Below the pieces are notes generated by a model. The model was not told the DNA's origin. It ran no database searches and was given only the letters and a program-made list of their open reading frames with translations. A stretch of DNA of 64,000 bases from Thiothrix subterranea (GTDB lineage Bacteria; Pseudomonadota; Gammaproteobacteria; Thiotrichales; Thiotrichaceae): assembly GCF_016772315.1 (NCBI RefSeq), contig NZ_CP053482.1:3405501-3469500 (forward strand), read 5' to 3'. This document shows, piece after piece, positions 1 through 64,000 of this stretch (position 1 is the stretch's first letter; every line of letters starts with the position of its first letter). A program made the translations under genes and the position numbers.

Positions 1-653
1 TGTGGCAAGAATGCCAGCAATTTTTGCATCGCCGCCGCTTCACCGACTTCCCAATGGGTCATCATCGCGGTATCCCAGCGGATTGTCGGCAATAAGCCCA
101 ACGCATCCAGAGGCAAACTATCCGGCAAATTGGCGGGCGCAACCATGCGTTCTGGCGTGGGCAGCGGCAAGTGTTGAATCCCGTGTTTCAGCATCGCTTT
201 CCAAAACGGGGTGAACACTTTGTAAGGTGTGCCGTCGGCTTTTAAGACTTCCCACGGTTCATTCAGTAGGCTGGCATTAAAGCTGTGGACTTCGCAGGTT
301 TGCTTGAGGGTTTCTTTAATGTGTTTGTCGCGGGCAAGGCTGGCGGGGTCATACACCCGATTCCAATACACATGGGTTGCGCCGGTGTTGGCGATCAATT
401 GCTGTAAAACGGGGAGGGCAGCGCCTTGGCGTAAGATTAGGCGATTGCCTAGCGTTTGCAGGTGCGTATCGAGCGCCTGCAAACTGTGGTGCAACCATAC
501 CCGACTCGCCGCACCGAGTTGGCTGATGGAACTGGGCAGCGGGTCGTCAATAAAAACCGGAATAACCTGTTCACAAGTGCGGCAAGCTTGGTAAAGCGCA
601 GGGTTATCCGCCAGACGCAAGTCTTGCCGTAGCCAAACAATCGCGATCGTCAT
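1..653 (-). CDS. phrB: Deoxyribodipyrimidine photolyase (N-terminal part, cut by window edge)
   Basis: This is a light-driven repair flavoenzyme that splits UV-induced cyclobutane pyrimidine dimers. Reading the minus strand from the ATG at 653 gives an open frame of 217 codons that runs off the left edge. It starts MTIAIVWLRQDLRLADNPAL, the typical photolyase opening, and goes on with VIPVFIDDPLP and the alpha/beta antenna-chromophore domain. The FAD-binding catalytic half lies outside the window. Its ATG overlaps the stop of the upstream MerR gene by four bases (ATGA), so the two are probably co-translated. A cryptochrome-like protein cannot be excluded without the C-terminal half. Confidence 0.9.
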   Translation of the reverse strand, partial: MTIAIVWLRQDLRLADNPALYQACRTCEQVIPVFIDDPLPSSISQLGAASRVWLHHSLQALDTHLQTLGNRLILRQGAALPVLQQLIANTGATHVYWNRVYDPASLARDKHIKETLKQTCEVHSFNASLLNEPWEVLKADGTPYKVFTPFWKAMLKHGIQHLPLPTPERMVAPANLPDSLPLDALGLLPTIRWDTAMMTHWEVGEAAAMQKLLAFLP

Positions 654-1606
654 ACAGCGGCAACCGGTATGAGTACATGCGCAGGTTCTTTTGCCAGTAC
701 TTTATCAAGGGTTAAACAAATCTCGCTCAATTCTTCGGGCAACCAGTGAATATTGCGTAGCGGTGCAGTGCCGGGTTGTGACTCTGGTTTGGCTTCACCA
801 CTCAGAAAAACGGTGATTTGGGTCATAATGCTCAAGGCTTGCAGGCTGTCGGATACGTCAGTACTGGGCAGCAGTAAGGCATCAAATTCGGCGCGTTCGA
901 TAATCAGCGGTAAATGATCCAGCGTGGTTTCCGTGCCAAGCAAACTGACTTGATAACCGTGTTGGCTGATAATATTCGCGAGTAATAACGTTTCCAATTG
1001 CACTGCATGAGTTTGGGTATTGACCAGCAACACCCGTTTGCCATTGGCGCGGCTGTTGTAATGCAAATAGCGTGAGCCGAGTTTCACGCACAAAAATTCA
1101 TGCAGGAAAGCGTAGTCAGCGCGGGTAGATGGCAACATTGCCTGCTGTTGCCACAGTTGCTGGTACAGGGGCAATATCAATTTTTTGGCGACCAATTCCA
1201 GCGAATACAACGATACGGCTTCGTTGAAGGTGTGTTCCAAGGAACGGGTATCCAGTTTGTGGATGCAGCGTTGAAACAGTGAGCAATAGTGCCGCCAAGG
1301 GTCGTCGGTTTGTACATCTTGTGCGGTGCGTAAGCGCATGGGCGGGGTTTCACCACTGTCGAGCACGTCACGGACGCGGCCTACGGGAATGCCTTGTTCC
1401 AGCAATATCAGCACTTGTTTGACACGATCGACGTCTTGGCGGCTGTAAAGACGATGCCCTTTCGGGGTGCGACGCGGCTTAAGTAAACCGTAGCGGCGTT
1501 CCCATGCGCGTAATGTGACAGTGTTCACGCCTGTCTGTTCGGATACTGTGCCAATAGGGAAGAGGGCAGTAATGTCGCTAGTGTTGTGATCAGTCACAAA
1601 AGTCAT
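650..1606 (-). CDS. MerR-family regulator with a B12-binding-like C-terminal domain
   Basis: This is a 318-residue transcription regulator upstream of, and overlapping by ATGA, the photolyase gene; it probably controls a light or photodamage response. Residues 16-80 form the MerR winged helix (TVSEQTGVNTVTLRAWERRY, then GHRLYSRQDV). Residues 105-185 look like the helical cap and 190-300 like the Rossmann-type cobalamin-binding domain of CarH/LitR regulators. His200 sits where the cobalamin-ligating His of the DxHxxG motif is expected, but the flanking Asp and Gly are Gln. The Trp-x9-Glu-His motif of light-sensing CarH proteins is also absent. It may therefore be a B12-independent, MlrA-like relative. 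A TGTACA palindrome lies at 1624-1629, just upstream of the start. Confidence 0.85.
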   Translation of the reverse strand: MTFVTDHNTSDITALFPIGTVSEQTGVNTVTLRAWERRYGLLKPRRTPKGHRLYSRQDVDRVKQVLILLEQGIPVGRVRDVLDSGETPPMRLRTAQDVQTDDPWRHYCSLFQRCIHKLDTRSLEHTFNEAVSLYSLELVAKKLILPLYQQLWQQQAMLPSTRADYAFLHEFLCVKLGSRYLHYNSRANGKRVLLVNTQTHAVQLETLLLANIISQHGYQVSLLGTETTLDHLPLIIERAEFDALLLPSTDVSDSLQALSIMTQITVFLSGEAKPESQPGTAPLRNIHWLPEELSEICLTLDKVLAKEPAHVLIPVAAV

Positions 1607-1696
1607 AGGATTTGTAGCAGCCTTGTACAGTAATCATCTAACTATAGGTGAGATGTTAATGACAGAACAGTATTCCCATGAAAATTATGGTTTAGA

Positions 1697-1727
1697 ACAA
1701 AAAACCGCCCTTGGAAGAGCGGTTTTT
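1697..1727 (-). terminator. Rho-independent terminator after the YidB-like gene
   Basis: Stem 1701-1708 pairs with 1719-1726 (AAAACCGC / GCGGTTTT). On the minus strand it is followed by a run of T. It closes the minus-strand gene ending at 1757 and may also work on the other strand. Confidence 0.8.
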
Positions 1728-1756
1728 AACAGGGTAAACGTGATGTTAGGTGCGCT

Positions 1757-2227
1757 TTAGCGACCAAACAGCTTGCTTGCCAGACCAATAGCGCCAGACA
1801 CGCCACCGACCGAATCCAACAGGCTACCCATATCCAACGAACCGTTAGGGGAAGCTTTGTCCACGGCTTCTGGAACAGCCGCTTGCAGACCTTTCAGCGC
1901 TTGATCCGGGCTAAGACCTAATTGCTGGGCAAACGCTGCAATTTTGTCTTGACCAAACATTTGAGTCAGTTGGCTACCAGAAGGCTGGGCGTTTTGACCG
2001 TTGCCTAACCATGAAGCCGCCAGTGACGCCAAACCAGAGTCACCGCCACCTTGCATACCGGAAATCATGGAGGCTAAGCCACCCAAACCGCCTGCTTGTG
2101 CTTGATTACCGCTATTGCCCATGAGTTTCATCATGGCTGACGCAATTTCAGTGATCTCTAATTGACCATCACGGTCAGTATCCAATTGGCTTTTGAATAC
2201 TTGGGTAGCAATTTGCATTATGTCCAT
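1757..2227 (-). CDS. YidB-like (DUF937) protein with an N-terminal EF-hand
   Basis: This is a 156-residue protein of unknown function. Residues 16-27 fit a complete calcium-binding EF-hand loop (DTDRDGQLEITE: Asp at 1, 3 and 5, Gly at 6, Glu at 12). A Gly/Ala-rich linker and a C-terminal segment follow (LTQMFGQDKIAAFAQQLGLS onward, then LLDSVGGVSGAIGLASKLFG) that resembles the YidB/DUF937 family. No signal peptide is visible, so it is probably cytosolic. The gene lies 18 bp behind the BON-LysM gene on the same strand and ends before a strong terminator, so the two probably form a small operon. Fusion of an EF-hand to this family suggests calcium-dependent behaviour, by inference. Confidence 0.7.
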   Translation of the reverse strand: MDIMQIATQVFKSQLDTDRDGQLEITEIASAMMKLMGNSGNQAQAGGLGGLASMISGMQGGGDSGLASLAASWLGNGQNAQPSGSQLTQMFGQDKIAAFAQQLGLSPDQALKGLQAAVPEAVDKASPNGSLDMGSLLDSVGGVSGAIGLASKLFGR

Positions 2228-2245
2228 GTGTGCCTGTACCTTTAT

Positions 2246-2689
2246 TTAAATACTTTTCGGAATGCGAATTTTTTGACCGGGGAAGATTTTGTCCGCGTCT
2301 TTAATGACTTCACGGTTAACTTCGACGATACGGGTGTATTTTGAACCATTGCCGTATGCTTTCTCAGCGATTTCCCACAGGGTGTCGCCTTTTTCAATCA
2401 CGTAGAATTCGTCGTCACCACCGACTTGGCTGCCGTCCGCAATGGTCATGCCATCCGCTTTCACGGATTCGATGCCCATGGCATTGCCCGCCATCAATAC
2501 GGCTTTTTCCAGTGCTTCAGCCGATTGCGCTTGACCTGTCAACGTAGCCACGCCGTCTTTGACTTCCACTTGCAAGCCTTCAACGCCAGGATTGTCTTCA
2601 TTGATGTGTTGAGTCAGCGCAGCAGGTGCTTCTTCTTCCTTACCGAAAATTTTCTTGCCAATGTTACGGGCGAAATCAAACAGTCCCAT
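2246..2689 (-). CDS. BON-LysM domain protein, Kbp/YgaU-like
   Basis: This 147-residue protein resembles E. coli Kbp (YgaU), a potassium-binding BON-LysM protein. I place the start at 2689 (MGLFDFARNIGKKIFG, as in Kbp) rather than at the upstream ATG, because AAGGAG lies 8 bases before it. Residues about 20-85 form the BON domain (VEGLQVEVKDGVATLTGQAQ), and about 92-147 the LysM domain (YVIEKGDTLWEIAEKAYGNG to FPGQKIRIP). There is no signal peptide, as in Kbp, so the LysM domain probably serves folding or ion binding rather than peptidoglycan binding outside the cell. It is the first gene of a pair with the EF-hand/YidB-like gene. Confidence 0.85.
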   Translation of the reverse strand: MGLFDFARNIGKKIFGKEEEAPAALTQHINEDNPGVEGLQVEVKDGVATLTGQAQSAEALEKAVLMAGNAMGIESVKADGMTIADGSQVGGDDEFYVIEKGDTLWEIAEKAYGNGSKYTRIVEVNREVIKDADKIFPGQKIRIPKSI

Positions 2690-2818
2690 CTTATTTTCTC
2701 CTTGGTTTACGTATGGATTAATCTCCATTCGTAGTATAGACGTTATTCAGCCAAAATTAACAACTGGCCTGACGGTCAGTCGGCAAATTTTGTTGAAAGG
2801 TTCATGAATGGGAGACTT

Positions 2819-3436
2819 TTAAGCGAGAAAAGCGCCAAATTTAACCAAACGTTGTTGCCAATAGGTTTTACTCAAGTTGTCGATACTCACCTTGCTGCCA
2901 CCGGATGCGGCATGAATAAAATCCCCACGCCCAATATAAATACCCACATGGTTGACTTTGCTGCCACTGGTGCGGAAGAAAATTAAGTCACCGGGGCGCA
3001 TTTGTTCAAAGCTAAGGGTGCGACTGGCGGTACTTTGTTCGGCGGCGGTGCGCGGTAGGGTGATGCCTTGGGCATTTTTGTAGACGTATTGAGTCAGGCC
3101 GCTGCAATCAAAGCCTTCGCGTGGAGTTTCACCCCCAAATGTGTAGCGCACGCCTAAGGCTTGATGCGCTTGTGCTAATAAGGCGCGGCGGGCGGGTGCA
3201 TCATACGGTTCGGCTTGTTGCGAAAACGGTTGGTATTGTTGTGAAAATGCCGGTTGCGACATCGAGGGTTGATTATAACTGGTGAAATACGGTCGTGCTT
3301 GGTTTTGGTAAACCCCCGGAACGGTGTGGTTCCAATACGGGTATTGTGCGGTCTGCGGGTATGAACCCATTGGTGCGCATCCGCCGAGTACAGTAGTGAC
3401 TGCACCCATTAGCAGTGCTGCTTTAATATTGCCCAT
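2819..3436 (-). CDS. NlpC/P60-family lipoprotein, cell-wall endopeptidase
   Basis: This 205-residue lipoprotein probably cuts peptidoglycan peptides. The signal peptide ends in a lipobox (LGGC, Cys20). A Tyr/Gln/Pro-rich linker (residues 25-78) leads to a C40-type NlpC/P60 domain (about 82-205). Cys111 (FDCSGL), His163 (NHVGIY) and His175 (FIHA) form the expected catalytic triad. The residue after the lipidated Cys is Ala, which does not suggest inner-membrane retention, so outer-membrane attachment is likely. It has the length and layout of E. coli Spr (MepS)/NlpC proteins. It stands alone on the minus strand, about 90 bp downstream of the next gene's terminator. Confidence 0.9.
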   Translation of the reverse strand: MGNIKAALLMGAVTTVLGGCAPMGSYPQTAQYPYWNHTVPGVYQNQARPYFTSYNQPSMSQPAFSQQYQPFSQQAEPYDAPARRALLAQAHQALGVRYTFGGETPREGFDCSGLTQYVYKNAQGITLPRTAAEQSTASRTLSFEQMRPGDLIFFRTSGSKVNHVGIYIGRGDFIHAASGGSKVSIDNLSKTYWQQRLVKFGAFLA

Positions 3437-3508
3437 TATGATCTGCCCTGTTTTTTGTTATGCATTTAGAATGTAAGGGCATTCTATAAGTTCAATCCTG
3501 AACACAAA

Positions 3509-3547
3509 CAAAAAACCCAATCACTTCAGGCGATTGGGTTGGTTTTT
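3509..3547 (-). terminator. Rho-independent terminator after the DsrC-like gene
   Basis: Nine-base stem AACCCAATC (3514-3522) pairs with GATTGGGTT (3532-3540). On the minus strand it is followed by TTTTTTG, placed 20-50 bases past the stop at 3566. Confidence 0.85.
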
Positions 3548-3565
3548 AGCAGTCGTGACTTGGCG

Positions 3566-3937
3566 TTACCAGTTAGTGCCGAAACTTTTATCGGTTTCAT
3601 TGCCTAATTTGGGCAATTCAGCAATGTCGTGGATGGTGCTCAGTGGGCCATCGGGGAAGAGTTGATACAAGTATTTACGCCCGCCTTGGGGTAAAAATTC
3701 GTCTTGCAGCATATCTGCCAGCATTCGCGCATTCTGACAGTCATCGCAGTGTTCGTAGAAGTCGAGTATGAAATTGATCACTGCCATGTGTTCTGCTGTC
3801 AAGGTCATGCCGCGTTCAGCGGCGTTGGTGCGAATTAGCTGGTAAACGTCATGGGTTTTAAGTGTGGGCAACGGTGCTCGCATGACCGCGTGGGCGCGTG
3901 GGAACATCTCATCCAAAGAAACATCGCTAAACATCAT
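3566..3937 (-). CDS. DsrC/TusE-family protein lacking the C-terminal cysteines
   Basis: This 123-residue protein has the DsrC/TusE fold signature: a helical core (TLTAEHMAVINFILDFYEHC) and a C-terminal GGRKYLYQLFPDGP stretch matching the family's GGxxYLxxLFPxGP. True DsrC ends with one or two redox cysteines that carry persulfide. Here the tail (AELPKLGNETDKSFGTNW) has none, and the only Cys residues (CDDC) lie in the middle helix. It therefore cannot do the normal sulfur-transfer chemistry. As I recall, cysteine-less family members have been classed as regulatory (RspA). AGGAGG lies before the start. It is a single gene with its own terminator. A second cysteine-less homologue lies in the nar operon at 53704. 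Confidence 0.8.
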   Translation of the reverse strand: MMFSDVSLDEMFPRAHAVMRAPLPTLKTHDVYQLIRTNAAERGMTLTAEHMAVINFILDFYEHCDDCQNARMLADMLQDEFLPQGGRKYLYQLFPDGPLSTIHDIAELPKLGNETDKSFGTNW

Positions 3938-4118
3938 AACTCAATCCTCCTGAGTGTTTTCTGTGGTGATGACAAACCCGACTATCTCTAGTGGTGTGGT
4001 TTGATACCTTGCTTATATCCTAAAAGTAGTATTTCCGAGCGCATAAGTCAAGTTATGTCTGCGCCTGAGTCGCGTGGTATGCTGGGCAACTGTTATTTTA
4101 TTGCATGGTCGAGTGTTC

Positions 4119-4721
4119 ATGAGCGCCGTTACTCCCACTTTCACAACGTTAACCTTGGCAGCCTATGGTTGGTCGCCTGCTAATTGGGCAAGTGTCTTTT
4201 ACCCGGATGATTTGCCAGTGGATTGGCAGGCTTCGTATTACGCCAATGAATTCAGTCGCTTACTGATTCCTGCGCGTGATTGGATAGCACCCGTGGAGCA
4301 AGCCAAGGCGTGGTCGGCGGAAGTCGGGCAAGATTTCGATTTCTATGTGGAATTAACCCCAGAACTGTTGCAAGCAGCGCATTGGGAGGCAGTACGTGCT
4401 GCGATTGAACAAGAATTGGCGGCGCAAGTGCTGGGTATTGTGGCAGATGCTGGGGTAGTCCCTTGGATACCGGCGGCGTGGTTAGAGCGTTTTGCTGTGC
4501 ATGTCTTGCCGGAAGGCGAGTGGTTTGCTGCAATGCCGCAAGGTGCAGAGGCTCAAATCGGCTTAATACGCACTAATGAAGTGTTATCGCCGCAAGCTTT
4601 ACGCGCCATATTCGAGCATTTGCAACAGCATACTGCCCACCGTGATGCCATGCTGTTCTTGGATGCACCTTGGGCGGTGTTAGAGCAATTACGTTTGATG
4701 CAGCAATTATACGGTGTATAA
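4119..4721 (+). CDS. Divergent DUF72 (YecE)-like protein
   Basis: I do not recognise this 200-residue protein with certainty. Its opening (LAAYGWSPANWASVFYPDDL, then ASYYANEFSRLLIP) resembles the GxSGWSYxxWxxxFYP and YAxxF motifs of the DUF72/YecE TIM-barrel family. The rest is shorter and more divergent than typical members of about 240-300 residues. I prefer the ATG at 4119 over one at 4074, because the DUF72-like part starts just after it; neither has a clear ribosome site. It converges on the zinc-ribbon gene with 8 bases between stops. Confidence 0.5.
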   Translation: MSAVTPTFTTLTLAAYGWSPANWASVFYPDDLPVDWQASYYANEFSRLLIPARDWIAPVEQAKAWSAEVGQDFDFYVELTPELLQAAHWEAVRAAIEQELAAQVLGIVADAGVVPWIPAAWLERFAVHVLPEGEWFAAMPQGAEAQIGLIRTNEVLSPQALRAIFEHLQQHTAHRDAMLFLDAPWAVLEQLRLMQQLYGV

Positions 4722-4729
4722 ATCCGGCG

Positions 4730-5938
4730 CTAATACCTCGGCGCACGGTAAGGATCAGGCAAGCGGCGGGGTGCTTGATACTGTTGGTATTGGTAATAAT
4801 CCCCGCTTTGTTGCAAGGCTTGTTCAAATACGCCCGCCTTTTCCATGACATAGCCCAAGCCGCCGAGCAATGTCAGCCCCAATAACGCGGCAAACACAAT
4901 TTTCACCACGCTGTAAGGGCGTTCGCCTTGGGTTTTGCCGTTACGCCCATTGATCACAAAGCGGTAAGTTTCGCTGTTATAACGGAATGCCGCCGACCAA
5001 ACCGGCAGCAAAACGTGTTTAAACGTGGTGGCTGAATGTTGCGTTTGCAGGCTGTGAACGCGCTGTTGATCACCGCCAATATCGCTTGCAATGGCATTGT
5101 AAATGCGGCTATCCATGATGCCACGGGCTTGCTCAAAACCTTCGTCCAAATCCACCTGATAAATTTCACTCTGGAAACCGCTCAGATAGCTTTCGTTGTA
5201 AGGCACGAGGTTGGGCAAATCCCACGGTTCGAGGCGGTCAAGAATCGCGCGGGGCAGAGTATGGGTAGCGCCGACCAATACATCGTCAAAGAATAAACGT
5301 ACTCGTCCACTGACCGGTGTCCAGCGAATACGGGGTACATTTTGCACTTGTTGGCGGGGTTGCCCGTTCACCATTACTGTGACCATTTGGCGTTCGTAAT
5401 AAATCACGCCGCGTTCACCCCTGTAATAGCTGTCGGTATGGCTGTCATACGTCCAGTATGGGATGTAAATGCCCAGCAATTTTTCATCGCGTTTAGCTTT
5501 GTTTTTCAGGGCAGAAGGCGCAAACCATAAGCCACCAATCCACTTATCAAACGCGCTACGGGCATCTTTTTCGGTGATTAAAAATGGCAACAACGATTTG
5601 GGTTGGAACAACCGTGCTTGTTCCGTCCCTGTTACCACGGGCGTGCCGCAAAAGGGACAGTCACCCGCGTGCGTGTTTTGCTTCAGCTCAAACGTGGCGG
5701 CACAATTGGGGCATTTAATAACCTGAGTGTTATCCATCGGGCGCAATTTGCCCTGTTGGATAGCCCGCAATGCCTGCTCGAAACTGTATTCACGAATTTC
5801 TTGCTGGTTAGGGCGGATCAGGTTTTGATGTCCACAATAGTTACACTGAAGCGTTTCTGTCCCCGGTTGGTAGAGCAGATCAGCGCCGCATTGTTCGCAC
5901 GGAAAATGCTGTTGTTTGGTGTTGTTATTATCCGCCAT
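4730..5938 (-). CDS. Zinc-ribbon protein with a C-terminal membrane anchor
   Basis: This 402-residue protein is the last gene of the XpaC/TelA/SPFH operon, 14 bp behind the SPFH gene. Two zinc ribbons open it: Cys14-x2-Cys17 with Cys32-x2-Cys35, and Cys76-x2-Cys79 with Cys94-x2-Cys97. A long beta-rich region follows (about 105-330; note the YIPYWTYDSHTDSYYRGERG stretch), then one membrane span (about 345-366) and a Gln/Tyr/Pro-rich tail. Similar proteins are often annotated as primosomal-protein-N'-like or as zinc-ribbon proteins beside SPFH proteins. The function is unknown; the context suggests a membrane-associated complex with the SPFH and TelA-like partners. Confidence 0.75.
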   Translation of the reverse strand: MADNNNTKQQHFPCEQCGADLLYQPGTETLQCNYCGHQNLIRPNQQEIREYSFEQALRAIQQGKLRPMDNTQVIKCPNCAATFELKQNTHAGDCPFCGTPVVTGTEQARLFQPKSLLPFLITEKDARSAFDKWIGGLWFAPSALKNKAKRDEKLLGIYIPYWTYDSHTDSYYRGERGVIYYERQMVTVMVNGQPRQQVQNVPRIRWTPVSGRVRLFFDDVLVGATHTLPRAILDRLEPWDLPNLVPYNESYLSGFQSEIYQVDLDEGFEQARGIMDSRIYNAIASDIGGDQQRVHSLQTQHSATTFKHVLLPVWSAAFRYNSETYRFVINGRNGKTQGERPYSVVKIVFAALLGLTLLGGLGYVMEKAGVFEQALQQSGDYYQYQQYQAPRRLPDPYRAPRY

Positions 5939-5952
5939 TTAAGCCTGCACTG

Positions 5953-7050
5953 TTATTCGCTACTGTGAGGGGGCGCTGAGGGTGGAATCGGCGGCGGGGT
6001 TGCTTGCCCTGCAAACAAACCCCTCAGTGCTGCCGTTTCCCCCGCCGCTTGCCAGTTTGCCATGCCCGCTTGCCACACTAGCGTTGCTGCGGTGAGTTGC
6101 CCATTTTGCGCCATTTGTTGCAATTGTGGCATTCCAATCGGGCCACTGGATTCCTGCCCGATCGCAACGTGCCAGCCGGTATCCGGTAACGGTGGTGGCG
6201 TTGCTGTTGCCGGTTTGTTAAGCACTTCTGCCATTTTATTGGCAACCGCAAAACCCATGCCCATATCCAGCGCACTGTTGGAACCACCATTGCCAATGCC
6301 TTGCGCGGTTTGGTATTGCAGGTATTTGTCGAGGTTGCCGATCATGCCCATGCTGGTACGTTTGTCGAGCGCTTCTTCCACTTCGGTGGGCAGGGAAATG
6401 TTTTCCACCAGAATATTGGTGAGCTTCAGGCCATAAGCAGCAAATTCCGGGACAATTTTCTGGGTGACGAATTGCCCCAATTGTTCGTAATTGGCTGCCA
6501 TATCCAGCACCGGGATATTGGCGCTGGCAACGATGCTACTAAAGCGTGTCACAATCAGATTGCGCAACTGGTCGCTGATTTCATCGACGGTGAAGTTCCC
6601 ATCTGTCCCCATGATTTCTTGCATGAATTTGCGCGAATCGTCAATGCGCATTCCATACGTACCGAAAGCGCGAATGCGTACCCCGCCGAATTCGCTGTCA
6701 CGAATCATCACCGGATTGCGCGTTCCCCATTTCAGATTGGTGAATTGCTTGGTGTTGAAAAAATAGACTTCGGCTTTGAATGGGCTGCTGAAACCGTGAT
6801 CCCAATGTTGCAGGGTCGATAGCAGCGGCAGGTTTTGGGTTTCCAGCACGTACATGCCGGGGGTGAGTACGTCGGCTACTTGGCCTTCATTAACGAAAAT
6901 CGCGACTTGCGATTCGCGCACGGTGAGTTTTGCACCGTATTTGATTTCGTTGCCGTGGCGCTCGAAACGGTAAACCATGGTGTCGCTGCTGCTGTCAGTC
7001 CATTCGATGACATCAACAAACTCACCCATCAATTTGTCCCATAATCCCAT
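5953..7050 (-). CDS. SPFH-domain protein with C-terminal GYF_2 domain
   Basis: This 365-residue protein starts MGLWDKLMGEFVDVIEWTDS, the usual opening of the virion-core-protein/YdjI-like SPFH family. The SPFH (stomatin/prohibitin-like) domain spans about 20-240, with VEVEEALDKR-type helix material at its end. Residues about 290-340 (GWHVAIGQESSGPIGMPQLQ) match the GYF_2 adaptor domain, which binds proline-rich peptides. A Pro-rich tail follows that could be its ligand. It probably forms a membrane scaffold. The ATG lies 3 bases past the TelA stop and the stop 14 bases before the zinc-ribbon ATG, so the genes are surely co-transcribed. Confidence 0.85.
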   Translation of the reverse strand: MGLWDKLMGEFVDVIEWTDSSSDTMVYRFERHGNEIKYGAKLTVRESQVAIFVNEGQVADVLTPGMYVLETQNLPLLSTLQHWDHGFSSPFKAEVYFFNTKQFTNLKWGTRNPVMIRDSEFGGVRIRAFGTYGMRIDDSRKFMQEIMGTDGNFTVDEISDQLRNLIVTRFSSIVASANIPVLDMAANYEQLGQFVTQKIVPEFAAYGLKLTNILVENISLPTEVEEALDKRTSMGMIGNLDKYLQYQTAQGIGNGGSNSALDMGMGFAVANKMAEVLNKPATATPPPLPDTGWHVAIGQESSGPIGMPQLQQMAQNGQLTAATLVWQAGMANWQAAGETAALRGLFAGQATPPPIPPSAPPHSSE

Positions 7051-7053
7051 GAT

Positions 7054-8226
7054 TTATACTCCTTGGCGTGGGCTGTCTGCCTTGGCTTTGGCGGAAGTCA
7101 GCGCATGGCGCAATTCGCTTTCCATGACCTTGATTTCTTCCTCGGCTTTGGCACGCATGACCTTGCCTTCGTCGGCAATGCGCAGCGAGTCGTTGATGGT
7201 GTCGATCAGGCTTTGGTTGGCTTTTTTCACCGATTGGATGTCGAACACGCCGCGTTCCATTTGTTTGCGGGTTTCGGCATTGCCCATGCGCAGGGTTTCG
7301 GCATTTTTTTCCAGCAATTCATTGGTAAGGTCGGAAGCTTTTTTGACGACTTCAGCGGCATCGCTCATGCGGAAAATGGTGACGGCTTGCGCTAATTGGT
7401 TTTTCCACAACGGCACGGTGTTGATCAACGTGGAATTGATCTTATTGATCAAGGTTTTGTCGTTTTCTTGCACCAAACGGATGCTGGGCAAGCTTTGCAT
7501 GGCGACTTGGCGGGTTAGGCGTAAATCGTGTACGCGGCGTTCCAGATCGTCACGCGAACTGCGTAAATCGCGTAGGTTTTGCGCCAGAATCATGTCGGCG
7601 GTATTGGCTTCGACTTTGGCAACCAGCGCAGGAATGTCATTGGTTTCGAGGCGACGCAGCTTTTCTTCACCGGCGGCGATATAGGCTTCGAGATTGTGGA
7701 AAAAGTCGAGGTTGGCTTCATAGAGCTTGTCGAGTGTGACCACATCCGTCAGCAATTGGGTTTTGTGGCCTTCCATTTCGTCGGTAATGGTGTCGATTTG
7801 CTTGCGGACTTCTTCGTACTGATTCAGGAATGCGACCACGGGTTTGGCTTTGCCAATGAGTTTTTCCCACCAACTGGGTTCGTCATTGGGGTTGAGGGAA
7901 TCAATGTCGAAACCTTTGATGGCGACAACCATATTGGTCAGGGATTTGCCAGCGGAGCCAATGTCTTTGTTTTTGACACCGTTGAGCATTTTTTCCGAAA
8001 TGGTCGTCATTTGTTCTTGGGTTTTGGTGCCGAAGAACATAATGCTGCTGCGGTCGTTCATATCGATTTCAGCGATGATAGTTTCGAGTTTACTTTTATT
8101 GGTATCATCGGCTTGGGCGTAAGCGACCAGTTCGGTGGTCATTTCTGGCAGGGGAGTGAGTTCGGTACCGGGAACGATGGCAGGCGCGGTTTGGGTTACG
8201 GTGGTTGTGGTTTGAGTTTCATTCAT
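7054..8226 (-). CDS. telA: TelA-family (toxic anion resistance) protein
   Basis: This 390-residue, largely helical, cytosolic protein matches the TelA family. Residues about 60-130 hold the family's early conserved part (DRSSIMFFGTKTQEQMTTIS). The coiled-coil core follows (YEEVRKQIDTITDEMEGHKT, then LLTDVVTLDKLYEANLDFFH) and the ALPSIRLVQENDKTLINKIN-like helix pair. In other bacteria TelA and XpaC-like genes lie together and have been linked to tellurite, antibiotic and envelope stress resistance, but the biochemical role is not settled. Here it lies between the XpaC-like gene (gap 30 bp) and the SPFH gene (gap 3 bp). Confidence 0.88.
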   Translation of the reverse strand: MNETQTTTTVTQTAPAIVPGTELTPLPEMTTELVAYAQADDTNKSKLETIIAEIDMNDRSSIMFFGTKTQEQMTTISEKMLNGVKNKDIGSAGKSLTNMVVAIKGFDIDSLNPNDEPSWWEKLIGKAKPVVAFLNQYEEVRKQIDTITDEMEGHKTQLLTDVVTLDKLYEANLDFFHNLEAYIAAGEEKLRRLETNDIPALVAKVEANTADMILAQNLRDLRSSRDDLERRVHDLRLTRQVAMQSLPSIRLVQENDKTLINKINSTLINTVPLWKNQLAQAVTIFRMSDAAEVVKKASDLTNELLEKNAETLRMGNAETRKQMERGVFDIQSVKKANQSLIDTINDSLRIADEGKVMRAKAEEEIKVMESELRHALTSAKAKADSPRQGV

Positions 8227-8256
8227 GGGGGTCTTCTCCTTGAGTTTATCGCTTAA

Positions 8257-9135
8257 TTAGAGAACGCCTTCGCGTTTGAGTTGGGTTTCGAGGACTTCAA
8301 TTTGCACGTCCAGATCAAAATGGTTGTCTTCCAATAATTTTGCTTGTTGTTCGGCGAAGGTCTGTTCTATCGAATCCAGCACACGACTGAAATTGGTTTC
8401 CAGAGCAACTGCCTTTTCTCCCTGATGCGTGCGTGCATAGCCTTCGGTCACACGTTGTGTGCCGTCCAAATAGACTTTGAGGAATTTGCGGGCGCGTGAC
8501 AGGCGGGTCGGGTCATCTTCGATACTGGTGAGCACTTCGCGGGCTTTGCTGGTGATGCGTTGCAGGCGGGCATTGAATTCGGGGTTGGGAATTTGGCGGC
8601 GTGCTTGCTCGATCGCGTCGATTTTCACATTGGCGGCATCGAGTGCGTCTAAGACTTCTTCGAGCGTGACGCCGATGGAAATATTGCCCGCTTTGTCTTT
8701 ACGAGGGTCTAATCCGTAATACAAGGCAAACCCAAGGAAGGTTACTGCGCCAATCAACACCGCTGGCAAAATGCCGCTCATGGCATAATCCGAACTCCAC
8801 CAGTCTAAAATACCCGTGGCAATACTGATAATAAGTGCGGCAACGGTTTTGAACGGAGTCGATGGTGCACGGGCAATTTTGCGCCGTTCGTATTCGCCTT
8901 CCAGCCGGAAACCGTGACGCGCCACACTCGCGCCCACCATGAACGCGGCGAATACCCCACCCGTTACCAACGTAGCCATGACGTCACCGCGCATCAGTGA
9001 ACCGATAGCCGTAATCAGGGCAGGTAGCGGCAATAAATAAAGCAGAATGCCTTTGATGCCATAACGGACATTGTGAATGGTAGGCTCATAACGTTTGGCA
9101 GCCGATTTGACGGTTGTGGTCATGGTGTCTCCCAT
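8257..9135 (-). CDS. XpaC-like membrane protein (5-bromo-4-chloroindolyl phosphate hydrolysis family)
   Basis: This 292-residue protein has four predicted membrane spans in two pairs (about 28-48, 52-70, 95-113 and 121-140). A cytosolic helical domain follows (about 150-292, TLEEVLDALDAANVKIDAIE onward), as in the XpaC family usually found beside TelA. The family name comes from an activity seen in Bacillus; a true phosphatase role is doubtful. The first ATG (9135) overlaps the stop of the 34-residue ORF as TAATG, which favours coupled translation. A second ATG at 9123 is preceded by GGGAGA and is an alternative start. Confidence 0.85.
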   Translation of the reverse strand: MGDTMTTTVKSAAKRYEPTIHNVRYGIKGILLYLLPLPALITAIGSLMRGDVMATLVTGGVFAAFMVGASVARHGFRLEGEYERRKIARAPSTPFKTVAALIISIATGILDWWSSDYAMSGILPAVLIGAVTFLGFALYYGLDPRKDKAGNISIGVTLEEVLDALDAANVKIDAIEQARRQIPNPEFNARLQRITSKAREVLTSIEDDPTRLSRARKFLKVYLDGTQRVTEGYARTHQGEKAVALETNFSRVLDSIEQTFAEQQAKLLEDNHFDLDVQIEVLETQLKREGVL

Positions 9136-9239
9136 TAGAACAGCGGTGGAAATAAGTTGAAGATGGATAGCACGCTAACGCCACCAACCGTGACCACTAA
9201 AAGAATAAAACCAACCGTCTTGCGTAAGGCATAAGCCAT
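9135..9239 (-). CDS. 34-residue single-span membrane peptide heading the XpaC/TelA operon
   Basis: This short ORF encodes MAYALRKTVGFILLVVTVGG and then VSVLSIFNLFPPLF. That is a positively charged N-terminus, one hydrophobic span (residues 9-26) and a short hydrophobic tail. AAAAAGGAGGACAG lies 9 bases before the ATG at 9239, one of the strongest ribosome sites in the window. Its stop overlaps the XpaC-like ATG (TAATG). It is too short for standard gene callers. The ribosome site, the coupling and the membrane-span composition support a real gene; the function is unknown and could be a small subunit or regulator of the complex. Confidence 0.7.
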   Translation of the reverse strand: MAYALRKTVGFILLVVTVGGVSVLSIFNLFPPLF

Positions 9240-9386
9240 GACATCTGTCCTCCTTTTTATAATCTGTTGCTAAGTGTAGCGTGTCTGGCGAGGGATAACC
9301 TATTCTATTCCGGTATTGAGCGCACAAAAAGATTTTATTTATGAACGAAAGCTGTATAATAATGTTAATGTCTGTGTCAGAACGGC

Positions 9387-9419
9387 AAAAAAAAGCGAGC
9401 CATGAATGACTCGCTTTTT
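9387..9419 (-). terminator. Strong hairpin, likely bidirectional terminator
   Basis: Ten-base stem AAAAAGCGAG (9390-9399) pairs with CTCGCTTTTT (9410-9419), with T-runs on both strands. On the minus strand the nearest upstream gene is the M23 peptidase, which ends 337 bases away, so the transcript it ends may carry a long 3' tail or be a small RNA. Confidence 0.7.
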
Positions 9420-9755
9420 GCGAAAATAACTCAAGAACGCCGTAGCGGATTGCTGCGGTAGTGAATGCAGGTAAACCCCCTGTTTACGAACATGCATCCA
9501 TTGCCCAATCCTCACCATTCAACCAGCTCCCCAATAAATGGCCGGTTGTAAGGGTGGGGGTTGAGAAAGTAACTTCAGCGTGCCGTCATCCCGAATCTCT
9601 TATGCCATTGAGTGTCAGAACGGCGGAACAAGCTTATTTTTTATTTCAGATACTTTTGACGACGAAATCGTTACCACAAACCCCAAGTTCGCGATTTCTG
9701 CTGAAGTTGGGACTATATTAATCTCGAATCCATGAATCGAACCTGAACCCTTGGC
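9420..9755. other. Intergenic stretch of 336 bases, no gene seen
   Basis: I see no convincing coding region or known RNA here. A plus-strand open frame of 86 codons (9461-9721) lacks a ribosome site and recognisable protein features. The 13-base word GTGTCAGAACGGC occurs at 9374-9386 and again at 9612-9624. A minus-strand small RNA ending at the hairpin 9387-9419 is possible but unsupported. Confidence 0.4.
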
Positions 9756-10556
9756 TTATTTTTTATTCGGTAAAAACAACGCCGGATCCACCGCTTCACC
9801 ATTCAAATACACCGACCAATGCAGGTGTGGCCCTGTGGCTCTGCCGGTGCTGCCTACCTTGCCAATCACGTCGCCTTGCTGGACGGTATCACCTACTTGC
9901 GCCTGAATTTCACTTAAATGCGCATACATGCTAATCACGCCCGCGCCATGATCCAAGTAAACGGTATTACCGCTGAAAAAGAGATCGTCGGTGTGAATGA
10001 CAGTGCCAGCAGCAGTGGCTTTGATCGGTGTGCCAGTCGCGGCGGCAATATCCATCCCGCTGTGTGGGTTGCGTGGTTGGTTATTGATGAAACGTTTTAA
10101 ACCAAAGCGCCCTGTGTCACGCCCAGGTACGGGTTTAATGAAATCCAGTTGCGCTTCGCCTGCGGTGAAGTGGGTTTTAGCCTGTTCCTGTACCGCCATT
10201 TCACGCACAATGCGTTCGCCGGATTCATCATCTGGCTCAACTTTGTTGTTGTCCTTAATCGTCAGACGCTGGGTTTTGTATTCCTTGGCTTGTATCGGGA
10301 AGGATAGTGTTTGACCGCCTTGTAACTGCACGGTTTGATCGCCTGCCGTATCCAAAGGAATGCCGACCAAGGCAACCCAGTATGCATCCAGCGGTACAAC
10401 CGTTACCCGCTTGCCTTCGTACTGTACCAGCGGCGCTTGTGCGGACAGTGGTGCGATGGGGAGGTGGGCAATACCGCCAGGCACAGGGTTTTCGCGTGGC
10501 ATAGCCAGTACGTTGCAAGAATACAATGCTAAGCTCAACAGTAACCATTTTTTCAT
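9756..10556 (-). CDS. M23-family peptidoglycan endopeptidase, periplasmic
   Basis: This 266-residue exported zinc peptidase cuts peptide cross-links in peptidoglycan. A Sec signal peptide (MKKWLLLSLALYSCNVLA) is cleaved about residue 18. A beta-rich N-terminal part (20-130) follows. The LytM/M23 domain covers about 140-262: HxxxD zinc motif in PHSGMDIA, then DHGAGVISMYAHL and the terminal HLHW, so all zinc ligands are present. It is unlikely to be a degenerate LytM activator such as EnvC. It is divergent from the aminotransferase gene, with only 35 bases between starts. Confidence 0.9.
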   Translation of the reverse strand: MKKWLLLSLALYSCNVLAMPRENPVPGGIAHLPIAPLSAQAPLVQYEGKRVTVVPLDAYWVALVGIPLDTAGDQTVQLQGGQTLSFPIQAKEYKTQRLTIKDNNKVEPDDESGERIVREMAVQEQAKTHFTAGEAQLDFIKPVPGRDTGRFGLKRFINNQPRNPHSGMDIAAATGTPIKATAAGTVIHTDDLFFSGNTVYLDHGAGVISMYAHLSEIQAQVGDTVQQGDVIGKVGSTGRATGPHLHWSVYLNGEAVDPALFLPNKK

Positions 10557-10591
10557 TTTTATTAACCTAATCGAACGAGTAAAACGCTACG

Positions 10592-11770
10592 ATGAAGCAT
10601 AGCATAGCAGCGGAACGAATGCGGGAAATCCAGCCCTTTCATGTCATGGCTTTGTTGGCAGAAGCCCGCCAACGCGAAGCAGCAGGTCAGGATATTATTC
10701 ACATGGAAGTCGGTGAACCCGACTTTCCAACCCCTGCACCTATTGTGGCAGCAGGCATACAGGCATTGCAATCCGGGCAGACGAAATACACGCCTGCCTG
10801 CGGTTTGCCTGCCTTGCGTGAAGCGATTGCCGCTTACTATGCCAGTCGCTTTGGGGTGACGATTGCGCCACAACGAATTATCGTAACCCCCGGTGCATCC
10901 GGCGCGTTGCAATTGGTGTTGGGGGCATTATTGAATCCGGGGAATGAGGTGTTGATGACCGACCCCGGCTACCCGTGTAATCGTCATTTCGTGCGTTTAT
11001 TTGAAGGCAAGCCGGTGGCAATTCCGGTGGGGGCAGAGACTGCTTATCAACTGAACAGTGCGCATATTCAAGCACATTGGAATGCCAATACCCGTGCGGT
11101 GCTGTTGGCAAGCCCGGCGAACCCTACCGGAACGTTGCTCAGTGTGCCGCAATTGGCGGACATTTACCGCGAGGTGAGGCAACGCGGTGGGGAATTGATT
11201 GTCGATGAAATTTATCAAGGGCTGACTTACGGTGTACCCGATACCACGGCGCTGGCGGTGGACGCGGACAATATTTGGGTCATCAATAGCTTTTCCAAAT
11301 ATTTCGGCATGACCGGCTGGCGGTTGGGTTGGGTGGTTGCCCCCGAATGGGCGGTATCAACGCTGGATCGTTTGGCGCAAAACATCTTTCTGGCCGCATC
11401 GACCCCGGCGCAATACGCGGCACTGGCAGCCTTTACCCCGGAAGCGTTGGCAATCATGGAGGCGCAGCGGCAGGAATTGCAGCAACGGCGGGATTTTTTA
11501 TTGCCAGCCCTGCAAGGGCTGGGTTTTTCGGTGCGAGCTGAACCGCAAGGGGCATTTTATATCTATGCGGGTTCGGAACGTTTCGGGGATGATGCGCAAC
11601 GGTTGTGTGCGAATTTGCTGGATAAAACCGGCGTGGTGTTCACGCCGGGGATTGATTTTGGTAGCCATCAGGCGACAACGCATGTGCGTTTCGCTTACAC
11701 CACGCGTGTGGCACGGTTGGCGCAGGCGGTGGAGCGTCTGGAACGGGGATTACGGGGAGATAACGGTTAA
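10592..11770 (+). CDS. PLP-dependent class I/II aminotransferase
   Basis: This 392-residue cytosolic aminotransferase is of fold type I. Visible features are VGEPDF near the N-terminus, Tyr/Asn active-site motifs (DPGYPCNRHF, SPANPTG at about 174-180), and Lys236 in SFSKYFGMTGWRLGW, which binds pyridoxal phosphate. FVRFAYT-like HVRFAYTTRVARL near the end carries the carboxylate-binding Arg. The substrate cannot be told from sequence; relatives act on aspartate, alanine or aromatic amino acids. Its stop overlaps the convergent stop of the zinc metallopeptidase (11767-11770). GC content is somewhat higher than that of its neighbours in the second half. Confidence 0.88.
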   Translation: MKHSIAAERMREIQPFHVMALLAEARQREAAGQDIIHMEVGEPDFPTPAPIVAAGIQALQSGQTKYTPACGLPALREAIAAYYASRFGVTIAPQRIIVTPGASGALQLVLGALLNPGNEVLMTDPGYPCNRHFVRLFEGKPVAIPVGAETAYQLNSAHIQAHWNANTRAVLLASPANPTGTLLSVPQLADIYREVRQRGGELIVDEIYQGLTYGVPDTTALAVDADNIWVINSFSKYFGMTGWRLGWVVAPEWAVSTLDRLAQNIFLAASTPAQYAALAAFTPEALAIMEAQRQELQQRRDFLLPALQGLGFSVRAEPQGAFYIYAGSERFGDDAQRLCANLLDKTGVVFTPGIDFGSHQATTHVRFAYTTRVARLAQAVERLERGLRGDNG

Positions 11771-12636
11771 CTTTTGAAAGAATCGCAGTATTTTAAATCG
11801 CCTGATTTTAGACCGCGTTGAAACCATTCCATGCGTTGTACAGAGGAACCATGGGTGAAGGAATCGGGATTGATGCGTCGCCCTGACATGCGTTGCAAGC
11901 GGTCATCGCCAATAGAGCCAGCCGCATTGATGGCTTCTTCAATATCGCCTTCTTCCAGAATGTTGAATTGTTTGTGGGCGTGGTGCGCCCAGACACCGGC
12001 ATAACAATCCGCCTGTAGTTCGAGTGCTACCGAGAGTGCATTGCCGTCGGTTTTGCTCATGCTGTTTTGCAAACGGGTTACTTCGTCGGTTGTGCCCATT
12101 AGGTTTTGCACGTGATGCCCGATTTCATGCCCCAAGACGTAAGCTTGCGCAAAATCGCCAGATGCGCCCAAGTTTTGCAGTTCGCGGAAGAAACCTAAGT
12201 CAATGTAAACTTTTTGGTCGGCAGGGCAATAAAACGGCCCAGTGGCAGCCGTGGAGTAGCCGCATACGGAATCGGTGCTGTCGGTGAATAATACCAATTT
12301 AGGCTCAACGTAGCGCCCGCCCAATTGACGAAACACCGGATTCCACACGTCTTCAGTTGAGGCAAGCACCGTGGATGCAAACTTGCCCGCATCATCTTGT
12401 GGTACACCCGTTGCCACCGTTTGGGTGGAACTGCCGCCGCCAAAACCGCCTAAAATCGTATTGGCTCCACCGACCAGTCCGAGTATTTGAATCGGGTTAA
12501 ATCCCATGTACCAGCCAATTAAGACAGCCGCAATAGTGCCGAGCAACCCAATTTTCATCCCGCCGCCGCCACCGCTACTACGACCACCGCGCCGGTCTTC
12601 CACGTTGCTGCTTTGTCGTCCTGTTTTCCAGCGCAT
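11767..12636 (-). CDS. YpfJ-family neutral zinc metallopeptidase
   Basis: This 289-residue membrane-anchored protein belongs to the YpfJ/Zn_peptidase family. I choose the start MRWKTGRQSSNVEDRRG at 12636, since GGAG lies six bases before it and family members begin the same way; the frame extends to 12648. A Gly-rich stretch (about 17-26) precedes one membrane span (27-48). The catalytic motif is HEIGHH at 170-175, with a following Glu (ELQADCYAGVWAHH) as likely third ligand. The active domain is probably periplasmic, and the substrate is unknown. It is convergent with the aminotransferase, with overlapping stop codons. Confidence 0.88.
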   Translation of the reverse strand: MRWKTGRQSSNVEDRRGGRSSGGGGGMKIGLLGTIAAVLIGWYMGFNPIQILGLVGGANTILGGFGGGSSTQTVATGVPQDDAGKFASTVLASTEDVWNPVFRQLGGRYVEPKLVLFTDSTDSVCGYSTAATGPFYCPADQKVYIDLGFFRELQNLGASGDFAQAYVLGHEIGHHVQNLMGTTDEVTRLQNSMSKTDGNALSVALELQADCYAGVWAHHAHKQFNILEEGDIEEAINAAGSIGDDRLQRMSGRRINPDSFTHGSSVQRMEWFQRGLKSGDLKYCDSFKS

Positions 12637-12788
12637 GTTTTGCTCCATAAAAATATTTGCGGGAATTATTTCACGTTGCGTAGAACTAAAGCCAATTAAG
12701 CGGAATCTGTCAACTTATAAATGACTAAGGCGTTAATCTACTGGAGTCTCCGGCTGTTAGCAGGGGAACGAGGGGCACTCAAAGGAAT

Positions 12789-13397
12789 ATGATGAGAATG
12801 GCGGCATTGATAACCGCGCATAACGAGCGGTTAGAGAGCGATTCGCACGAAAACGACGGTTTGAATAATGCGGCACGTTTGGATCAGTTCCTCAAAGAGG
12901 TGAGTCGACGTGCCTTTGTGGTGGCGCGTCTGGCGACTCAAGACGAAGAAGAGGCGCTGGATATTGTGCAGGATGCTTTGTTCAAACTGGTGCAAAAGTA
13001 TTCGGGGCATCCGCACGGTGAATGGGGTGCGCTATTTCATACGATTTTGCACAGCAGAATCAATGATTGGCACCGGCGGCAGACAGTACGCAATCGCTGG
13101 CGGGTGTTTTTTTCAAGCAAAGACGATGAGGAAGATATTGATGTAGCAGAACAGGCTGTCCAGACCCAATTTTTAGAGCCAGAACGTCAATTACTACAGG
13201 ATGAAATGAGTGTGCTGATGCAAATAGCGATCGGGCAATTGCCCCTGCGTCAGCAACAGGCGTTGTTGTTAAGGGGTTGGGAAGGCTATGACATTGCGGA
13301 AACCGCACAAATCATGAAATGTTCCGAAGGGAGCGTCAAAACACATTATTCAAGGGCTGTCCACAGTTTGCGAGAAAAACTGGGAGATTATCAATGA
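12789..13397 (+). CDS. ECF-type RNA polymerase sigma factor
   Basis: This is a roughly 202-residue sigma-70 factor with only regions 2 and 4. Region 2 (about 30-95) contains EEALDIVQDALFKLVQKYSG and HTILHSRINDWHRRQTVRNR. Region 4 (about 145-198) has LPLRQQQALLLRGWEGYDIA and CSEGSVKTHYSRAVHSLREK. AAAGGA lies just before two tandem ATGs, so 12792 is an equally good start. The downstream gene begins in an ATGA overlap and encodes a membrane-spanning protein, the usual place for an anti-sigma factor. The four genes 12789-14538 look like one operon, and the sigma factor may drive its own promoter. Confidence 0.88.
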   Translation: MMRMAALITAHNERLESDSHENDGLNNAARLDQFLKEVSRRAFVVARLATQDEEEALDIVQDALFKLVQKYSGHPHGEWGALFHTILHSRINDWHRRQTVRNRWRVFFSSKDDEEDIDVAEQAVQTQFLEPERQLLQDEMSVLMQIAIGQLPLRQQQALLLRGWEGYDIAETAQIMKCSEGSVKTHYSRAVHSLREKLGDYQ

Positions 13398-13810
13398 CCA
13401 AGATGAGACACGAAATTACTGAGCAGCTATTAGTCAGTGCCGTGAAGCAGGGGATGGATCAGGCTGTCATGGGGTTGGATTGGCAGACGCAGGCAACATT
13501 GACACGTTTACGTTTACAAGCGTTAGAACGCGAACAGAAACGCCATTGGTCGGAGGGTTTCGGCCTTTCAGCGTTTTCACGGGGATTTGCGATTGCAACG
13601 GCTGTCACATTGGCGGCAACGCTTTGGGTATTGCCCGATACTGCGATACCCCCTGATAGTTTAGCGGCTGCTTCTAGTGATCACTTCACGGATGCCGCTG
13701 CCGAAACGGATGCGGATGTCAATGTTATGGAAGTCTTGATGGCCAGCGAGGACATGGACTTGCTGGAAAATCTGGACATGTATGAGTGGTTGGAGGCCGA
13801 ATACGGCTAA
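13394..13810 (+). CDS. DUF3619-like single-span protein, likely anti-sigma partner
   Basis: This 138-residue protein starts at 13394 (MTKMRHEITEQLLVSAVKQG) in a four-base ATGA overlap with the sigma gene. The cytosolic N-terminal half is helical and charged. One membrane span lies at about residues 62-80 (GFAIATAVTLAATLWVLPDT). The C-terminal part is acidic and ends DMYEWLEAEYG. This fits the DUF3619 family, which commonly follows ECF sigma genes. Coupled translation and topology make an anti-sigma role likely, but no zinc anti-sigma motif is present, so this is inference. Confidence 0.7.
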   Translation: MTKMRHEITEQLLVSAVKQGMDQAVMGLDWQTQATLTRLRLQALEREQKRHWSEGFGLSAFSRGFAIATAVTLAATLWVLPDTAIPPDSLAAASSDHFTDAAAETDADVNVMEVLMASEDMDLLENLDMYEWLEAEYG

Positions 13811-13841
13811 CCGCATTAACTAAGTCGTTAAGGAGAACACA

Positions 13842-14078
13842 ATGCAAAGGAAAGGAATCCTGTGGGTGTGCAGCACATTGGTGGTGTTGCTGATAAGTGT
13901 TGGTTCGGTTGCTGCTGCTGAAACAGCCGAAGAAATTACAACCATGCTCACTTGGTGGGATGAAGTCGGTAGTGAGTGGGAAAAAGCGGAAGCTTTCATC
14001 GAATTTGCGGGTAATGACCAAGAATACCTCTTAGCCGAGAACGCGATGGAGCAAGCAGATGACCAACAGCAGCAATAA
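13842..14078 (+). CDS. Small exported acidic protein of unknown function
   Basis: This 78-residue protein has a strong ribosome site (AAGGAG, 6 bases before the ATG) and an N-terminal signal peptide or anchor (MQRKGILWVCSTLVVLLISV, ending VAAA about residue 26). The mature part of about 50 residues is acidic, with WWDEVGSEWEKAEAFIEF, and ends in QQQQ. I recognise no family. It is the third gene of the ECF operon, and its last 20 bases overlap the start of the DUF3106 gene, so the two are probably translated together and may work together in the periplasm. Confidence 0.65.
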   Translation: MQRKGILWVCSTLVVLLISVGSVAAAETAEEITTMLTWWDEVGSEWEKAEAFIEFAGNDQEYLLAENAMEQADDQQQQ

Positions 14079-14538
14079 ACGCCGTTTTGTCGGTTTTTTC
14101 ATGGCGCTCTTGACAATGATGGCGCTACTGTTGGCAGGTGGAAACGCGATGGCGGGTTCAGTAACGTGGGAAAGTTTAAGCGATAACGAAAAGTCGGTAT
14201 TGAAGGCTTTTCAAAGTGATTGGTCTTCCTTGTCGGATAAAACCCAAGGCAATTTGAAGCGTTGGGCCGCGAAACCTGCAATAGAGCGTAGCAGAATCAA
14301 GCAACGTTTTGGTGATTGGCAGCAATTGTCGGCTGCTCAACAAAAAAAGATTGCGAAACAACTCAAGCGTTACAAAGCCATGTCACCCGCCCAGAAAGCC
14401 AAAATTAAACAATGGCACGAGTGGGTCAAAAAATTGCCAGAAAATGAGCGCAAGCAATTGCGTGAAAAGTGGGCAGTTATGACGGATGCTGAGCGCAGAG
14501 CGTACATGAAAGATTTGCAGCAACAATATGGGAAGTAG
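14059..14538 (+). CDS. DUF3106 exported helical protein
   Basis: This 159-residue protein has a signal peptide (RRFVGFFMALLTMMALLLAG, cleavage after NAMA about residue 32). The mature part is a basic, helical, Trp-punctuated protein (VTWESLSDNEKSVLKAFQSD, LSAAQQKKIAKQLKRYKAMS, KKLPENERKQLREKWAVMTD). These repeating L-S-x-x-Q/E-x-x units are typical of DUF3106 proteins, which usually lie in ECF sigma operons. The repeats resemble the LTxxQ pattern of CpxP/Spy-type periplasmic chaperones, so an envelope-stress role is plausible but unproven. It is the last gene of the operon. Confidence 0.75.
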   Translation: MTNSSNKRRFVGFFMALLTMMALLLAGGNAMAGSVTWESLSDNEKSVLKAFQSDWSSLSDKTQGNLKRWAAKPAIERSRIKQRFGDWQQLSAAQQKKIAKQLKRYKAMSPAQKAKIKQWHEWVKKLPENERKQLREKWAVMTDAERRAYMKDLQQQYGK

Positions 14539-14863
14539 TGGGTAATATCAGAAAAATCAATTGATATTGCCATTACGTACTAAATTATTTTTTAGATATT
14601 CAGGTTTCATTAAGGATAAGTTTTAATCAATTTTATTTATTATGATGTATTTTGTTTGAAAAACAACATGTTGGATCTCTTGTTAAGTTTGCGTTAAGGT
14701 CTTCTCGTTGATACGGATTTGTGCTAATGTGCTTACATAATAATCTTCAAAGTGCGTTCGTCTTATTGGGGTTGAAACGATTTATGCTGACGTAGCGGCG
14801 TAAACGGTGTTTTGCTGAAAATATATAAGGCCATAGCGCCTTGCAAGAAAAGGAGTCTCAAGA
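14539..14863 (+). promoter_or_regulatory. AT-rich leader upstream of rpoS (325 bases)
   Basis: No gene is seen. The first part is strongly AT-rich (14570-14700) and contains an imperfect hairpin AATATCA/TGATATT at 14542-14566. The stretch before rpoS ends in AAGGAG eight bases before the ATG. The length fits a promoter plus a long untranslated leader, as rpoS has in other gammaproteobacteria. I cannot place the promoter with confidence. Confidence 0.45.
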
Positions 14864-15877
14864 ATGTCACGACCACAGACCCATATTGATAGCAAAGAGG
14901 TGATTCCTTTTGTGTCATCAGAAGCTGGCGATGTTATAGATTTGGACGATGATCTTGAGGATGAAGGCATTATTGCCGATGACGATGAAATTTCAAGCCT
15001 GACTGAGAGTGCCAGCGTCACGGTTGCGGCATCCATGGCTGATGTTGATGCAACTCAGATGTACCTGCGCGAGATTGAGTTTTCGCCGCTGCTAACTCCC
15101 GAAGAAGAAGTGTTTTATGGTCGTCTCGCCCGTGATGGCGATGAGTTCGGTCGTAAGAAAATGATTACCTGCAATTTGCGCTTGGTGGTGAAAATTGCCC
15201 GCCGTTACATGGGACGCGGTTTGCCATTGCCTGATTTGATTGAAGAGGGCAATCTGGGTTTGATCCACGCGGTTGAGAAATTCGATCCCGAACGTGGTTT
15301 CCGCTTCTCGACGTATGCCACTTGGTGGATTCGCCAAAACATCGAACGTGCATTAATGAACCAAACGCGCACCATCCGCTTACCGATTCATGTGAACAAA
15401 GAGCTGAACGTTTATTTGCGCAAGGTTCGCGAAATGACCCAGAAATTGGGGTATGAGCCGTCTTTGCCAGAAGTGGCTGAAGCATTAGATAAACCCATTG
15501 AAACCTTGCGTAAGCTGCTGGATTTCAATGAACGGATTACCTCATTGGATGTGACAGTTGGTAAAGACAGTGACAGCCCGTTAGTCGATTTCGTGAGTGC
15601 AGAAACCAGTGATGAACCCGACAGTAAGCTCGAAGATGAAGACATTACGCAGTCCGTTGATAGCTGGTTAAGTCAGCTTGAATTCAAGCAAAAAGAAGTG
15701 ATTGTGCGGCGTTTTGGTTTGCACGGTCATGAACGTGCTACCTTGGAGCAGGTCGGTGAAGCACTGGGTTTGACCCGCGAGCGCGTCCGGCAGATTCAGA
15801 TGGATGCGTTGAAGCGTTTGCGCCGTATCCTTGAAAATAAAGGATTATCCGGCGAAAACCTGTTGGGTATTGGTTAA
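14864..15877 (+). CDS. rpoS: RNA polymerase sigma factor RpoS
   Basis: This 337-residue sigma factor directs stationary-phase and general stress transcription. It has the RpoS layout: a short acidic N-terminus with no full region 1.1, region 1.2 at about 65-85 ([20 protein letters not shown]), region 2 at about 100-170 ([40 protein letters not shown]), region 3 at about 175-250, and region 4 ending [20 protein letters not shown]. RpoS is told from RpoD by length and by [20 protein letters not shown]. nlpD, its usual upstream neighbour, is not here; an ECF operon lies before it instead. The stop is 4 bases from that of the convergent gene. Confidence 0.95.
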
Positions 15878-15881
15878 TTTG

Positions 15882-16253
15882 CTACGTTAAAAAAAATGCT
15901 GCTGCTACACGCCTTGCCTCCGACAACAATACATTATAAGTGCGGCAAGCAGCAGCGGTGGTCATCACTTCAAAACCTACCCCGTTTTGCACTAGAACCT
16001 TCCATATTTCGGGGGATGGAAATTGCTGATTTTTCCCCGTTCCAATCAAGATGACTTCAGCACCAATCGCAAACAACGGTTCTAAATGAGCCGGTTGCAA
16101 GGCTTGGATGGATTGCGGTTGCCAATCAGTGATTAAGGTTTGCGAACCGATCAAAAAACTATTGCTCAAAGTGTTCTGGTTAACGGCTACCCACGTATCG
16201 CCGTAGCCGGTAATGCGGTAATGAGCGCTATTCAATTCCTCGCTGAACTTCAT
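15882..16253 (-). CDS. Mth938-like domain protein (DUF498/NDUFAF3 family)
   Basis: This 123-residue cytosolic protein has the Mth938-like fold signature: an ITGYGDTWVAVN beginning, SFLIGSQTLITDWQPQSIQA, LIGTGKNQQFPSPEIWKVLV, and GVGFEVMTTAAACRTYNVLL-SEARRVAAAF at the end. The family includes the human complex I assembly factor NDUFAF3; the bacterial role is unclear. The length is full for the family. It is convergent with rpoS. Confidence 0.85.
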   Translation of the reverse strand: MKFSEELNSAHYRITGYGDTWVAVNQNTLSNSFLIGSQTLITDWQPQSIQALQPAHLEPLFAIGAEVILIGTGKNQQFPSPEIWKVLVQNGVGFEVMTTAAACRTYNVLLSEARRVAAAFFLT

Positions 16254-16341
16254 TTAGCCTACCTTAGCCTTTATCTGTAATTGACAGCCTGCATGGTGAA
16301 TTGTAATGTGACTGGCATTAGCAATCAGGATACCCAGAACC

Positions 16342-17535
16342 GTGCAGGACGATTTTCAAAGAATAAACCGGCTTCCCACTTACGTTTTCAAGATCACCGA
16401 TGCGCTTAAACGGGAAGCACGCGCCAAGGGCGAAGACATTATCGACTTCGGGATGGGTAATCCCGATCAGCCGACGCCTAAACACATTGTAGACAAACTG
16501 GTAGAAGCAGCGCAACGTGGCGACACCCACCGCTACTCCATGTCGCGGGGCATCCCACGGCTGCGCAAAGCGATCAGTAATTGGTACAAGCGCAAGTTTG
16601 ACGTGGACATTGACCCGGAAACCGAAGCAATTGTCACCATCGGCTCAAAAGAAGGCTTGGCACATTTGGCGCTGGCAACCTTGAGCCGTGGCGATACGGT
16701 ACTTGTGCCAAACCCTGCTTACCCGATTCACCCGTATGGCAGCATTATTGCCGATGCCGATATTCGCCACGTACCGCTGGTGGAAGGCAAGGATTTCTTT
16801 GTCGAATTGGAAGCGGCGATCAAAAACTCTTGGCCTAAGCCCAAGATGCTGATTATCAACTTCCCCGGCAACCCGACAGGGCAGTGCGTGGAACTCGATT
16901 TCTTTGAACGCGTGATCAAAGTTGCCAAAGAGCATGATGTCTGGGTTATCCACGACATTGCTTACGGTGAAATTTGCTTTGATGGCTACCAAGCGCCTTC
17001 GATCCTGCAAGTGCCGGGGGCGAAAGACATTGCGGTTGAATTCTATTCGCTGTCCAAAACCTACAATATGCCCGGCTGGAGGGTAGGTTTCATGTGCGGT
17101 AATCCCGTGCTGGTGAAAGCCTTGGAGCGGATTAAATCGTATTTGGATTACGGCATGTTTGCGCCGATTCAGATTGCGGCGATTGCAGCACTGGATGGCC
17201 CGCAAGATTGTGTCAAAGAAATCAGCGCGATGTATGAAAGCCGTCGCAATGTGTTGTGTGATGGTTTAAATGCAGCGGGCTGGGCAGTCGAACGCCCCAA
17301 AGCGAGCATGTTCTTGTGGGCAAAAATTCCTGAGCATTATGCCGCGATGGGTTCGTTGGAATTCGCCAAAAAATTGTTAAAAGATGCGCAAGTCGCGGTG
17401 TCACCGGGCATTGGTTTCGGTGAATACGGTGACGATCACGTGCGTTTCAGCCTGATTGAAAACGAACACCGTACCCGTCAGGCCATTCGCAATATCAAAC
17501 AAATGTTTCGTAAAGATCAAGGTTTAAAGGAGTGA
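16342..17535 (+). CDS. alaC: Alanine-synthesising transaminase AlaC
   Basis: This 397-residue PLP enzyme converts pyruvate and glutamate to alanine and 2-oxoglutarate. Matches with AlaC are close: [20 protein letters not shown] at the start, [32 protein letters not shown], Lys239 in [16 protein letters not shown] as cofactor lysine, and [20 protein letters not shown] at the end. The start is GTG at 16342, with AGGA some 10 bases ahead. The homoserine dehydrogenase gene follows after 2 bases, and thrC after that, so this is an amino-acid biosynthesis operon; alaC-hom-thrC order is common in gamma- and betaproteobacteria. Confidence 0.93.
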
Positions 17536-17537
17536 GC

Positions 17538-18848
17538 ATGGATCCCGTCAAGGTTGGCCTGCTAGGGCTGGGGACTGTTGGTGGCGGTACTGCCATCGTG
17601 TTGAAGCGTAACGCCGAAGAAATTGCGCGTCGCGCTGGGCGTGGCATTGTGATTGATTACGCTGCCAACCTCGACCTCAGTCGTGCCGAAGAATTGGGCT
17701 TGGGGAACGTGCGCTTAACGCAGGATGCGTTCGATGTTGTCAATGACCCTGACATCCAGATTGTGGTCGAGCTGATCGGTGGTTATACCGTGGCACGGGA
17801 TTTGGTGTTGCAGGCGATTAACAATGGCAAGCATGTTGTTACCGCGAATAAAGCATTGATTGCACTGCATGGCAATGAAATTTTTGCGGCAGCACAAGCC
17901 AAAGGCGTGATGGTCGCGTTTGAAGCAGCGGTGGCGGGTGGCATTCCGGTCATTAAGGCGATCCGTGAAGGGTTGTCGGCTAACCGCATTGAATGGCTGG
18001 CGGGTATTATTAACGGTACGGGCAATTTCATTCTCACCGAAATGCGTGATAAAGGCCGTGCGTTTGCGGATGTGTTGGCGGAAGCACAAGCACTCGGTTA
18101 CGCCGAAGCTGACCCAACTTTTGATGTGGAAGGCATTGATGCCGGTCACAAGCTGACGATTTTGTCGTCGATTGCGTTTGGTATCCCGCTGCAATTTAAG
18201 CAAACGTACACCGAAGGCATTACCAAAATCAGTGCTGAAGATGTGACTTATGCAACTGAGCTGGGCTATCGCATCAAGCATTTGGGCATTGCACGGCGTA
18301 CTGCGGCGGGCATTGAGCAACGGGTTCACCCCACGCTGATTCCTGAGCGGCGCTTGATTGCCAATGTCGATGGCGTGATGAATGCGGTATTGGTGAAAGG
18401 TGATGCGGTCGGCGCGACCTTGTATTACGGCGCAGGTGCGGGTGCAGAGCCAACGGCTTCTGCTGTGATCGCGGATTTGGTGGATGTTACTCGTGCGCTG
18501 ACGGCTGACCCGGAAAACCGCGTGCCGCATTTGGCGTTCCAACCGTCACAGCTTGCGGATACTGCCATTTTGCCGATTGAGGAAGTGGAAACGGCCTTTT
18601 ATTTGCGCATGTGTGCCTTGGATCGCCCCGGTGTTTTGGCGGATGTGACGCGCATTCTCGGTGATCGCCAAATCAGCATTGAGGCTTTCATTCAGAAAGA
18701 GCCGACCAGCGGTGTGGATAAAGTCGACATTATCATGCTGACCCAGCGCGTGCGCGAAGGCAATATGAACGCGGCACTGGCGGCGATTGAAGCGTTGGAC
18801 ACCATTTGCAGCAGCGTTACGCGCATCCGTGTCGAGACTTTGGGCTAA
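17538..18848 (+). CDS. hom: Homoserine dehydrogenase
   Basis: This enzyme reduces aspartate semialdehyde to homoserine, on the route to threonine and methionine. I place the start at ATG 17538, 5 bases after AAGGAG, rather than at the GTG at 17532; the protein is then 436 residues. The NAD(P)-binding motif is VGLLGLGTVGGGT. Catalytic-domain motifs NGTGNFILTEM and ADPTFDVEGIDAGHKLTILS are present, and a C-terminal ACT domain (about 355-430, FYLRMCALDRPGVLADVTRI) suggests feedback control by threonine. It is a single-function enzyme, without an aspartokinase domain. It lies between alaC and thrC. Confidence 0.94.
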   Translation: MDPVKVGLLGLGTVGGGTAIVLKRNAEEIARRAGRGIVIDYAANLDLSRAEELGLGNVRLTQDAFDVVNDPDIQIVVELIGGYTVARDLVLQAINNGKHVVTANKALIALHGNEIFAAAQAKGVMVAFEAAVAGGIPVIKAIREGLSANRIEWLAGIINGTGNFILTEMRDKGRAFADVLAEAQALGYAEADPTFDVEGIDAGHKLTILSSIAFGIPLQFKQTYTEGITKISAEDVTYATELGYRIKHLGIARRTAAGIEQRVHPTLIPERRLIANVDGVMNAVLVKGDAVGATLYYGAGAGAEPTASAVIADLVDVTRALTADPENRVPHLAFQPSQLADTAILPIEEVETAFYLRMCALDRPGVLADVTRILGDRQISIEAFIQKEPTSGVDKVDIIMLTQRVREGNMNAALAAIEALDTICSSVTRIRVETLG

Positions 18849-18852
18849 TAAT

Positions 18853-20283
18853 ATGAAATACATTTCGACTCGCGGGCAATCGCCTGCGCAATCTTTCAGT
18901 GAAATCCTGCTGGGCGGGCTTGCGCCTGATGGCGGTTTGTATTTGCCGGAAACTTACCCGCATTTCAGCGCGGACGATTTGACGCAAATGCGCGGCATGA
19001 ATTACCGCGAACTGGCGTTTGCGGTGCTGTCGCGTTTTGCCACGGATATTCCGGCGACTGATTTGAAGACGATTATTGACAAAACTTACACCGCTGAGGT
19101 GTATTGCAATGTGCGTGACGGCGAAAATGCTGAAGACATTACGCCGTTGCACACGCTCGAACCGGATTTGCACCTGCTGTGCTTGTCAAATGGCCCGACG
19201 ATTGCGTTTAAAGACATGGCGATGCAATTGCTCGGCAATTTATTTGAATACGTGCTGGCAAAAGCGGGGCAGGGCATCAATATTCTGGGGGCGACGTCGG
19301 GCGATACCGGTTCGTCAGCGGAATATGCCATGCGCGGCAAACACGGGGTTAACGTGTTCATGCTGTCGCCGCATGGCAAGATGAGCCGCTTCCAGACCGC
19401 GCAAATGTTCAGCTTGCAAGATGACAATATCTTCAATATCGCGGTCAATGGCGTGTTTGACGATTGTCAGGATATTGTGAAAGCGGTGTCTAACGACCAT
19501 GCGTTTAAGGCTGCAAACAAAATCGGTGCGGTCAATTCGATCAACTGGGGGCGAGTAGCAGCACAGATTGTGTACTACTTCAAAGGCTACTTTGCGGCGA
19601 CGGATTCAAACGATCAGCAAGTGAGCTTTGCCGTGCCTTCCGGTAATTTCGGGAATGTGTGCGCGGGGCATATTGCGCGGATGATGGGTTTGCCGATCAA
19701 GCATTTGCTCGTGGCAACCAACGAAAACGATGTGTTGGATGAGTTTTTCCGCACAGGCGTGTACCGTCCGCGTGGTGCGGCGAACACCTACCACACCAGT
19801 AGCCCGTCGATGGATATTTCCAAAGCGTCGAATTTTGAGCGTTTCGTGTTCGATTTGGTTGGGCGTGATGGCGACAAAGTACGCGGTTTGTGGAATGAAG
19901 TGGATAACGGCGGCGCATTTGATTTGAATGCGGATGGTGTGTTTGCACAAGTGCCAACATTCGGCTTCCAGTCAGGGGCAAGTTCGCATACGCACCGGAT
20001 GCAAACCATTCGCCAGACGTTTGAAACGTATGGCGTCATGATTGACACGCATACCGCTGATGGTTTGAAAGTGGCGTTGGAACAGCGTGAAGCGGGTGTG
20101 CCAATGTTGGTGCTGGAAACAGCGTTGCCTGCGAAATTTGAAGATTCCATTCGCGAAGCCTTGGGGCGTGATCCCGTGCGTCCGGCGAGTATGAGCGATC
20201 TGGAAAGCCTGCCGCAGCGTTTTGAAGTGATGGACGCGGATGCCGCAGCCATCAAGCAGTTCATTGTGGCGAAAACCGCGTGA
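18853..20283 (+). CDS. thrC: Threonine synthase
   Basis: This PLP enzyme turns O-phosphohomoserine into threonine. The start is ATG 18853 (MKYISTRGQSPAQSFSEILL), four bases past the hom stop; 476 residues. Lys120 in GPTIAFKDMAMQLLGNLFEY is the cofactor lysine, and GATSGDTGSSAEYAMRGK forms the phosphate-binding loop. Length and the N-terminal extension fit the E. coli/yeast-type class. It completes the alaC-hom-thrC operon; a hairpin repeat lies just downstream. Confidence 0.95.
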   Translation: MKYISTRGQSPAQSFSEILLGGLAPDGGLYLPETYPHFSADDLTQMRGMNYRELAFAVLSRFATDIPATDLKTIIDKTYTAEVYCNVRDGENAEDITPLHTLEPDLHLLCLSNGPTIAFKDMAMQLLGNLFEYVLAKAGQGINILGATSGDTGSSAEYAMRGKHGVNVFMLSPHGKMSRFQTAQMFSLQDDNIFNIAVNGVFDDCQDIVKAVSNDHAFKAANKIGAVNSINWGRVAAQIVYYFKGYFAATDSNDQQVSFAVPSGNFGNVCAGHIARMMGLPIKHLLVATNENDVLDEFFRTGVYRPRGAANTYHTSSPSMDISKASNFERFVFDLVGRDGDKVRGLWNEVDNGGAFDLNADGVFAQVPTFGFQSGASSHTHRMQTIRQTFETYGVMIDTHTADGLKVALEQREAGVPMLVLETALPAKFEDSIREALGRDPVRPASMSDLESLPQRFEVMDADAAAIKQFIVAKTA

Positions 20284-20295
20284 GACAGAAATCAC

Positions 20296-20320
20296 CCGTA
20301 GGGGCGTATTGCATACGCCC
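20296..20320 (+). repeat. GC-rich palindromic repeat-like hairpin
   Basis: The stem GGGCGTA (20302-20308) pairs with TACGCCC (20314-20320) across the loop TTGCA. It sits between thrC and the next start with no T-run. The GTAGGGGCGTATTGCATACG-type word looks like a dispersed intergenic palindrome I have seen in unrelated bacteria, from memory. It could also weaken read-through into the following gene. Confidence 0.5.
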
Positions 20321-20328
20321 TCTTCATC

Positions 20329-21021
20329 ATGGCAAATTTTAGTACGCATATTAGCGTGGCAGCAGCGGGGGCAGGCTTATTGTCTGTCCTCTGCTTGCAG
20401 GTGGGTTTAGCCGAGCCGCGTGAAGCCTTGATGCTGGCGCTGTTGGGAACCATCGGCGGTATCCTGCCGGATATTGATCTGCAACACGCTTACCCTAGCC
20501 GAATTATGTTTTCCTTGTTTGCGATCCTTGCCGCCTTTATGGTGGTGTTTTCCAGCGAAAATAATTTGTCGATTGTGGAATTGTGGGGCGTGGGGTTGAT
20601 CACTTTTGGGTTAATTCGCTTTCCGATTTGGACGGTATTCCATGAGTACACCACGCACCGTGGGTCGATTCATTCCTTGGTGGCGGCGGTATTGTTCATG
20701 TTTTTGATGACAGCGTTCGCACACCATGTGATGGGGGAAACGCCGTTTGTGTCTTGGTTGTTTGGCTTGTTTGTGTTTTTAGGGTTTGTGCTACATCTGG
20801 TGCTGGATGAGTTGTACAGCGTGGATTTCATGAATCACCGCATTAAACGCTCGTTCGGCACGGCATTTAAGATCCTTGACTGGAAGAAACGTGAAAAATC
20901 CACGGTGCTGGTGATTGCCACGATTGTTGCATGGGCGGTTGTGCCGGATTCCCATGCATTTTGGGATACGTTGCTTAGCACGGAGACTTATCGGATTATT
21001 GGATCGCGTTTGTTACCGTAG
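20329..21021 (+). CDS. Membrane-bound metal-dependent hydrolase (DUF457/YdjM-like)
   Basis: This 230-residue polytopic membrane protein has the YdjM/YbcI family pattern. The N-terminal MANFSTHISVAAAGAGLLSV carries the early His, then GGILPDIDLQHAYPSR gives the Asp-x-Asp, and THRGSIHSLV and LHLVLDELYSVDF the later His/Asp residues, all thought to bind metal. About five membrane spans lie in between. The substrate is unknown; lipid-linked roles have been suggested for relatives. It converges on the polysaccharide deacetylase gene with a 26-base overlap at the 3' ends. Confidence 0.8.
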   Translation: MANFSTHISVAAAGAGLLSVLCLQVGLAEPREALMLALLGTIGGILPDIDLQHAYPSRIMFSLFAILAAFMVVFSSENNLSIVELWGVGLITFGLIRFPIWTVFHEYTTHRGSIHSLVAAVLFMFLMTAFAHHVMGETPFVSWLFGLFVFLGFVLHLVLDELYSVDFMNHRIKRSFGTAFKILDWKKREKSTVLVIATIVAWAVVPDSHAFWDTLLSTETYRIIGSRLLP

Positions 21022-21829
21022 GTGCATCGGCGTAATAATGTTCCTTGAATGAAGTGAAAGGGTAATCCTGCAACAGTTTATTGAGTTTTCCCGGAATGCT
21101 GCCGCGTCGGGCAAATTGGTGGACTGCCATTTTCAGCGGAATCTTGACCTGTTGTGACACTTCACGGTGTTCGTGGGTATCCAATTCGTAAGGGTGCATG
21201 TAGAAAATACTGGTGGCGTGATTCAAATCACGCGCCAGCCAGCGTGACAGCCAATAAGGGTAAATGCGGAAATAACCACCGCCCATCACCGGCAAATTCT
21301 TGCCCAACACGCGGCTGACACTCATGGGGTAACAATCCAGCCCACGTGCCGCAATGCGTTGCAAAATACCGTCATCGCCAAAGCCGTAGCAACTGCGCAC
21401 GGTGGCTAACATAATGGATGAATCGTAAATAATCCCTTGTTCCCGCAATGCATCGCAATACCAATCCAGAATATCGTCGCGTACCGAAAAGGTGGGGGCG
21501 CGAAAACCGATGACTTTCGTGCCGCTAATGTCTTCCAGCAAGCCGACCGAGCGTTGCATTTCGGCGCGAAATTGGGCTTCGGTCAAGTTGTAAATCATGC
21601 GGTGAGTGTGCGAATGGCTGGCGAGTTCGTTACCAGCTTGTGCAATGCTGCGGATCAATTGCGGGAATTTTTCTGCGACCATGCCTTGGATGAAGAACGT
21701 GCCTGTAACGTTGTGTGTATCCAAAATATCCAATAAGCGGCTGGTATTGCGTACCACGCGGTTGGAAACGGCGCGGTCAAAATCGTAGACGGATTGTTGC
21801 CAGTCTTCGATGTCGGCGGTGAAGATCAT
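20996..21829 (-). CDS. Polysaccharide deacetylase, XrtA/PEP-CTERM-locus type
   Basis: This 277-residue NodB-fold protein probably removes acetyl groups from an exopolysaccharide. Motifs: TADIEDW (first Asp), FFIQGMVAEKFPQLIRSIAQ, ASHSHTHRMIYNLT (the HxxxH metal site), GFRAPTFSV and YFRIYPYWLSRWLA. These are typical of the deacetylase found with exosortase-type EPS clusters. There is no signal peptide, so it may act on lipid-linked sugar at the inner face. Its ATG overlaps the stop of the glycosyltransferase (ATGA), and with the FemAB-like gene it forms a three-gene minus-strand operon. Confidence 0.87.
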   Translation of the reverse strand: MIFTADIEDWQQSVYDFDRAVSNRVVRNTSRLLDILDTHNVTGTFFIQGMVAEKFPQLIRSIAQAGNELASHSHTHRMIYNLTEAQFRAEMQRSVGLLEDISGTKVIGFRAPTFSVRDDILDWYCDALREQGIIYDSSIMLATVRSCYGFGDDGILQRIAARGLDCYPMSVSRVLGKNLPVMGGGYFRIYPYWLSRWLARDLNHATSIFYMHPYELDTHEHREVSQQVKIPLKMAVHQFARRGSIPGKLNKLLQDYPFTSFKEHYYADAPTVTNAIQ

Positions 21830-22947
21830 AGGTTTTGCTCACAACTTAGGTAGATGTCACCGAGAATGTCGAGAATGCGGGTTTCGGAAAAATGCTGGCA
21901 GGCGTGTTTGCGAGCGGCTTTGCCCATTTGTTGGCGTTGTTCGGGGTGTTGGATGCACCACAACATGTGGTCGGCAAGCGCTTGCGGGGAATCAATGGGG
22001 GTTTTGAAGCCGGTTTGTTGAGCAATAATGGCTTCGCGGCTGCCTTTCACATCGGTGCAAATGACGGGTTTGCCGGACGCCATCGGTTCGATTAAGGCGC
22101 GGGGAATGCCTTCGGCGAACGAGGTCAGGACACCGACATCAATGCTTTGGTAAAACGCAGGCATGTCGTTGCGGTATGGCATGATTTCGATCAGATTACT
22201 CAGCCCTTTTCGTTGGATGCTGGCTTGTATGTCGGCTTGTAAATGCCCTTGACCGATCAATTTGATGTTGAAATCACGGGTTTGTTTTGCCAGTAATGCG
22301 GCGGCATCCAGTAATAAGGCATGGTTTTTAATGGGTTCAAAGCGTGCCACCATGCCAAATATCGTGATGTTGGTAGCGGCAGTAAAATGCGGCTCAAATT
22401 TGTTTAGGTCGATGCCATTGCCGAGAAATACCATTTGTGATTCGTCGAGTAAGCGGTGTTCACGCGCCAATTCCATGTCTTCACGCAATTGGAATAACGA
22501 GTAACGCACGGTTTTTTTCAGCAGTTTTTCGATCAGCAGATAGGCTTTGCGTGCCAGTGGGCTGGTATTTTCGGCAATGCTGTAACCGTGGCTTTGGTAA
22601 ATCCACACCGTTTGGTGATCAAACAAAGCGAGAAAACGCCCGACCAAACCGGGTATGCCAAAATGCAGGTGCACAGCATGATAACCGCCTTGGCGAATGG
22701 CACGGCGTAAATTCCAGGCTGAACGCGCCAATTGCAGTGGGTTTAGGCTGCGGTGTTGATCTGCTACTACTACAGTCATGCCTTGGGCTTGCATCAGGGC
22801 GACTTCGGGGCCGTCACTGCACAGCACGTCGACTTGTATCGCGCCCGCATGACGTTGGTTAAGTGCCTGAGCGCGATGAAACACCAGCGCATAGGCGGAA
22901 CTGCTAACGGTGCAAACTTCCAAAATTTTCAGTGGGTTAGTTGTCAT
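21826..22947 (-). CDS. GT4-family glycosyltransferase
   Basis: This 373-residue GT-B enzyme probably adds a sugar during exopolysaccharide assembly. I prefer the start at 22947 (MTTNPLKILEVCTVSSSAYA), eight bases past the preceding stop, over 22992. Features: an N-terminal Rossmann half, HLHFGIPGLVGRF, FGMVARFEPIKNHALLLDAA opening the donor-binding half, and SFAEGIPRALIEPMASGKPV, the E-x7-E motif of retaining GT4 enzymes. The family's last segment (CQHFSETRILDILGDIYLSC) is complete. It is the middle gene of the deacetylase operon. Confidence 0.88.
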   Translation of the reverse strand: MTTNPLKILEVCTVSSSAYALVFHRAQALNQRHAGAIQVDVLCSDGPEVALMQAQGMTVVVADQHRSLNPLQLARSAWNLRRAIRQGGYHAVHLHFGIPGLVGRFLALFDHQTVWIYQSHGYSIAENTSPLARKAYLLIEKLLKKTVRYSLFQLREDMELAREHRLLDESQMVFLGNGIDLNKFEPHFTAATNITIFGMVARFEPIKNHALLLDAAALLAKQTRDFNIKLIGQGHLQADIQASIQRKGLSNLIEIMPYRNDMPAFYQSIDVGVLTSFAEGIPRALIEPMASGKPVICTDVKGSREAIIAQQTGFKTPIDSPQALADHMLWCIQHPEQRQQMGKAARKHACQHFSETRILDILGDIYLSCEQNL

Positions 22948-22954
22948 GGGGTGT

Positions 22955-23953
22955 TCAGTAAAATTTGTGGAGCAGGGCGCGGGATAAGCCATCCATCACG
23001 ATTTCCGGCGTATTGCGGATTAGCCAAGAGGCAGCACCTTGTACCTTGGAATGTGTGGATGACGGTTGCGGCGTGGGTATTTTGTAGTAGTAAATCTTGT
23101 GGCTGCGATTGGCGAGTTTGAGCTTGAATTGGTGCGGATTGCTACCGGCGGATGAGCGTCCTAGGTTATAAGTGGTGCGCCCGCTTGTACCGCAATATTC
23201 AACCATCTGCCAGAGCATGGCGAGGAATACATTATGCTTTTTGTAATCGGTATGAATGCCTGACCAAGCACCATACACTTCGGTTTGGCTCACGAAATTG
23301 ACGGATGATACCACCGGAATGCCGTCAATATAGCCCACAAAAATTGCCAAGTGTTGGGGACATTGCTGCATTAAGTCGGTGAAAAATGCTTTGGGGTGCG
23401 GCAAACTGCCAAGGTCGTGCAGACTCATGCGGTACAGTTGGTAAAATTCATCGAATAATCGCGAATTCACGCCTACGACTGATGTAAACCCCATTTTCAA
23501 CGGGCGACGAATGTTTTTGCGGGTATTACTGGATAGCTTCTGCCAGATAGCATCGACTGAGGGTTGAATATCGAGGTTCAGTTCGACTTTATCGGCTGTA
23601 TCCGTCAAGCAGGGAATGTGTTGCGCGGTGCGTATTTCCAGCGTGTCAATGCGCGTAGTGGCAAGTTCTTGTGCCAACGTTGCAATCATCACACCATAAT
23701 TGTCGGGTGTTGTGTTGGGAATTATGCCGGTTTTATCGAAACCTGCGCCCAAAATCAGTGTTTGTTTGCCGAGCCAAGCTGTGCGTAAGAAAGCCGGAAT
23801 AGTCCATTCCTGTTCAGCCGTTATCAGTTGCACTTGCACGGGCTGCAACCGGAACTCGCGTGCCAGAATTGCGCGAAAGGCGGGATCGAGAAAAACCCCT
23901 CCATTCGTAAATGTTGGCGTAAGTGGCAGGTCTGGCGTAATCGTTATACTCAT
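22955..23953 (-). CDS. FemAB/GNAT-like protein of an exopolysaccharide locus
   Basis: This is a 332-residue protein with a FemAB-like double GNAT fold, of the type found in exosortase/PEP-CTERM EPS loci. Recognisable parts: WQKLSSNTRKNIRRPLKMGF (acceptor helix), FDEFYQLYRMSLHDLGSLPH, PVVSSVNFVSQTEVYGAWSG and TYNLGRSSAGSNPHQFKLKL. It probably transfers an amino-acyl or acyl group. I choose the ATG at 23953 (MSITITPDLPL), with GGAAG just upstream; the frame is open back to 24010. It is the first gene of the three-gene operon and is divergent from the chain-length/BY-kinase gene. Confidence 0.75.
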   Translation of the reverse strand: MSITITPDLPLTPTFTNGGVFLDPAFRAILAREFRLQPVQVQLITAEQEWTIPAFLRTAWLGKQTLILGAGFDKTGIIPNTTPDNYGVMIATLAQELATTRIDTLEIRTAQHIPCLTDTADKVELNLDIQPSVDAIWQKLSSNTRKNIRRPLKMGFTSVVGVNSRLFDEFYQLYRMSLHDLGSLPHPKAFFTDLMQQCPQHLAIFVGYIDGIPVVSSVNFVSQTEVYGAWSGIHTDYKKHNVFLAMLWQMVEYCGTSGRTTYNLGRSSAGSNPHQFKLKLANRSHKIYYYKIPTPQPSSTHSKVQGAASWLIRNTPEIVMDGLSRALLHKFY

Positions 23954-24178
23954 CTTCCAAACGGCTTTGTTTTTATGATTACCTATTTGTATGACGTTGG
24001 GGAAAGTCATGCCAGTCTGAGCAGATTAACGGGGCAACTTTGTTGGGTGGGCGGTCATTCGTCTGGTGCTATGCCCGCTTATCCAGAAAATGCCCGCGAA
24101 TGCAGGCTAAACTTTGCGGTATGGGCGATGCTGTCGGACAATGAATGACATACTAACAATTATCTCCAGCAGAGAACC

Positions 24179-26452
24179 ATGCTAACTGTCAACGCTAACC
24201 GTGCTTCGAGTCCGTCTCATCCTGTCAGTGCGTCAGTGCCGTACATTGCGATGCCTACTAATGGGATTGCTGCCCATACGTTGACACTGGAAGATGTCTG
24301 GCGGCGTTTGCTACGGCAAAAATGGACGTTACTGCTCACCGCTTTAGCTGTTTTACTGCTGACGGCTTATTTCACTTGGACAGCGACCCCTTCTTACCGT
24401 GCCGGTGCGACAATCCAGATTGAGAAAGAAGGGGTGCAAGTTGTTAATTTTGGGACAGTGACAAGTGCATCGCCGGACATGGGCGAGCAAGATCCTTTTT
24501 TCCGTACCCAATACGAGCAGTTGAAAAGCCGTAAGTTGGCAGAGCGTGTCATTGCTGATCTGGATTTGCGCACCCGTTTGTTTGAGCGTCCTGCAAAATT
24601 TAGTCTGCTGACGTCTATTAAAGTGATTATCCAAGGCTTTATTGGGAGTTTCTTGCCTGCTAAGCAAACCGCTGCGGGTAGTAATAAGACGGCTGACTAC
24701 GCCGCGCAATTTGTTGAAAAGCTTTATGTCGAGCCGATTGAAAAGACGCATTTGGTCAAAGTATTTTATGAAAGCCCGGATTCGGTATTATCAGCGGACA
24801 TTGTGAATGCGCTGATTAATGCTTTCATCAAGGAAAACATCAGCTCTCAAAGCGAAACAGACACTTACGCCAAGGAATTTCTGGAACAGGAATTGGATAA
24901 ATCCAGGCAGCGCTTGACCTTGCAAGAGGGCAAACTGATTGAATACGCCAAGCAAAATGGCATTCTGGAAGTGAATAACAGCCAGTCGAGTCAGGAACGT
25001 CAACTGGATGAGCTGTATTCTGCGCTAGGTGCTGCGGAACGCACCCGTATTCAAGCCGAAAGCCAGATGATTCAAGGCCGCAAGCACGGCAATGTGCGTG
25101 AAGTGCTGAATAATCCGGTCGTAGAGGGCATTAAGCAAAACCTGAATACCTTGGAAGCGGAATACCAAGAAAAGCTTAAATTATTCAAACCCGCGTTCCC
25201 GGATATGCAGCGTTTGCAGCAACAAATTCAGGAAGTGCGTAGCCAATTGCAACAAGAAGTTGGTGGGTTGAAACAAGCGTTGCAAGCCGAATATTCAGCA
25301 GCAAAAAATCTGGAAGATGATTTGCGTAGCCAATTAGAAGCTTATAAAAGCGAGTTGGTGGATTTGCGTGACCGCAGCATTGAATACAACGCTCTGAAAC
25401 GCGAAGTTGAAACCAGTCGGGATTTGTATGATGGTTTGTTGCAACGCATGAAGGAGGTCAATGTCGCTTCTAATGTGACCAGCAGCAATATTCGGGTGGT
25501 GGATGCAGCGGCTCCCGATGACGATGTATTCCGCCCTAAAAAAGCGTTGAACCTGATTATTGGTAGCTTAGTGGGGCTGATGTTGGGGGTGGGGGCGGCG
25601 CTATTGCGTGAAACCCTGAGTCAGAGCGTGGCTTCGATGAGCGAATTGCAGACACTGAGCGGGTTGCCGGTATTGGGAACGATTCCGCATGTGCGGCATT
25701 TATCCGAGGGCAATTTAGCGCTGGCGACGGTGCGCGACGCTGGGTCGTTGCTGGCGGAATCGTATCGGGTGATGACGGCAAACTTGCGGTTTGTACTGCC
25801 CGGCGGGGTTGCGCCGCGTGTCACCTTGATTACCAGCGTGAATCCGGCGGAAGGCAAGTCAACCTCGGCGGTGAATATTGCCATGAGCCAAGCACAACAG
25901 GGCTTGAAGGTATTGCTGATTGATGCGGATTTGCGTCGCCCGTCGGTGCATGTCAAATTGGGTTTGCCACATGCCAGAGGCTTGAGCAATTACCTGAATG
26001 GCGAGGTTGATATTGCCAGCGTGACGCATCCTTCCCGCGAGCTTAAAGGTTTGTACCTGATTTTGGCGGGTACATTGATGACGGATCCGGTGCGGATGGT
26101 GTCCAGCCCGGCGATGGCGCAATTACTGAGTCTGGCGACCAAGCATTTCGACAGTGTGATTATTGACGGCCCGCCGACAGCAGGTTTTGCAGATGCACTC
26201 TATTTGTCGTCAATGGCGGAAGCAACGGTGATTGTTGCCGATGAAGAGCGCATCAACCGCAAACGCTTGCTGACAGTCATTGAGCAATTACGGCGCGTGC
26301 GCCAAAACGTAGTCGGATTTTTAATGGTGAAATCGCAAGAAGAAGCGCTGGACTCGCGCTATTATGACCGTTACCACACGGTTCATCCCAGCAAGGCTGA
26401 AACCAAAGCGGCTAAAAGTAAACGCAAGGGTTTGAATCTTGCCCCGGTTTAG
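24179..26452 (+). CDS. Wzc-type chain-length determinant and tyrosine autokinase
   Basis: This 757-residue inner-membrane protein controls exopolysaccharide polymerisation and export. An N-terminal Wzz domain (about 35-130) begins after the first membrane span (TLLLTALAVLLLTAYFTW). A long periplasmic coiled coil (about 220-430) follows, then a second span (LIIGSLVGLMLGVGAALL) and a cytosolic BY-kinase: Walker A SVNPAEGKSTSAVNIA, Walker A' LLIDADLRRPSVH, Walker B VIIDGPPTAGFADAL. The C-terminus carries only a few tyrosines (YYDRYHTVHPS) followed by basic residues, a sparse version of the usual Tyr cluster. A terminator follows. It is divergent from the FemAB-GT-deacetylase operon. Confidence 0.9.
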   Translation: MLTVNANRASSPSHPVSASVPYIAMPTNGIAAHTLTLEDVWRRLLRQKWTLLLTALAVLLLTAYFTWTATPSYRAGATIQIEKEGVQVVNFGTVTSASPDMGEQDPFFRTQYEQLKSRKLAERVIADLDLRTRLFERPAKFSLLTSIKVIIQGFIGSFLPAKQTAAGSNKTADYAAQFVEKLYVEPIEKTHLVKVFYESPDSVLSADIVNALINAFIKENISSQSETDTYAKEFLEQELDKSRQRLTLQEGKLIEYAKQNGILEVNNSQSSQERQLDELYSALGAAERTRIQAESQMIQGRKHGNVREVLNNPVVEGIKQNLNTLEAEYQEKLKLFKPAFPDMQRLQQQIQEVRSQLQQEVGGLKQALQAEYSAAKNLEDDLRSQLEAYKSELVDLRDRSIEYNALKREVETSRDLYDGLLQRMKEVNVASNVTSSNIRVVDAAAPDDDVFRPKKALNLIIGSLVGLMLGVGAALLRETLSQSVASMSELQTLSGLPVLGTIPHVRHLSEGNLALATVRDAGSLLAESYRVMTANLRFVLPGGVAPRVTLITSVNPAEGKSTSAVNIAMSQAQQGLKVLLIDADLRRPSVHVKLGLPHARGLSNYLNGEVDIASVTHPSRELKGLYLILAGTLMTDPVRMVSSPAMAQLLSLATKHFDSVIIDGPPTAGFADALYLSSMAEATVIVADEERINRKRLLTVIEQLRRVRQNVVGFLMVKSQEEALDSRYYDRYHTVHPSKAETKAAKSKRKGLNLAPV

Positions 26453-26465
26453 TGCTGCCTCATCC

Positions 26466-26497
26466 AAAAAAACGCCCCACTAATGGGGCGCTTTTTA
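26466..26497. terminator. Bidirectional terminator between BY-kinase gene and gltD
   Basis: Stem CGCCCCAC..TAATGGGGCG spans 26472-26490, flanked by an A-run on the left and a T-run on the right, so it works on both strands. It serves the plus-strand gene ending at 26452 and the minus-strand gltD ending at 26523. Confidence 0.88.
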
Positions 26498-26522
26498 GTC
26501 ATGTGAAACGTCGGCTTTGAAC

Positions 26523-28013
26523 TTACGGTAAGTAAGTTTTACCCATCAAAAACCGATCACATTCCCGTGCGGCTTCGCGGCCTTCATTGATCGCCCACAC
26601 CACTAAGCTTTGCCCACGGCGCATGTCCCCGGCAGCAAACACGCCCGGTAGATTGGTCGTGTATTTACCGTAGTCGGCTTTGACATTGCCGCGTGGGTCA
26701 GTGTCCAGCGTTAGTACATCCACCAACGTTTTTTCCGGCCCGGTAAAGCCCATTGCCAGCAACACCAATTGCGCGGGCAATACTTCTTCAGTGCCTTCGA
26801 CTTCGATCAAATTCATACGTCCGCCAACACCCTGTTCCCAGCGTACGCCAACCGTATGAATTTCCTTTACATGACCGCTTTCATCGCCGACCAGTTTCTT
26901 GGTGGAAATCAAATAGTCACGCGGATCACGCCCAAACACCGCAGCCGCTTCTTCCTGACCGTAATCAACTTTATGCACACGCGGCCATTCCGGCCAAGGG
27001 TTATCCGCTGCACGTGAGTCCGGTGCACGTGGCATGATTTCCAGTTGTGTGACCGATTTGCAGCCATGCCGTACCGACGTACCCACGCAATCCGTGCCAG
27101 TATCACCGCCACCAATCACGATCACATCCAAGCCTTGTGCCGAAATATACTGACCATCTGCCAAGCCTGAATCCAGCAAGCTTTTGGTATTCGCGGTGAG
27201 AAAATCCATCGCGAAATGCACACCCTTGAGGTGACGGCCTTCCACTGGCAGATCACGCGGCTGGGTAGCCCCCGCACACAACACTACCGCATCAAAGTCA
27301 TTGCGCAACTGTTCAGCAGAAATGTCCTTGCCTACGTCCACACCCGTGACGAAATTCACGCCTTCGGCAGCCATCAGGTCAACGCGGCGTTGCACGATGT
27401 CCTGTTTATCCAGCTTCATATTGGGAATGCCGTACATCAGCAAGCCACCAATGCGATCCGCGCGTTCGTAAACGGTGACGCTGTGACCGGCTTTGTTCAA
27501 TTGGTCAGCACACGCTAACCCCGCAGGACCAGAACCGACGACGGCAATGCTCTTGCCGGTGCGTTCTGTTGGCGGTTCAGCCTTAACCCAACCTTCCTCG
27601 AACGCTTTGTCGATGATCGACACTTCGTTCAATTTGATGGTCACAGGTGGTTCATTGATACCCAATGTGCAAGAACCTTCGCACGGCGCTGGGCAAACTC
27701 GCCCGGTAAATTCCGGGAAGTTGTTGGTCATGCGCAGGCGTTCGTAGGCTTCTTTCCACAAGCCGCGAAAGATCAGGTCATTCCATTCAGGAATCAAATT
27801 GTGTACCGGGCAGCCGCTCGCGCCACCGGGCAACATTTTGCCGGTTTGACAAAACGGAATGCCGCATTCCATGCAACGCGCCCCTTGCTCGCGGCTTTCC
27901 GCTTCACGATCGAAATGCAAATGCATTTCACGCCAGTCTTTAATGCGTTCCAACGGGGCGCGGTCGGCTGGCAGCTCGCGCTGGTATTCCATGAAACCAG
28001 TAGGTTTACCCAT
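26523..28013 (-). CDS. gltD: Glutamate synthase small subunit (NADPH)
   Basis: This 496-residue FAD protein feeds electrons from NADPH to the GltB subunit. N-terminal cysteines ([32 protein letters not shown]) bind two 4Fe-4S clusters. FAD binding is through [25 protein letters not shown] through [20 protein letters not shown], and the FAD-closing motif is [20 protein letters not shown]. The length matches the gammaproteobacterial subunit. It lies 18 bp downstream of gltB on the same strand; a terminator closes the operon. Confidence 0.97.
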
Positions 28014-28031
28014 GATTGTTACCTTTAATCC

Positions 28032-31000
28032 TTAATTGCCACTGACACGCGAAGCGTCGCTATTGTTTGCGGTGAAAGCGGCCATCAATGCTTCTTCCCC
28101 GGAGAGACCTTGCTGCTCAAACGAGCGAATCGCTTCCAACATGCGTTGATAGTCGTTCGGCATGACGCGCACGAAATCGGCTGAGTATTTGTCCCAGTCC
28201 GCCAAAATCAGGCTACCGCGCACGCTGCCAGTATACAGCACATGCTTTTCGATCATCGCTTTGACTTCGGCTTTTTCGTCGGCAGCAGTCAGTGGGCTAT
28301 AAGCGACCATTTCGGTATTGCCGCTGACCGCCAAAATACCGCTGGGGTCATACACGTAAGCCACGCCGCCGGACATGCCCGCGCCGAAGTTACGCCCAAC
28401 CTTGCCCAATACCACCACGCGCCCGCCGGTCATGTATTCGCAGCCGTGGTCGCCCGTGCCTTCAACGACGACACGCACACCGGAGTTGCGCACACAGAAA
28501 CGTTCGCCCGCGACACCGCGTACATAGGCTTCACCGTCACTTGCGCCAAAGAATGCCACGTTGCCGATCAGAATATTGTCTTCTGCCGCAAACTGCGCAT
28601 CTTTACGTGGGTAAACAATGAGCTTGCCACCCGACAACCCTTTGCCGATGTAGTCGTTGGAATCGCCTTCGAGTTCCAGCGTCATGCCTTTGGGCAGGAA
28701 TGCGCCGAAACTTTGCCCAGCCGAGCCGTTAAATTTCAGGCGAATCGTGTCTTCCGGTAAGCCTGCCGCGCCATATTTGCGAGTAACTTCTGAACCCGTG
28801 ATCGTGCCTGCCACGCGGTCAATGTTTTTGATGGCAAACGTTGCGGTGACCGGTGTGCCGTGATCAATCGCGGGTTGGCAAGCTTTGAGAATTTCACGTT
28901 CATCCAAGGATTGCGCAATGCCATGATCTTGTTCACGTAAACAACGGATACCGTCACATTCTTCCAGTTCTGGGGTATGCAGCAAGGCGCTCAAATCGAC
29001 CATGCTGGCTTTCCAGTGACCTTCCGCCGTGCCTTGGCGCAGTTTATCGACACGCCCGACCATTTCATCAATGGTGCGGAAGCCGAGTTTCGCCATGTAT
29101 TCGCGCAACTCTTCGGCGATGAACATCAGCAAATTCACCACGTATTGCGGGTCGCCAGCATATTTCTTGCGCAGCTCTGGGTTCTGGGTCGCAATCCCAA
29201 CGGGGCAAGTGTCCTGATGGCAAACGCGCATCATCACGCAACCCAGCGCCACCAGTGGCAGCGTTGCGAAGCCGTATTCTTCCGCGCCCAATAGCGCGGC
29301 AATGGCGACGTCACGCCCAGTCATCAGCTTGCCGTCGGTTTCCAGACGCACCCGACTCCGCAAGTTATTGAGCAACAGCGTTTGGTGGGTTTCTGCCAGC
29401 CCCAATTCCCACGGCAAACCGGCGTGTTGGACGCTGGTTTTCGGGGACGCGCCCGTACCGCCGTCATAACCGGAAATCAGAATGACATCCGCTTTGCCTT
29501 TGGCAACACCGGCTGCAATCGTGCCAACGCCGACTTCGGATACCAACTTGACGTTGATGCGTGCGCGTTTGTTGGCGTTTTTCAGGTCATGAATGAGCTG
29601 CGCCAAGTCTTCAATCGAGTAAATATCGTGGTGCGGTGGCGGTGAAATCAACCCTACACCCGGTGTTGTACCACGCACTCGCGCCACCCAAGGGTACACT
29701 TTCTTGCCCGGTAATTGACCACCTTCACCCGGTTTTGCACCTTGTGCCAGCTTGATCTGGATTTCTTGCGCATTGTTCAGGTAATGGCTGGTGACTCCGA
29801 AGCGTCCTGAAGCCACTTGTTTGATCGCACTGTTGCGTGAATCGCCATTCGGATCAGGAATGAAACGTGCGGAATCTTCGCCACCTTCGCCGGAGTTGGA
29901 ACGTCCGCCCAAACGGTTCATGGCAATCGCTAAGGCTTCATGTGCTTCTTGGCTGATTGAGCCGAAGGACATTGCGCCGGATTTGAAGCGTTTCACAATG
30001 GTTTGTGCCGATTCGACTTCACTCAGCGGAATGGGTTGCGCCGAAAAATTGAACTCCAGCAAGTTACGCAGGTTGAATTTAACTTCCGCATCTTCGTGCA
30101 TCAAGCGACTGTATTGCTTGTATAAACCGTAATCACCTAGCCGAACCGCCTTTTGCAGCGCGTAAATCGTGGCGGGGTTATATTGATGCTCTTCTTCCTC
30201 ATTGCGCCATTGGAACACGTTACCGGCACGCAACGAACGTTGTTCCGCGTCGTGGTGATCGTAAGCGGTTTGATGGCGAATCAAGGCTTCTTTCGCGATA
30301 GTGGCTAAATCAATACCACCGATGCGCGATGCCGTCGCGGTGAAATATTTGTCGATGACTGCTTTGCTAATCCCCAGCGCCTCAAAGATTTGCGCCCCAC
30401 GGTAAGATTGAATCGTGGAAATACCGATTTTGGACATGACCTTGATCACGCCTTTGGTGGCGGCTTTGATGTACTTCTGTACAGCGTAATCGTGCTGAAT
30501 ACCGGGCAATAAACCTTCGCGAATCAAATCACCAATTGACTCAAACGCGACGTAAGGGTTGATTGCTTGTACCCCATAACCCAAAAGTGTGCAGAAATGA
30601 TGCACTTCACGCGGTTCACCGGATTCGAGAATCAGGCTCACACGGGTGCGGCAACCGTTACGAATCAAATGATGATGCAAGCCCGCGACCGCCAAGAGTG
30701 ACGGAATCGGTGCATTATCCGCATCCGCCAAGCGGTCGGACAGCACGATCAAATTTGCGCCGTCATTAATGGCGTTATCGGCCGCTGCGAACAGGTGTTC
30801 CAATGCGGCTTCCAGTGCATTTTTGCCATCGGCAGCGCGGAACATAATCGGCAGGGTGACGCATTTGAAACCTTCACGGTTAATGTGCGTCAGTTTCGCC
30901 AGTTCATCGTTGTCCAAAATCGGGGTTTTCAGCAGAATTTGCTGGCAACTTGCTGCGGTAGGCGCAGTAATATCGCCCTCTGACCCCAAAGTAGTGTAAG

Positions 31001-32627
31001 ACGAGGTCACGATTTCTTCGCGAATCGAGTCAATCGGCGGGTTGGTCACTTGCGCAAACAACTGTTTGAAGTAGTTAAACAGCGGTTGTGCTTGGTTGGA
31101 TAGCACCGCAATTGGCGAGTCGATACCCATAGCACCCAGCGGGTCGATGCCGTCACGCGCCATCGGCACAATGACTTTGCGCACATCTTCGTAGGTGTAG
31201 CCGAACATTTTCTGGCGTTGTACCAGCGTTTCGTGTTCTGGCAGGGCGCTTTGTGGGGCAGCCGGTAGTTCTTGCAGTTCGACCAAATTGCTTGCCAGCC
31301 AGTCTTGATACGGCTTAGCGGTGGCGATTTGCTGCTTGATTTCTTCGTCAGCAATAATACGGCCTTGTGCGGTGTCGACCAGTAACATTCGCCCCGGTTG
31401 CAGGCGTTGCTTGGAGACAATCGTGCTTTGATCAAGATCATCCAATACCCCGACTTCGGAGGCGAGGATAATCATGTCGTCATTGGTGACGTAGTAACGC
31501 GAGGGGCGCAAACCGTTGCGATCCAGCGTTGCGCCAACCAGTGTGCCGTCGGTGAAACCCATTGCGGCAGGGCCATCCCACGGTTCCATTAGGCAACTGT
31601 GGTATTCATAGAAGGCTTTCTTTTCCGCACTCATGCTTTCGTGGTTCGACCACGGTTCGGGAACCATCATCATCATTGCATGGGGCAGGGAATAGCCTGA
31701 CAAATACATGAATTCCAAGGTGTTATCAAACATCGCGGAGTCGCTGCCGTGAGGATTGACGACTGGAAATAGCTTTTCAACATCGGTGTTGAAGACAGTG
31801 GTTTTGATCACACCTTGCCGTGCATTCATCCAGTTAACGTTACCGCGCATGGTGTTGATTTCACCGTTGTGAATTAGGTAACGGTTCGGGTGAGCACGTT
31901 CCCAGCTTGGGAAAGTGTTGGTGGAAAAGCGTGAATGCACCATCGCAATCGCCGTTTCCATGCGTGGATTGGTTAAATCGCGGTAGAACTGCCCAACCTG
32001 TTCGGTGGTCAACATGCCTTTGTAAACAAGGGTGCGTGACGACAGGCTAGGGAAATAAACGTGTCCTGCGACTTCCGGGGTATCAACGCTGTTTTGTGTG
32101 CGTTTGCGAATCACGTAGAGCTTGCGTTCAAAGTCGATGCCTTCCGCGATGTCAGCGGATTTGGCAACAAATACCATGCGAATAAAAGGCATGGCTTTGA
32201 GCGCGGTTTTGCCAATCGGGGTCGAGTTGGTGGGAACATCACGCCAGCCGAGCAGGGTTTGACCTTCTTCTTCAACGATGCGGGCGAAGATAGCGGCAAC
32301 CTCGGCGCGTGCGTCGGCATCTTGTGGCAAGAACACCATGCCGGTCGCATAATGACCGGGTGCGGGCAGTTTAATATTGAGTGATTTGCACTCAGCGGCA
32401 AGGAATTCATGCGGCAGTTGGAGCAGGATACCCGCACCATCGCCGGTATTTTCCTCGCAGCCGCACGCACCACGGTGTTCCATGTGGGTCAATACTTTTA
32501 ATGCCTGTTGGACGATTTGATGTGACTTAACACCTTTCAGGTGAGCCACAAAGCCCATGCCACATGCATCGTGTTCAAAGCCAGGGTCGTAAAGACCTTG
32601 CGATGGGGGTAGTTCAGTGTATCTCAT
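28032..32627 (-). CDS. gltB: Glutamate synthase large subunit
   Basis: This 1531-residue enzyme makes glutamate from 2-oxoglutarate and glutamine-derived ammonia. I place the start at 32627 ([20 protein letters not shown]), past several upstream in-frame codons. ACGMGF about residue 24 holds the N-terminal nucleophile Cys of the glutaminase domain, after which the propeptide is probably removed. The FMN/synthase domain holds [20 protein letters not shown], and C-x5-C-x4-C in [12 protein letters not shown] binds the 3Fe-4S cluster. A C-terminal GXGXG domain ([20 protein letters not shown]) completes it. Operon with gltD. Confidence 0.97.
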
Positions 32628-32783
32628 CGTATTCTCAGGCGATAAAAGGGTGAGTATTATGTACCAAAATGCCAGTTTAGGGCTAGACACCTTGGTGCGT
32701 TTTTGTCGACACGCCCAGAAAGCGGTATCTTATTTAGCGTATACTACGCTACCAGCACAACGGAGCAAGATCGCACACAGCTT

Positions 32784-34547
32784 ATGAGTAAAGCAGGTCG
32801 CATCCCAAAAGAGTTTATTGACCAACTGTTAGCTCGCGTCGACATTATCGACGTGATCGGTGGGCGTGTGCCATTAAAAAAGGCAGGGCGGGAATATACC
32901 GCGTGTTGCCCGTTTCATAATGAAAAAACGCCTTCTTTCACGGTGAGTCCGACGAAACAGTTCTACCATTGTTTTGGTTGCGGGGTACACGGTTCGGCCA
33001 TTACTTTTTTAATGGAATACGAACATCTTGAATATCCAGAGGCAATTGAGGCGTTAGCCCGCACCATTGGCGTGCCTGTTCCCCGTGAAGGTGCAGAAGA
33101 TGCCCCCAAACGCCCGCGTAAAGACAAAAACCTGTATACCTTGCTGGAAGAAGCGGCGGCATGGTTTCAAGCACAATTGCCGCAAAACCCTGATGCGCTT
33201 GGGTATTTGCAGCGGCGGGGCTTGAGCAAAGACGTGATAAAACGCTTTGGTTTGGGGTTTGCTCCTCCAAATAGTTTCTTAGGGCGGGAATTGGCGCGTT
33301 ACGGGGACGATAAGTTGGTCGCCAGCGGCATGGCGATTCGCCACGAAACCGGGCGGGTGTATGACCGTTTTCGGGAACGCATTATGTTCCCGATTCGGGA
33401 TCGGCGCGGGCGCGTGATCGGTTTTGGCGGGCGGGTGATTGGCGATGGTTCACCCAAGTACCTGAATTCCCCCGAAACCGAGGTCTTTCACAAAGGCGCT
33501 GAGCTTTACGGCTTATTTGAAGCGCGTAACGACACCCGTAAGCTGGAGCGTCTGTTAGTGGTCGAAGGCTACATGGATGTGATTGCGCTGGCGCAATACG
33601 GCATTACCTATGCGGTGGCGACGTTGGGAACGGCAACTACGCCGGAACACATCCGCCAATTATTGCGTCTCGTGCCTGAAGTGGTGTTTTGTTTTGACGG
33701 CGACCGTGCGGGGCGGGATGCGGCATGGCGAGCCTTGGAAAACGCTTTGCCAGAATTGCGCGATGATAAGGAAATCCGCTTTTTGTTTTTGCCGCAAGGT
33801 GAAGACCCCGATACGCAAATCCGTCAAATGGGTAAAGCAGCGTTTGAAGCGGGCTTCGACACGGCACTCACGCTCAGCGCTTATTTACTGGCAGTGCTGA
33901 AGGAGCGCTTCAATCTGAGTACCAAAGAAGGCAAGTCGCGCTTGTTAAATGACGGGGTAAAATTACTCGTTACCATGCCGGTTATTTTGCTGCGCGAGCA
34001 AATTCTCGGAGAATTGTCTACACTCACCAATACGCCTTTAGAGCTGGTGCACCGTCATCTGAAAAAAAGTTCAACGGGTGACGCGCCACTCGCCTATAAT
34101 CAAGCGCGTTTGGGCGACCAAGATGTGCGGCGCACTCCCATCCGGCACGCGATTGCGTTGCTGTTGCACCATCCGGTATTGGTGGAGCTGGCGGGTAGTT
34201 CCGAACAGATTCTTGGCTATGACCTGCCCGGTACCGCATTGCTGGCAGCTATCATTGAAAATATCGAGGAAAGCCCCCATATACATTTGGCGGGTTTGTT
34301 AGAGCGTTTTCGTCAGACCGAACACGAGGTTATTATTCAGCGCCTCACTGACTGGCGACCTGAGACGGATGATGAAACCGTTATACGGCGTGAATTTGCC
34401 GACTGTCTGCAACAAATCAGACGGCAATCGCGTCAAAAACAGCTTGAAGCCTTGTTGCATCGGGGTCAAACCCACGCATTGAGCGAGCAAGAGCGCAGTG
34501 ATTTAGCTTATTTACTGCTCCAAGACTATAAAAGTCCGGGGGCGTGA
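32784..34547 (+). CDS. dnaG: DNA primase
   Basis: This 587-residue enzyme makes RNA primers for DNA replication. I choose ATG 32784 (MSKAGRIPKEFIDQLLARVD); the frame is open further upstream to 32703. The zinc-binding domain has CCPFHNEKTPSF and YHCFGCG. The catalytic core and TOPRIM part include LYGLFEARND, VVEGYMDVIALAQYG and CFDGDRAGRDAAWRAL. The C-terminal part (about 430-587) is the helicase-binding domain. It is followed by rpoD, as in the classic rpsU-dnaG-rpoD operon, but rpsU is not upstream here; gltB is. Confidence 0.96.
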   Translation: MSKAGRIPKEFIDQLLARVDIIDVIGGRVPLKKAGREYTACCPFHNEKTPSFTVSPTKQFYHCFGCGVHGSAITFLMEYEHLEYPEAIEALARTIGVPVPREGAEDAPKRPRKDKNLYTLLEEAAAWFQAQLPQNPDALGYLQRRGLSKDVIKRFGLGFAPPNSFLGRELARYGDDKLVASGMAIRHETGRVYDRFRERIMFPIRDRRGRVIGFGGRVIGDGSPKYLNSPETEVFHKGAELYGLFEARNDTRKLERLLVVEGYMDVIALAQYGITYAVATLGTATTPEHIRQLLRLVPEVVFCFDGDRAGRDAAWRALENALPELRDDKEIRFLFLPQGEDPDTQIRQMGKAAFEAGFDTALTLSAYLLAVLKERFNLSTKEGKSRLLNDGVKLLVTMPVILLREQILGELSTLTNTPLELVHRHLKKSSTGDAPLAYNQARLGDQDVRRTPIRHAIALLLHHPVLVELAGSSEQILGYDLPGTALLAAIIENIEESPHIHLAGLLERFRQTEHEVIIQRLTDWRPETDDETVIRREFADCLQQIRRQSRQKQLEALLHRGQTHALSEQERSDLAYLLLQDYKSPGA

Positions 34548-34561
34548 GTGAGCGCATGTGG

Positions 34562-34588
34562 TTGCATTTTAGAAAAATGTGATATAGT
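34562..34588 (+). promoter_or_regulatory. Possible promoter just upstream of rpoD
   Basis: TTGCAT (34562-34567) and TATAGT (34583-34588) resemble -35 and -10 boxes, with a TG two bases ahead of the -10 region. The 15-base spacer is short, so an extended -10 promoter is the better reading. It would give rpoD its own transcript from within the dnaG-rpoD gap. Confidence 0.35.
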
Positions 34589-34619
34589 TACCGACCTTTT
34601 TTCCAGAGAGTTTTAGGGC

Positions 34620-36500
34620 ATGAGTCAAGAAGAGCAGCAGCAGTCCAGCTTGAAAGAGTTAATTGCCAAAGGTAAGGAGCAGGGCTACCTCACCTATGCT
34701 GAGGTCAACGACCACCTTCCCGATACCATCGTTGATCCGGAGCAGATTGAAGATATTGTTGCGATGATCAACGATATGGGTATTACGGTGTATGAACATG
34801 CCCCGGATGCCGATTCCCTGTTGCTAAACGATGAAGCGGTGCAGGCCGACGATGAAGCCGCAGAAGAAGCCGCCGCAGCGTTGGCGAATGTGGATGGCGA
34901 TTTCGGGCGAACTACTGACCCGGTACGCATGTACATGCGTGAAATGGGAACGGTGGAACTGTTGACCCGTGAAGGCGAAATTCAGATTGCGATCCGCATC
35001 GAAGACGGTTTGAACGAAATCTTGCGAGCGTTGGCGCAATACCCGGCCTCGACAGAGGTGTTGCTGGAAAAAGCCAGCCTGATTGATTCTGAAGAAATCC
35101 GTTTAACCGACATCATCAACGGTTTTGTTAACCCGGATGAAGATTTGACGGCATTTCAGGTTGCTGCTGTGCCGGAAGAATTGGAAGAAGCCGCTATTGC
35201 GGCTGAAGAAGAAGCGGTCGCCGTCGTCGAAGAAGAAGATGACGAAGACGCTGCTGATCCAGTCGATACCGGCCCTGATCCTGAAGAAGCGCGGATTAAA
35301 TTTGCAGAATTGCGCGAATTGTACGAAGCGTCCAAAACAGCTTGCGCCAGCAATAACCAATCGGCTTACACGGCGGCGCGTGAGGCGGTGGCACTCAAGT
35401 TCATGGAATTCCGTTTAGCGCAACCGATCATCGAACAGTTGACCGTGCAGTTAAATGAAATCGTGGATCAGATTCGCCAAAATGAACGCCACATTATGAA
35501 ATTGTGCGTCCAAAAAGGCGGCATGGCGCGTCAGGATTTCATCGACAGTTTCCCACAAAATGAAACCGATTTGACTTGGTTGGATCGTTATTGTGCGGAT
35601 AAACGCGGCGACCATACCCGTTTGAAGAGCTTCTTGCCAAAAATTCAGGAAGCGCAGCAAGAATTATTAGGCATTCAACGCGAATGCAATTTATCCATTT
35701 CGCAAATCAAAGACATTAACCGCAGCATGTCGGTAGGTGAAGCCAAGGCGCGACGTGCGAAAAAGGAAATGGTCGAAGCCAACCTGCGTTTGGTGATTTC
35801 CATTGCGAAGAAGTACACCAACCGTGGTTTGCAATTCCTTGATTTGATTCAGGAAGGCAATATTGGTCTGATGAAAGCGGTGGATAAATTTGAGTACCGC
35901 CGTGGTTACAAGTTCTCGACTTACGCCACTTGGTGGATACGTCAGGCGATTACCCGTTCGATTGCGGATCAGGCGCGCACTATCCGTATTCCGGTACATA
36001 TGATTGAAACCATCAACAAGCTCAACCGCATTTCGCGCAAGCTGTTGCAGGAAAAAGGTCGTGAAGCTACACCGGAAGAATTGGCTGAAGCGATGGATAT
36101 GCCGGAGGATAAAATCCGCAAAGTGCTGAAAATTGCCAAAGAGCCGATTTCGATGGAAACGCCGATTGGTGACGATGAAGATTCTCACTTGGGTGACTTT
36201 ATCGAGGATGGCAATATTTTGTCGCCGATTGAGTCTGCGACTACTTCCAGTTTGTCGGAAGTGACTCGTGATGTCTTGTCCAGTTTGACTTCCCGCGAAG
36301 CTAAAGTGCTGCGGATGCGTTTTGGTATCGACATGAACACCGACCATACGCTCGAAGAAGTGGGTAAGCAGTTCGACGTAACCCGTGAACGTATCCGTCA
36401 GATTGAAGCCAAAGCGTTGCGCAAGTTGCGTCATCCGAGCCGTTCGGATATGCTTCGCAGCTTCTTAGAATACGAGCCGGGTGTCTTACCCACAAACTGA
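34620..36500 (+). CDS. rpoD: Primary sigma factor RpoD (sigma-70)
   Basis: This 626-residue protein directs housekeeping transcription. Region 1.1 opens it ([20 protein letters not shown]). Region 1.2 is at [21 protein letters not shown] long acidic non-conserved region follows (about 180-225, with Glu/Asp runs), then region 2 ([40 protein letters not shown]), region 3, and region 4 ([35 protein letters not shown]). All parts are complete. It follows dnaG by 72 bases and is followed by tRNA-Ile. Confidence 0.97.
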
Positions 36501-36514
36501 GCGTAGCGATTTTA

Positions 36515-36590
36515 GGGCCTATGGCGCAATGGTTAGCGCAGAGGACTCATAATCCTTTGGTTCTAGGTTCGAGTCCTAGTGGGCCCACCA
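36515..36590 (+). tRNA. ileX: tRNA-Ile2 (anticodon CAU, lysidine-modified)
   Basis: This is a 76-base cloverleaf with an encoded CCA. Acceptor GGGCCTA (36515-36521) pairs with TGGGCCC, anticodon stem GAGGA/TCCTT encloses CTCATAA (CAT at 36548-36550), and T-arm CTAGG-TTCGAGT-CCTAG is intact. A CAU anticodon could be Met or Ile2. The short D-loop (AATGGTTA) and the position just after rpoD, as for ileX in Enterobacteria and Pseudomonas, favour Ile2. The mobile island begins directly after it. Confidence 0.9.
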
Positions 36591-36724
36591 ATTTTATCAA
36601 GGTGTTGCGTTGTTTTGCCGCCCGATGATTCCCCGCCGTTTTGGTCGGGGTCATGATAGGGTCATCCCTGCGGTTTTTGTGGGGACAAGGCGCAAGGGAT
36701 TAGCACCCTACTCTATGGTCAAAA

Positions 36725-36756
36725 AAAGCCGCATCAGATGACACGGCTTTCTTGAT
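36725..36756 (-). terminator. Terminator at the left end of the island
   Basis: Stem AAAGCCG (36725-36731) pairs with CGGCTTT (36744-36750). On the minus strand it is followed by seven T. It closes the small membrane protein gene ending at 36773. Confidence 0.75.
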
Positions 36757-36772
36757 CAGGTTTTGATGCACA

Positions 36773-37069
36773 CTAGAGAATGGCGATGAACCACGCAAAG
36801 CCGTTTAGGTAACATCCGACAATGAACTGCCAAAAATCCCCGCCCACGTCTAAAAAATTCTCTTCCAGCTTTTTTTCTTTGGGGAATATCAACCCGGCGG
36901 ATACGGTAAACAGTACGGCTTGAACGAAGCCTGTTCCCCACCACAGTTCTTTGATTTCTTGCCAGCCTGCGCCGTGAATTAATTGCTCCGGTTTTATCAG
37001 CCATCCGACCATTAATAATATCAGGATGGCATAAACCGCCCGCGCCCATTGTTTCCAGTCTTGATACAA
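36773..37069 (-). CDS. Small membrane protein of the island, unknown function
   Basis: This 98-residue protein has about three hydrophobic stretches (residues 10-25 AVYAILILLMVGWLIK, 45-62 GTGFVQAVLFTVSAGLIF, 78-97 DFWQFIVGCYLNGFAWFIAI). I recognise no family. GAGG lies about 13 bases before the ATG, rather far. It has its own terminator downstream and another upstream, so it is a separate transcription unit. Small membrane proteins like this are common cargo or exclusion factors in phage-derived islands; a role cannot be given. Confidence 0.55.
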   Translation of the reverse strand: MYQDWKQWARAVYAILILLMVGWLIKPEQLIHGAGWQEIKELWWGTGFVQAVLFTVSAGLIFPKEKKLEENFLDVGGDFWQFIVGCYLNGFAWFIAIL

Positions 37070-37110
37070 AATAATTACCTCACTGACAGATTAATAAAAA
37101 TGTTAATAGA

Positions 37111-37136
37111 AAAAAGCCGAGAATAATCCCGGCTCT
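37111..37136 (-). terminator. Terminator after the repeat-bearing coiled-coil gene
   Basis: Stem AGCCGAGA..TCCCGGCT (37115-37134) is followed by TTTTTT on the minus strand. It ends the transcript of the gene 37187-38173. Confidence 0.75.
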
Positions 37137-37186
37137 TTGATGGTCACTTAATGCGGGTCAGGTGCTACCCTGCCCGCTTTGGGTGA

Positions 37187-38173
37187 TTATGCGATTAAAT
37201 AAAGTGGTTGCCCGTTTGCCTTATTCGGATTCTGCACAACCAGTTTTTCTGTTTCCAGTTGTTTGCAGGCGTATTTGCTCAATATTTTCAGGGTGTCGCT
37301 ACTGGTTGGCAAACCCGCTGCTTTTAAAATTGGACTGGTTTGCGGTGAACCGACTTTCTGAATATGACCTTCAACAATTGCCGTTCTAATCACCGCCGTT
37401 GCTAGTTCAATCTGTTCGTCGGTCACGCTTCCCCGCTCTGCTTTTTCCGCTGCTGCTGCCTCTGCTGCTGCTAGGTCACGCGCCGCTTGTGCTGCTGCTG
37501 CCTCTGCCCGTGACCGAATTTCGGCCTCCCGTGACCGAGCGGCCTTCTCTGCTGCTTCAGCCCGTGACCGATTTTCTAGTTCACGGATTCGGTCACGCTC
37601 TGCTTGTGCCTGTTCCGCCCTCTCCTGCTCCTCTTTTTCGGCTTCACGTTTGGCTTGAGCATTGGCTTCCATCCGTGACCGACTTTCTAGGTCACGCTCT
37701 GCTTGTGCTTCCATTTCGGCTTTTTGATCGGCTAATTTTTGTTCAAGCATTGCTAGTTTTTCACGCATCTTAATTTTCTCTTCGTCCGTGACCGATTCCG
37801 TGACCGGCGTGACCGACGTGACCGGGTTTCCGTGACCGGTCACGGAATTTCGGTCACGGTCACGGGAATCGATCACGGATTCGGTCACGGGAAGTGGGAG
37901 AGAAAAATGCTCTTCAGCCGTGCCTAACGCGGGGTTGTGGAGGCCAGTTGCGCCGGTACGTTGCTGAAATGGTGTGGCAGGAAATGCGGTGGCAGGGGTG
38001 GCACTCTTGGCAATTTTGCCCGCTACTTTTAACAGGTCTTTATCGTCAAGATCGCACGGGTTAAACAGTTTTGCATAAGCGTCGAATACTTGCGCCTGAA
38101 TATCGGCTTCAGTGGTAGCACCTGACTTTTTAACTGCATCCACTAACGCACGGATGGTGTCAGATACAGACAT
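37187..38173 (-). CDS. Coiled-coil protein with repeat array in its coding DNA
   Basis: This 328-residue protein is of unknown function. Residues 1-55 form a small folded head (SVSDTIRALVDAVKKSGATT). About 70-130 is a linker rich in Val-Thr, and about 130-245 a long Ala/Glu/Arg coiled coil with RSRAEA units. A C-terminal winged-helix-like domain (about 250-328, AVIRTAIVEGHIQKVGSPQT to GQPLYLIA) ends it. The layout recalls KfrA-type plasmid DNA-binding proteins, with the order changed. Its DNA carries fifteen copies of CGTGACCG (see the repeat entry), so it may bind its own gene. The IS4 element sits 27 bases upstream of its ATG and there is no clear ribosome site, so its native promoter may be lost. 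Confidence 0.6.
   Translation of the reverse strand: MSVSDTIRALVDAVKKSGATTEADIQAQVFDAYAKLFNPCDLDDKDLLKVAGKIAKSATPATAFPATPFQQRTGATGLHNPALGTAEEHFSLPLPVTESVIDSRDRDRNSVTGHGNPVTSVTPVTESVTDEEKIKMREKLAMLEQKLADQKAEMEAQAERDLESRSRMEANAQAKREAEKEEQERAEQAQAERDRIRELENRSRAEAAEKAARSREAEIRSRAEAAAAQAARDLAAAEAAAAEKAERGSVTDEQIELATAVIRTAIVEGHIQKVGSPQTSPILKAAGLPTSSDTLKILSKYACKQLETEKLVVQNPNKANGQPLYLIA
37420..37889. repeat. Array of fifteen CGTGACCG/CGGTCACG octamers
   Basis: Exact copies start at 37420, 37509, 37530, 37563, 37590, 37674, 37787, 37799, 37808, 37817, 37831, 37837, 37851, 37857 and 37882. One-base variants lie at 37473 and 37689 (AGGTCACG). Both orientations occur. The densest part is 37787-37889, including the 16-base palindrome CCGTGACCGGTCACGG at 37830-37845. 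About 0.01 copies would be expected by chance in this length. On the coding strand the octamer is read as Arg-Ser-Arg, as Val-Thr in two ways and as Arg-Asp-Arg, so the DNA word rather than one peptide motif is conserved. It may be a protein-binding array (iteron- or centromere-like). Confidence 0.85.
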
Positions 38174-38235
38174 ACGCTGAATTGGCGGGGTAGGGGATTC
38201 GTCATACGCGCCAACTTAAGCCCCTATCCCCTTGA

Positions 38236-39243
38236 TTAAACACGGCTCAACGCCATTTCTCGGCATTGGTTCAACAGAGCAAAAATGGGGCTGGGTAAAC
38301 ATTGCAACGTCCGCTTTCTGGGGCGTTCGCTCAAACTCTTGATATTGTCATCCGCAAAGCGTGCATCGACAGGAAAACAGGCTTTGATGCCTGCTTTGAG
38401 GTCGTCCGCGACGGTTTTCCAAAGTCGCCAATCAGTGAGTTGGCGAGGATTGTCGAGTTTGCGTTTGGCATCGGCAAAGCGACTTTGCGTCATCTTTTCC
38501 AGCACGGCTGCGTACAATAATTTGCCGTGTAGATACAGTTCAGCCAGTTTTGAGCCTTTGTGCGCTCGTAGTTCATCGACATTCAGCAAGCTTTTGAGGC
38601 GTTTGATCACCAATTCAACCTGCCAGCGGACACGATAGAGTGCAGATGCGGTGGTGGTACACAGCACTTCAGGCGGTAATGACGTGAAAATCAGTACCCA
38701 TTCGCTCAGGCAAAGGGCTTCCGTGCTGGGGTTACGTCCTTTGTCTTTGGCGCGTTGTCTGGCTTTGCGCCGGGCTTCAGCAGCCTTTTCTTCGGGTAAG
38801 GGGATGGCATGAAGGTAGCCCTGAATGCGTTTGTTGCCATGACATAACCAAACCGGCACACAACTGGGGCGTTTACCGAGCTTACGTAAGCGCGTGTACC
38901 AGTCGATTTTGACTAGGTGTCCGGTATCATCCCCTTTGCCATCTTCATACAGGTTCATGCTGTGGGCGTTGTAGCGTAATACCACGTCACCGCCCCGGTC
39001 GATGAAAGGGACAAGCGTTTTGGGTTGGTTATAACCCCGGTCAATCAGCACCACATCGCCTGCTTCCAAGGTGTAATGGTCGAGGTTTTCGCCTTCTTTA
39101 TCGGTGGTGACTTCCACTTGATGCAGGCTGAGGTTGATCAAATCAATCGCGATATGCAGGCGGTACGTTGTGGCAGTTGCACCCGGTTCTTGCACGGTCG
39201 AGCCGTCAATGACGATAAAGCGCAGTTTGCCGCTATCGACCAC
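38236..39243 (-). CDS. IS4-family transposase, catalytic part (downstream frame)
   Basis: This frame encodes the DDE catalytic core. Motifs: first Asp in IVIDGSTVQ, second Asp in VLIDRGYNQ, and Glu in YRVRWQVELVIKRLK, a perfect Y-2-R-3-E-6-K signature of the IS4 family. The frame is open upstream to the slippery run at 39306-39312 (CTGGAAGCCTGTGTTCCGTG is read through). The N-terminal part is encoded in the other frame at 39279-39542. A -1 shift at A_AAA_AAA fuses them to a protein of about 435 residues. Either the shift is programmed or the element is an inactivated copy. Confidence 0.85.
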   Translation of the reverse strand: MVDSGKLRFIVIDGSTVQEPGATATTYRLHIAIDLINLSLHQVEVTTDKEGENLDHYTLEAGDVVLIDRGYNQPKTLVPFIDRGGDVVLRYNAHSMNLYEDGKGDDTGHLVKIDWYTRLRKLGKRPSCVPVWLCHGNKRIQGYLHAIPLPEEKAAEARRKARQRAKDKGRNPSTEALCLSEWVLIFTSLPPEVLCTTTASALYRVRWQVELVIKRLKSLLNVDELRAHKGSKLAELYLHGKLLYAAVLEKMTQSRFADAKRKLDNPRQLTDWRLWKTVADDLKAGIKACFPVDARFADDNIKSLSERPRKRTLQCLPSPIFALLNQCREMALSRV

Positions 39244-39278
39244 CTCGCTTAGCCCAAATACGCCTGCCAGCAGGGATT

Positions 39279-39542
39279 TTACCCACGGAACACAGGCTTC
39301 CAGTCTTTTTTTACCGCCGTGTCACTGAGGTAGCCCTGCCTCTGGGCGACCTCCCCGGCGCAACTGCGTAGCGACAAGTCCAAACCGCAGTAAGCCAGCA
39401 CTAACTGGAGCAATTGCAGCGGGCTTTTGATCTTGCGGGGACGGGCGAAGGCTTTGAAGGCATACGCTTGTTCCTGATAATCGGCTGGCAGCACTTGCAG
39501 GAATTGGGCAAAACGGGTATCTAATAATGGTGGCAACTTCAT
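39279..39542 (-). CDS. IS4-family transposase, N-terminal part (upstream frame)
   Basis: This short frame encodes the transposase N-terminal helical domain (MKLPPLLDTRFAQFLQVLPA, then LQLLQLVLAYCGLDLSLRSC). It ends ten codons after the A7 run at 39306-39312. In the zero frame the run reads GTA-AAA-AAA-GAC. Slipping back by one at A_AAA_AAA gives GTA-AAA-AAA-AGA-CTG and continues into the catalytic frame. The start is uncertain: ATG 39542 fits the domain best, with others at 39572 and a TTG at 39602. Confidence 0.75.
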   Translation of the reverse strand: MKLPPLLDTRFAQFLQVLPADYQEQAYAFKAFARPRKIKSPLQLLQLVLAYCGLDLSLRSCAGEVAQRQGYLSDTAVKKDWKPVFRG

Positions 39543-39736
39543 GGGAACTTTCACTTTGGTCGGTAAAAGCATCTGTGTGGGGTTGCCACATCTTGTTTGC
39601 AAGAGGAAACAAGGGGTTAGGGGCTTAAGTTGGCGCGTATGACTCTCAACAGTTCCCCTTTTTTTATGTCGTTAGGTTGTCGACTGTCTGTCAATCGGCT
39701 GTATGAATCAAGGCTCTGTTGATTTTGGCAGTGGTT

Positions 39737-39949
39737 TTAATACCCAATCCGCCGCCGCTGTGAGCAAATCCGCACGATAAAGCGGGGTTTCGTCTTTGGT
39801 TGCGCTGTCAACGTGGCGAACGGTGCAAGCATCACCCACTGCCCGCTTCTGGCATGGAGACACGCGCCGCCGTAATCGGTAAAAGTGCCACTGAGTACCG
39901 CGCCGCGATATACCTTGTAAACGCCTGATTTGATTAATGAGTTAGTCAT
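39737..39949 (-). CDS. Small phage-type protein after the head protease
   Basis: This is a 70-residue basic protein (MTNSLIKSGVYKVYRGAVLS, then TFTDYGGACLHARSGQWVML). The start at 39949 overlaps the protease stop by ATGA, which is why I prefer it to the longer frame from 40006. I recognise no family; it looks like a small beta-rich phage accessory protein. The IS4 element lies about 90 bases downstream and may have cut off later genes of the operon. Confidence 0.5.
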   Translation of the reverse strand: MTNSLIKSGVYKVYRGAVLSGTFTDYGGACLHARSGQWVMLAPFATLTAQPKTKPRFIVRICSQRRRIGY

Positions 39950-40632
39950 GAGTAATGCCCTCTGCCCTGCCCGCTGTGTGGTAAGCAGAGTGTGCCGGGT
40001 TTGCACTTGTAGGCATTGATGATGTCACGCCCGCTGCCAGTCATGCCCGCGCCGTCGCTGGCGGTATCCGGGTCAACACTACCGATAATCGCATCTATCA
40101 AACCGGCGGCTTTTGCCTCTGGTGCGGTGTACCACGTTTCGGCATTCAGCAGCGCTTGCACTTCGTTGGGAGTCTTGCGTAACTTGCTGGCATAGTGAGG
40201 AATAATTGCCGCTTCGTGTTTTTGCAAGACGGTGGCTGTTTTGGCGTGATCGCCAGCGTCGCCATAGGTGAACCCTTGCGCCCGGTGAATCATGATCATA
40301 CCGTTTGCCGCGCATTCGATCTTATCCGCTGCCAGCATGATTACCGAGCCGATGGATAGGCAGTAACCCATTATCTTTACGGTGATTTTTGCGGGGTGTT
40401 GTTCGAGCAGGTTGTAGATGGGCAAGCCATCGTTGAATGCGCCGCCGACGGTGTTGATGTACACGTTAATGGTGTCGGCTTTTTTTGCTGCATCAAGATT
40501 GCGCTTGAATTGGTCAAGGTTGGCAGTTTCGCCGCCGATTACGCCGAACAGGTATATATCAGCGGTTTTGCTGGTGGCTTTTGCGGTAGCGCGGTCTAGG
40601 TTTGCAGGTGTGCCGGTGTGCCGGTGTTGCAA
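39946..40632 (-). CDS. Phage head maturation protease, ClpP fold (S14/S49-like)
   Basis: This 228-residue protein is of the ClpP-like prohead protease type, which trims capsid or scaffold proteins in tailed phages. Residues 24-65 (IYLFGVIGGE, VYINTVGGAFNDGLPIYNLL) form the ClpP-like sheet. Ser93 (GYCLSIGSVIMLA) and His116 (MIMIHRAQG) match the catalytic Ser and His; the Asp is likely in the segment after AETWYTAPEAKAAGLIDAII. The start is TTG at 40632, seven bases past the preceding stop, probably coupled. No capsid gene follows, so it is either a leftover or used by a satellite. Confidence 0.8.
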   Translation of the reverse strand: MQHRHTGTPANLDRATAKATSKTADIYLFGVIGGETANLDQFKRNLDAAKKADTINVYINTVGGAFNDGLPIYNLLEQHPAKITVKIMGYCLSIGSVIMLAADKIECAANGMIMIHRAQGFTYGDAGDHAKTATVLQKHEAAIIPHYASKLRKTPNEVQALLNAETWYTAPEAKAAGLIDAIIGSVDPDTASDGAGMTGSGRDIINAYKCKPGTLCLPHSGQGRGHYS

Positions 40633-40639
40633 TAGCTAT

Positions 40640-41377
40640 CTAATAACGCTCTGAAATCATCCATTGTTGATGCCCATATAAATGTTTAGCCATGCCGAGC
40701 GCGTTGACCACTTTCATGACGATGCCGCCGTCTGTGTACATCCGCACACGATTAGCCACGCCACGGAACTCATGGAGGTCTTGGGCAAATTGTGCCAATT
40801 TTTCATTAAACGCTTGCTCTGCGGTTAATGCCGCGTCGAGTGCGAGTTGATGCGATAACCACGCCGCCATAGCCGACACAATGGCTTTTATATTCGCGAT
40901 TTTTTGCCGTGCTTTTTCAAGTCCGGCTTTTTTGATCGTTAGCCGCTGCATCAAATCCTGCTTGTCTTTGATTGCCACCTCAATCTCATAGAGCTTGTCA
41001 TCGTCGGCAAACATAACGGCTTGGGAATAGTCATCGTCGATGGTGGTTAACCAGTCGTTAGACTCTGCGAGGATTCGCGATTGATCGGTGATTGAGTTAT
41101 CAAGGCGCTCAATATGCGATTGCAGGTCGTTTGCCACTCGTTGCAGTACTGCCAAGGTGTCGGGGCTTTTATTGAGCCGGGATAATATCCGGTCATACTC
41201 AGTCCGATACATGGCGATGTGCAAACCCTTGGGGGGCTTGCCCACTTTGAATGGACTGTAGTTGTATACCAGCCCGTGCGCGTCGACAAATGCGAAGAAG
41301 TCGTCACAGACGGTTTGCAGATCGTCAGTAAATAATGGTTGCAGGCTCGTTGCCCGCTCATCCACAAAATGGAACAT
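40640..41377 (-). CDS. Helical island protein of unknown function
   Basis: This 245-residue protein is mostly helical. The N-terminal third (FHFVDERATSLQPLFTDDLQ, then YNYSPFKVGKPPKGLHIAMY) looks folded. About 85-200 is a long coiled coil (RVANDLQSHIERLDNSITDQ, AIKDKQDLMQRLTIKKAGLE). I recognise no family. It lies between a 65-residue coiled-coil gene (11 bases upstream) and the head protease (7 bases downstream), so the four genes 39737-41586 form one operon. A scaffold-like or tail-related role is possible from the context but not shown. Confidence 0.6.
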   Translation of the reverse strand: MFHFVDERATSLQPLFTDDLQTVCDDFFAFVDAHGLVYNYSPFKVGKPPKGLHIAMYRTEYDRILSRLNKSPDTLAVLQRVANDLQSHIERLDNSITDQSRILAESNDWLTTIDDDYSQAVMFADDDKLYEIEVAIKDKQDLMQRLTIKKAGLEKARQKIANIKAIVSAMAAWLSHQLALDAALTAEQAFNEKLAQFAQDLHEFRGVANRVRMYTDGGIVMKVVNALGMAKHLYGHQQWMISERY

Positions 41378-41388
41378 AACAACACCCC

Positions 41389-41586
41389 TTAAGAGTAGTG
41401 ACCAGCAATCGAAAGATTGAATGATGCAATTTGCTTACGGATTCCCTGAAGGTCTGCAATTTTTTGATCAATGTCGGCTTGCATTGTTTTCAGAGTGGTT
41501 TCGTCTTCGGGTTTCATTTGCCCGTCTTTCAGGTTGTAACGGGCTTGCTTGATCGCTTGGGTTACTTGTGTCTGTAAGGCTTCCAT
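41389..41586 (-). CDS. Small coiled-coil island protein
   Basis: This 65-residue protein consists of two helices with heptad pattern (EALQTQVTQAIKQARYNLKD and TLKTMQADIDQKIADLQGIR), ending SLSIAGHYS-like (NLSIAGHYS). It is the first gene of the operon with the coiled-coil and head-protease genes. AAGGACAAAT before the ATG is a fair ribosome site. The function is unknown. Confidence 0.55.
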   Translation of the reverse strand: MEALQTQVTQAIKQARYNLKDGQMKPEDETTLKTMQADIDQKIADLQGIRKQIASFNLSIAGHYS

Positions 41587-41951
41587 GAGATTTGTCCTTT
41601 ACGTCATCACGACGTTATTTATAAAGAAACCATTGTCCAGTGTTTTACCCTCAAACCCCAAAAATACCGTTTTAGTTGTTTCGTTTTTCACCATTGCCGC
41701 CCTTTTCCAATCCAAGATCATTTCCAATATGGACGGAATTCAAAAACGGCAAGTGCGAGCAAGAAAGAATGCGATTCTTGGGCGTTGGCGTTCCAAACAA
41801 CCTAATAATCTACTTTAATTATTATATTTAATACATTGATAAGTAATGCTTTCCTTGTCGCTCATTGCCACTAGGCTAGTGGGGTGCAACCATGTTGCAC
41901 CCCTTGCGTTAGTTTGTCTTAAGAAGGCGTATCAAGGTTAAAATGAACGGG
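41587..41951. other. Intergenic stretch of the island (365 bases) with a strong hairpin
   Basis: No supported gene. It probably holds the promoter of the minus-strand operon starting at 41586. The sequence 41800-41850 is AT-rich. A perfect ten-base stem GGGGTGCAAC/GTTGCACCCC lies at 41881-41903 with a three-base loop and no T-run, more like a binding site or repeat than a terminator. Confidence 0.5.
41881..41903. repeat. Perfect 10-bp inverted repeat hairpin
   Basis: GGGGTGCAAC (41881-41890), loop CAT, GTTGCACCCC (41894-41903). It has no adjoining T-run. It may be an operator or a structure near the island's regulatory region. Confidence 0.6.
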
Positions 41952-42200
41952 CTACGCCCGACCTTGACACGCAAGCAGGCCGGGGGAATCCCAGACACAA
42001 AAAAGCCGCATCAGGTGCGGCTCTTCGGGGTCAATGATTTGATCGTCTGATATGGGTTCGCGGCGCTTGTGCTTGTGTAGGCGGTTGCCTTCGCACCACG
42101 GACAACCACCGTGATTCCTGCATGAATTAGCAATGAGTTTGCCGCCTGTATGCGGCTTGCGTCGCTCTTTGCCGTGCTTAACGGCTTTGTCTAGGCTCAT
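41952..42200 (-). CDS. Small putative zinc-binding island protein
   Basis: This 82-residue basic protein has a Cys/His cluster (SCRNHGGCPWCEGNRLHKHK) likely to bind zinc. Similar proteins with the RNHGxCPxCEGNRLHK core are common in phages and integrated islands. The N-terminal MSLDKAVKHGKERRKPHTGG also fits that group. The last 20 or so residues are read through a terminator hairpin (42004-42022), so the C-terminus is probably not native. It lies 16 bp downstream of brnA. Confidence 0.6.
   Translation of the reverse strand: MSLDKAVKHGKERRKPHTGGKLIANSCRNHGGCPWCEGNRLHKHKRREPISDDQIIDPEEPHLMRLFCVWDSPGLLACQGRA
42000..42022 (-). terminator. Terminator hairpin inside the 3' end of the small zinc protein frame
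   Basis: Stem AGCCGCA (42004-42010) pairs with TGCGGCT (42016-42022), followed on the minus strand by TTTTTT. It would end the integrase-proQ-brnTA transcript before the open frame's stop at 41952. Confidence 0.7.
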
Positions 42201-42216
42201 GGCTACTACCCTCTTT

Positions 42217-42474
42217 TCATGCCGCCTCTGACAGTTTTACGCTTTGCATTTCTTCGCGGATAACGCGCCGCAAGGTTGCTTCTAGGGGTTCGCCCTGTTG
42301 CTTGATATGCGCTTTCAGGGTGTCATTGATCAGGCTTTGATAATTGCCGCCGCCCTGCACTTGGTCACGAAACCACTGGATAACTTCAGGGTCGAGCCTG
42401 ATGGTGATTTTCTCTTTGCTGGTTTTGATAACCGCGCCGCGTACACCGCTGCTGAAATCATAGTGTTCTTTCAT
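42217..42474 (-). CDS. brnA: BrnA-family antitoxin
   Basis: This 85-residue ribbon-helix-helix antitoxin has the core ITIRLDPEVIQWFRDQVQGG-NYQSLINDTLKAHI, typical of BrnA/CopG-type antitoxins. It binds and neutralises BrnT and represses the operon. It overlaps the brnT stop by four bases (ATGA) and follows it, the normal BrnT-BrnA order. Confidence 0.88.
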   Translation of the reverse strand: MKEHYDFSSGVRGAVIKTSKEKITIRLDPEVIQWFRDQVQGGGNYQSLINDTLKAHIKQQGEPLEATLRRVIREEMQSVKLSEAA

Positions 42475-42755
42475 ATTCCACCTGTGAACTGTTGATGTTC
42501 TGTCTTGTCTGCCTTACGCGCTGAAATGATGCGGATAACATCCTCTTCACGGTAAACATGGACAACGACAACAACACGGTTCTTTGCATCCATTCCAAGA
42601 GCAATATAGCGTTGCTCATCGTAATGACTGGAATCTTCTATGATGATGGTTTCATCATCGTAAAAAATCCCGGTCACGTCTGCGAAGTCGATACCGTGCT
42701 TCTTTAGGTTGGTTTGGCGCTTGCGCTCATCCCATGTAAATATTAACTCTTCCAT
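42471..42755 (-). CDS. brnT: BrnT-family ribonuclease toxin
   Basis: This 94-residue toxin is of the BrnT family, whose members have a RelE-like fold and cut RNA. Motifs: FTWDERKRQTNLKKHGIDFA at the start, DETIIIEDSSHYDEQRYIAL, then VVVVVHVYREEDVIRIISAR, with the conserved Arg and the Ala-Arg-Lys ending. Complete length. It forms a toxin-antitoxin pair with the downstream brnA and probably stabilises the island. Confidence 0.9.
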   Translation of the reverse strand: MEELIFTWDERKRQTNLKKHGIDFADVTGIFYDDETIIIEDSSHYDEQRYIALGMDAKNRVVVVVHVYREEDVIRIISARKADKTEHQQFTGGI

Positions 42756-42788
42756 ATATGGCTTTTGTACATACGCTTGTTTTGCCTG

Positions 42789-43328
42789 TCAAGACTTACC
42801 CTGTAAGCGTGTTGTCAGGGTGTCGGTTGCGAGCTGGCGCTGATAGTCATCAATCGTGCCGTCGGGCGTGCCGTCGAGCTGATAGCGGTCTGTGCCGTGT
42901 TTGAGGTTTTGCAGGTAGACACCGTGATTAACGTGCATCCTCAGCAGCTTTTGCACAACGTTCTTGCTTGCGCCGGGGAAGTGCTCCTCGTTCACCAGTC
43001 GGAAGATTTCCTTTTCAATACCGATTGCCAGCGGTTGGCAGTTGAACCAGACGCGGAAGGCGTTTAGGCGGTCGTTCAATTCGCGCATCTTCAGTTGTGA
43101 CGGTGGCGTGACCTGCTTTTTCGGTGCGGGTGGCTTGCGCGGTTTCTTGGGTTTGGCGCTGGCGGGTGGCTTGGGTTTGGGTGCGGGGATGCGCTGCACT
43201 TGCGGCAGTTCGTCACGCCTGATAATGCGTTTGCCGGTGCGTTGGATTGTGCCAGCGGTGGCATTTACCGTGCCACTGTTGGCAGGTTTGCGCGTAATGC
43301 TTAAGGTTTTTTTCGGGGTGTCGGTCAT
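42789..43328 (-). CDS. ProQ/FinO-domain RNA chaperone of the island
   Basis: This 179-residue protein has a Pro/Lys-rich, disordered N-terminal half (residues about 10-75) and a ProQ/FinO RNA-binding domain (about 80-165): LNDRLNAFRVWFNCQPLAIG, IEKEIFRLVNEEHFPG, VVQKLLRMHVNHGVYLQNLK and RYQLDG. Start at ATG 43328, with AAGGAAG seven bases ahead. FinO-domain proteins bind structured small RNAs and 3' ends. Mobile-element versions such as FinO control conjugation through antisense RNA. It lies 15 bases downstream of the integrase gene, so it may regulate an island RNA. Confidence 0.85.
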   Translation of the reverse strand: MTDTPKKTLSITRKPANSGTVNATAGTIQRTGKRIIRRDELPQVQRIPAPKPKPPASAKPKKPRKPPAPKKQVTPPSQLKMRELNDRLNAFRVWFNCQPLAIGIEKEIFRLVNEEHFPGASKNVVQKLLRMHVNHGVYLQNLKHGTDRYQLDGTPDGTIDDYQRQLATDTLTTRLQGKS

Positions 43329-43343
43329 GTCCAAACTTCCTTT

Positions 43344-44432
43344 TCAGGTATTGATTGCCGCCGCTGCGGTCTTGGATGCGGATAGTGTACCGGATGTCAG
43401 GCTTAAGAGCTTGTCGGTGATGGTTTGCATCGGTTCTCTGAGACTTTCCACGTCGGTCACGATGTAACCGCCGGTCACATCCGCCGCGCCGGTCTTGTGG
43501 TTGATCAGGCGCTTCAGGGTATAGCCGCGAACACCGATGTTTTCGGCAGTGGTGGCGAACGTGCGTCTCAGGTCGTGCATTTCCCAGTGAATACCCGACC
43601 TGGTGCGGATGGCCTTTATCGTTTTCTCCACGCTGGACAGGGGCGAGGTGTTGTCAGTCGCCCGGAATACTAAGCCGCTGCCCTGTCCACTGCGGGCTTG
43701 CCATTGCGTCAACAAATCGCGGGTGTAGGTGGTGAGCGGCAGTGTGTGCGCTTGGTGGTTTTTGGTGTCTTCCAGCCTGATCGTATTGTTGATCAGGTCG
43801 ATATTTTCCCACAGCAAGGTGCTGGACTCCGTGCACCGGTAGCCACTGAACAGGGTTAGCAGGAAATAGACCCGCGCCTTTTCAGCGAGTGCGCCGCCGT
43901 ACCATTCCGGCAGTGAATTTACCGCTTCGTACCAGATCGGGAGTTCGTCATTTTTGATAATGGTCTGTTTGCGGTCAACGCGGTTCCATGCGCGGCTGTG
44001 TGAGAGGCGCTTGACCGGATTGGATTTGATCAGCGGTTGCTGATTGTCATCAAAGTATTCCTCAGCAGCGTAATTGAAGATGCAACGTAACACGCGCATC
44101 TCGTTATTTGCCCGTGCCTCTGAGTGTTGGCTACGTTCGCGGTGACGTTCCTCTACCATGTCACGGGTGATGCTGATCAACGGCAGAGACTCCCAGTCGG
44201 AAAAACCGACGCTGACAGCACGCTCATAATCGGCAATCGTGACGGGCTTCAGATTCTTATGCGATGTCAGATAATCCTTGAACACTTTTCCCAAGGTCAT
44301 GTTAGCGAATTGCTGCCCCTCTGCCCTGATTTGCTTTTGCTGGTAACTCGTTTGGCGGGTGGTGGCTATCAGCGAAAGTTCCTTACGTTTAAAGCGGCTC
44401 GCTGTTTTTATTTGTGCTGATCCACAAACCAC
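43344..44432 (-). CDS. Tyrosine-type integrase of the island, probably N-terminally shortened
   Basis: The 362-codon frame holds a phage-type core-binding domain (about 46-140, TLGKVFKDYLTSHKNLKPVT) and a catalytic domain with all active residues: Arg199 (SGYRCTE), His286 and Arg289 (HDLRRTF), His312 (INHKTG) and Tyr323 (GGYIVTD). P4-like integrases of this kind normally start with a DUF4102 arm-binding domain of about 90 residues. Here only its last part (SRFKRKELSLIATT) is left, and the frame runs into the end of narL, using a GTG start at 44432. The island edge or a deletion seems to have cut the gene. It may be inactive. Confidence 0.8.
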   Translation of the reverse strand: MVCGSAQIKTASRFKRKELSLIATTRQTSYQQKQIRAEGQQFANMTLGKVFKDYLTSHKNLKPVTIADYERAVSVGFSDWESLPLISITRDMVEERHRERSQHSEARANNEMRVLRCIFNYAAEEYFDDNQQPLIKSNPVKRLSHSRAWNRVDRKQTIIKNDELPIWYEAVNSLPEWYGGALAEKARVYFLLTLFSGYRCTESSTLLWENIDLINNTIRLEDTKNHQAHTLPLTTYTRDLLTQWQARSGQGSGLVFRATDNTSPLSSVEKTIKAIRTRSGIHWEMHDLRRTFATTAENIGVRGYTLKRLINHKTGAADVTGGYIVTDVESLREPMQTITDKLLSLTSGTLSASKTAAAAINT

Positions 44433-45058
44433 ACCGCTGCTTCCACCCGCGACCGCAGGTTGAGTTTGCGCAACAAATGTTTGACGTGAACTTTGACTGT
44501 GCCTTCGGTAATGCCCAATTCACGCGCTACCAACTTATTGCTTTTACCCGCCGCGACGCGCTCCAGAATGCGCTGTTCCTGCTCAGTCAAACCGGCTTCG
44601 GAGCTGGTTTTGGGGTGAATTGCGTCGTGGCGCATCGCGTGTGCCAGCAAGTTGATCAGGCGTTCCGTGAGGGTAATGCGTCCCGCCGCCGCTTCCGCCA
44701 GCTTTTCAACCAAATCTTCAGGTTCCATTTCCTTGAGCAAATAGCCGTCTGCGCCTGCGCGTAACGCTGCCACCAAATCACTCGCCTGATCGGAAACCGT
44801 GAGCATCACTACCCGTGCATCGCTGCCAGAGGCTTTGATGACTTTTAGTACCTCGATGCCACTCATGTCCTTCATGTTCAGGTCGAGCAGGATCATGTCG
44901 GGGGCAAGTTCCAACGCCATGTCGATGCCTTCCTGCCCGCAGGAAGCTTCGCCGACGATGATGAAATCAGGCACCATATTGACCAAATAGCGCACGCCTT
45001 TGCGAAACAAGGGGTGATCATCCACGATCAGCAGGCGTTGCGGGGTTTCAAGCGGCAT
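44408..45058 (-). CDS. narL: Nitrate/nitrite response regulator NarL
   Basis: This 216-residue regulator has a receiver domain (residues 8-125; phospho-acceptor Asp59 in ILLDLNMKDMSG, Lys in GYLLKEME) and a LuxR-type helix-turn-helix (about 150-210, LTEQEQRILERVAAGKSNKL, EGTVKVHVKHLLRKL). The start is ATG 45058 (MPLETPQRLLIVDDHPLFRK), with AAGGA seven bases ahead, and overlaps the narX stop by 11 bases. It probably activates the narK-narGHJI operon through heptamer sites like the one at 50694-50709. The end abuts the integrase. Confidence 0.92.
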   Translation of the reverse strand: MPLETPQRLLIVDDHPLFRKGVRYLVNMVPDFIIVGEASCGQEGIDMALELAPDMILLDLNMKDMSGIEVLKVIKASGSDARVVMLTVSDQASDLVAALRAGADGYLLKEMEPEDLVEKLAEAAAGRITLTERLINLLAHAMRHDAIHPKTSSEAGLTEQEQRILERVAAGKSNKLVARELGITEGTVKVHVKHLLRKLNLRSRVEAAVWFVDQHK

Positions 45059-46925
45059 GGGCAATCCTTGTTTTGGGGGTGAAATCGAGTTGTACGCAAG
45101 TGCCACCGCCCGTGCGCGGCAAGTATTGCAGTATGCCATGCAGGGCGCGGGCGCGTTCGTCCATAATTGCCATGCCGTAATGGTGCAGGTTGGCGGTTTT
45201 TTGGATACCTGCGCCGTCATCTTCGATGCGCAATTGCAGGCTATGGTTATCGTCTTGACGCTGCAACGACACCCACGCTTGGCTGGCGTGCGCGTGTTTG
45301 AGGGTGTTGGATAAGGCTTCGCGCACGATTTGCAGCAGGTGAATTTCTTCGTTGGGGGTCAGGTTGAGGTTGCCTAAACTGACCTCCAGCGCAATCGGCA
45401 AGTTGCCGCGCTCGGCAAATTCGGTGGTGGTTTGCGCCAGTGCCATGCCTAAATCGTCGTCTTCCATGCGCAAACGGAAGGTGGAGAGCAGTTCGCGCAA
45501 TTGCTGGTAGGAGCTGTTGAGACCCTCGCGTAATTCTTCCAAAGCTGCGGTGACTTCGGTAGCATCCGCTGGGTTTTTCACGGCGGCACGTAAGCGGCTG
45601 ACTTGAATTTTCATGTACGCCAGCGATTGTGCCAAGGAATCGTGCAATTCGCGGGCGATGACGGCGCGTTCTTCCAGCAAGGAGACGCGGCGGTGCTGTT
45701 CGCTGCGTTGTTCGGAGGCAATGGTGACACCGATGTGGCGCGATAATGCTTCCAGCAATTGCACTTGCCAGCGTTCGGCGGTGGTGTTGGCGGGGACATC
45801 GACGGCTAACATGCCGTAACGTTTTTCGGCATCGGTGAGTGGCATTCGCAGGATTTGGCGACCGTCGGGGAGTGTGTCCATGCGGGCGGCGTGCGGGTCG
45901 TGGCATTCCGTGCAACTGTTGGCGCGTTGGCACATGGGGCTTTTGCCATCGCTGGATGTGGTGGCGACGACATCACCTTGCTGATTGTTGTCTTCTTTGA
46001 GGCAAATCGTGCCATTGCCTAAACCCAGCACGGCTTCGGCATCTTTCAACACGTTATGGAAGACGGCGCGGTCAGGGGCAATGCCGTGCAAGCGGGTGAT
46101 GGAGCGGTACAACAAATCCAGCGAACGATTGCTGCGGGTGAGTTCGGCGGTTTTTTGTTCGACCCGTGCTTCGAGGTCTTGGTAGAGTTTGGACAAATCT
46201 TCTGCCATGAGGTTGAAAGCTTGTCCCAATTGCCCGATTTCGTCTTCGCCGCCGAGTTCGGTGCGCACCGCGAGATTGCCTTGGCGGATTTGGTCGGTTA
46301 ACCCCAACAGCCCTTTGAGAGGGGTGACGAACAGGTTGTTGACCAAGTAAATGGAGAGGATGACGGCGAGGATTGTGCCAATCACAGCGACACCCAAAAT
46401 GACGCGCAAGACGAAGATTTTGGCTTCGGTGGCTTCTTCAATCTGCTTGACCAGATCGTTGATGTGCGCAACGAATTGTGGGATGGCATCGAGTAACGCG
46501 GTATCGGCAGCAGTAGTGGTGATCGTGGTCAGCAGGGGAATCAGGTCGGGTTTGATGCGTTGCTGCCAACCATTTTCCACTTGTCGGTATACTTGTTTGA
46601 GCGGGGTGGTTTCGTCGGCGGGCAATACGGAGAGGATCGAGTCCGCTGTGAGATCAGTTTCAAAGCGTTGGATGGCTTGTTGTAAGTCGTTACGGTGCGT
46701 GGGGCTGGGGTCTTGTAGAATGCGTTGGTAGAGCGATGCCATGCGCCAGCTTTGCATCCGCAAACTTCCGGCGACGTTGATGGCTTCGCCGTTGCCTTGG
46801 GTGGTTTCCGCGACCATCCACGAGGTGGACATGCCGACGACGGCGAGAACGGTGATGGCAGCGATCATGCCGCCTAGCCGTAGCAGCAGGGAGTTTTGGA
46901 GTTTGTTCCACAGAAGGCGGTTCAT
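45048..46925 (-). CDS. narX: Nitrate/nitrite sensor histidine kinase NarX
   Basis: This 625-residue inner-membrane kinase has two membrane spans (about 18-38 and 172-195) bounding a periplasmic ligand domain. Its P-box (GEAINVAGSLRMQSWRMASL, residues 46-65) binds nitrate. HAMP is at about 198-250, a GAF-like Cys-rich module at about 270-410, and the HPK7 transmitter follows: His427 in ARELHDSLAQSLAYMKIQ, and an ATPase with DDGAGI. The Cys module contains Cys332, Cys338, Cys341 and His342 (SCTECHDPH), which looks like a CxxCH heme site. Start at 46925 (MNRLLWNKL), overlapping the upstream ATPase gene by ATGA. Forms a pair with narL. Confidence 0.92.
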   Translation of the reverse strand: MNRLLWNKLQNSLLLRLGGMIAAITVLAVVGMSTSWMVAETTQGNGEAINVAGSLRMQSWRMASLYQRILQDPSPTHRNDLQQAIQRFETDLTADSILSVLPADETTPLKQVYRQVENGWQQRIKPDLIPLLTTITTTAADTALLDAIPQFVAHINDLVKQIEEATEAKIFVLRVILGVAVIGTILAVILSIYLVNNLFVTPLKGLLGLTDQIRQGNLAVRTELGGEDEIGQLGQAFNLMAEDLSKLYQDLEARVEQKTAELTRSNRSLDLLYRSITRLHGIAPDRAVFHNVLKDAEAVLGLGNGTICLKEDNNQQGDVVATTSSDGKSPMCQRANSCTECHDPHAARMDTLPDGRQILRMPLTDAEKRYGMLAVDVPANTTAERWQVQLLEALSRHIGVTIASEQRSEQHRRVSLLEERAVIARELHDSLAQSLAYMKIQVSRLRAAVKNPADATEVTAALEELREGLNSSYQQLRELLSTFRLRMEDDDLGMALAQTTTEFAERGNLPIALEVSLGNLNLTPNEEIHLLQIVREALSNTLKHAHASQAWVSLQRQDDNHSLQLRIEDDGAGIQKTANLHHYGMAIMDERARALHGILQYLPRTGGGTCVQLDFTPKTRIAHAA

Positions 46926-48610
46926 TTTTCTTTCACGACCTCGACTTCTTCTCCATTGGTGAGTACCACCCACACGCTGAGTTTGGGAAGTGCTGCAATG
47001 GTCGGCAATTGCAAATACTCGTGTACCTGCTCAATGCCTTCTTGCCGTTTGGCATTCCAACCGTCAGCTTTGGCAGATTTTTTCCCGTATTTCAGTTCGA
47101 TCAAATGCTGATGTGGAACGCTATAGGGGCTGCGTTCCAGCAGTAAAATATCGGGGTAACGCTGATTCATTTCACGTTCGCTCTGGATGAAGTACACCGG
47201 AGATTGGTAAAGCAACGTCAGTAAGAGCGTTTTGACGTGTTTTTCATCCATTTTGACAAAATCACGGTTGGACAGTAGCTGCAAAACGCCTTGCATTTCA
47301 TTGATCAGCGGTTGGATGTCATCGTGCAAAGCCAGCGTTTCAATGGCTTGCAGCACCGCCTGATCAGGAATGCGGATTTGATTACGGCGTTCCAGTTCGA
47401 CCTTGAAATACTGAAAATATAGTTCGCGGATAACGTGGTTGGGAATGGCGAATACCGTTTGGGTCAGGGTACTCCCTGCAATAGTCACAAACCCCATGTA
47501 AGCCAGCAAGCTGATGAAAGCGTCGCGGTTGAAATCCTTGTCCAGTTCAAACTTACGTTGTTGTTGTGCGGTTACTGTGCCTACGTTGATGAGTTCATCC
47601 AGCACTTGATAATTGGCTTCACGGTCGCCGATGTGGAATAACGCCATGATTTTACGGTAATCCGAAGCGATATTGTCATCCAACATCAATTCGGGGTAGG
47701 CACATTCCTCCATCCTGAAATTATCAAGGAAATACAGCACCATGTTGGCGTTGTACACGGTTTCCTTGGCTTTGGGGTGGAAGCGGTAGCCGTTATACCA
47801 GTGCGCCATGTCACCGAGTAATGTGTCCGCATCCAGTTTGCACTGCTCAACCAGCGGTTGTAACAGGCTAACGACTTCGGTTTGGGTGAAGCCCATGGTG
47901 GTGTTGAAGTCTTGGTGCAGGGAAAGGTTTTTACCGATGTTAAAACCGCTAGTTAGGCTGTCAAGCATGAGCGGCGTAACGCCTGTGATGAATAGCCTGT
48001 CTACCGTGCCGCGTTGGGTTGCCGTTTTGATGGTTTCGTAAAAACTACGCACGAACCCACCTTTGCCCATAACGCTTTGGAACAAGCCTGGGTCTTCAGC
48101 GAGGAGTGCGTTAGCAAAGTGGTCGTATTCGTCGATCAGTAGCAGGATTTTCTGGTTATTCGCCAAGGTGAATACGTATTTCATCTTATCCGCAGGTGTT
48201 TGGTAGTTTGCCAACCCCGCTATTGCGGCATCCCCATAGCCGTAGCGTTCGAGAAATGCCTGCAAGTGCAGGCTGGTATTGGCATTGAAACCATTAAATA
48301 CCTGTGCGTGGCTACCTGTCTCAATCCCGCTAAACTCCATGAACAGCACCTGATAGGTGTTTTTTAATGGGGTTGGGTGCTGACCTATGTAGAGCTTGCC
48401 AAACAGCGCCGCGAATTCATCCGTGCGTTGCACATCGTAGTAATGTTCCAGCATCGAAATGAACAGGCTTTTACCGAAACGGCGTGGGCGCAACAAAAAG
48501 TGGTAGCTGCCATGATCCTCCAGCTTGGCGATGTAAGCTGTTTTGTCGATGTAGATGAAACCTTGGCTGATGACTTTCTTGAAGTTACTTTCGCCGTAGG
48601 GAGTTTTCAT
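46922..48610 (-). CDS. AAA-ATPase-like / PD-(D/E)XK nuclease-like protein (DUF1703 type)
   Basis: This 562-residue protein has an N-terminal AAA-ATPase-like domain (PF09820 type; Walker-like RPRRFGKSLFISMLEHYYDV at residues 41-60, LLLIDEYDHFANALL as Walker B). The C-terminal PD-(D/E)XK nuclease-like domain has LEIxYG-type material (HQHLIELKYGKKSAKADGWN) near residues 505-525. Start at 48610 (MKTPYGESNFKKVISQGFIY). Such genes are abundant, mobile-like paralogues with no proven function. Its stop overlaps the narX ATG (ATGA), which is odd: narXL may depend on its transcript. Confidence 0.85.
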   Translation of the reverse strand: MKTPYGESNFKKVISQGFIYIDKTAYIAKLEDHGSYHFLLRPRRFGKSLFISMLEHYYDVQRTDEFAALFGKLYIGQHPTPLKNTYQVLFMEFSGIETGSHAQVFNGFNANTSLHLQAFLERYGYGDAAIAGLANYQTPADKMKYVFTLANNQKILLLIDEYDHFANALLAEDPGLFQSVMGKGGFVRSFYETIKTATQRGTVDRLFITGVTPLMLDSLTSGFNIGKNLSLHQDFNTTMGFTQTEVVSLLQPLVEQCKLDADTLLGDMAHWYNGYRFHPKAKETVYNANMVLYFLDNFRMEECAYPELMLDDNIASDYRKIMALFHIGDREANYQVLDELINVGTVTAQQQRKFELDKDFNRDAFISLLAYMGFVTIAGSTLTQTVFAIPNHVIRELYFQYFKVELERRNQIRIPDQAVLQAIETLALHDDIQPLINEMQGVLQLLSNRDFVKMDEKHVKTLLLTLLYQSPVYFIQSEREMNQRYPDILLLERSPYSVPHQHLIELKYGKKSAKADGWNAKRQEGIEQVHEYLQLPTIAALPKLSVWVVLTNGEEVEVVKEK

Positions 48611-48758
48611 GGGTGTTCCTGCGTGTGGCTGCATGGGGCAATCATAGCATTTCCGCCGAAGCGTTGCTGTAGTTGCCATGCCACCTGCTTCGTAGCCAAA
48701 ATGGCAAACTGATACAATGTGGACTACACTAAGCACACCATTTAACGAGGTGCAACTT

Positions 48759-49097
48759 ATGTACGCCACCAATGTCCGCGACCTGAAAAAGAACCCTTCT
48801 GCCGCCTTGCGCCATGCACGCAATGAGCCAGTACTCATCCTCAAAGGCAATCAACCCGATTCTGTTTTGCTGCATCTGGAATCGACTTTGGGTGATACCA
48901 TGCTGGCATTGCGCCCTGCGTTGGCTTCCGTCTTATTCCGTGACGGTGTGTTGTCGTTGGGTGCTGCTGCCAAACTCAGTGGTTTACCCCTTGTGGATTT
49001 CATCCAGCACCTTGATAGCCTCGACATCGAAATCGTCAAAGCCGATGAAACTGTTGCCCAAGAAGCGAAGGATGTGAGTGCATGGCTCAAGTCGTAA
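48759..49097 (+). CDS. Phd/UPF0175-type antitoxin
   Basis: This 112-residue protein has a Phd/YefM-like N-terminus (MYATNVRDLKKNPSAALRHA, NEPVLILKGNQPDSVLLHLE) followed by a UPF0175-like helix-turn-helix (LRPALASVLFRDGVLSLGAA, AKLSGLPLVDFIQHLDSLDI). It precedes a DUF3368 PIN-type gene with a 16-base overlap, the usual antitoxin-toxin arrangement. A GCCA-AAA-TGGC inverted repeat upstream at 48694-48704 may be an operator. Plus strand, divergent from the ATPase gene. Confidence 0.82.
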   Translation: MYATNVRDLKKNPSAALRHARNEPVLILKGNQPDSVLLHLESTLGDTMLALRPALASVLFRDGVLSLGAAAKLSGLPLVDFIQHLDSLDIEIVKADETVAQEAKDVSAWLKS

Positions 49098-49561
49098 TTG
49101 CTGATGCTGGGCCATTGCTTGCTTTGGCAAAACTGGATGGTTTACACCTGTTAGAAAAACTGTTTGGCACAGTATTGATACCGGAAGCCGTGCAGCGGGA
49201 ATGTCTGGCAAAGTCTGGTGAAGATAGCGAGCGCATCCAGCAAGCGATTGATAGCCAACAATTGCACGTCATTCCCAGTGATGCCATCTCCTCTATGGTT
49301 TTGCCCCGCAGCTTGGGCGATGGAGAAAAAGAAGCCATTTGTCTGGCAATTCAACATGAACATTCCCTGCTGATCGTGGATGACCAGTTAGCGCGTCGGC
49401 AAGCAGCGAAATTAGGACTGACGTTTATCGGTTTGGTGCGTTTGCTGGCTATTGCCGAGCAGCAAGGTTTACTCGATAGCGCGGAGCAAGCAGTTGAAAC
49501 CGTAAGGCTGGCTGGTTATCGGGTTTCCCTGAAAATTTTGCGACAGATTCGGGATGAATAG
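49082..49561 (+). CDS. DUF3368 PIN-like toxin
   Basis: This 159-residue PIN-fold protein, likely an RNase toxin, has the DUF3368 opening VVIADAGPLLALAKLDGLHL (first acidic residue Asp8), VLIPEAVQREC, LGDGEKEAICLAI (the middle acidic residues) and LLIVDDQLARRQAAKLGLTF (Asp pair). The active-site carboxylates all seem present. It overlaps its antitoxin gene by 16 bases. Together they make a type II toxin-antitoxin pair. Confidence 0.85.
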   Translation: MAQVVIADAGPLLALAKLDGLHLLEKLFGTVLIPEAVQRECLAKSGEDSERIQQAIDSQQLHVIPSDAISSMVLPRSLGDGEKEAICLAIQHEHSLLIVDDQLARRQAAKLGLTFIGLVRLLAIAEQQGLLDSAEQAVETVRLAGYRVSLKILRQIRDE

Positions 49562-49734
49562 TATTCCCGTCCGGCTACCTACCCCTTCCGTTTAGGTTGC
49601 AACAAACGGGATGACTCGTTACAATCGCTTGAAATCGTTGGCATCTGGTCGGAGGTATGCGACAGGATGTCGTTTTTAACTGCGACATTAGGTCGCCTAG
49701 TTTACGTTAGCTGTTCACAGAAGGGAGTTCTATC

Positions 49735-50415
49735 GTGTTTGCAGGGAAAAAGGCACTACTGCTTGATATGAACAGCACGTTCATGTTTGGTGAGGACAGA
49801 TTCAGTGCATCCGAAGACTTCTCGGTTCACTATTTCAAAATCGGCGGGGCACTCCCTCAAGATAAAATTAATGAAATCGTGCGGGCAGTATATAAATACT
49901 TGGACGCCCGCTACCCCGATGAAAACTACCGGCATAGTTTCCCTTCTCTGGAAAGTGCAGTGCGCAAAGTTGCCAGCGAAATATTGGACGGGAATGAAAT
50001 AACTAAAATTATCGATACCTTTACCTTCCATGAACTCGGTTACATCCCCAAAGAATACGCCGCAGCGCTCCATCAATTGCGGCAGCGATTTACGTTGGCT
50101 GCCGTCATAGACATCTGGGCACCAAAAACAGCATGGTTAAATGAGTTCGAGCGTGCGGGTATCTCAGGTCTGTTTTCCGCCACCTCTTTTTCCTCCGATC
50201 ATGGCATGGTAAAACCATCACCAAAACCCTTTGAGCTTGTGTTGGATCAGCTCGGAATTGCTAATTCAGAAGCCATTGTGGTTGGTGATTCACCGAGAAG
50301 AGACTTGGGTGGTGCAAAGAGCGCCGGTATTGACTGCATATTGGTTGGCGGCGCTGAGCATCCAGATGCACTGAAGAGTTTTAACAGCCTGTTAGAGCTA
50401 TGCACCAAACTCTAA
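49735..50415 (+). CDS. HAD-superfamily hydrolase
   Basis: This 226-residue cytosolic phosphatase-like protein has the HAD Rossmann core. Motif I is LLLDMNSTFMFGE (Asp11 nucleophile; the usual second Asp is Asn13), with an alpha-helical cap at about 20-95. Motif II is the VIDIWAPKT region, motif III Lys in HGMVKPSPKPFE, and motif IV VVGDSPRRDLGGAKSAG. The start is GTG 49735 behind AAGGGAG. Asn in place of the second acid could lower phosphatase activity or suit another substrate. A single gene; no link to nitrate metabolism is evident. Confidence 0.8.
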   Translation: MFAGKKALLLDMNSTFMFGEDRFSASEDFSVHYFKIGGALPQDKINEIVRAVYKYLDARYPDENYRHSFPSLESAVRKVASEILDGNEITKIIDTFTFHELGYIPKEYAAALHQLRQRFTLAAVIDIWAPKTAWLNEFERAGISGLFSATSFSSDHGMVKPSPKPFELVLDQLGIANSEAIVVGDSPRRDLGGAKSAGIDCILVGGAEHPDALKSFNSLLELCTKL

Positions 50416-50807
50416 ACATAGCTAACAACGCCTTATGGCAAACGTTACAAGGGACGGTCGTAGTTAGGGCTACAAACGACCCCGGAACAACAAAGACGCT
50501 CGGGTGCGCAATTAATGGGTAGTCTACGTCATAAACTTATGTACCTAACACGTTAATCACTTCCAATTCCCTCCTAATTGGTTGGCGATCGGCAGCTAAA
50601 AAGGCGTACCACCTTTACGCTACCACCGTCCATTCCCATCCTCTATCCTAAAATCACAATCTTATAAAACAATAGGTTACGCAATGCCACCCCTACCACC
50701 AAAGTGGTACTTCGCTCCTCTTTTCGCCTATTACCCCCACTAGAATAAGGAATTCATCGGCATAGAATCACCTTGAAACCACTTACGGTTTTGTTACGAG
50801 GTGAATT
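50416..50807 (+). promoter_or_regulatory. Regulatory region of the narK-narGHJI operon
   Basis: There is no gene in these 392 bases. An inverted pair of NarL-like heptamers, TACCACC (50694-50700) and AGTGGTA (50703-50709), has the 7-2-7 spacing used by NarL/NarP. TAGAAT at 50741-50746 is a good -10 box with no matching -35, as in activator-dependent promoters; the site centre would be about 50 bases upstream of the start point. A single ATGGGTA (reverse of TACCCAT) lies at 50515-50521. I found no clear FNR box. Regulation by the adjacent NarX/NarL pair is inference. Confidence 0.55.
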
Positions 50808-52064
50808 ATGGCAACGCAGCAATACAAGGCATGGTCGGTCGTCATCATGAGTACGCTGGCTTTTACCGTGTGCTTCATGATCTGGATGATGTTTGCCGTC
50901 ATCGGGATTCCTATCAAGGCAACCTTGGGTTTGAACGAAACCCAGTTCGGGATTTTGATCGCAACACCGGTACTCACCGGTTCGTTGATTCGCGTGCCGC
51001 TAGGGATGTGGACGGATAAATTCGGTGGGCGCATCGTGTTTTTCATCCTGATGTTGTCCACCATATTTCCGATTTGGATGATTTCGCAGGCAACCCAATT
51101 CTGGCATTTCCTCGTAACTGGCTTGTTTGTCGGCGTAGCGGGTGGTTCATTCACGGTCGGTATCGCTTATTGTGCCCGCTGGTTCCCGAAGGAACGTCAA
51201 GGTTTGGCGATGGGTATTTTCGGTGCAGGCAACACCGGCGCGGCAGTCACCAAATTACTCGCGCCCATTATTGTGGTGGGGTATGGCTGGACAATGGTAC
51301 CCAAAGTCTACGCCGTGTTGATGCTGGTCACGGCGATTGTGTTCTGGTTTTTCACCTTTAGCGAACCGAGCCACAAGGTCGGAAAATCGGTCACGGTGCG
51401 GGAACAACTGGCGGCGTTCAAAGACCCCAAGGTGTGGCGTTACAGCCAATATTATTCCATCGTGTTTGGCGGCTACGTGGCACTGGCCTTGTGGATGACC
51501 AAATATTATGTCAGCGAATACGGTTTCGACCTGAAAACCGCCGCGTTCTTGGCAGCCGCTTTCAGTATTCCCGGCGGCTTATTGCGGGCAGTTGGCGGCT
51601 ACTTCTCCGACAAACTCGGCGCACACACCATGACTTGGTGGGTATTGTGGGTTTCACTGGTGTGCTTATTCTTCCTGTCTTACCCGCAAAGTGACATTAC
51701 GATTCAAACCTTGAATGGGGCGAAAACCTTTCACTTCGGGCTGACCCCGACCGTCTTCACCATCATCCTGTTTACCCTCGGCGTGGTGTTCGCCATCGGT
51801 AAAGCCTCGGTTTTCAAGTACATCTCGGACGACTACCCCGACAACATTGGCGTGGTATCCGGCGTAGTGGGCTTGGCGGGCGGTTTGGGTGGTTTCCTGA
51901 TGCCGATTATGTTTGGCGCATTGGTGGATCTCACCGGTATTCGCTCTTCCGCCTTCATGCTGATGTTCGGGGTGGTGTGGGTGTCGCTGATGTGGATGTA
52001 TTTCACCGAAGTTCGCCCGGTTCATGCCGATTTACACGCAAAGTCCCTCACCACAACCGTTTAA
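50808..52064 (+). CDS. narK1: NarK-type nitrate transporter (first of two)
   Basis: This 418-residue, 12-span major-facilitator protein takes up nitrate. Nitrate-porter signatures: GIPIKATLGLNETQFGILIA, GVAGGSFTVGIAYCARWFPK, GIFGAGNTGAAVTKLLAPII (nitrate signature 1 type) and GVVGLAGGLGGFLMPIMFGA (signature 2 type). The conserved substrate Args are in LIRVPLGMWTDKFGGR and GLLRAVGGYFSDKLG. GAGGTGAATT precedes the ATG. By position it corresponds to NarK1, thought to be a nitrate/proton symporter. The first gene of the nar operon, 15 bases before narK2. Confidence 0.9.
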   Translation: MATQQYKAWSVVIMSTLAFTVCFMIWMMFAVIGIPIKATLGLNETQFGILIATPVLTGSLIRVPLGMWTDKFGGRIVFFILMLSTIFPIWMISQATQFWHFLVTGLFVGVAGGSFTVGIAYCARWFPKERQGLAMGIFGAGNTGAAVTKLLAPIIVVGYGWTMVPKVYAVLMLVTAIVFWFFTFSEPSHKVGKSVTVREQLAAFKDPKVWRYSQYYSIVFGGYVALALWMTKYYVSEYGFDLKTAAFLAAAFSIPGGLLRAVGGYFSDKLGAHTMTWWVLWVSLVCLFFLSYPQSDITIQTLNGAKTFHFGLTPTVFTIILFTLGVVFAIGKASVFKYISDDYPDNIGVVSGVVGLAGGLGGFLMPIMFGALVDLTGIRSSAFMLMFGVVWVSLMWMYFTEVRPVHADLHAKSLTTTV

Positions 52065-52079
52065 CGCGAGGAATACCTG

Positions 52080-53687
52080 ATGACTGATATTAAAAATTGG
52101 GACGTGGAAGACACCACGTTCTGGGAAAGCACCGGCAAGAAGATTGCCAACCGCAATTTGTGGATTTCGATCCCCAGCCTGCTGATGGGTTTCGCCATCT
52201 GGCTGATGTGGGGGATTATCACCGTACAGATGTCCAATCTGGGCTTTCCGTTTAAAGACGAAGAGTTGTTTACCTTGACGGCAATTGCCGGTTTGGCAGG
52301 CGCGACCCTGCGGATTCCGGCTTCTTTCTTTATCCGCTTGGCGGGTGGGCGCAATACCATTTTCCTGACCACCGCGCTGCTGATGATTCCGGCTATCGGC
52401 ACGGGGTTTGCGTTGCAAAACAAGGAAACCCCGCTGCTAACCTTCCAGATTCTGGCGTTTTTGTCCGGGATTGGTGGCGGTAACTTTGCGTGTTCCATGT
52501 CGAATATCAGCACGTTTTTCCCCAAGCGTTTGCAAGGTACGGCACTGGGTTTGAACGCGGGTTTGGGTAACTTTGGTGTGACTACCATGCAAATCCTCAT
52601 CCCGTTAGCGATGACGATGGGCGTGTTTGGCGCATTGGGTGGCGATTCCATGCCCTTGATGAAAGATTCCGGTTGGATTCTTGGCAAAATTTTGGCAGGC
52701 ACAGAAACGTGGGTGCAAAACGCGGGCTTTGTGTGGCTGGTATTCCTGATTCCGCTGGCGTTTTTTGGCTTCTTTGGCATGAATAACCTGTTGCCGATTT
52801 CTCCAGCTATTGGCGGCACGCTTGCGGCGTTCGTGAAAATTTTGTGGCTGTATGGCTTGGCGTTCATCACCACGGCGGTTGGCTTGTATTTGTACTTGCC
52901 TGCGCCCACGGGTTTGGGTTTGTTGAATATGTGGATAGCGCTGCCGCTGATCATTGTGGCAACGCTGGGGATTATGAAAGTGACTGCCTTTGGTGAAATG
53001 AAGGTGGGCATCAACAAGCAATTCGCGATTTTCAGCAATAAGCATACTTGGTCAATGACCGTGTTGTACCTGCTGACTTTCGGCTCTTTCATCGGTTTTT
53101 CAATGGCATTACCACTGGCGATCAAAGTTATTTTTGGCAATACCCATGTGTTTGACGCAGCGACGCAAGCGTGGGTACATGCCAAAAATCCGAACGCTAT
53201 TTCGGTGTTTACTTACGCATGGATTGGCCCCTTCGTAGGTGCGTTGATTCGTCCGGTCGGTGGTTGGATTTCTGACAAAGTAGGCGGCTCTATCGTTACG
53301 CAAGTGATTTCGGTGGTGATGGTAGGCGCGTCGGCGTATGCCGGTTACATCATGATGCAGGCTTATCAATCGGCTACCCCCGAAATTTACTTCCAGCCGT
53401 TTTTGTGGACGTTTGTGTTGCTGTTTGCTGCCACCGGTTTGGGCAATGGCTCGACCTTCCGCACCGTTGGGGTGATTTTTGACCGTCTGCAAGCAGGCCC
53501 TGTGTTGGGTTGGACTTCAGCAGTGGCGGCTTACGGTTCATTCATTGCGCCCGTGGTAATCGGGGCGCAAGTGAAAGCGGGTACGCCGGAAAATGCGATG
53601 TATGGCTTTGCGATTTTCTACGCGCTGTGCCTGATTTTGAACTGGTGGTTTTATCTGCGTAGTGGCAGCGACATTAAGAATCCGTAA
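52080..53687 (+). CDS. narK2: NarK2-type nitrate/nitrite transporter
   Basis: This 535-residue inner-membrane protein, longer than NarK1 and with extra hydrophilic segments, is likely the nitrate/nitrite antiporter. Motifs include TLRIPASFFIRLAGGRN, GIGGGNFACSMSNISTFFPK, GLNAGLGNFGVTTMQILIPL and ALIRPVGGWISDKVGGSIVT. Paired narK1-narK2 genes upstream of narGHJI are known from Pseudomonas and Paracoccus. AGGA lies seven bases before the ATG. It runs straight into the DsrC-like gene (16 bases). Confidence 0.9.
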   Translation: MTDIKNWDVEDTTFWESTGKKIANRNLWISIPSLLMGFAIWLMWGIITVQMSNLGFPFKDEELFTLTAIAGLAGATLRIPASFFIRLAGGRNTIFLTTALLMIPAIGTGFALQNKETPLLTFQILAFLSGIGGGNFACSMSNISTFFPKRLQGTALGLNAGLGNFGVTTMQILIPLAMTMGVFGALGGDSMPLMKDSGWILGKILAGTETWVQNAGFVWLVFLIPLAFFGFFGMNNLLPISPAIGGTLAAFVKILWLYGLAFITTAVGLYLYLPAPTGLGLLNMWIALPLIIVATLGIMKVTAFGEMKVGINKQFAIFSNKHTWSMTVLYLLTFGSFIGFSMALPLAIKVIFGNTHVFDAATQAWVHAKNPNAISVFTYAWIGPFVGALIRPVGGWISDKVGGSIVTQVISVVMVGASAYAGYIMMQAYQSATPEIYFQPFLWTFVLLFAATGLGNGSTFRTVGVIFDRLQAGPVLGWTSAVAAYGSFIAPVVIGAQVKAGTPENAMYGFAIFYALCLILNWWFYLRSGSDIKNP

Positions 53688-53703
53688 GACAGGAGCTACA
53701 AAT

Positions 53704-54096
53704 ATGGCAATTCAACAGTATGACGACAATCTGCAAACCAATCCTTACGCGATTTATACCTTGGCGTTGGACGTGGATGGCAAGCAAGTTCTCACCGATC
53801 AGGAAGGCTACATCCAGAACATGGATGACTGGAGCGAAGGTTTCGTGGAAGCCCTCGCCGAACGTGAAGGCTTGGTGCTGACCGAGGAGCATTGGGAAAT
53901 CATCGAGTTCCTGCGTAACTACCATCAGGAACACGGCGTGCAAGCCCCGGTGCGTGACATGCTCAAGCACTTCAAACAAGCGTGGGGTGAAGAGTTCGCC
54001 ACCAACCATTACCTGCATGAAATTTTCCCTAAAGGCGGCCCGCAAAAGCAGGGCAATCGCTTGGCGGGTATCCGTAGAACCAAAGGGGAGCATTGA
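53704..54096 (+). CDS. DsrC/TusE-family protein without catalytic cysteine, inside the nar operon
   Basis: This 130-residue protein has the DsrC fold: DVDGKQVLTDQEGYIQNMDD, WEIIEFLRNYHQEHGVQAPV and HYLHEIFPKGGPQKQGNRLA. At the position of the penultimate DsrC cysteine (GPxxQGCxxAG) there is Asn (QGNRLAG), and the tail GIRRTKGEH lacks the final Cys. It has no Cys at all. It cannot carry a persulfide and may bind or regulate instead. AGGAG lies eight bases before the start. It sits between narK2 and narG, co-transcribed, and links nitrate respiration with sulfur metabolism. A second cysteine-deficient homologue lies at 3566. Confidence 0.88.
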   Translation: MAIQQYDDNLQTNPYAIYTLALDVDGKQVLTDQEGYIQNMDDWSEGFVEALAEREGLVLTEEHWEIIEFLRNYHQEHGVQAPVRDMLKHFKQAWGEEFATNHYLHEIFPKGGPQKQGNRLAGIRRTKGEH

Positions 54097-54101
54097 TTGC
54101 C

Positions 54102-57100
54102 ATGAGCCACTTTATTGACCGCCTGAATTTTTTCAAACACACCCAAACGCCGTTTTCCAACGGGCATGGCGCGATGACCGAGGAAAGCCGCGACTGGGAA
54201 GACGGCTACCGCAAACGCTGGCAACACGACAAGGTGGTACGTTCCACCCACGGCGTAAACTGCACAGGCTCATGTAGTTGGAAAATCTACGTGAAAAACG
54301 GCTTGGTGACGTGGGAAACCCAGCAAACCGACTACCCGCGTACCCGCCCGGATTTGCCGAATCATGAGCCGCGTGGTTGCCCGCGTGGCGCAAGCTATTC
54401 GTGGTATATGTACAGCGCGAACCGCCTCAAATACCCCTTGATGCGCCGCCAGTTAATGGAATTGTGGCGTGAAGCCAAAGCCAAAACCCCTGATCCGGTC
54501 ACGGCGTGGGAATCCATCGTTGAAAATCCAACCACGGCGAAATCCTACAAAACCCGGCGCGGTTTGGGTGGTTTCGTTCGTTCCAACTGGGATGAAGTGA
54601 ATGAACTGATTGCAGCGGCGAATGTGTACACTGCTAAGCAATATGGCCCGGATCGCGTGATTGGTTTCTCACCGATTCCGGCGATGTCGATGGTGTCGTA
54701 TGCTGCGGGTAGCCGTTACCTGTCGCTGATTGGTGGCGTGTGTTTGAGCTTCTACGATTGGTATTGCGACTTGCCGCCTGCGTCACCGATGGTGTGGGGC
54801 GAGCAAACCGACGTGCCGGAATCTGCCGATTGGTACAACAGCAGCTATATCATTGCGTGGGGTTCTAACGTTCCGCAGACTCGTACTCCTGACGCGCATT
54901 TCTTTACCGAAGTGCGTTACAAAGGCACGAAAACCGTCGCGATTACGCCGGACTACGCGGAAGTTGCCAAACATGCCGACCAATGGCTGAACCCGAAACA
55001 GGGAACAGATGCGGCATTGGCGATGGCGTTCGGGCACGTCATTCTGAAAGAATTCCACGTTGACAAGCCGAGCGAATACTTCACCGATTACGTGCGCCGT
55101 TACACCGACTGGCCGAATCTGGTGTTGCTGGAAGCGCGGGACGATGGCAGTTATCAAGCGGGACGCTTTGCGCGTGCCAGCGATTTCGTAGCGGGTTTGG
55201 GCGAAGAGCAAAACCCGGATTGGAAAACGGTGGCAATTGACGATGCCACGGGTGAAATCATTTCCCCGAATGGTTCTATCGGCTACCGCTGGGATGGTAG
55301 TGGGCAGTGGAATTTGCAACAGAAAGATGGCAAAACCCACGAAGATGTCAAACTGTCATTGTCCTTGGTTGAGCGTCACGATGAAGTGGTAGACGTTGCA
55401 CTGCCTTATTTCGGCGGTGTACCGAGCGATTATTTCCAAGGCAATACCCTCAAAGACATTCTCAAGTATAAATTGCCTGCCCGCAAAGTGACCTTGGCGG
55501 ATGGTAGCGAAGGCTTGCTGGTGTCGGTGTACGACCTGAACATGGTCAACTACGGTATCAGCCGTGGCTTGGGCGATGATGACAGTGCCAAAGGTTTCGA
55601 TGATGCCAATGCGCCGTACACTCCGGCGTGGCAGGAAGCGATTACGGGTGTGCCGCGTGACAAAGTGATCCGCATTGCGCGTGAATTCGGCGATACCGCC
55701 GACAAGACCAAAGGCAAGTCGATGATTATCGTCGGCGCGGGCATGAATCACTGGTATCACATGGACATGAACTACCGTGGTTTGATCAATATGCTCGCCA
55801 TGTGCGGCTGCGTCGGGCAATCCGGCGGTGGCTGGGCGCATTACGTCGGGCAGGAAAAGCTGCGTCCGCAAACCGGCTGGTTGCCGCTGGCGTTTGGGCT
55901 GGACTGGTCACGTCCGCCACGGCAAATGAATGGCACATCGTTCTTCTACAACCATTCCAGCCAATGGCGTTACGAAAAGCTCGAAATCAAGGAAATCCTT
56001 TCCCCGCTGGCGAACAAAGAGCGTCAGTCCGGCAACTTGATTGACTACAACGTGCGGGCAGAACGCATGGGCTGGTTGCCCTCCGCGCCGCAGTTGAATA
56101 CTAATCCGTTGCGTATTGCCCAAGCCGCGAAAGATGCGGGCATGAGTCCGGCGGATTACACCGTTGCCAGCCTCAAATCCGGCAAGATCGCGTTTGCGGC
56201 GGAAGACCCCGATAACGCGCAAAACTTCCCGCGCAACCTGTTCGTGTGGCGTTCCAATTTGCTGGGTTCGTCCGGCAAAGGGCATGAATACTTGCTCAAG
56301 TATTTGCTCGGCACAAAACACGGTGTGCAAGGCAAAGACCTTGGTGAAATGGGCGGGGTGAAACCGCAAGAAGTGAAGTGGCATACAGATGCGCCCGAAG
56401 GCAAACTCGATTTGCTGGTAACACTCGATTTCCGCATGTCCACCACCTGCTTGTATTCCGACATCGTGCTACCAACCGCAACTTGGTACGAAAAGGACGA
56501 CCTCAACACTTCTGATATGCACCCGTTCATTCACCCGCTGACCGCCGCCGTCGATCCGTCATGGGAAGCGCGGAGCGACTGGGAAATCTACAAGGGCATT
56601 GCCAAGGAATTCTCACGGGTATGCGTCGGGCATTTGGGGGTGGAAACCGATTTGGTGACACTGCCACTGTTGCACGATGCGCCAGCCGAATTGGGTCAAG
56701 CTTTCGGCGTGAAGGATTGGAAAAAAGACCAATGCGACCTGATTCCGGGCAAAACTGCCCCAGCCATGATTGCGGTCGAACGCAATTACCCCGAAACCTA
56801 CGCTCGCTTCACCTCGATTGGCCCCTTGATGGAAAAGCTCGGTAACGGCGGCAAAGGCATTGGCTGGAATACCGAAACCGAAATCGCATTCCTCGGCAAA
56901 CTCAACCATCAGCACACCAGCGGCACGAATGAAGGTCGTCCGTGCCTGAACAGTGCGATTGATGCGGCGGAAATGATCCTCTCACTTGCCCCCGAAACCA
57001 ACGGGCAAGTGGCGGTGAAAGCGTGGGCAGCTTTGTCGAAAATCACCGGCATTGACCACACCCATCTCGCCTTGAACAAGGAAGACGAGAAAATCCGCTT

Positions 57101-57854
57101 CCGCGACATCGTGGCGCAACCGCGCAAAATCATTTCCAGCCCTACGTGGTCGGGTTTGGAAGATGAACATGTGTCATACAACGCCGGTTATACGAACGTT
57201 CACGAGCTGATTCCGTGGCGCACTTTGACGGGGCGGCAACAGTTCTACCTTGACCATGACTGGATGCGTGATTTCGGCGAAAGCATGTTGGTGTATCGCC
57301 CGCCGATCAACACCAAAACCATCAAGCCGATGCTCAACCAAAAGTCCAACGGCAACCCCGAACTGGCATTGAACTGGATTACCCCGCATCAAAAATGGGG
57401 CATCCACTCTACTTACACCGACAATTTGCTGATGCTCACGCTGTCACGCGGCGGGCCGATTGTGTGGATGAGTGAGGATGATGCCAAAAAGCTGGGCATT
57501 GTCGATAACGACTGGATCGACCTGTTCAACGCCAACGGTGCAATCGCAGCGCGGGCAGTGGTCAGCCAGCGCGTCATGCCGGGGATGGTAATGATGTACC
57601 ACGCGCAAGAGCGCATTGTGAACGTACCCGGTTCTGCCATTACCGGCGAACGCGGCGGTATTCACAACTCTGTTACCCGTGTGTGCCCGAAACCGACGCA
57701 CATGATCGGCGGTTACGCGCAACAGGCTTACGGCTTCAACTACTACGGTACGGTCGGCTCTAACCGCGATGAATTCGTCATTGTGCGCAAGATGACCAAT
57801 GTCGATTGGCTGGACGGCGAAGGTAATGACACGATTCAGGAGGCAGTAAAATGA
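54102..57854 (+). CDS. narG: Respiratory nitrate reductase alpha subunit NarG
   Basis: This 1250-residue catalytic subunit reduces nitrate to nitrite at a bis-MGD molybdenum centre on the cytosolic side of the membrane. Start at ATG 54102 with GGGGAG 11 bases ahead. His50, Cys54, Cys58 and Cys93 bind the FS0 4Fe-4S cluster (HGVNCTGSCSW, RGCPRGAS). Asp223 (SFYDWYCDLPP) matches the molybdenum-ligating Asp of E. coli NarG. No twin-arginine peptide, as for cytosol-facing NarG. The NarH ATG overlaps its stop. Confidence 0.97.
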   Translation: MSHFIDRLNFFKHTQTPFSNGHGAMTEESRDWEDGYRKRWQHDKVVRSTHGVNCTGSCSWKIYVKNGLVTWETQQTDYPRTRPDLPNHEPRGCPRGASYSWYMYSANRLKYPLMRRQLMELWREAKAKTPDPVTAWESIVENPTTAKSYKTRRGLGGFVRSNWDEVNELIAAANVYTAKQYGPDRVIGFSPIPAMSMVSYAAGSRYLSLIGGVCLSFYDWYCDLPPASPMVWGEQTDVPESADWYNSSYIIAWGSNVPQTRTPDAHFFTEVRYKGTKTVAITPDYAEVAKHADQWLNPKQGTDAALAMAFGHVILKEFHVDKPSEYFTDYVRRYTDWPNLVLLEARDDGSYQAGRFARASDFVAGLGEEQNPDWKTVAIDDATGEIISPNGSIGYRWDGSGQWNLQQKDGKTHEDVKLSLSLVERHDEVVDVALPYFGGVPSDYFQGNTLKDILKYKLPARKVTLADGSEGLLVSVYDLNMVNYGISRGLGDDDSAKGFDDANAPYTPAWQEAITGVPRDKVIRIAREFGDTADKTKGKSMIIVGAGMNHWYHMDMNYRGLINMLAMCGCVGQSGGGWAHYVGQEKLRPQTGWLPLAFGLDWSRPPRQMNGTSFFYNHSSQWRYEKLEIKEILSPLANKERQSGNLIDYNVRAERMGWLPSAPQLNTNPLRIAQAAKDAGMSPADYTVASLKSGKIAFAAEDPDNAQNFPRNLFVWRSNLLGSSGKGHEYLLKYLLGTKHGVQGKDLGEMGGVKPQEVKWHTDAPEGKLDLLVTLDFRMSTTCLYSDIVLPTATWYEKDDLNTSDMHPFIHPLTAAVDPSWEARSDWEIYKGIAKEFSRVCVGHLGVETDLVTLPLLHDAPAELGQAFGVKDWKKDQCDLIPGKTAPAMIAVERNYPETYARFTSIGPLMEKLGNGGKGIGWNTETEIAFLGKLNHQHTSGTNEGRPCLNSAIDAAEMILSLAPETNGQVAVKAWAALSKITGIDHTHLALNKEDEKIRFRDIVAQPRKIISSPTWSGLEDEHVSYNAGYTNVHELIPWRTLTGRQQFYLDHDWMRDFGESMLVYRPPINTKTIKPMLNQKSNGNPELALNWITPHQKWGIHSTYTDNLLMLTLSRGGPIVWMSEDDAKKLGIVDNDWIDLFNANGAIAARAVVSQRVMPGMVMMYHAQERIVNVPGSAITGERGGIHNSVTRVCPKPTHMIGGYAQQAYGFNYYGTVGSNRDEFVIVRKMTNVDWLDGEGNDTIQEAVK

Positions 57855-59404
57855 AAATCCGTTCCCAAGTCGGCATGGTGCTGAATTTAGACAAGTGCAT
57901 CGGCTGCCATACCTGCTCGATTACTTGCAAAAACGTCTGGACTTCACGCGAAGGCATGGAATATGCGTGGTTCAATAACGTCGAAACCAAACCCGGTATT
58001 GGTTATCCCAAAGAATGGGAGAATCAGGACAAGTGGAAAGGCGGCTGGTTGCGCCGTGCCGATGGCAAGATTGAGCCGCGCATTGGCGGGCGGTTTCGGG
58101 TATTGGCGAATATCTTTGCCAACCCCGATTTGCCCGCGATTGACGACTATTACGAGCCGTTCGATTTCGATTACCAACACTTGCACAACGCACCCGATAG
58201 CAAGCATCAGCCAGTGGCACGCCCACGTTCGCTGATCTCTGGGCAGCGCATGGACAAGATCGAATGGGGGCCAAACTGGGAAGAAATCCTCGGCACGGAA
58301 TTTTCCAAACGCCGCAAGGACAAAAACTTCGACCAGATTCAGGCGGACATTTACGGTGAATTTGAAAACACCTTTATGTTTACCCTGCCGCGTTTGTGCG
58401 AACACTGCTTGAATCCGGCGTGTGTCGCGTCTTGCCCCAGCGGTGCGATTTACAAGCGTGACGAAGACGGCATTGTGTTGATCGACCAGGACAAATGCCG
58501 GGGCTGGCGCATGTGCGTGAGTGGTTGCCCTTACAAAAAGATTTACTACAACTGGAAGTCCGGTAAATCCGAGAAGTGCATTTTCTGCTACCCGCGCATT
58601 GAAGCGGGGATGCCGACGGTGTGTTCGGAAACCTGCGTGGGGCGCATCCGTTACCTTGGCGTATTGTTGTATGACGCGGATCAGATTGAGTCCGCCGCCA
58701 GTACACCTAACGAAAAGGATTTGTACCAAAAGCAGTTGGAAGTATTCCTCGACCCATTCGACCCGAAAGTGATTGAACAGGCGAAGAAAGACGGCATTCC
58801 TGACAATGTGCTGAAAGCCGCGCAAGAGTCCCCCGTGTGGAAGCTCGCGATGGATTGGAAGCTGGCACTGCCGTTGCACCCTGAATACCGTACCTTGCCA
58901 ATGGTGTGGTACGTGCCGCCACTCTCCCCGATTCAATCGGCGGCGGATGCGGGCAAGATCGGCTACGACGGCGTATTGCCGGATGTGGACAGCTTGCGGA
59001 TTCCGGTGCGCTACCTCGCCAACTTGCTCACTGCGGGCGATGAAGAACCCGTCAAACTGGCACTCAAACGCCTGATGGCAATGCGCCAATACAAGCGAGC
59101 GGAAACCGTGGAAGGCATCCACGATACCCGTGCGTTGGAACAAGTCGGTTTGTCGGAAGCGCAAGCCAAGGAAATGTACCGTTACCTCGCGATTGCCAAT
59201 TACGAAGACCGTTACGTGATTCCTACCAGTCACCGCGAACTGGCACGCGAAGCCTTCCCCGAACGCGGCGGCTGCGGTTTCAGCTTCGGCGACGGTTGCG
59301 GCACTAGCACGGGGAATAACGAGGTCAACCTGTTCGGCGGGCGCAAGCAGACCGTGACAATGGTGCAGAAAATCGACTTCGTGAAGCAGGAGGTCAAGCC
59401 ATGA
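57851..59404 (+). CDS. narH: Respiratory nitrate reductase beta subunit NarH
   Basis: This 517-residue iron-sulfur subunit carries electrons from NarI to NarG. It has three 4Fe-4S and one 3Fe-4S cluster: Cys groups CIGCHTCSITCKNVW, CEHCLNPACVASCPSGAIYK, CRGWRMCVSGCPYKK and CIFCYPRIEAGMPTVCSETC. Trp in the third group (CRGW) replaces a Cys, as in E. coli NarH, giving the 3Fe-4S cluster. The start is in a four-base overlap with narG, behind AGGAGG. Confidence 0.97.
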   Translation: MKIRSQVGMVLNLDKCIGCHTCSITCKNVWTSREGMEYAWFNNVETKPGIGYPKEWENQDKWKGGWLRRADGKIEPRIGGRFRVLANIFANPDLPAIDDYYEPFDFDYQHLHNAPDSKHQPVARPRSLISGQRMDKIEWGPNWEEILGTEFSKRRKDKNFDQIQADIYGEFENTFMFTLPRLCEHCLNPACVASCPSGAIYKRDEDGIVLIDQDKCRGWRMCVSGCPYKKIYYNWKSGKSEKCIFCYPRIEAGMPTVCSETCVGRIRYLGVLLYDADQIESAASTPNEKDLYQKQLEVFLDPFDPKVIEQAKKDGIPDNVLKAAQESPVWKLAMDWKLALPLHPEYRTLPMVWYVPPLSPIQSAADAGKIGYDGVLPDVDSLRIPVRYLANLLTAGDEEPVKLALKRLMAMRQYKRAETVEGIHDTRALEQVGLSEAQAKEMYRYLAIANYEDRYVIPTSHRELAREAFPERGGCGFSFGDGCGTSTGNNEVNLFGGRKQTVTMVQKIDFVKQEVKP

Positions 59405-60084
59405 TCAAGATTTTTGCCGTACTGGCACGCTTAATGGATTACCCCACGGCGGAACTGATCGAAGCGCGGAGTGCTTTGATTGACGTAGTGCGCGAAGAAA
59501 CCCGTTTGCCGCAGAGCTTGCGCGATTCCCTGACCGCTTTTATCCAGCAACTGGGTACGGGCGATTTGCTGGATGCGCAGGAAGATTACGTGGCGCTGTT
59601 TGATCGCGGGCGTTCGCTGTCTTTGTTGCTGTTTGAACACGTTCACGGCGAATCGCGGGATCGTGGGCAGGCAATGGTGGATTTGCTCCAGCAATACCGC
59701 GATGCGGGGCTGGAACTGAGCGTCAAGGAATTGCCGGATTACATCCCGTTGTATCTGGAATACCTCGCCACCCGCAGCGAAGCGGAAGCGGCGCAAGGCT
59801 TGGGGGATGTTCACCCCATTCTCGCGCTGTTATCGGCACGTTTGCAGGAACGCGGCAGTCATTACCACCTGTTGTTTGATGCGTTGCTGGCGATGATTGG
59901 CATCCAGCCGAACATGGGGGAATTGCGCGGTAAAGTGGCAACTGAACCCCGCGATGACACCGCCGCTGCGATGGATAAGGTCTGGGAAGAGGAAATGGTC
60001 GCCTTTGTGGAAGACAAAGGCGCGTCGTGCCGACCCACCCAATCCACCAACCAAACCCACACGCTGCATTTTCGGGAGAACTGA
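59401..60084 (+). CDS. narJ: Nitrate reductase assembly chaperone NarJ
   Basis: This 227-residue cytosolic chaperone of the TorD/NarJ family helps insert the molybdenum cofactor into NarG before membrane docking. Motifs: LARLMDYPTAELIEARSALI, DYVALFDRGRSLSLLLFEHV, GLELSVKELPDYIPLYLEYL. The start overlaps the narH stop by four bases with AGGAGG ahead; narI begins one base past its stop. Confidence 0.95.
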   Translation: MIKIFAVLARLMDYPTAELIEARSALIDVVREETRLPQSLRDSLTAFIQQLGTGDLLDAQEDYVALFDRGRSLSLLLFEHVHGESRDRGQAMVDLLQQYRDAGLELSVKELPDYIPLYLEYLATRSEAEAAQGLGDVHPILALLSARLQERGSHYHLLFDALLAMIGIQPNMGELRGKVATEPRDDTAAAMDKVWEEEMVAFVEDKGASCRPTQSTNQTHTLHFREN

Positions 60085-60085
60085 T

Positions 60086-60763
60086 ATGTCTTACTTTGAT
60101 TCACTTTTCTTTGGGCTGTACCCGTATGTGGCGGGGGCAGTGTTTCTGATTGGTAGCTGGCTGCGTTATGACCAAGCGCAATATACGTGGCGTGCGGGTT
60201 CTAGCCAGATGCTCAGTAAATCTGGGATGCAGGTGGCAAGTAATTTGTTCCACGTGGGCATTCTGGTGATTTTCTTTGGGCATTTAGTCGGTTTGCTGAT
60301 GCCGCATTGGTTGTATGAACCGTTTATGTCACCCGGTACTAAACAGGTGATGGCGATTCTGGTCGGTGGGATTGCGGGGGCGGCTTGTTGGTATGGCGCG
60401 TTCTTGCTGTTCATGCGCCGCAAGAATGATCCACGGGTACGCGCTACCGGCTCAACGATGGACTTGGTGGTGATTGGTATTTTGCTGGTGCAAGTGACGT
60501 TGGGTTTGCTGACCATCATTCCGACCTTGGGGCATCTGGATGGCAGCAATATGCTGAAACTGGCGGAATGGGCGCAATCCATTGTGTTCTTCAAGGGCGG
60601 TGCAGCGGCGCATCTGGCGGATGTGGGCTTTATCTTTAAGCTGCACATTTTCCTTGGATTGACCGTGTTCCTGTTGTTCCCGTTTACGCGCTTGGTGCAT
60701 ATCTGGAGCGTGCCGGTGCAATACGTGAATCGTCAGTATCAGATCGTGCGGGCGCGGGGGTAA
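60086..60763 (+). CDS. narI: Respiratory nitrate reductase gamma subunit NarI (cytochrome b)
   Basis: This 225-residue membrane subunit has five spans, takes electrons from quinol and passes them to NarH. Start at ATG 60086 (MSYFDSLFFGLYPYVAGAVF) after GGGAG. Heme-binding His residues lie in NLFHVGILVIFFGHLVGLLM (spans two to three) and near the end (LHIFLGLTVFLLFPFTRLVH). The length matches E. coli NarI (225). Confidence 0.96.
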   Translation: MSYFDSLFFGLYPYVAGAVFLIGSWLRYDQAQYTWRAGSSQMLSKSGMQVASNLFHVGILVIFFGHLVGLLMPHWLYEPFMSPGTKQVMAILVGGIAGAACWYGAFLLFMRRKNDPRVRATGSTMDLVVIGILLVQVTLGLLTIIPTLGHLDGSNMLKLAEWAQSIVFFKGGAAAHLADVGFIFKLHIFLGLTVFLLFPFTRLVHIWSVPVQYVNRQYQIVRARG

Positions 60764-60766
60764 TTT

Positions 60767-61540
60767 ATGGAAGTTGGAACGTATACCCCCGTGCGTGTTG
60801 GTGCGCAAGTGCTGGCTGAGGAGGCGATTGCGGAAGAGTTGCAATACCACCCGGCAGCACAATTGGATGAAGCATGGCAAGCAGCGGCAACCAGCTTGGT
60901 GGTGAAAACCTTGCTGGAACAGCGTGCTGCACAATTGGGTATCGAAGCCGCTAGTGAAGAAGAACGCACTGCCCTGTTGTTGGAAAGGGAGCTGCAAGTG
61001 CCTGATCCAACAGAGGCGCAGTGTCTTCACTATTTTCAGAGCAATCGGCAACGCTTTCAAACACCGGTATTGCTGGCAGTGAGTCATATCTTGCTGCCCG
61101 CCGCACCGGATGATGTGCAGCAACGTGACCAACAGCGCATTCTGGCGACGCAATTGCTGCGGCAGTTGCAAGCTGACGCGGACAGCTTTACGGCATTAGC
61201 CCAGCAATATTCTGCCTGCCCATCATCGGGGCAGGGTGGCAGTCTGGGGCAATTGTCGAAAGGGCAAACCGTGGAGGAATTCGAGCGGCAAGTATGGCGC
61301 TTGCCGGTCGGACTTGCCGAACAGCCAGTGGAAACGCGCTTTGGTTTCCATCTGGTGCGCGTCGATCAGCGCGTGGAAGGCGAGCCGTTGGAATATGAGC
61401 ATGTGGCAACGCGCATCCGTCAGTATTTGCATGAGCAAGTAACGCGGCGGGCGTTGAGCCAATACTTGCAGGTGTTGGGTGCAGAAATTGGTGTTGAGGG
61501 GATTGCCTTCAATGCCGCCGGTTCGCCGTTAGTGCAGTAA
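60767..61540 (+). CDS. Parvulin-type peptidyl-prolyl isomerase of the nar operon
   Basis: This 257-residue cytosolic protein with a PpiC/parvulin domain (about 105-200: VSHILLPAAPDDVQQRDQQR, FTALAQQYSACPSSGQGGSL, WRLPVGLAEQPVETRFGFHL) and helical flanks belongs to the NifM/PpiC group. It lies between narI and moaA, as in Pseudomonas aeruginosa nar operons, and probably helps fold a Nar protein. It starts three bases past the narI stop; no signal peptide. Confidence 0.88.
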   Translation: MEVGTYTPVRVGAQVLAEEAIAEELQYHPAAQLDEAWQAAATSLVVKTLLEQRAAQLGIEAASEEERTALLLERELQVPDPTEAQCLHYFQSNRQRFQTPVLLAVSHILLPAAPDDVQQRDQQRILATQLLRQLQADADSFTALAQQYSACPSSGQGGSLGQLSKGQTVEEFERQVWRLPVGLAEQPVETRFGFHLVRVDQRVEGEPLEYEHVATRIRQYLHEQVTRRALSQYLQVLGAEIGVEGIAFNAAGSPLVQ

Positions 61541-61556
61541 GGGTGGGTGGTGGTGT

Positions 61557-62543
61557 ATGGGTAATGGATTGGTTGACCCGTTTGGGCGTGAAATTAGCTA
61601 TTTGCGGGTATCGGTGACGGATCGCTGTGACCTGCGGTGTTTTTACTGTATGCCCGAACACTTCAACGATTATACCGTGCCGGATCATTGGCTGAGCTTC
61701 GAGGAAATCGAGCGGGTCACGGCAGCGTTTGCCGCCTTGGGCGTGAGTCGGTTGCGCTTGACAGGTGGTGAACCGTTGGTGCGCAAGGGCTTGCCTGAAC
61801 TGGCGACGCGGCTGGCAGCATTACCCGGTATTACCGATTTATCCTTAAGCACCAATGCTAACCGCCTTGCGCATGAGGCAGTGGCACTCAAGCAGGCAGG
61901 CGTTTCCCGCCTCAATATCAGTCTCGATAGCCTGCAACCCAAACGCTTTCAACTCATTACCAAAGGCAAGTTGGATAAAGTCATGACAGGCTTGATGGCA
62001 GCCAAAGCTGCCGGATTTGCTCCGATCAAAATCAATATGGTGGTGATGCAGGGCATCAACGACGACGAAGTGCTGGATATGGTGGAATTCTGTCTGGAAC
62101 ACCGTTTCACCCTACGTTTTATCGAAACCATGCCGATGGGTGAAACGGGACGCAATGCCCGCGATTCGTATTACCTGAGCCTGCAAACGGTTAAGGCACG
62201 GTTGGCGGAACACTACAATTTGTTGCCGTCGATTATGGAGGGTGGTGGCCCGGCACAGTATTACACCATTGGCGATACGGGGTTGAAGATTGGGTTTATT
62301 ACGCCGATTTCGCAGCATTTTTGTGCTACCTGTAACCGTGTGCGGCTGGGTGTGGATGGCACGTTGTATTTGTGTCTGGGGCAGGAACACAGCGTGGCAT
62401 TGCGTCCTTTATTGCGGGCGGGGATTAGCGATGTGGCGTTGCAAGGAGTGATCCGCAAGGCGTTGTGGCTGAAGCCGCTGGAGCATAACTTCAACCAAAC
62501 GCAAACGCAGGTGTTGCGGTTTATGTCGATGACGGGGGGGTAG
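61557..62543 (+). CDS. moaA: GTP 3',8-cyclase MoaA (molybdopterin synthesis)
   Basis: This 328-residue radical-SAM enzyme turns GTP into 3',8-cyclo-H2GTP, the first step of molybdenum-cofactor synthesis needed by NarG. The N-terminal cluster is C24-x3-C28-x2-C31 (CDLRCFYC). The C-terminal cluster is CATCNRVRLGVDGTLYLC (C-x2-C-x13-C). It ends with the usual Gly-Gly (MTGG). The ribosome site is weak (GGTGGTGGTG). Last gene of the operon; placement here makes cofactor supply follow nitrate respiration. Confidence 0.96.
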   Translation: MGNGLVDPFGREISYLRVSVTDRCDLRCFYCMPEHFNDYTVPDHWLSFEEIERVTAAFAALGVSRLRLTGGEPLVRKGLPELATRLAALPGITDLSLSTNANRLAHEAVALKQAGVSRLNISLDSLQPKRFQLITKGKLDKVMTGLMAAKAAGFAPIKINMVVMQGINDDEVLDMVEFCLEHRFTLRFIETMPMGETGRNARDSYYLSLQTVKARLAEHYNLLPSIMEGGGPAQYYTIGDTGLKIGFITPISQHFCATCNRVRLGVDGTLYLCLGQEHSVALRPLLRAGISDVALQGVIRKALWLKPLEHNFNQTQTQVLRFMSMTGG

Positions 62544-62569
62544 GCAATAAAATGATGGCTACCTTTTTC

Positions 62570-62742
62570 CAGCGCGATTGGCGGCAAGCCCGAAGACCTG
62601 AAGGTGGAATACGCCAGCGAAACCTTTGAGGACGATGAAAAAACCCTCACCATCGGTGGCGTGGAAATGTCGCTAAACTTTCCAAAGACTTGCACGGGCG
62701 CAATGTGCATCAGACGTACTTGCAGCTAGAGGCGGAGTAATG
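62570..62742 (+). pseudogene. Degraded gene fragment downstream of moaA
   Basis: Codon-like sequence in two frames encodes SAIGGKPEDLKVEYASETFE with DDEKTLTIGGVEMS from 62571, then after a frame change near 62675 KLSKDLHGRNVHQTYLQLEA and Glu, ending in TAA at 62740-62742. The two parts join naturally into the C-terminus of a single protein, so this looks like a remnant of a larger gene that was cut on the left and suffered a frameshift. I do not recognise the family. No start codon or ribosome site fits it. Confidence 0.5.
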
Positions 62743-62818
62743 TCTGGACGGGGCATTTGCCTATACGTGAGACTTTTGCTATGTTTGAACCCAAATCATA
62801 CAGGTATTTACTAATCGT

Positions 62819-63133
62819 ATGCGTAAGCACATTGTCACATTCCTCATCTTGCTGATGGCTGCCCTGCCAGTCTGGTCAGCGTCGATGGTGTGCCATCATG
62901 TGCCAACGCCGCAAGCCACCGACCATCACTGCTGCCTTGAGATGCAAACACAGCAGTCGGCGCAAGTGTCCGCTGATACCTGCCATTGCGACCAACTCCA
63001 GCACGCTCAATTTATCTTGAGCCTGCCGGAAATGCCAGCCGCTGCACCAACCAACCGTTTTATCCCGCCTGCTTTGTCATTCCAGCCTTTGCCCGAACGC
63101 ACTGACGTGCTCTATCGCCCACCGATTGCCTAA
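62819..63133 (+). CDS. Small exported Cys/His-rich protein next to an RND efflux adaptor
   Basis: This 104-residue protein has a signal peptide (MRKHIVTFLILLMAALPVWS, cleaved near residue 20). The short mature part contains MVCHHVP, HHCCLEM and CHCDQLQH, a Cys/His-rich stretch that could bind soft or transition metals. A Pro-rich tail follows (LSFQPLPERTDVLYRPPIA). I recognise no named family; similar small proteins sit upstream of CzcC/CusC-type efflux genes. The adaptor gene follows after about 50 bases, so they are probably co-transcribed. Confidence 0.65.
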   Translation: MRKHIVTFLILLMAALPVWSASMVCHHVPTPQATDHHCCLEMQTQQSAQVSADTCHCDQLQHAQFILSLPEMPAAAPTNRFIPPALSFQPLPERTDVLYRPPIA

Positions 63134-63184
63134 AGAACCTTCCGCATCCCTTTTCTGCGTATTTGGTTTTTTAGGTGAATAACG

Positions 63185-64000
63185 ATGAACAATTATTTGA
63201 TTGCTGCCTTAAGCGGCTGCTTGCTCATGGGTATGGCAAGCCTCCCCTTGGCTGTATTTGCCCACGGTGGCGAAGACCACAGCCACGATGACGCGCCCCC
63301 TGCGCCCATTATTGCCCCCAATAACAGTGGCATACGCTGGGAATTACAATCGCCCGACGTGGAATTGCTCGGCGCACTCCATGACGGCAAACTGACCCTG
63401 TATGCCAGCCATTTCCGCGACAACACCCCGATTCCCAATGCCAACATCGAGCTGGAAAGCAAGGGGCAAAAGCTGCTGCTGCAAACCGATGTCAACGGCA
63501 TAGGTGAAACAGAGGCAGCATGGTTGCAACAAGCGGACAAACGCGAATTGCTGGCAACCGTGCAAGCCAAGGGTGTCAACGATTTGCTAGTGGGCAAACT
63601 GGCGTTTAGCAATGGCACAGCACAAGCCACCCGCTTGACCGATGGCAGCGTGTTCATGCCGCAAGCGTCCCAACAAATTCTTGGCTTACACACCACGGCC
63701 AGTAAACCGCAAACCGTTGCCCAACGTGTCACCCTTAATGGCGTAGTCGTGACCGACCCGAACGCCAGCGCAGTGATTCAACCGCCGCTGAGCGGACGGT
63801 TACTTGCACCGGAAAACGGCTTCCCCAGCATTGGCAGCACGGTCAAAAAAGGGCAAATCCTCGCCATCCTCGAACCCGCCGCCAGCAATACCGACAAGGG
63901 CGACCAGCAAGACAAAATCGCTGAAGTACGCTCCGAACTGGCACTGGCAGAGAAAAACGCCGCACGCCTGACTAGCATTGCAGGCGTTATTCCACAAATG
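63185..64000 (+). CDS. RND efflux periplasmic adaptor (CzcB/CusB type), cut by window edge
   Basis: The frame from ATG 63185 stays open to the last base (272 codons). A signal peptide (MNNYLIAALSGCLLMGMASL, ending VFAHGG) is followed by a His/Asp-rich stretch (HGGEDHSHDD), typical of metal-efflux adaptors. A beta-rich domain with KLTLYASHFRDNTPIPNANI comes next. The membrane-fusion part begins with VTLNGVVVTDPNASAVIQPP and LAPENGFPSIGSTVKKGQIL (lipoyl half), then a coiled coil starts (KIAEVRSELALAEKNAARLT). It would link an inner-membrane metal pump to an outer-membrane channel; zinc, cobalt, cadmium or copper cannot be told apart. Confidence 0.87.
   Translation, partial: MNNYLIAALSGCLLMGMASLPLAVFAHGGEDHSHDDAPPAPIIAPNNSGIRWELQSPDVELLGALHDGKLTLYASHFRDNTPIPNANIELESKGQKLLLQTDVNGIGETEAAWLQQADKRELLATVQAKGVNDLLVGKLAFSNGTAQATRLTDGSVFMPQASQQILGLHTTASKPQTVAQRVTLNGVVVTDPNASAVIQPPLSGRLLAPENGFPSIGSTVKKGQILAILEPAASNTDKGDQQDKIAEVRSELALAEKNAARLTSIAGVIPQM

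Follow-up and report, generated by a model that had tools for sequence, protein, structure and literature searches.

The closest precedent that we found for the genes described here is the SpdA2/sps system of Streptomyces plasmids. In the passages of the source cited here, SpdA2 of pIJ101 is a plasmid DNA-binding protein that recognises a short, repeated palindrome inside its own coding region, and its loss affected segregational stability and not transfer (PMC4170104). According to the same passages, SpdA proteins are 117-163 aa long with a conserved, putative DNA-binding part at the N terminus, and the 12-bp sps word hardly changes from plasmid to plasmid though the proteins vary (PMC4170104). 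KfrA of plasmid RA3 is described, in the excerpt used here, as a coiled-coil plasmid DNA-binding protein with a role in maintenance; its HTH lies at N29-R52, five 9-bp repeats overlap the kfrA promoter, and the gene is autoregulated (PMC7783346). The phi29 protein p16.7 is, in the cited part of its source, an integral membrane protein with a suggested role in drawing mobile DNA to the membrane, and acts through terminal protein and single-stranded DNA (PMC4974454).

The window analysed here is a 64 kb (64,000-nucleotide) stretch of the Thiothrix subterranea genome, in which a sequence-only reading had singled out a dense array of the octamer CGTGACCG inside a coiled-coil gene of a mobile island. 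Its features are as follows.

36515..36590, plus strand: tRNA-Met, the island edge and a possible attachment site
36773..37069, minus strand: 98-aa hydrophobic ORF of cluster c22, which adjoins members in 7 loci (no Pfam match)
37187..38173, minus strand: 328-aa ORF, a truncated member of a membrane/DNA-binding-like family (family comparison)
37187..37429, minus strand: C-terminal head of about 80 aa, common to L132 of another genus
37420..37889, both strands: array of 15 CGTGACCG words (word count and codon-shuffle control)
Octamer starts, first eight: 37420-, 37509+, 37530+, 37563+, 37590-, 37674+, 37787+, 37799+
Octamer starts, last seven: 37808+, 37817+, 37831+, 37837-, 37851-, 37857-, 37882-
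37828..37847, no strand: perfect palindrome of 20 bp, TTCCGTGACCGGTCACGGAA (sequence and palindrome scan)
37892..38173, minus strand: conserved region of about 94 aa, upstream of the array, with the end TGLHNPALGTAEEHFSLPL
38236..39602, minus strand: IS transposase ORFs directly upstream of the remnant (transposase named from sequence)
43344..44432, minus strand: integrase-like ORF of the island (named from sequence)

An exact count found the array where it had been reported: 15 of the 21 copies of CGTGACCG in the window (both strands) fall within 37420-37889, a span of 470 bases, and 100 dinucleotide shuffles of the whole window gave a mean of 2.48 copies and a maximum of 7. The genome as a whole carries 310 copies (163+147) in 4,077,558 bases, compared with 396 (195+201) of its reversed form; the octamer thus shows no genome-wide enrichment, and its high density is local. 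A genome-wide packaging or uptake word was ruled out on this ground. Judged by the 295 copies elsewhere in the genome, 470 bases should contain about 0.03, which is higher than the 0.01 given earlier. As had been noticed, the words stand in both orientations and in different frames, using five of the six strand/frame combinations, and are read as RDR (3), RSR (4), PVT or SVT (3+4) and TGHG (1). When the codons of the window gene were shuffled 5000 times with the protein preserved, the mean was 1.66 octamers and the maximum 8, versus 15 observed, which bears out the proposal that the DNA word, and not the peptide alone, is kept. The palindrome placed at 37830 is indeed there, but is 20 bp long rather than 16; its 14-bp core, CGTGACCGGTCACG, occurs a single time in the 63 genomes of the family, at the window array. 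Conservation of the octamer across homologues was ruled out, since CGTGACCG is absent from all 24 other places matched by the window protein.

Searched against the 16 genomes of the genus, the window protein matches 25 places (counting its own) in 10 of them, and its first 100 residues account for most of the matching. Most of these places are open frames of 460-880 aa with membrane segments at the start, and in many relatives an array of another word occupies the position of the window array, ahead of a variable head of about 90 aa. The architecture of the family is an N-terminal membrane part, a linker and a C-terminal DNA-binding-like head. The window gene, which had been assigned to a mobile island, proved to be a truncated member of this mobile-element family with an IS at the break, a remnant in which the array and the head remain. 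No hydrophobic segment was found in its ORF, the middle of the protein is Ala/Glu/Arg-rich with a coiled-coil look by eye, and the membrane half was not found anywhere in the window. As it lacks the membrane part, the window copy would be a soluble binder if expressed, or else a relic.

Several observations concern the surroundings of this remnant. In the window (38173-39602), L018, L036 and L156 the family gene breaks off at one shared point, after ESP; in three of these loci, the window, L036 and L156, the break coincides with transposase ORFs of the same clusters, c39/c40, marking an IS hot spot. No exact direct repeat of at least 13 bp was found up to 50000 as an attachment repeat for the tRNA-Met gene. 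The window locus and the L031 element are flanked alike by ORF clusters c86-c88. BrnT-like, antitoxin-like (named from sequence) and ProQ/FinO-family ORFs lie at 42217-42755 and 42789-43334 of the island, and the same clusters accompany the L046 element; a ClpP-like protease ORF is located at 39946-40632 (Pfam CLP_protease, E 1e-27).

Across the family Thiotrichaceae, members were found in 31 genomes out of 63 and in seven of eight genera, and an order-level search covered the same 63 genomes. Among 369 genomes of the class, with at most three candidates scored for each at E 1e-10, matches were obtained in 3, all within the bacterial family itself. The fetched loci held 105 member ORFs; 96 were kept, and 9 fragments or X-containing ORFs were left out. 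In genome G015, members sit on three plasmids and on the longest contig, and none was among the matches listed on other contigs. Four hydrophobic segments were counted in 57 of 73 ORFs of at least 430 aa outside a lexA-linked class (a set not quite the same as the 73 members of the array count below) and in 20 of 23 ORFs of that class. The four segments come with a loop of about 130 aa, in which two cysteines are invariant in the 11 rows of alignment A1 and not across the 75 rows of A2.

The window protein had no Pfam match, a Pfam scan of further members gave none above the cut-off, and a PHROG scan of the window protein returned weak tail and head matches for the coiled coil (best E 0.0049). 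Among 75 members scanned, four NCBIfam families and one PADLOC family matched one member each, and in PHROG three families matched 3-9 members and four matched one. When 9 proteins were scanned singly, PHROG matches fell on zinc-finger heads only. Two members tried against a phage collection had no match; in a plasmid collection the window protein had none and L028 matched 2 Thiothrix records. A literature search, with subscription papers mostly outside its scope, found no description of the family.

Each of the 96 members was scored as having an array if one 8-mer stood at least three times in the DNA preceding its head; 7-mers and 8-mers were used because repeated 6-mers gave too much noise. 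Outside the lexA-linked class, 60 of 73 members, drawn from 20 genomes, have an array, compared with 13.0 expected from synonymous shuffles, and the other 13 have none; at four or more copies the count is 35 of 73 versus 1.4. In the lexA-linked class an array was found in 1 of 23 members versus 1.6 expected (class contrast, Fisher p 1e-11). Such arrays might be put down to neutral repeat expansion of low-complexity linker DNA: the linker is indeed of low complexity, the arrays of L039 and L167 are partly tandem, and codon usage alone would give those 13.0 of the 60 arrays. Neutral expansion may hold for some 3-copy cases. As a general explanation we consider it very improbable, because the window words occupy different frames and both strands, sites are palindromic, heads and words covary, copies lie beyond the stop codon in 4 of 60 array members (10 copies versus 1 reversed) and in L167/L168, and arrays are nearly absent from the lexA-linked class.

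L167 and L168 are two near-identical contigs of a viral collection with the zinc-finger head of L039 and 26 copies of its word, GGAACGGA, some of them past the stop codon. Their linker peptide is also like that of L039, so common descent explains part of the agreement in words, and these contigs were not used to define the pattern. By eye, phage baseplate/tail-like ORFs, which may be phage cargo or else host DNA at the flank, lie beside the array gene of L167 (1500-8514).

The words are concentrated in the genes themselves, with 278 in 102.5 kb versus 49 in 552 kb of flanks, where reversed words number 19; part of the 49 belongs to a twin element in L107. This locus has two family elements in opposite orientation within 15 kb, with the same word. 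A membrane-tethered transcription regulator, with the array as its operators, would agree with the palindromic form of the sites and with the next downstream ORF (called mechanically, at least 60 aa, within 500 bp), which is co-oriented in 43 of 60 cases. However, sites deep in the coding region and rarer in the flanks do not suit operators, and the next ORF faces the other way in 17 of 60 cases, which makes a membrane-bound regulator less likely; we regard this explanation as improbable.

The words vary with the C-terminal head and not with the membrane part. Grouped by head identity, pairs of members share a repeated 7-mer in 19 of 838 cases below 0.2, 11 of 549 at 0.2-0.35, 2 of 50 at 0.35-0.5, 17 of 116 at 0.5-0.7, and 26 of 43 at 0.7 or above. 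Over 1596 pairs from the 57 of 60 array members having a membrane part, the partial correlation of word with head, given the membrane part, was 0.31 (0 of 2000 permutations), versus 0.05 for word with membrane part, given the head (83 of 2000 permutations). Of 27 pairs with unlike heads but membrane parts at least 0.6 identical, 2 shared words; of 11 pairs with membrane parts less than 0.3 identical and heads at least 0.7 identical, 5 did. Five of the six non-sharing pairs among the latter involve L084, in which both the word and the helix residue differ, and the sixth sets a Lys head against a Glu head. The permutation and shuffle statistics ignore the relatedness of members, and joint inheritance of adjacent DNA can explain part of the link between word and head.

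The largest head class, with 19 members, is defined by the motif W[IV]QK (the WIQK class), and its key residue, at one helix position, follows PSV/PSI. This residue is Glu in four of four genes with CCCTTAG, Lys in four of four with CCGTTAG, Arg in three of three with CCCTCAG or CCGTCAG (CC[CG]TCAG), and Asp in three of three with CCCCGTG; Asp also occurs in one gene with CCACCAG, and Asn in one with CCACGTG. Exceptions are L041 and L142, which have Lys together with the words ACCTTCGG and CGGCTTCA, and L143, which has Asn; the words of these three could not be aligned, and the code was tested on the remaining 16 of 19 members. By normalised mutual information with the complete word, the helix column came first (0.85; p 0.0005, as low as 2000 shuffles allow). 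Columns 3, 5 and 1, next in rank, belong to the linker peptide, which the array itself encodes. When only the third of the seven letters was considered, linker column 5 scored higher than the helix column (0.54 vs 0.45). A preference of Lys and Arg for G and of Glu for C is chemically sensible. The Glu and Lys variants each occur on two head backgrounds (SNKETGSRTHD and AP-type), which argues against joint inheritance as the sole cause of the code.

For the window head, which is 44% identical to that of its one close relative in the set, L132 from another genus, both genes have TGACC words and palindromes of one frame. The L132 gene contains 15 TGACCG and the palindrome ACTTGACCGGTCAAGT, which is the window palindrome with changed flanks. 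The commonest 8-mer in the scored region of L132 is a coiled-coil codon repeat, so the TGACC match was found by looking and not by rank. No avoidance of words between co-resident elements was seen in two pair tests: words were shared in 2 of 20 same-genome vs 14 of 100 different-genome pairs of the WIQK class, and in 11 of 108 vs 74 of 1662 pairs of all array members.

Perfect palindromes of at least 12 bp numbered 37 versus 8.83 expected in the 60 array members, 7 versus 2.17 in the 13 members without an array, and 4 versus 4.40 in the lexA-linked class. Many sites are perfect palindromes of 16-20 bp, and other head classes have near-palindromes, such as AATGAACGCGCTCATT and CTGTACACGTACAG, or perfect ones such as CTACACGCGCGTGTAG. 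A second head type, with zinc-finger cysteines, goes in several members with an array in the same layout, and its PHROG matches include the fingers of HNH endonucleases.

Array and head are exchanged together as a cassette. L078 and L079, on two plasmids of one genome, have 93-100% DNA identity over blocks 2-19 (60 columns each), and from the array on the identity falls to 78% and then to 30-51%. L152 and L038 are 100% identical for about 1.4 kb and then diverge.

The lexA-linked class comprises 23 of the 96 members, with the head motif GKP[EQ][RK]Q and, near 19 of the 23, a LexA-like ORF; within the genus, 15 of 16 genomes have it. Of the 73 other members, 62 have a nearby ORF of integrase, resolvase, AlpA/MerR or replication type, versus 0 of 23 in this class. 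The sole exception with an array, L140, has three copies of GTGACCGA, which resembles the window word; these repeats come perhaps from Val-Thr-Asp/Glu codons. Hidden arrays were sought in the loci of this class, and 16 of 23 were without any 8-mer present four times in 500 bp, six have some 8-mers at four, and L128 has 12 CTGAATCA. The latter lie at 7343-7629 of L128, inside the ORF 6407-8236, next after the lexA-class gene.

In L110-L129, L134, L140 and others, the array-less member stands between lexA-like and secreted coiled-coil-like ORFs (named from sequence). In the genus, 15 of 16 genomes share this layout, often with a small hydrophobic ORF. By profile comparison the heads of mobile-element members and those of the lexA class are homologous (E 3e-10, a single comparison); the window head matched the lexA-class head more weakly (E 5.8e-5, probability 66%, also a single comparison), and its profile match with the mobile heads covers just 26 columns. 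Profile searches of solved structures gave no significant match, and the 'winged helix' of the head is an impression from the sequence. The array-less paralog may be a host membrane, DNA-binding-like protein.

The whole pattern is probably best read as a head that binds the array in its own gene and ties the DNA of the element to the membrane. For the first part of this reading, physical binding of the head to its own array, the covariation of words and heads makes the claim very likely, and the earlier idea of a self-binding plasmid protein was a useful lead in this respect. That tethering is performed by one and the same molecule is less firm, and we judge it fairly likely. The N-terminal part of intact members would cross the inner membrane and the linker would reach into the cytoplasm; with four hydrophobic segments and a loop of about 130 aa, the head would be cytoplasmic if the loop is periplasmic. 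The head would bind DNA, probably as a dimer, on palindromes of 14-20 bp. As the sites are embedded where the gene encodes its linker, adjacent to the head, a binding site and the head that reads it are passed on and swapped as a single cassette.

Each of the known systems has part of this arrangement. SpdA2/sps resembles the family in the repeated palindrome within its own coding region and in its hosts, which are filamentous too; it differs in that intact family ORFs are longer (about 430-860 aa) and have membrane segments, that the head is C-terminal, and that one conserved word there stands against many words here, which diverge with the head. KfrA is similar in its coiled coil and in having several short repeats, in either orientation, at the gene that encodes it. 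However, it combines an N-terminal HTH with a coiled coil, whereas the family starts with membrane segments and has its head at the C terminus, and its operator lies over the promoter whereas the family words lie in the 3' part of the gene. These comparisons do not support the suggested KfrA/ParB type, and nor does the lack of a Pfam match to the window protein. Like the family, phi29 p16.7 is a membrane protein for mobile DNA, but an array of words in its own gene is unmentioned in the cited part of its source (PMC4974454).

The arrays could also be iterons of a replication origin, with the protein as a replication factor. Replication-type ORFs lie within about 5.5 kb of 56 of 73 members, with Phage_GPA, Phage_rep_O and Rep3 ORFs often just upstream, and in-gene arrays of repeated sites resemble iterons. 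The lambda O gene, which carries ori iterons inside, is likewise a case of binding sites within the gene of the binding protein, but O is a soluble initiator of one replication type. The module described here accompanies several types (rolling-circle-type Phage_GPA, Phage_rep_O, Rep3 and primase/DUF3987); a role as the origin for any single type is therefore unlikely, and the word tracks the head of a membrane protein. We consider an origin function improbable.

A more serious rival, which we nevertheless rate as unlikely, is a transfer signal, in which the head would mark the element for passage to another cell, by way of the filament, a conjugation channel or a phage channel. The module is found on elements of different make-up, a membrane part is present, and a small hydrophobic partner ORF lies nearby (cluster tm4, 41 loci). 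The hosts form filaments, as stated in the cited part of the source, which would also suit transfer (PMC8570282). However, no translocation-ATPase or relaxase family was found among the members scanned, and the array-less paralog class adjoins a lexA-like ORF in 15 of 16 genomes of the genus. In Streptomyces, the C-terminal winged-helix domain of TraB, an FtsK-like ATPase, reads plasmid-specific 8-bp clt repeats near its own gene; no such ATPase domain was found in the family, in contrast to TraB.

If tethering is accepted, maintenance is a possible purpose, proposed here tentatively: the membrane tether may mainly keep the excised or replicating form of the element from loss. No ParA-like cluster was among the common neighbours listed, and by eye the ParA-like ORFs of three plasmids lie kilobases away from the gene. 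These plasmids have ParA-like ORFs besides the family gene, so maintenance is plausible and not exclusive.

The results suggest an exchangeable address by which every element fastens its own DNA to the cell membrane. A bolder and rather doubtful extension is a self-addressing membrane tether, acting in cis, whose addresses are swapped as array-plus-head cassettes. Coupled transcription, translation and membrane insertion would hold the nascent protein beside its own gene, and the head, made last, would lock in cis onto the array just upstream. Each element would in this way anchor its own DNA, possibly for sharing between the cells of a filament, and new addresses would arise by swaps of array plus head, with two apparently unrelated kinds of head in use.

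The family offers a natural series of heads paired with candidate DNA words, each word being written in the gene of its own head. This makes it possible to propose a protein-DNA recognition code from sequence data and to test it by the change of a single residue. For the biology of this filamentous bacterial family, the findings point to a maintenance or transfer device common to many kinds of mobile DNA, and the array-less paralog beside the lexA-like ORF suggests a host function.
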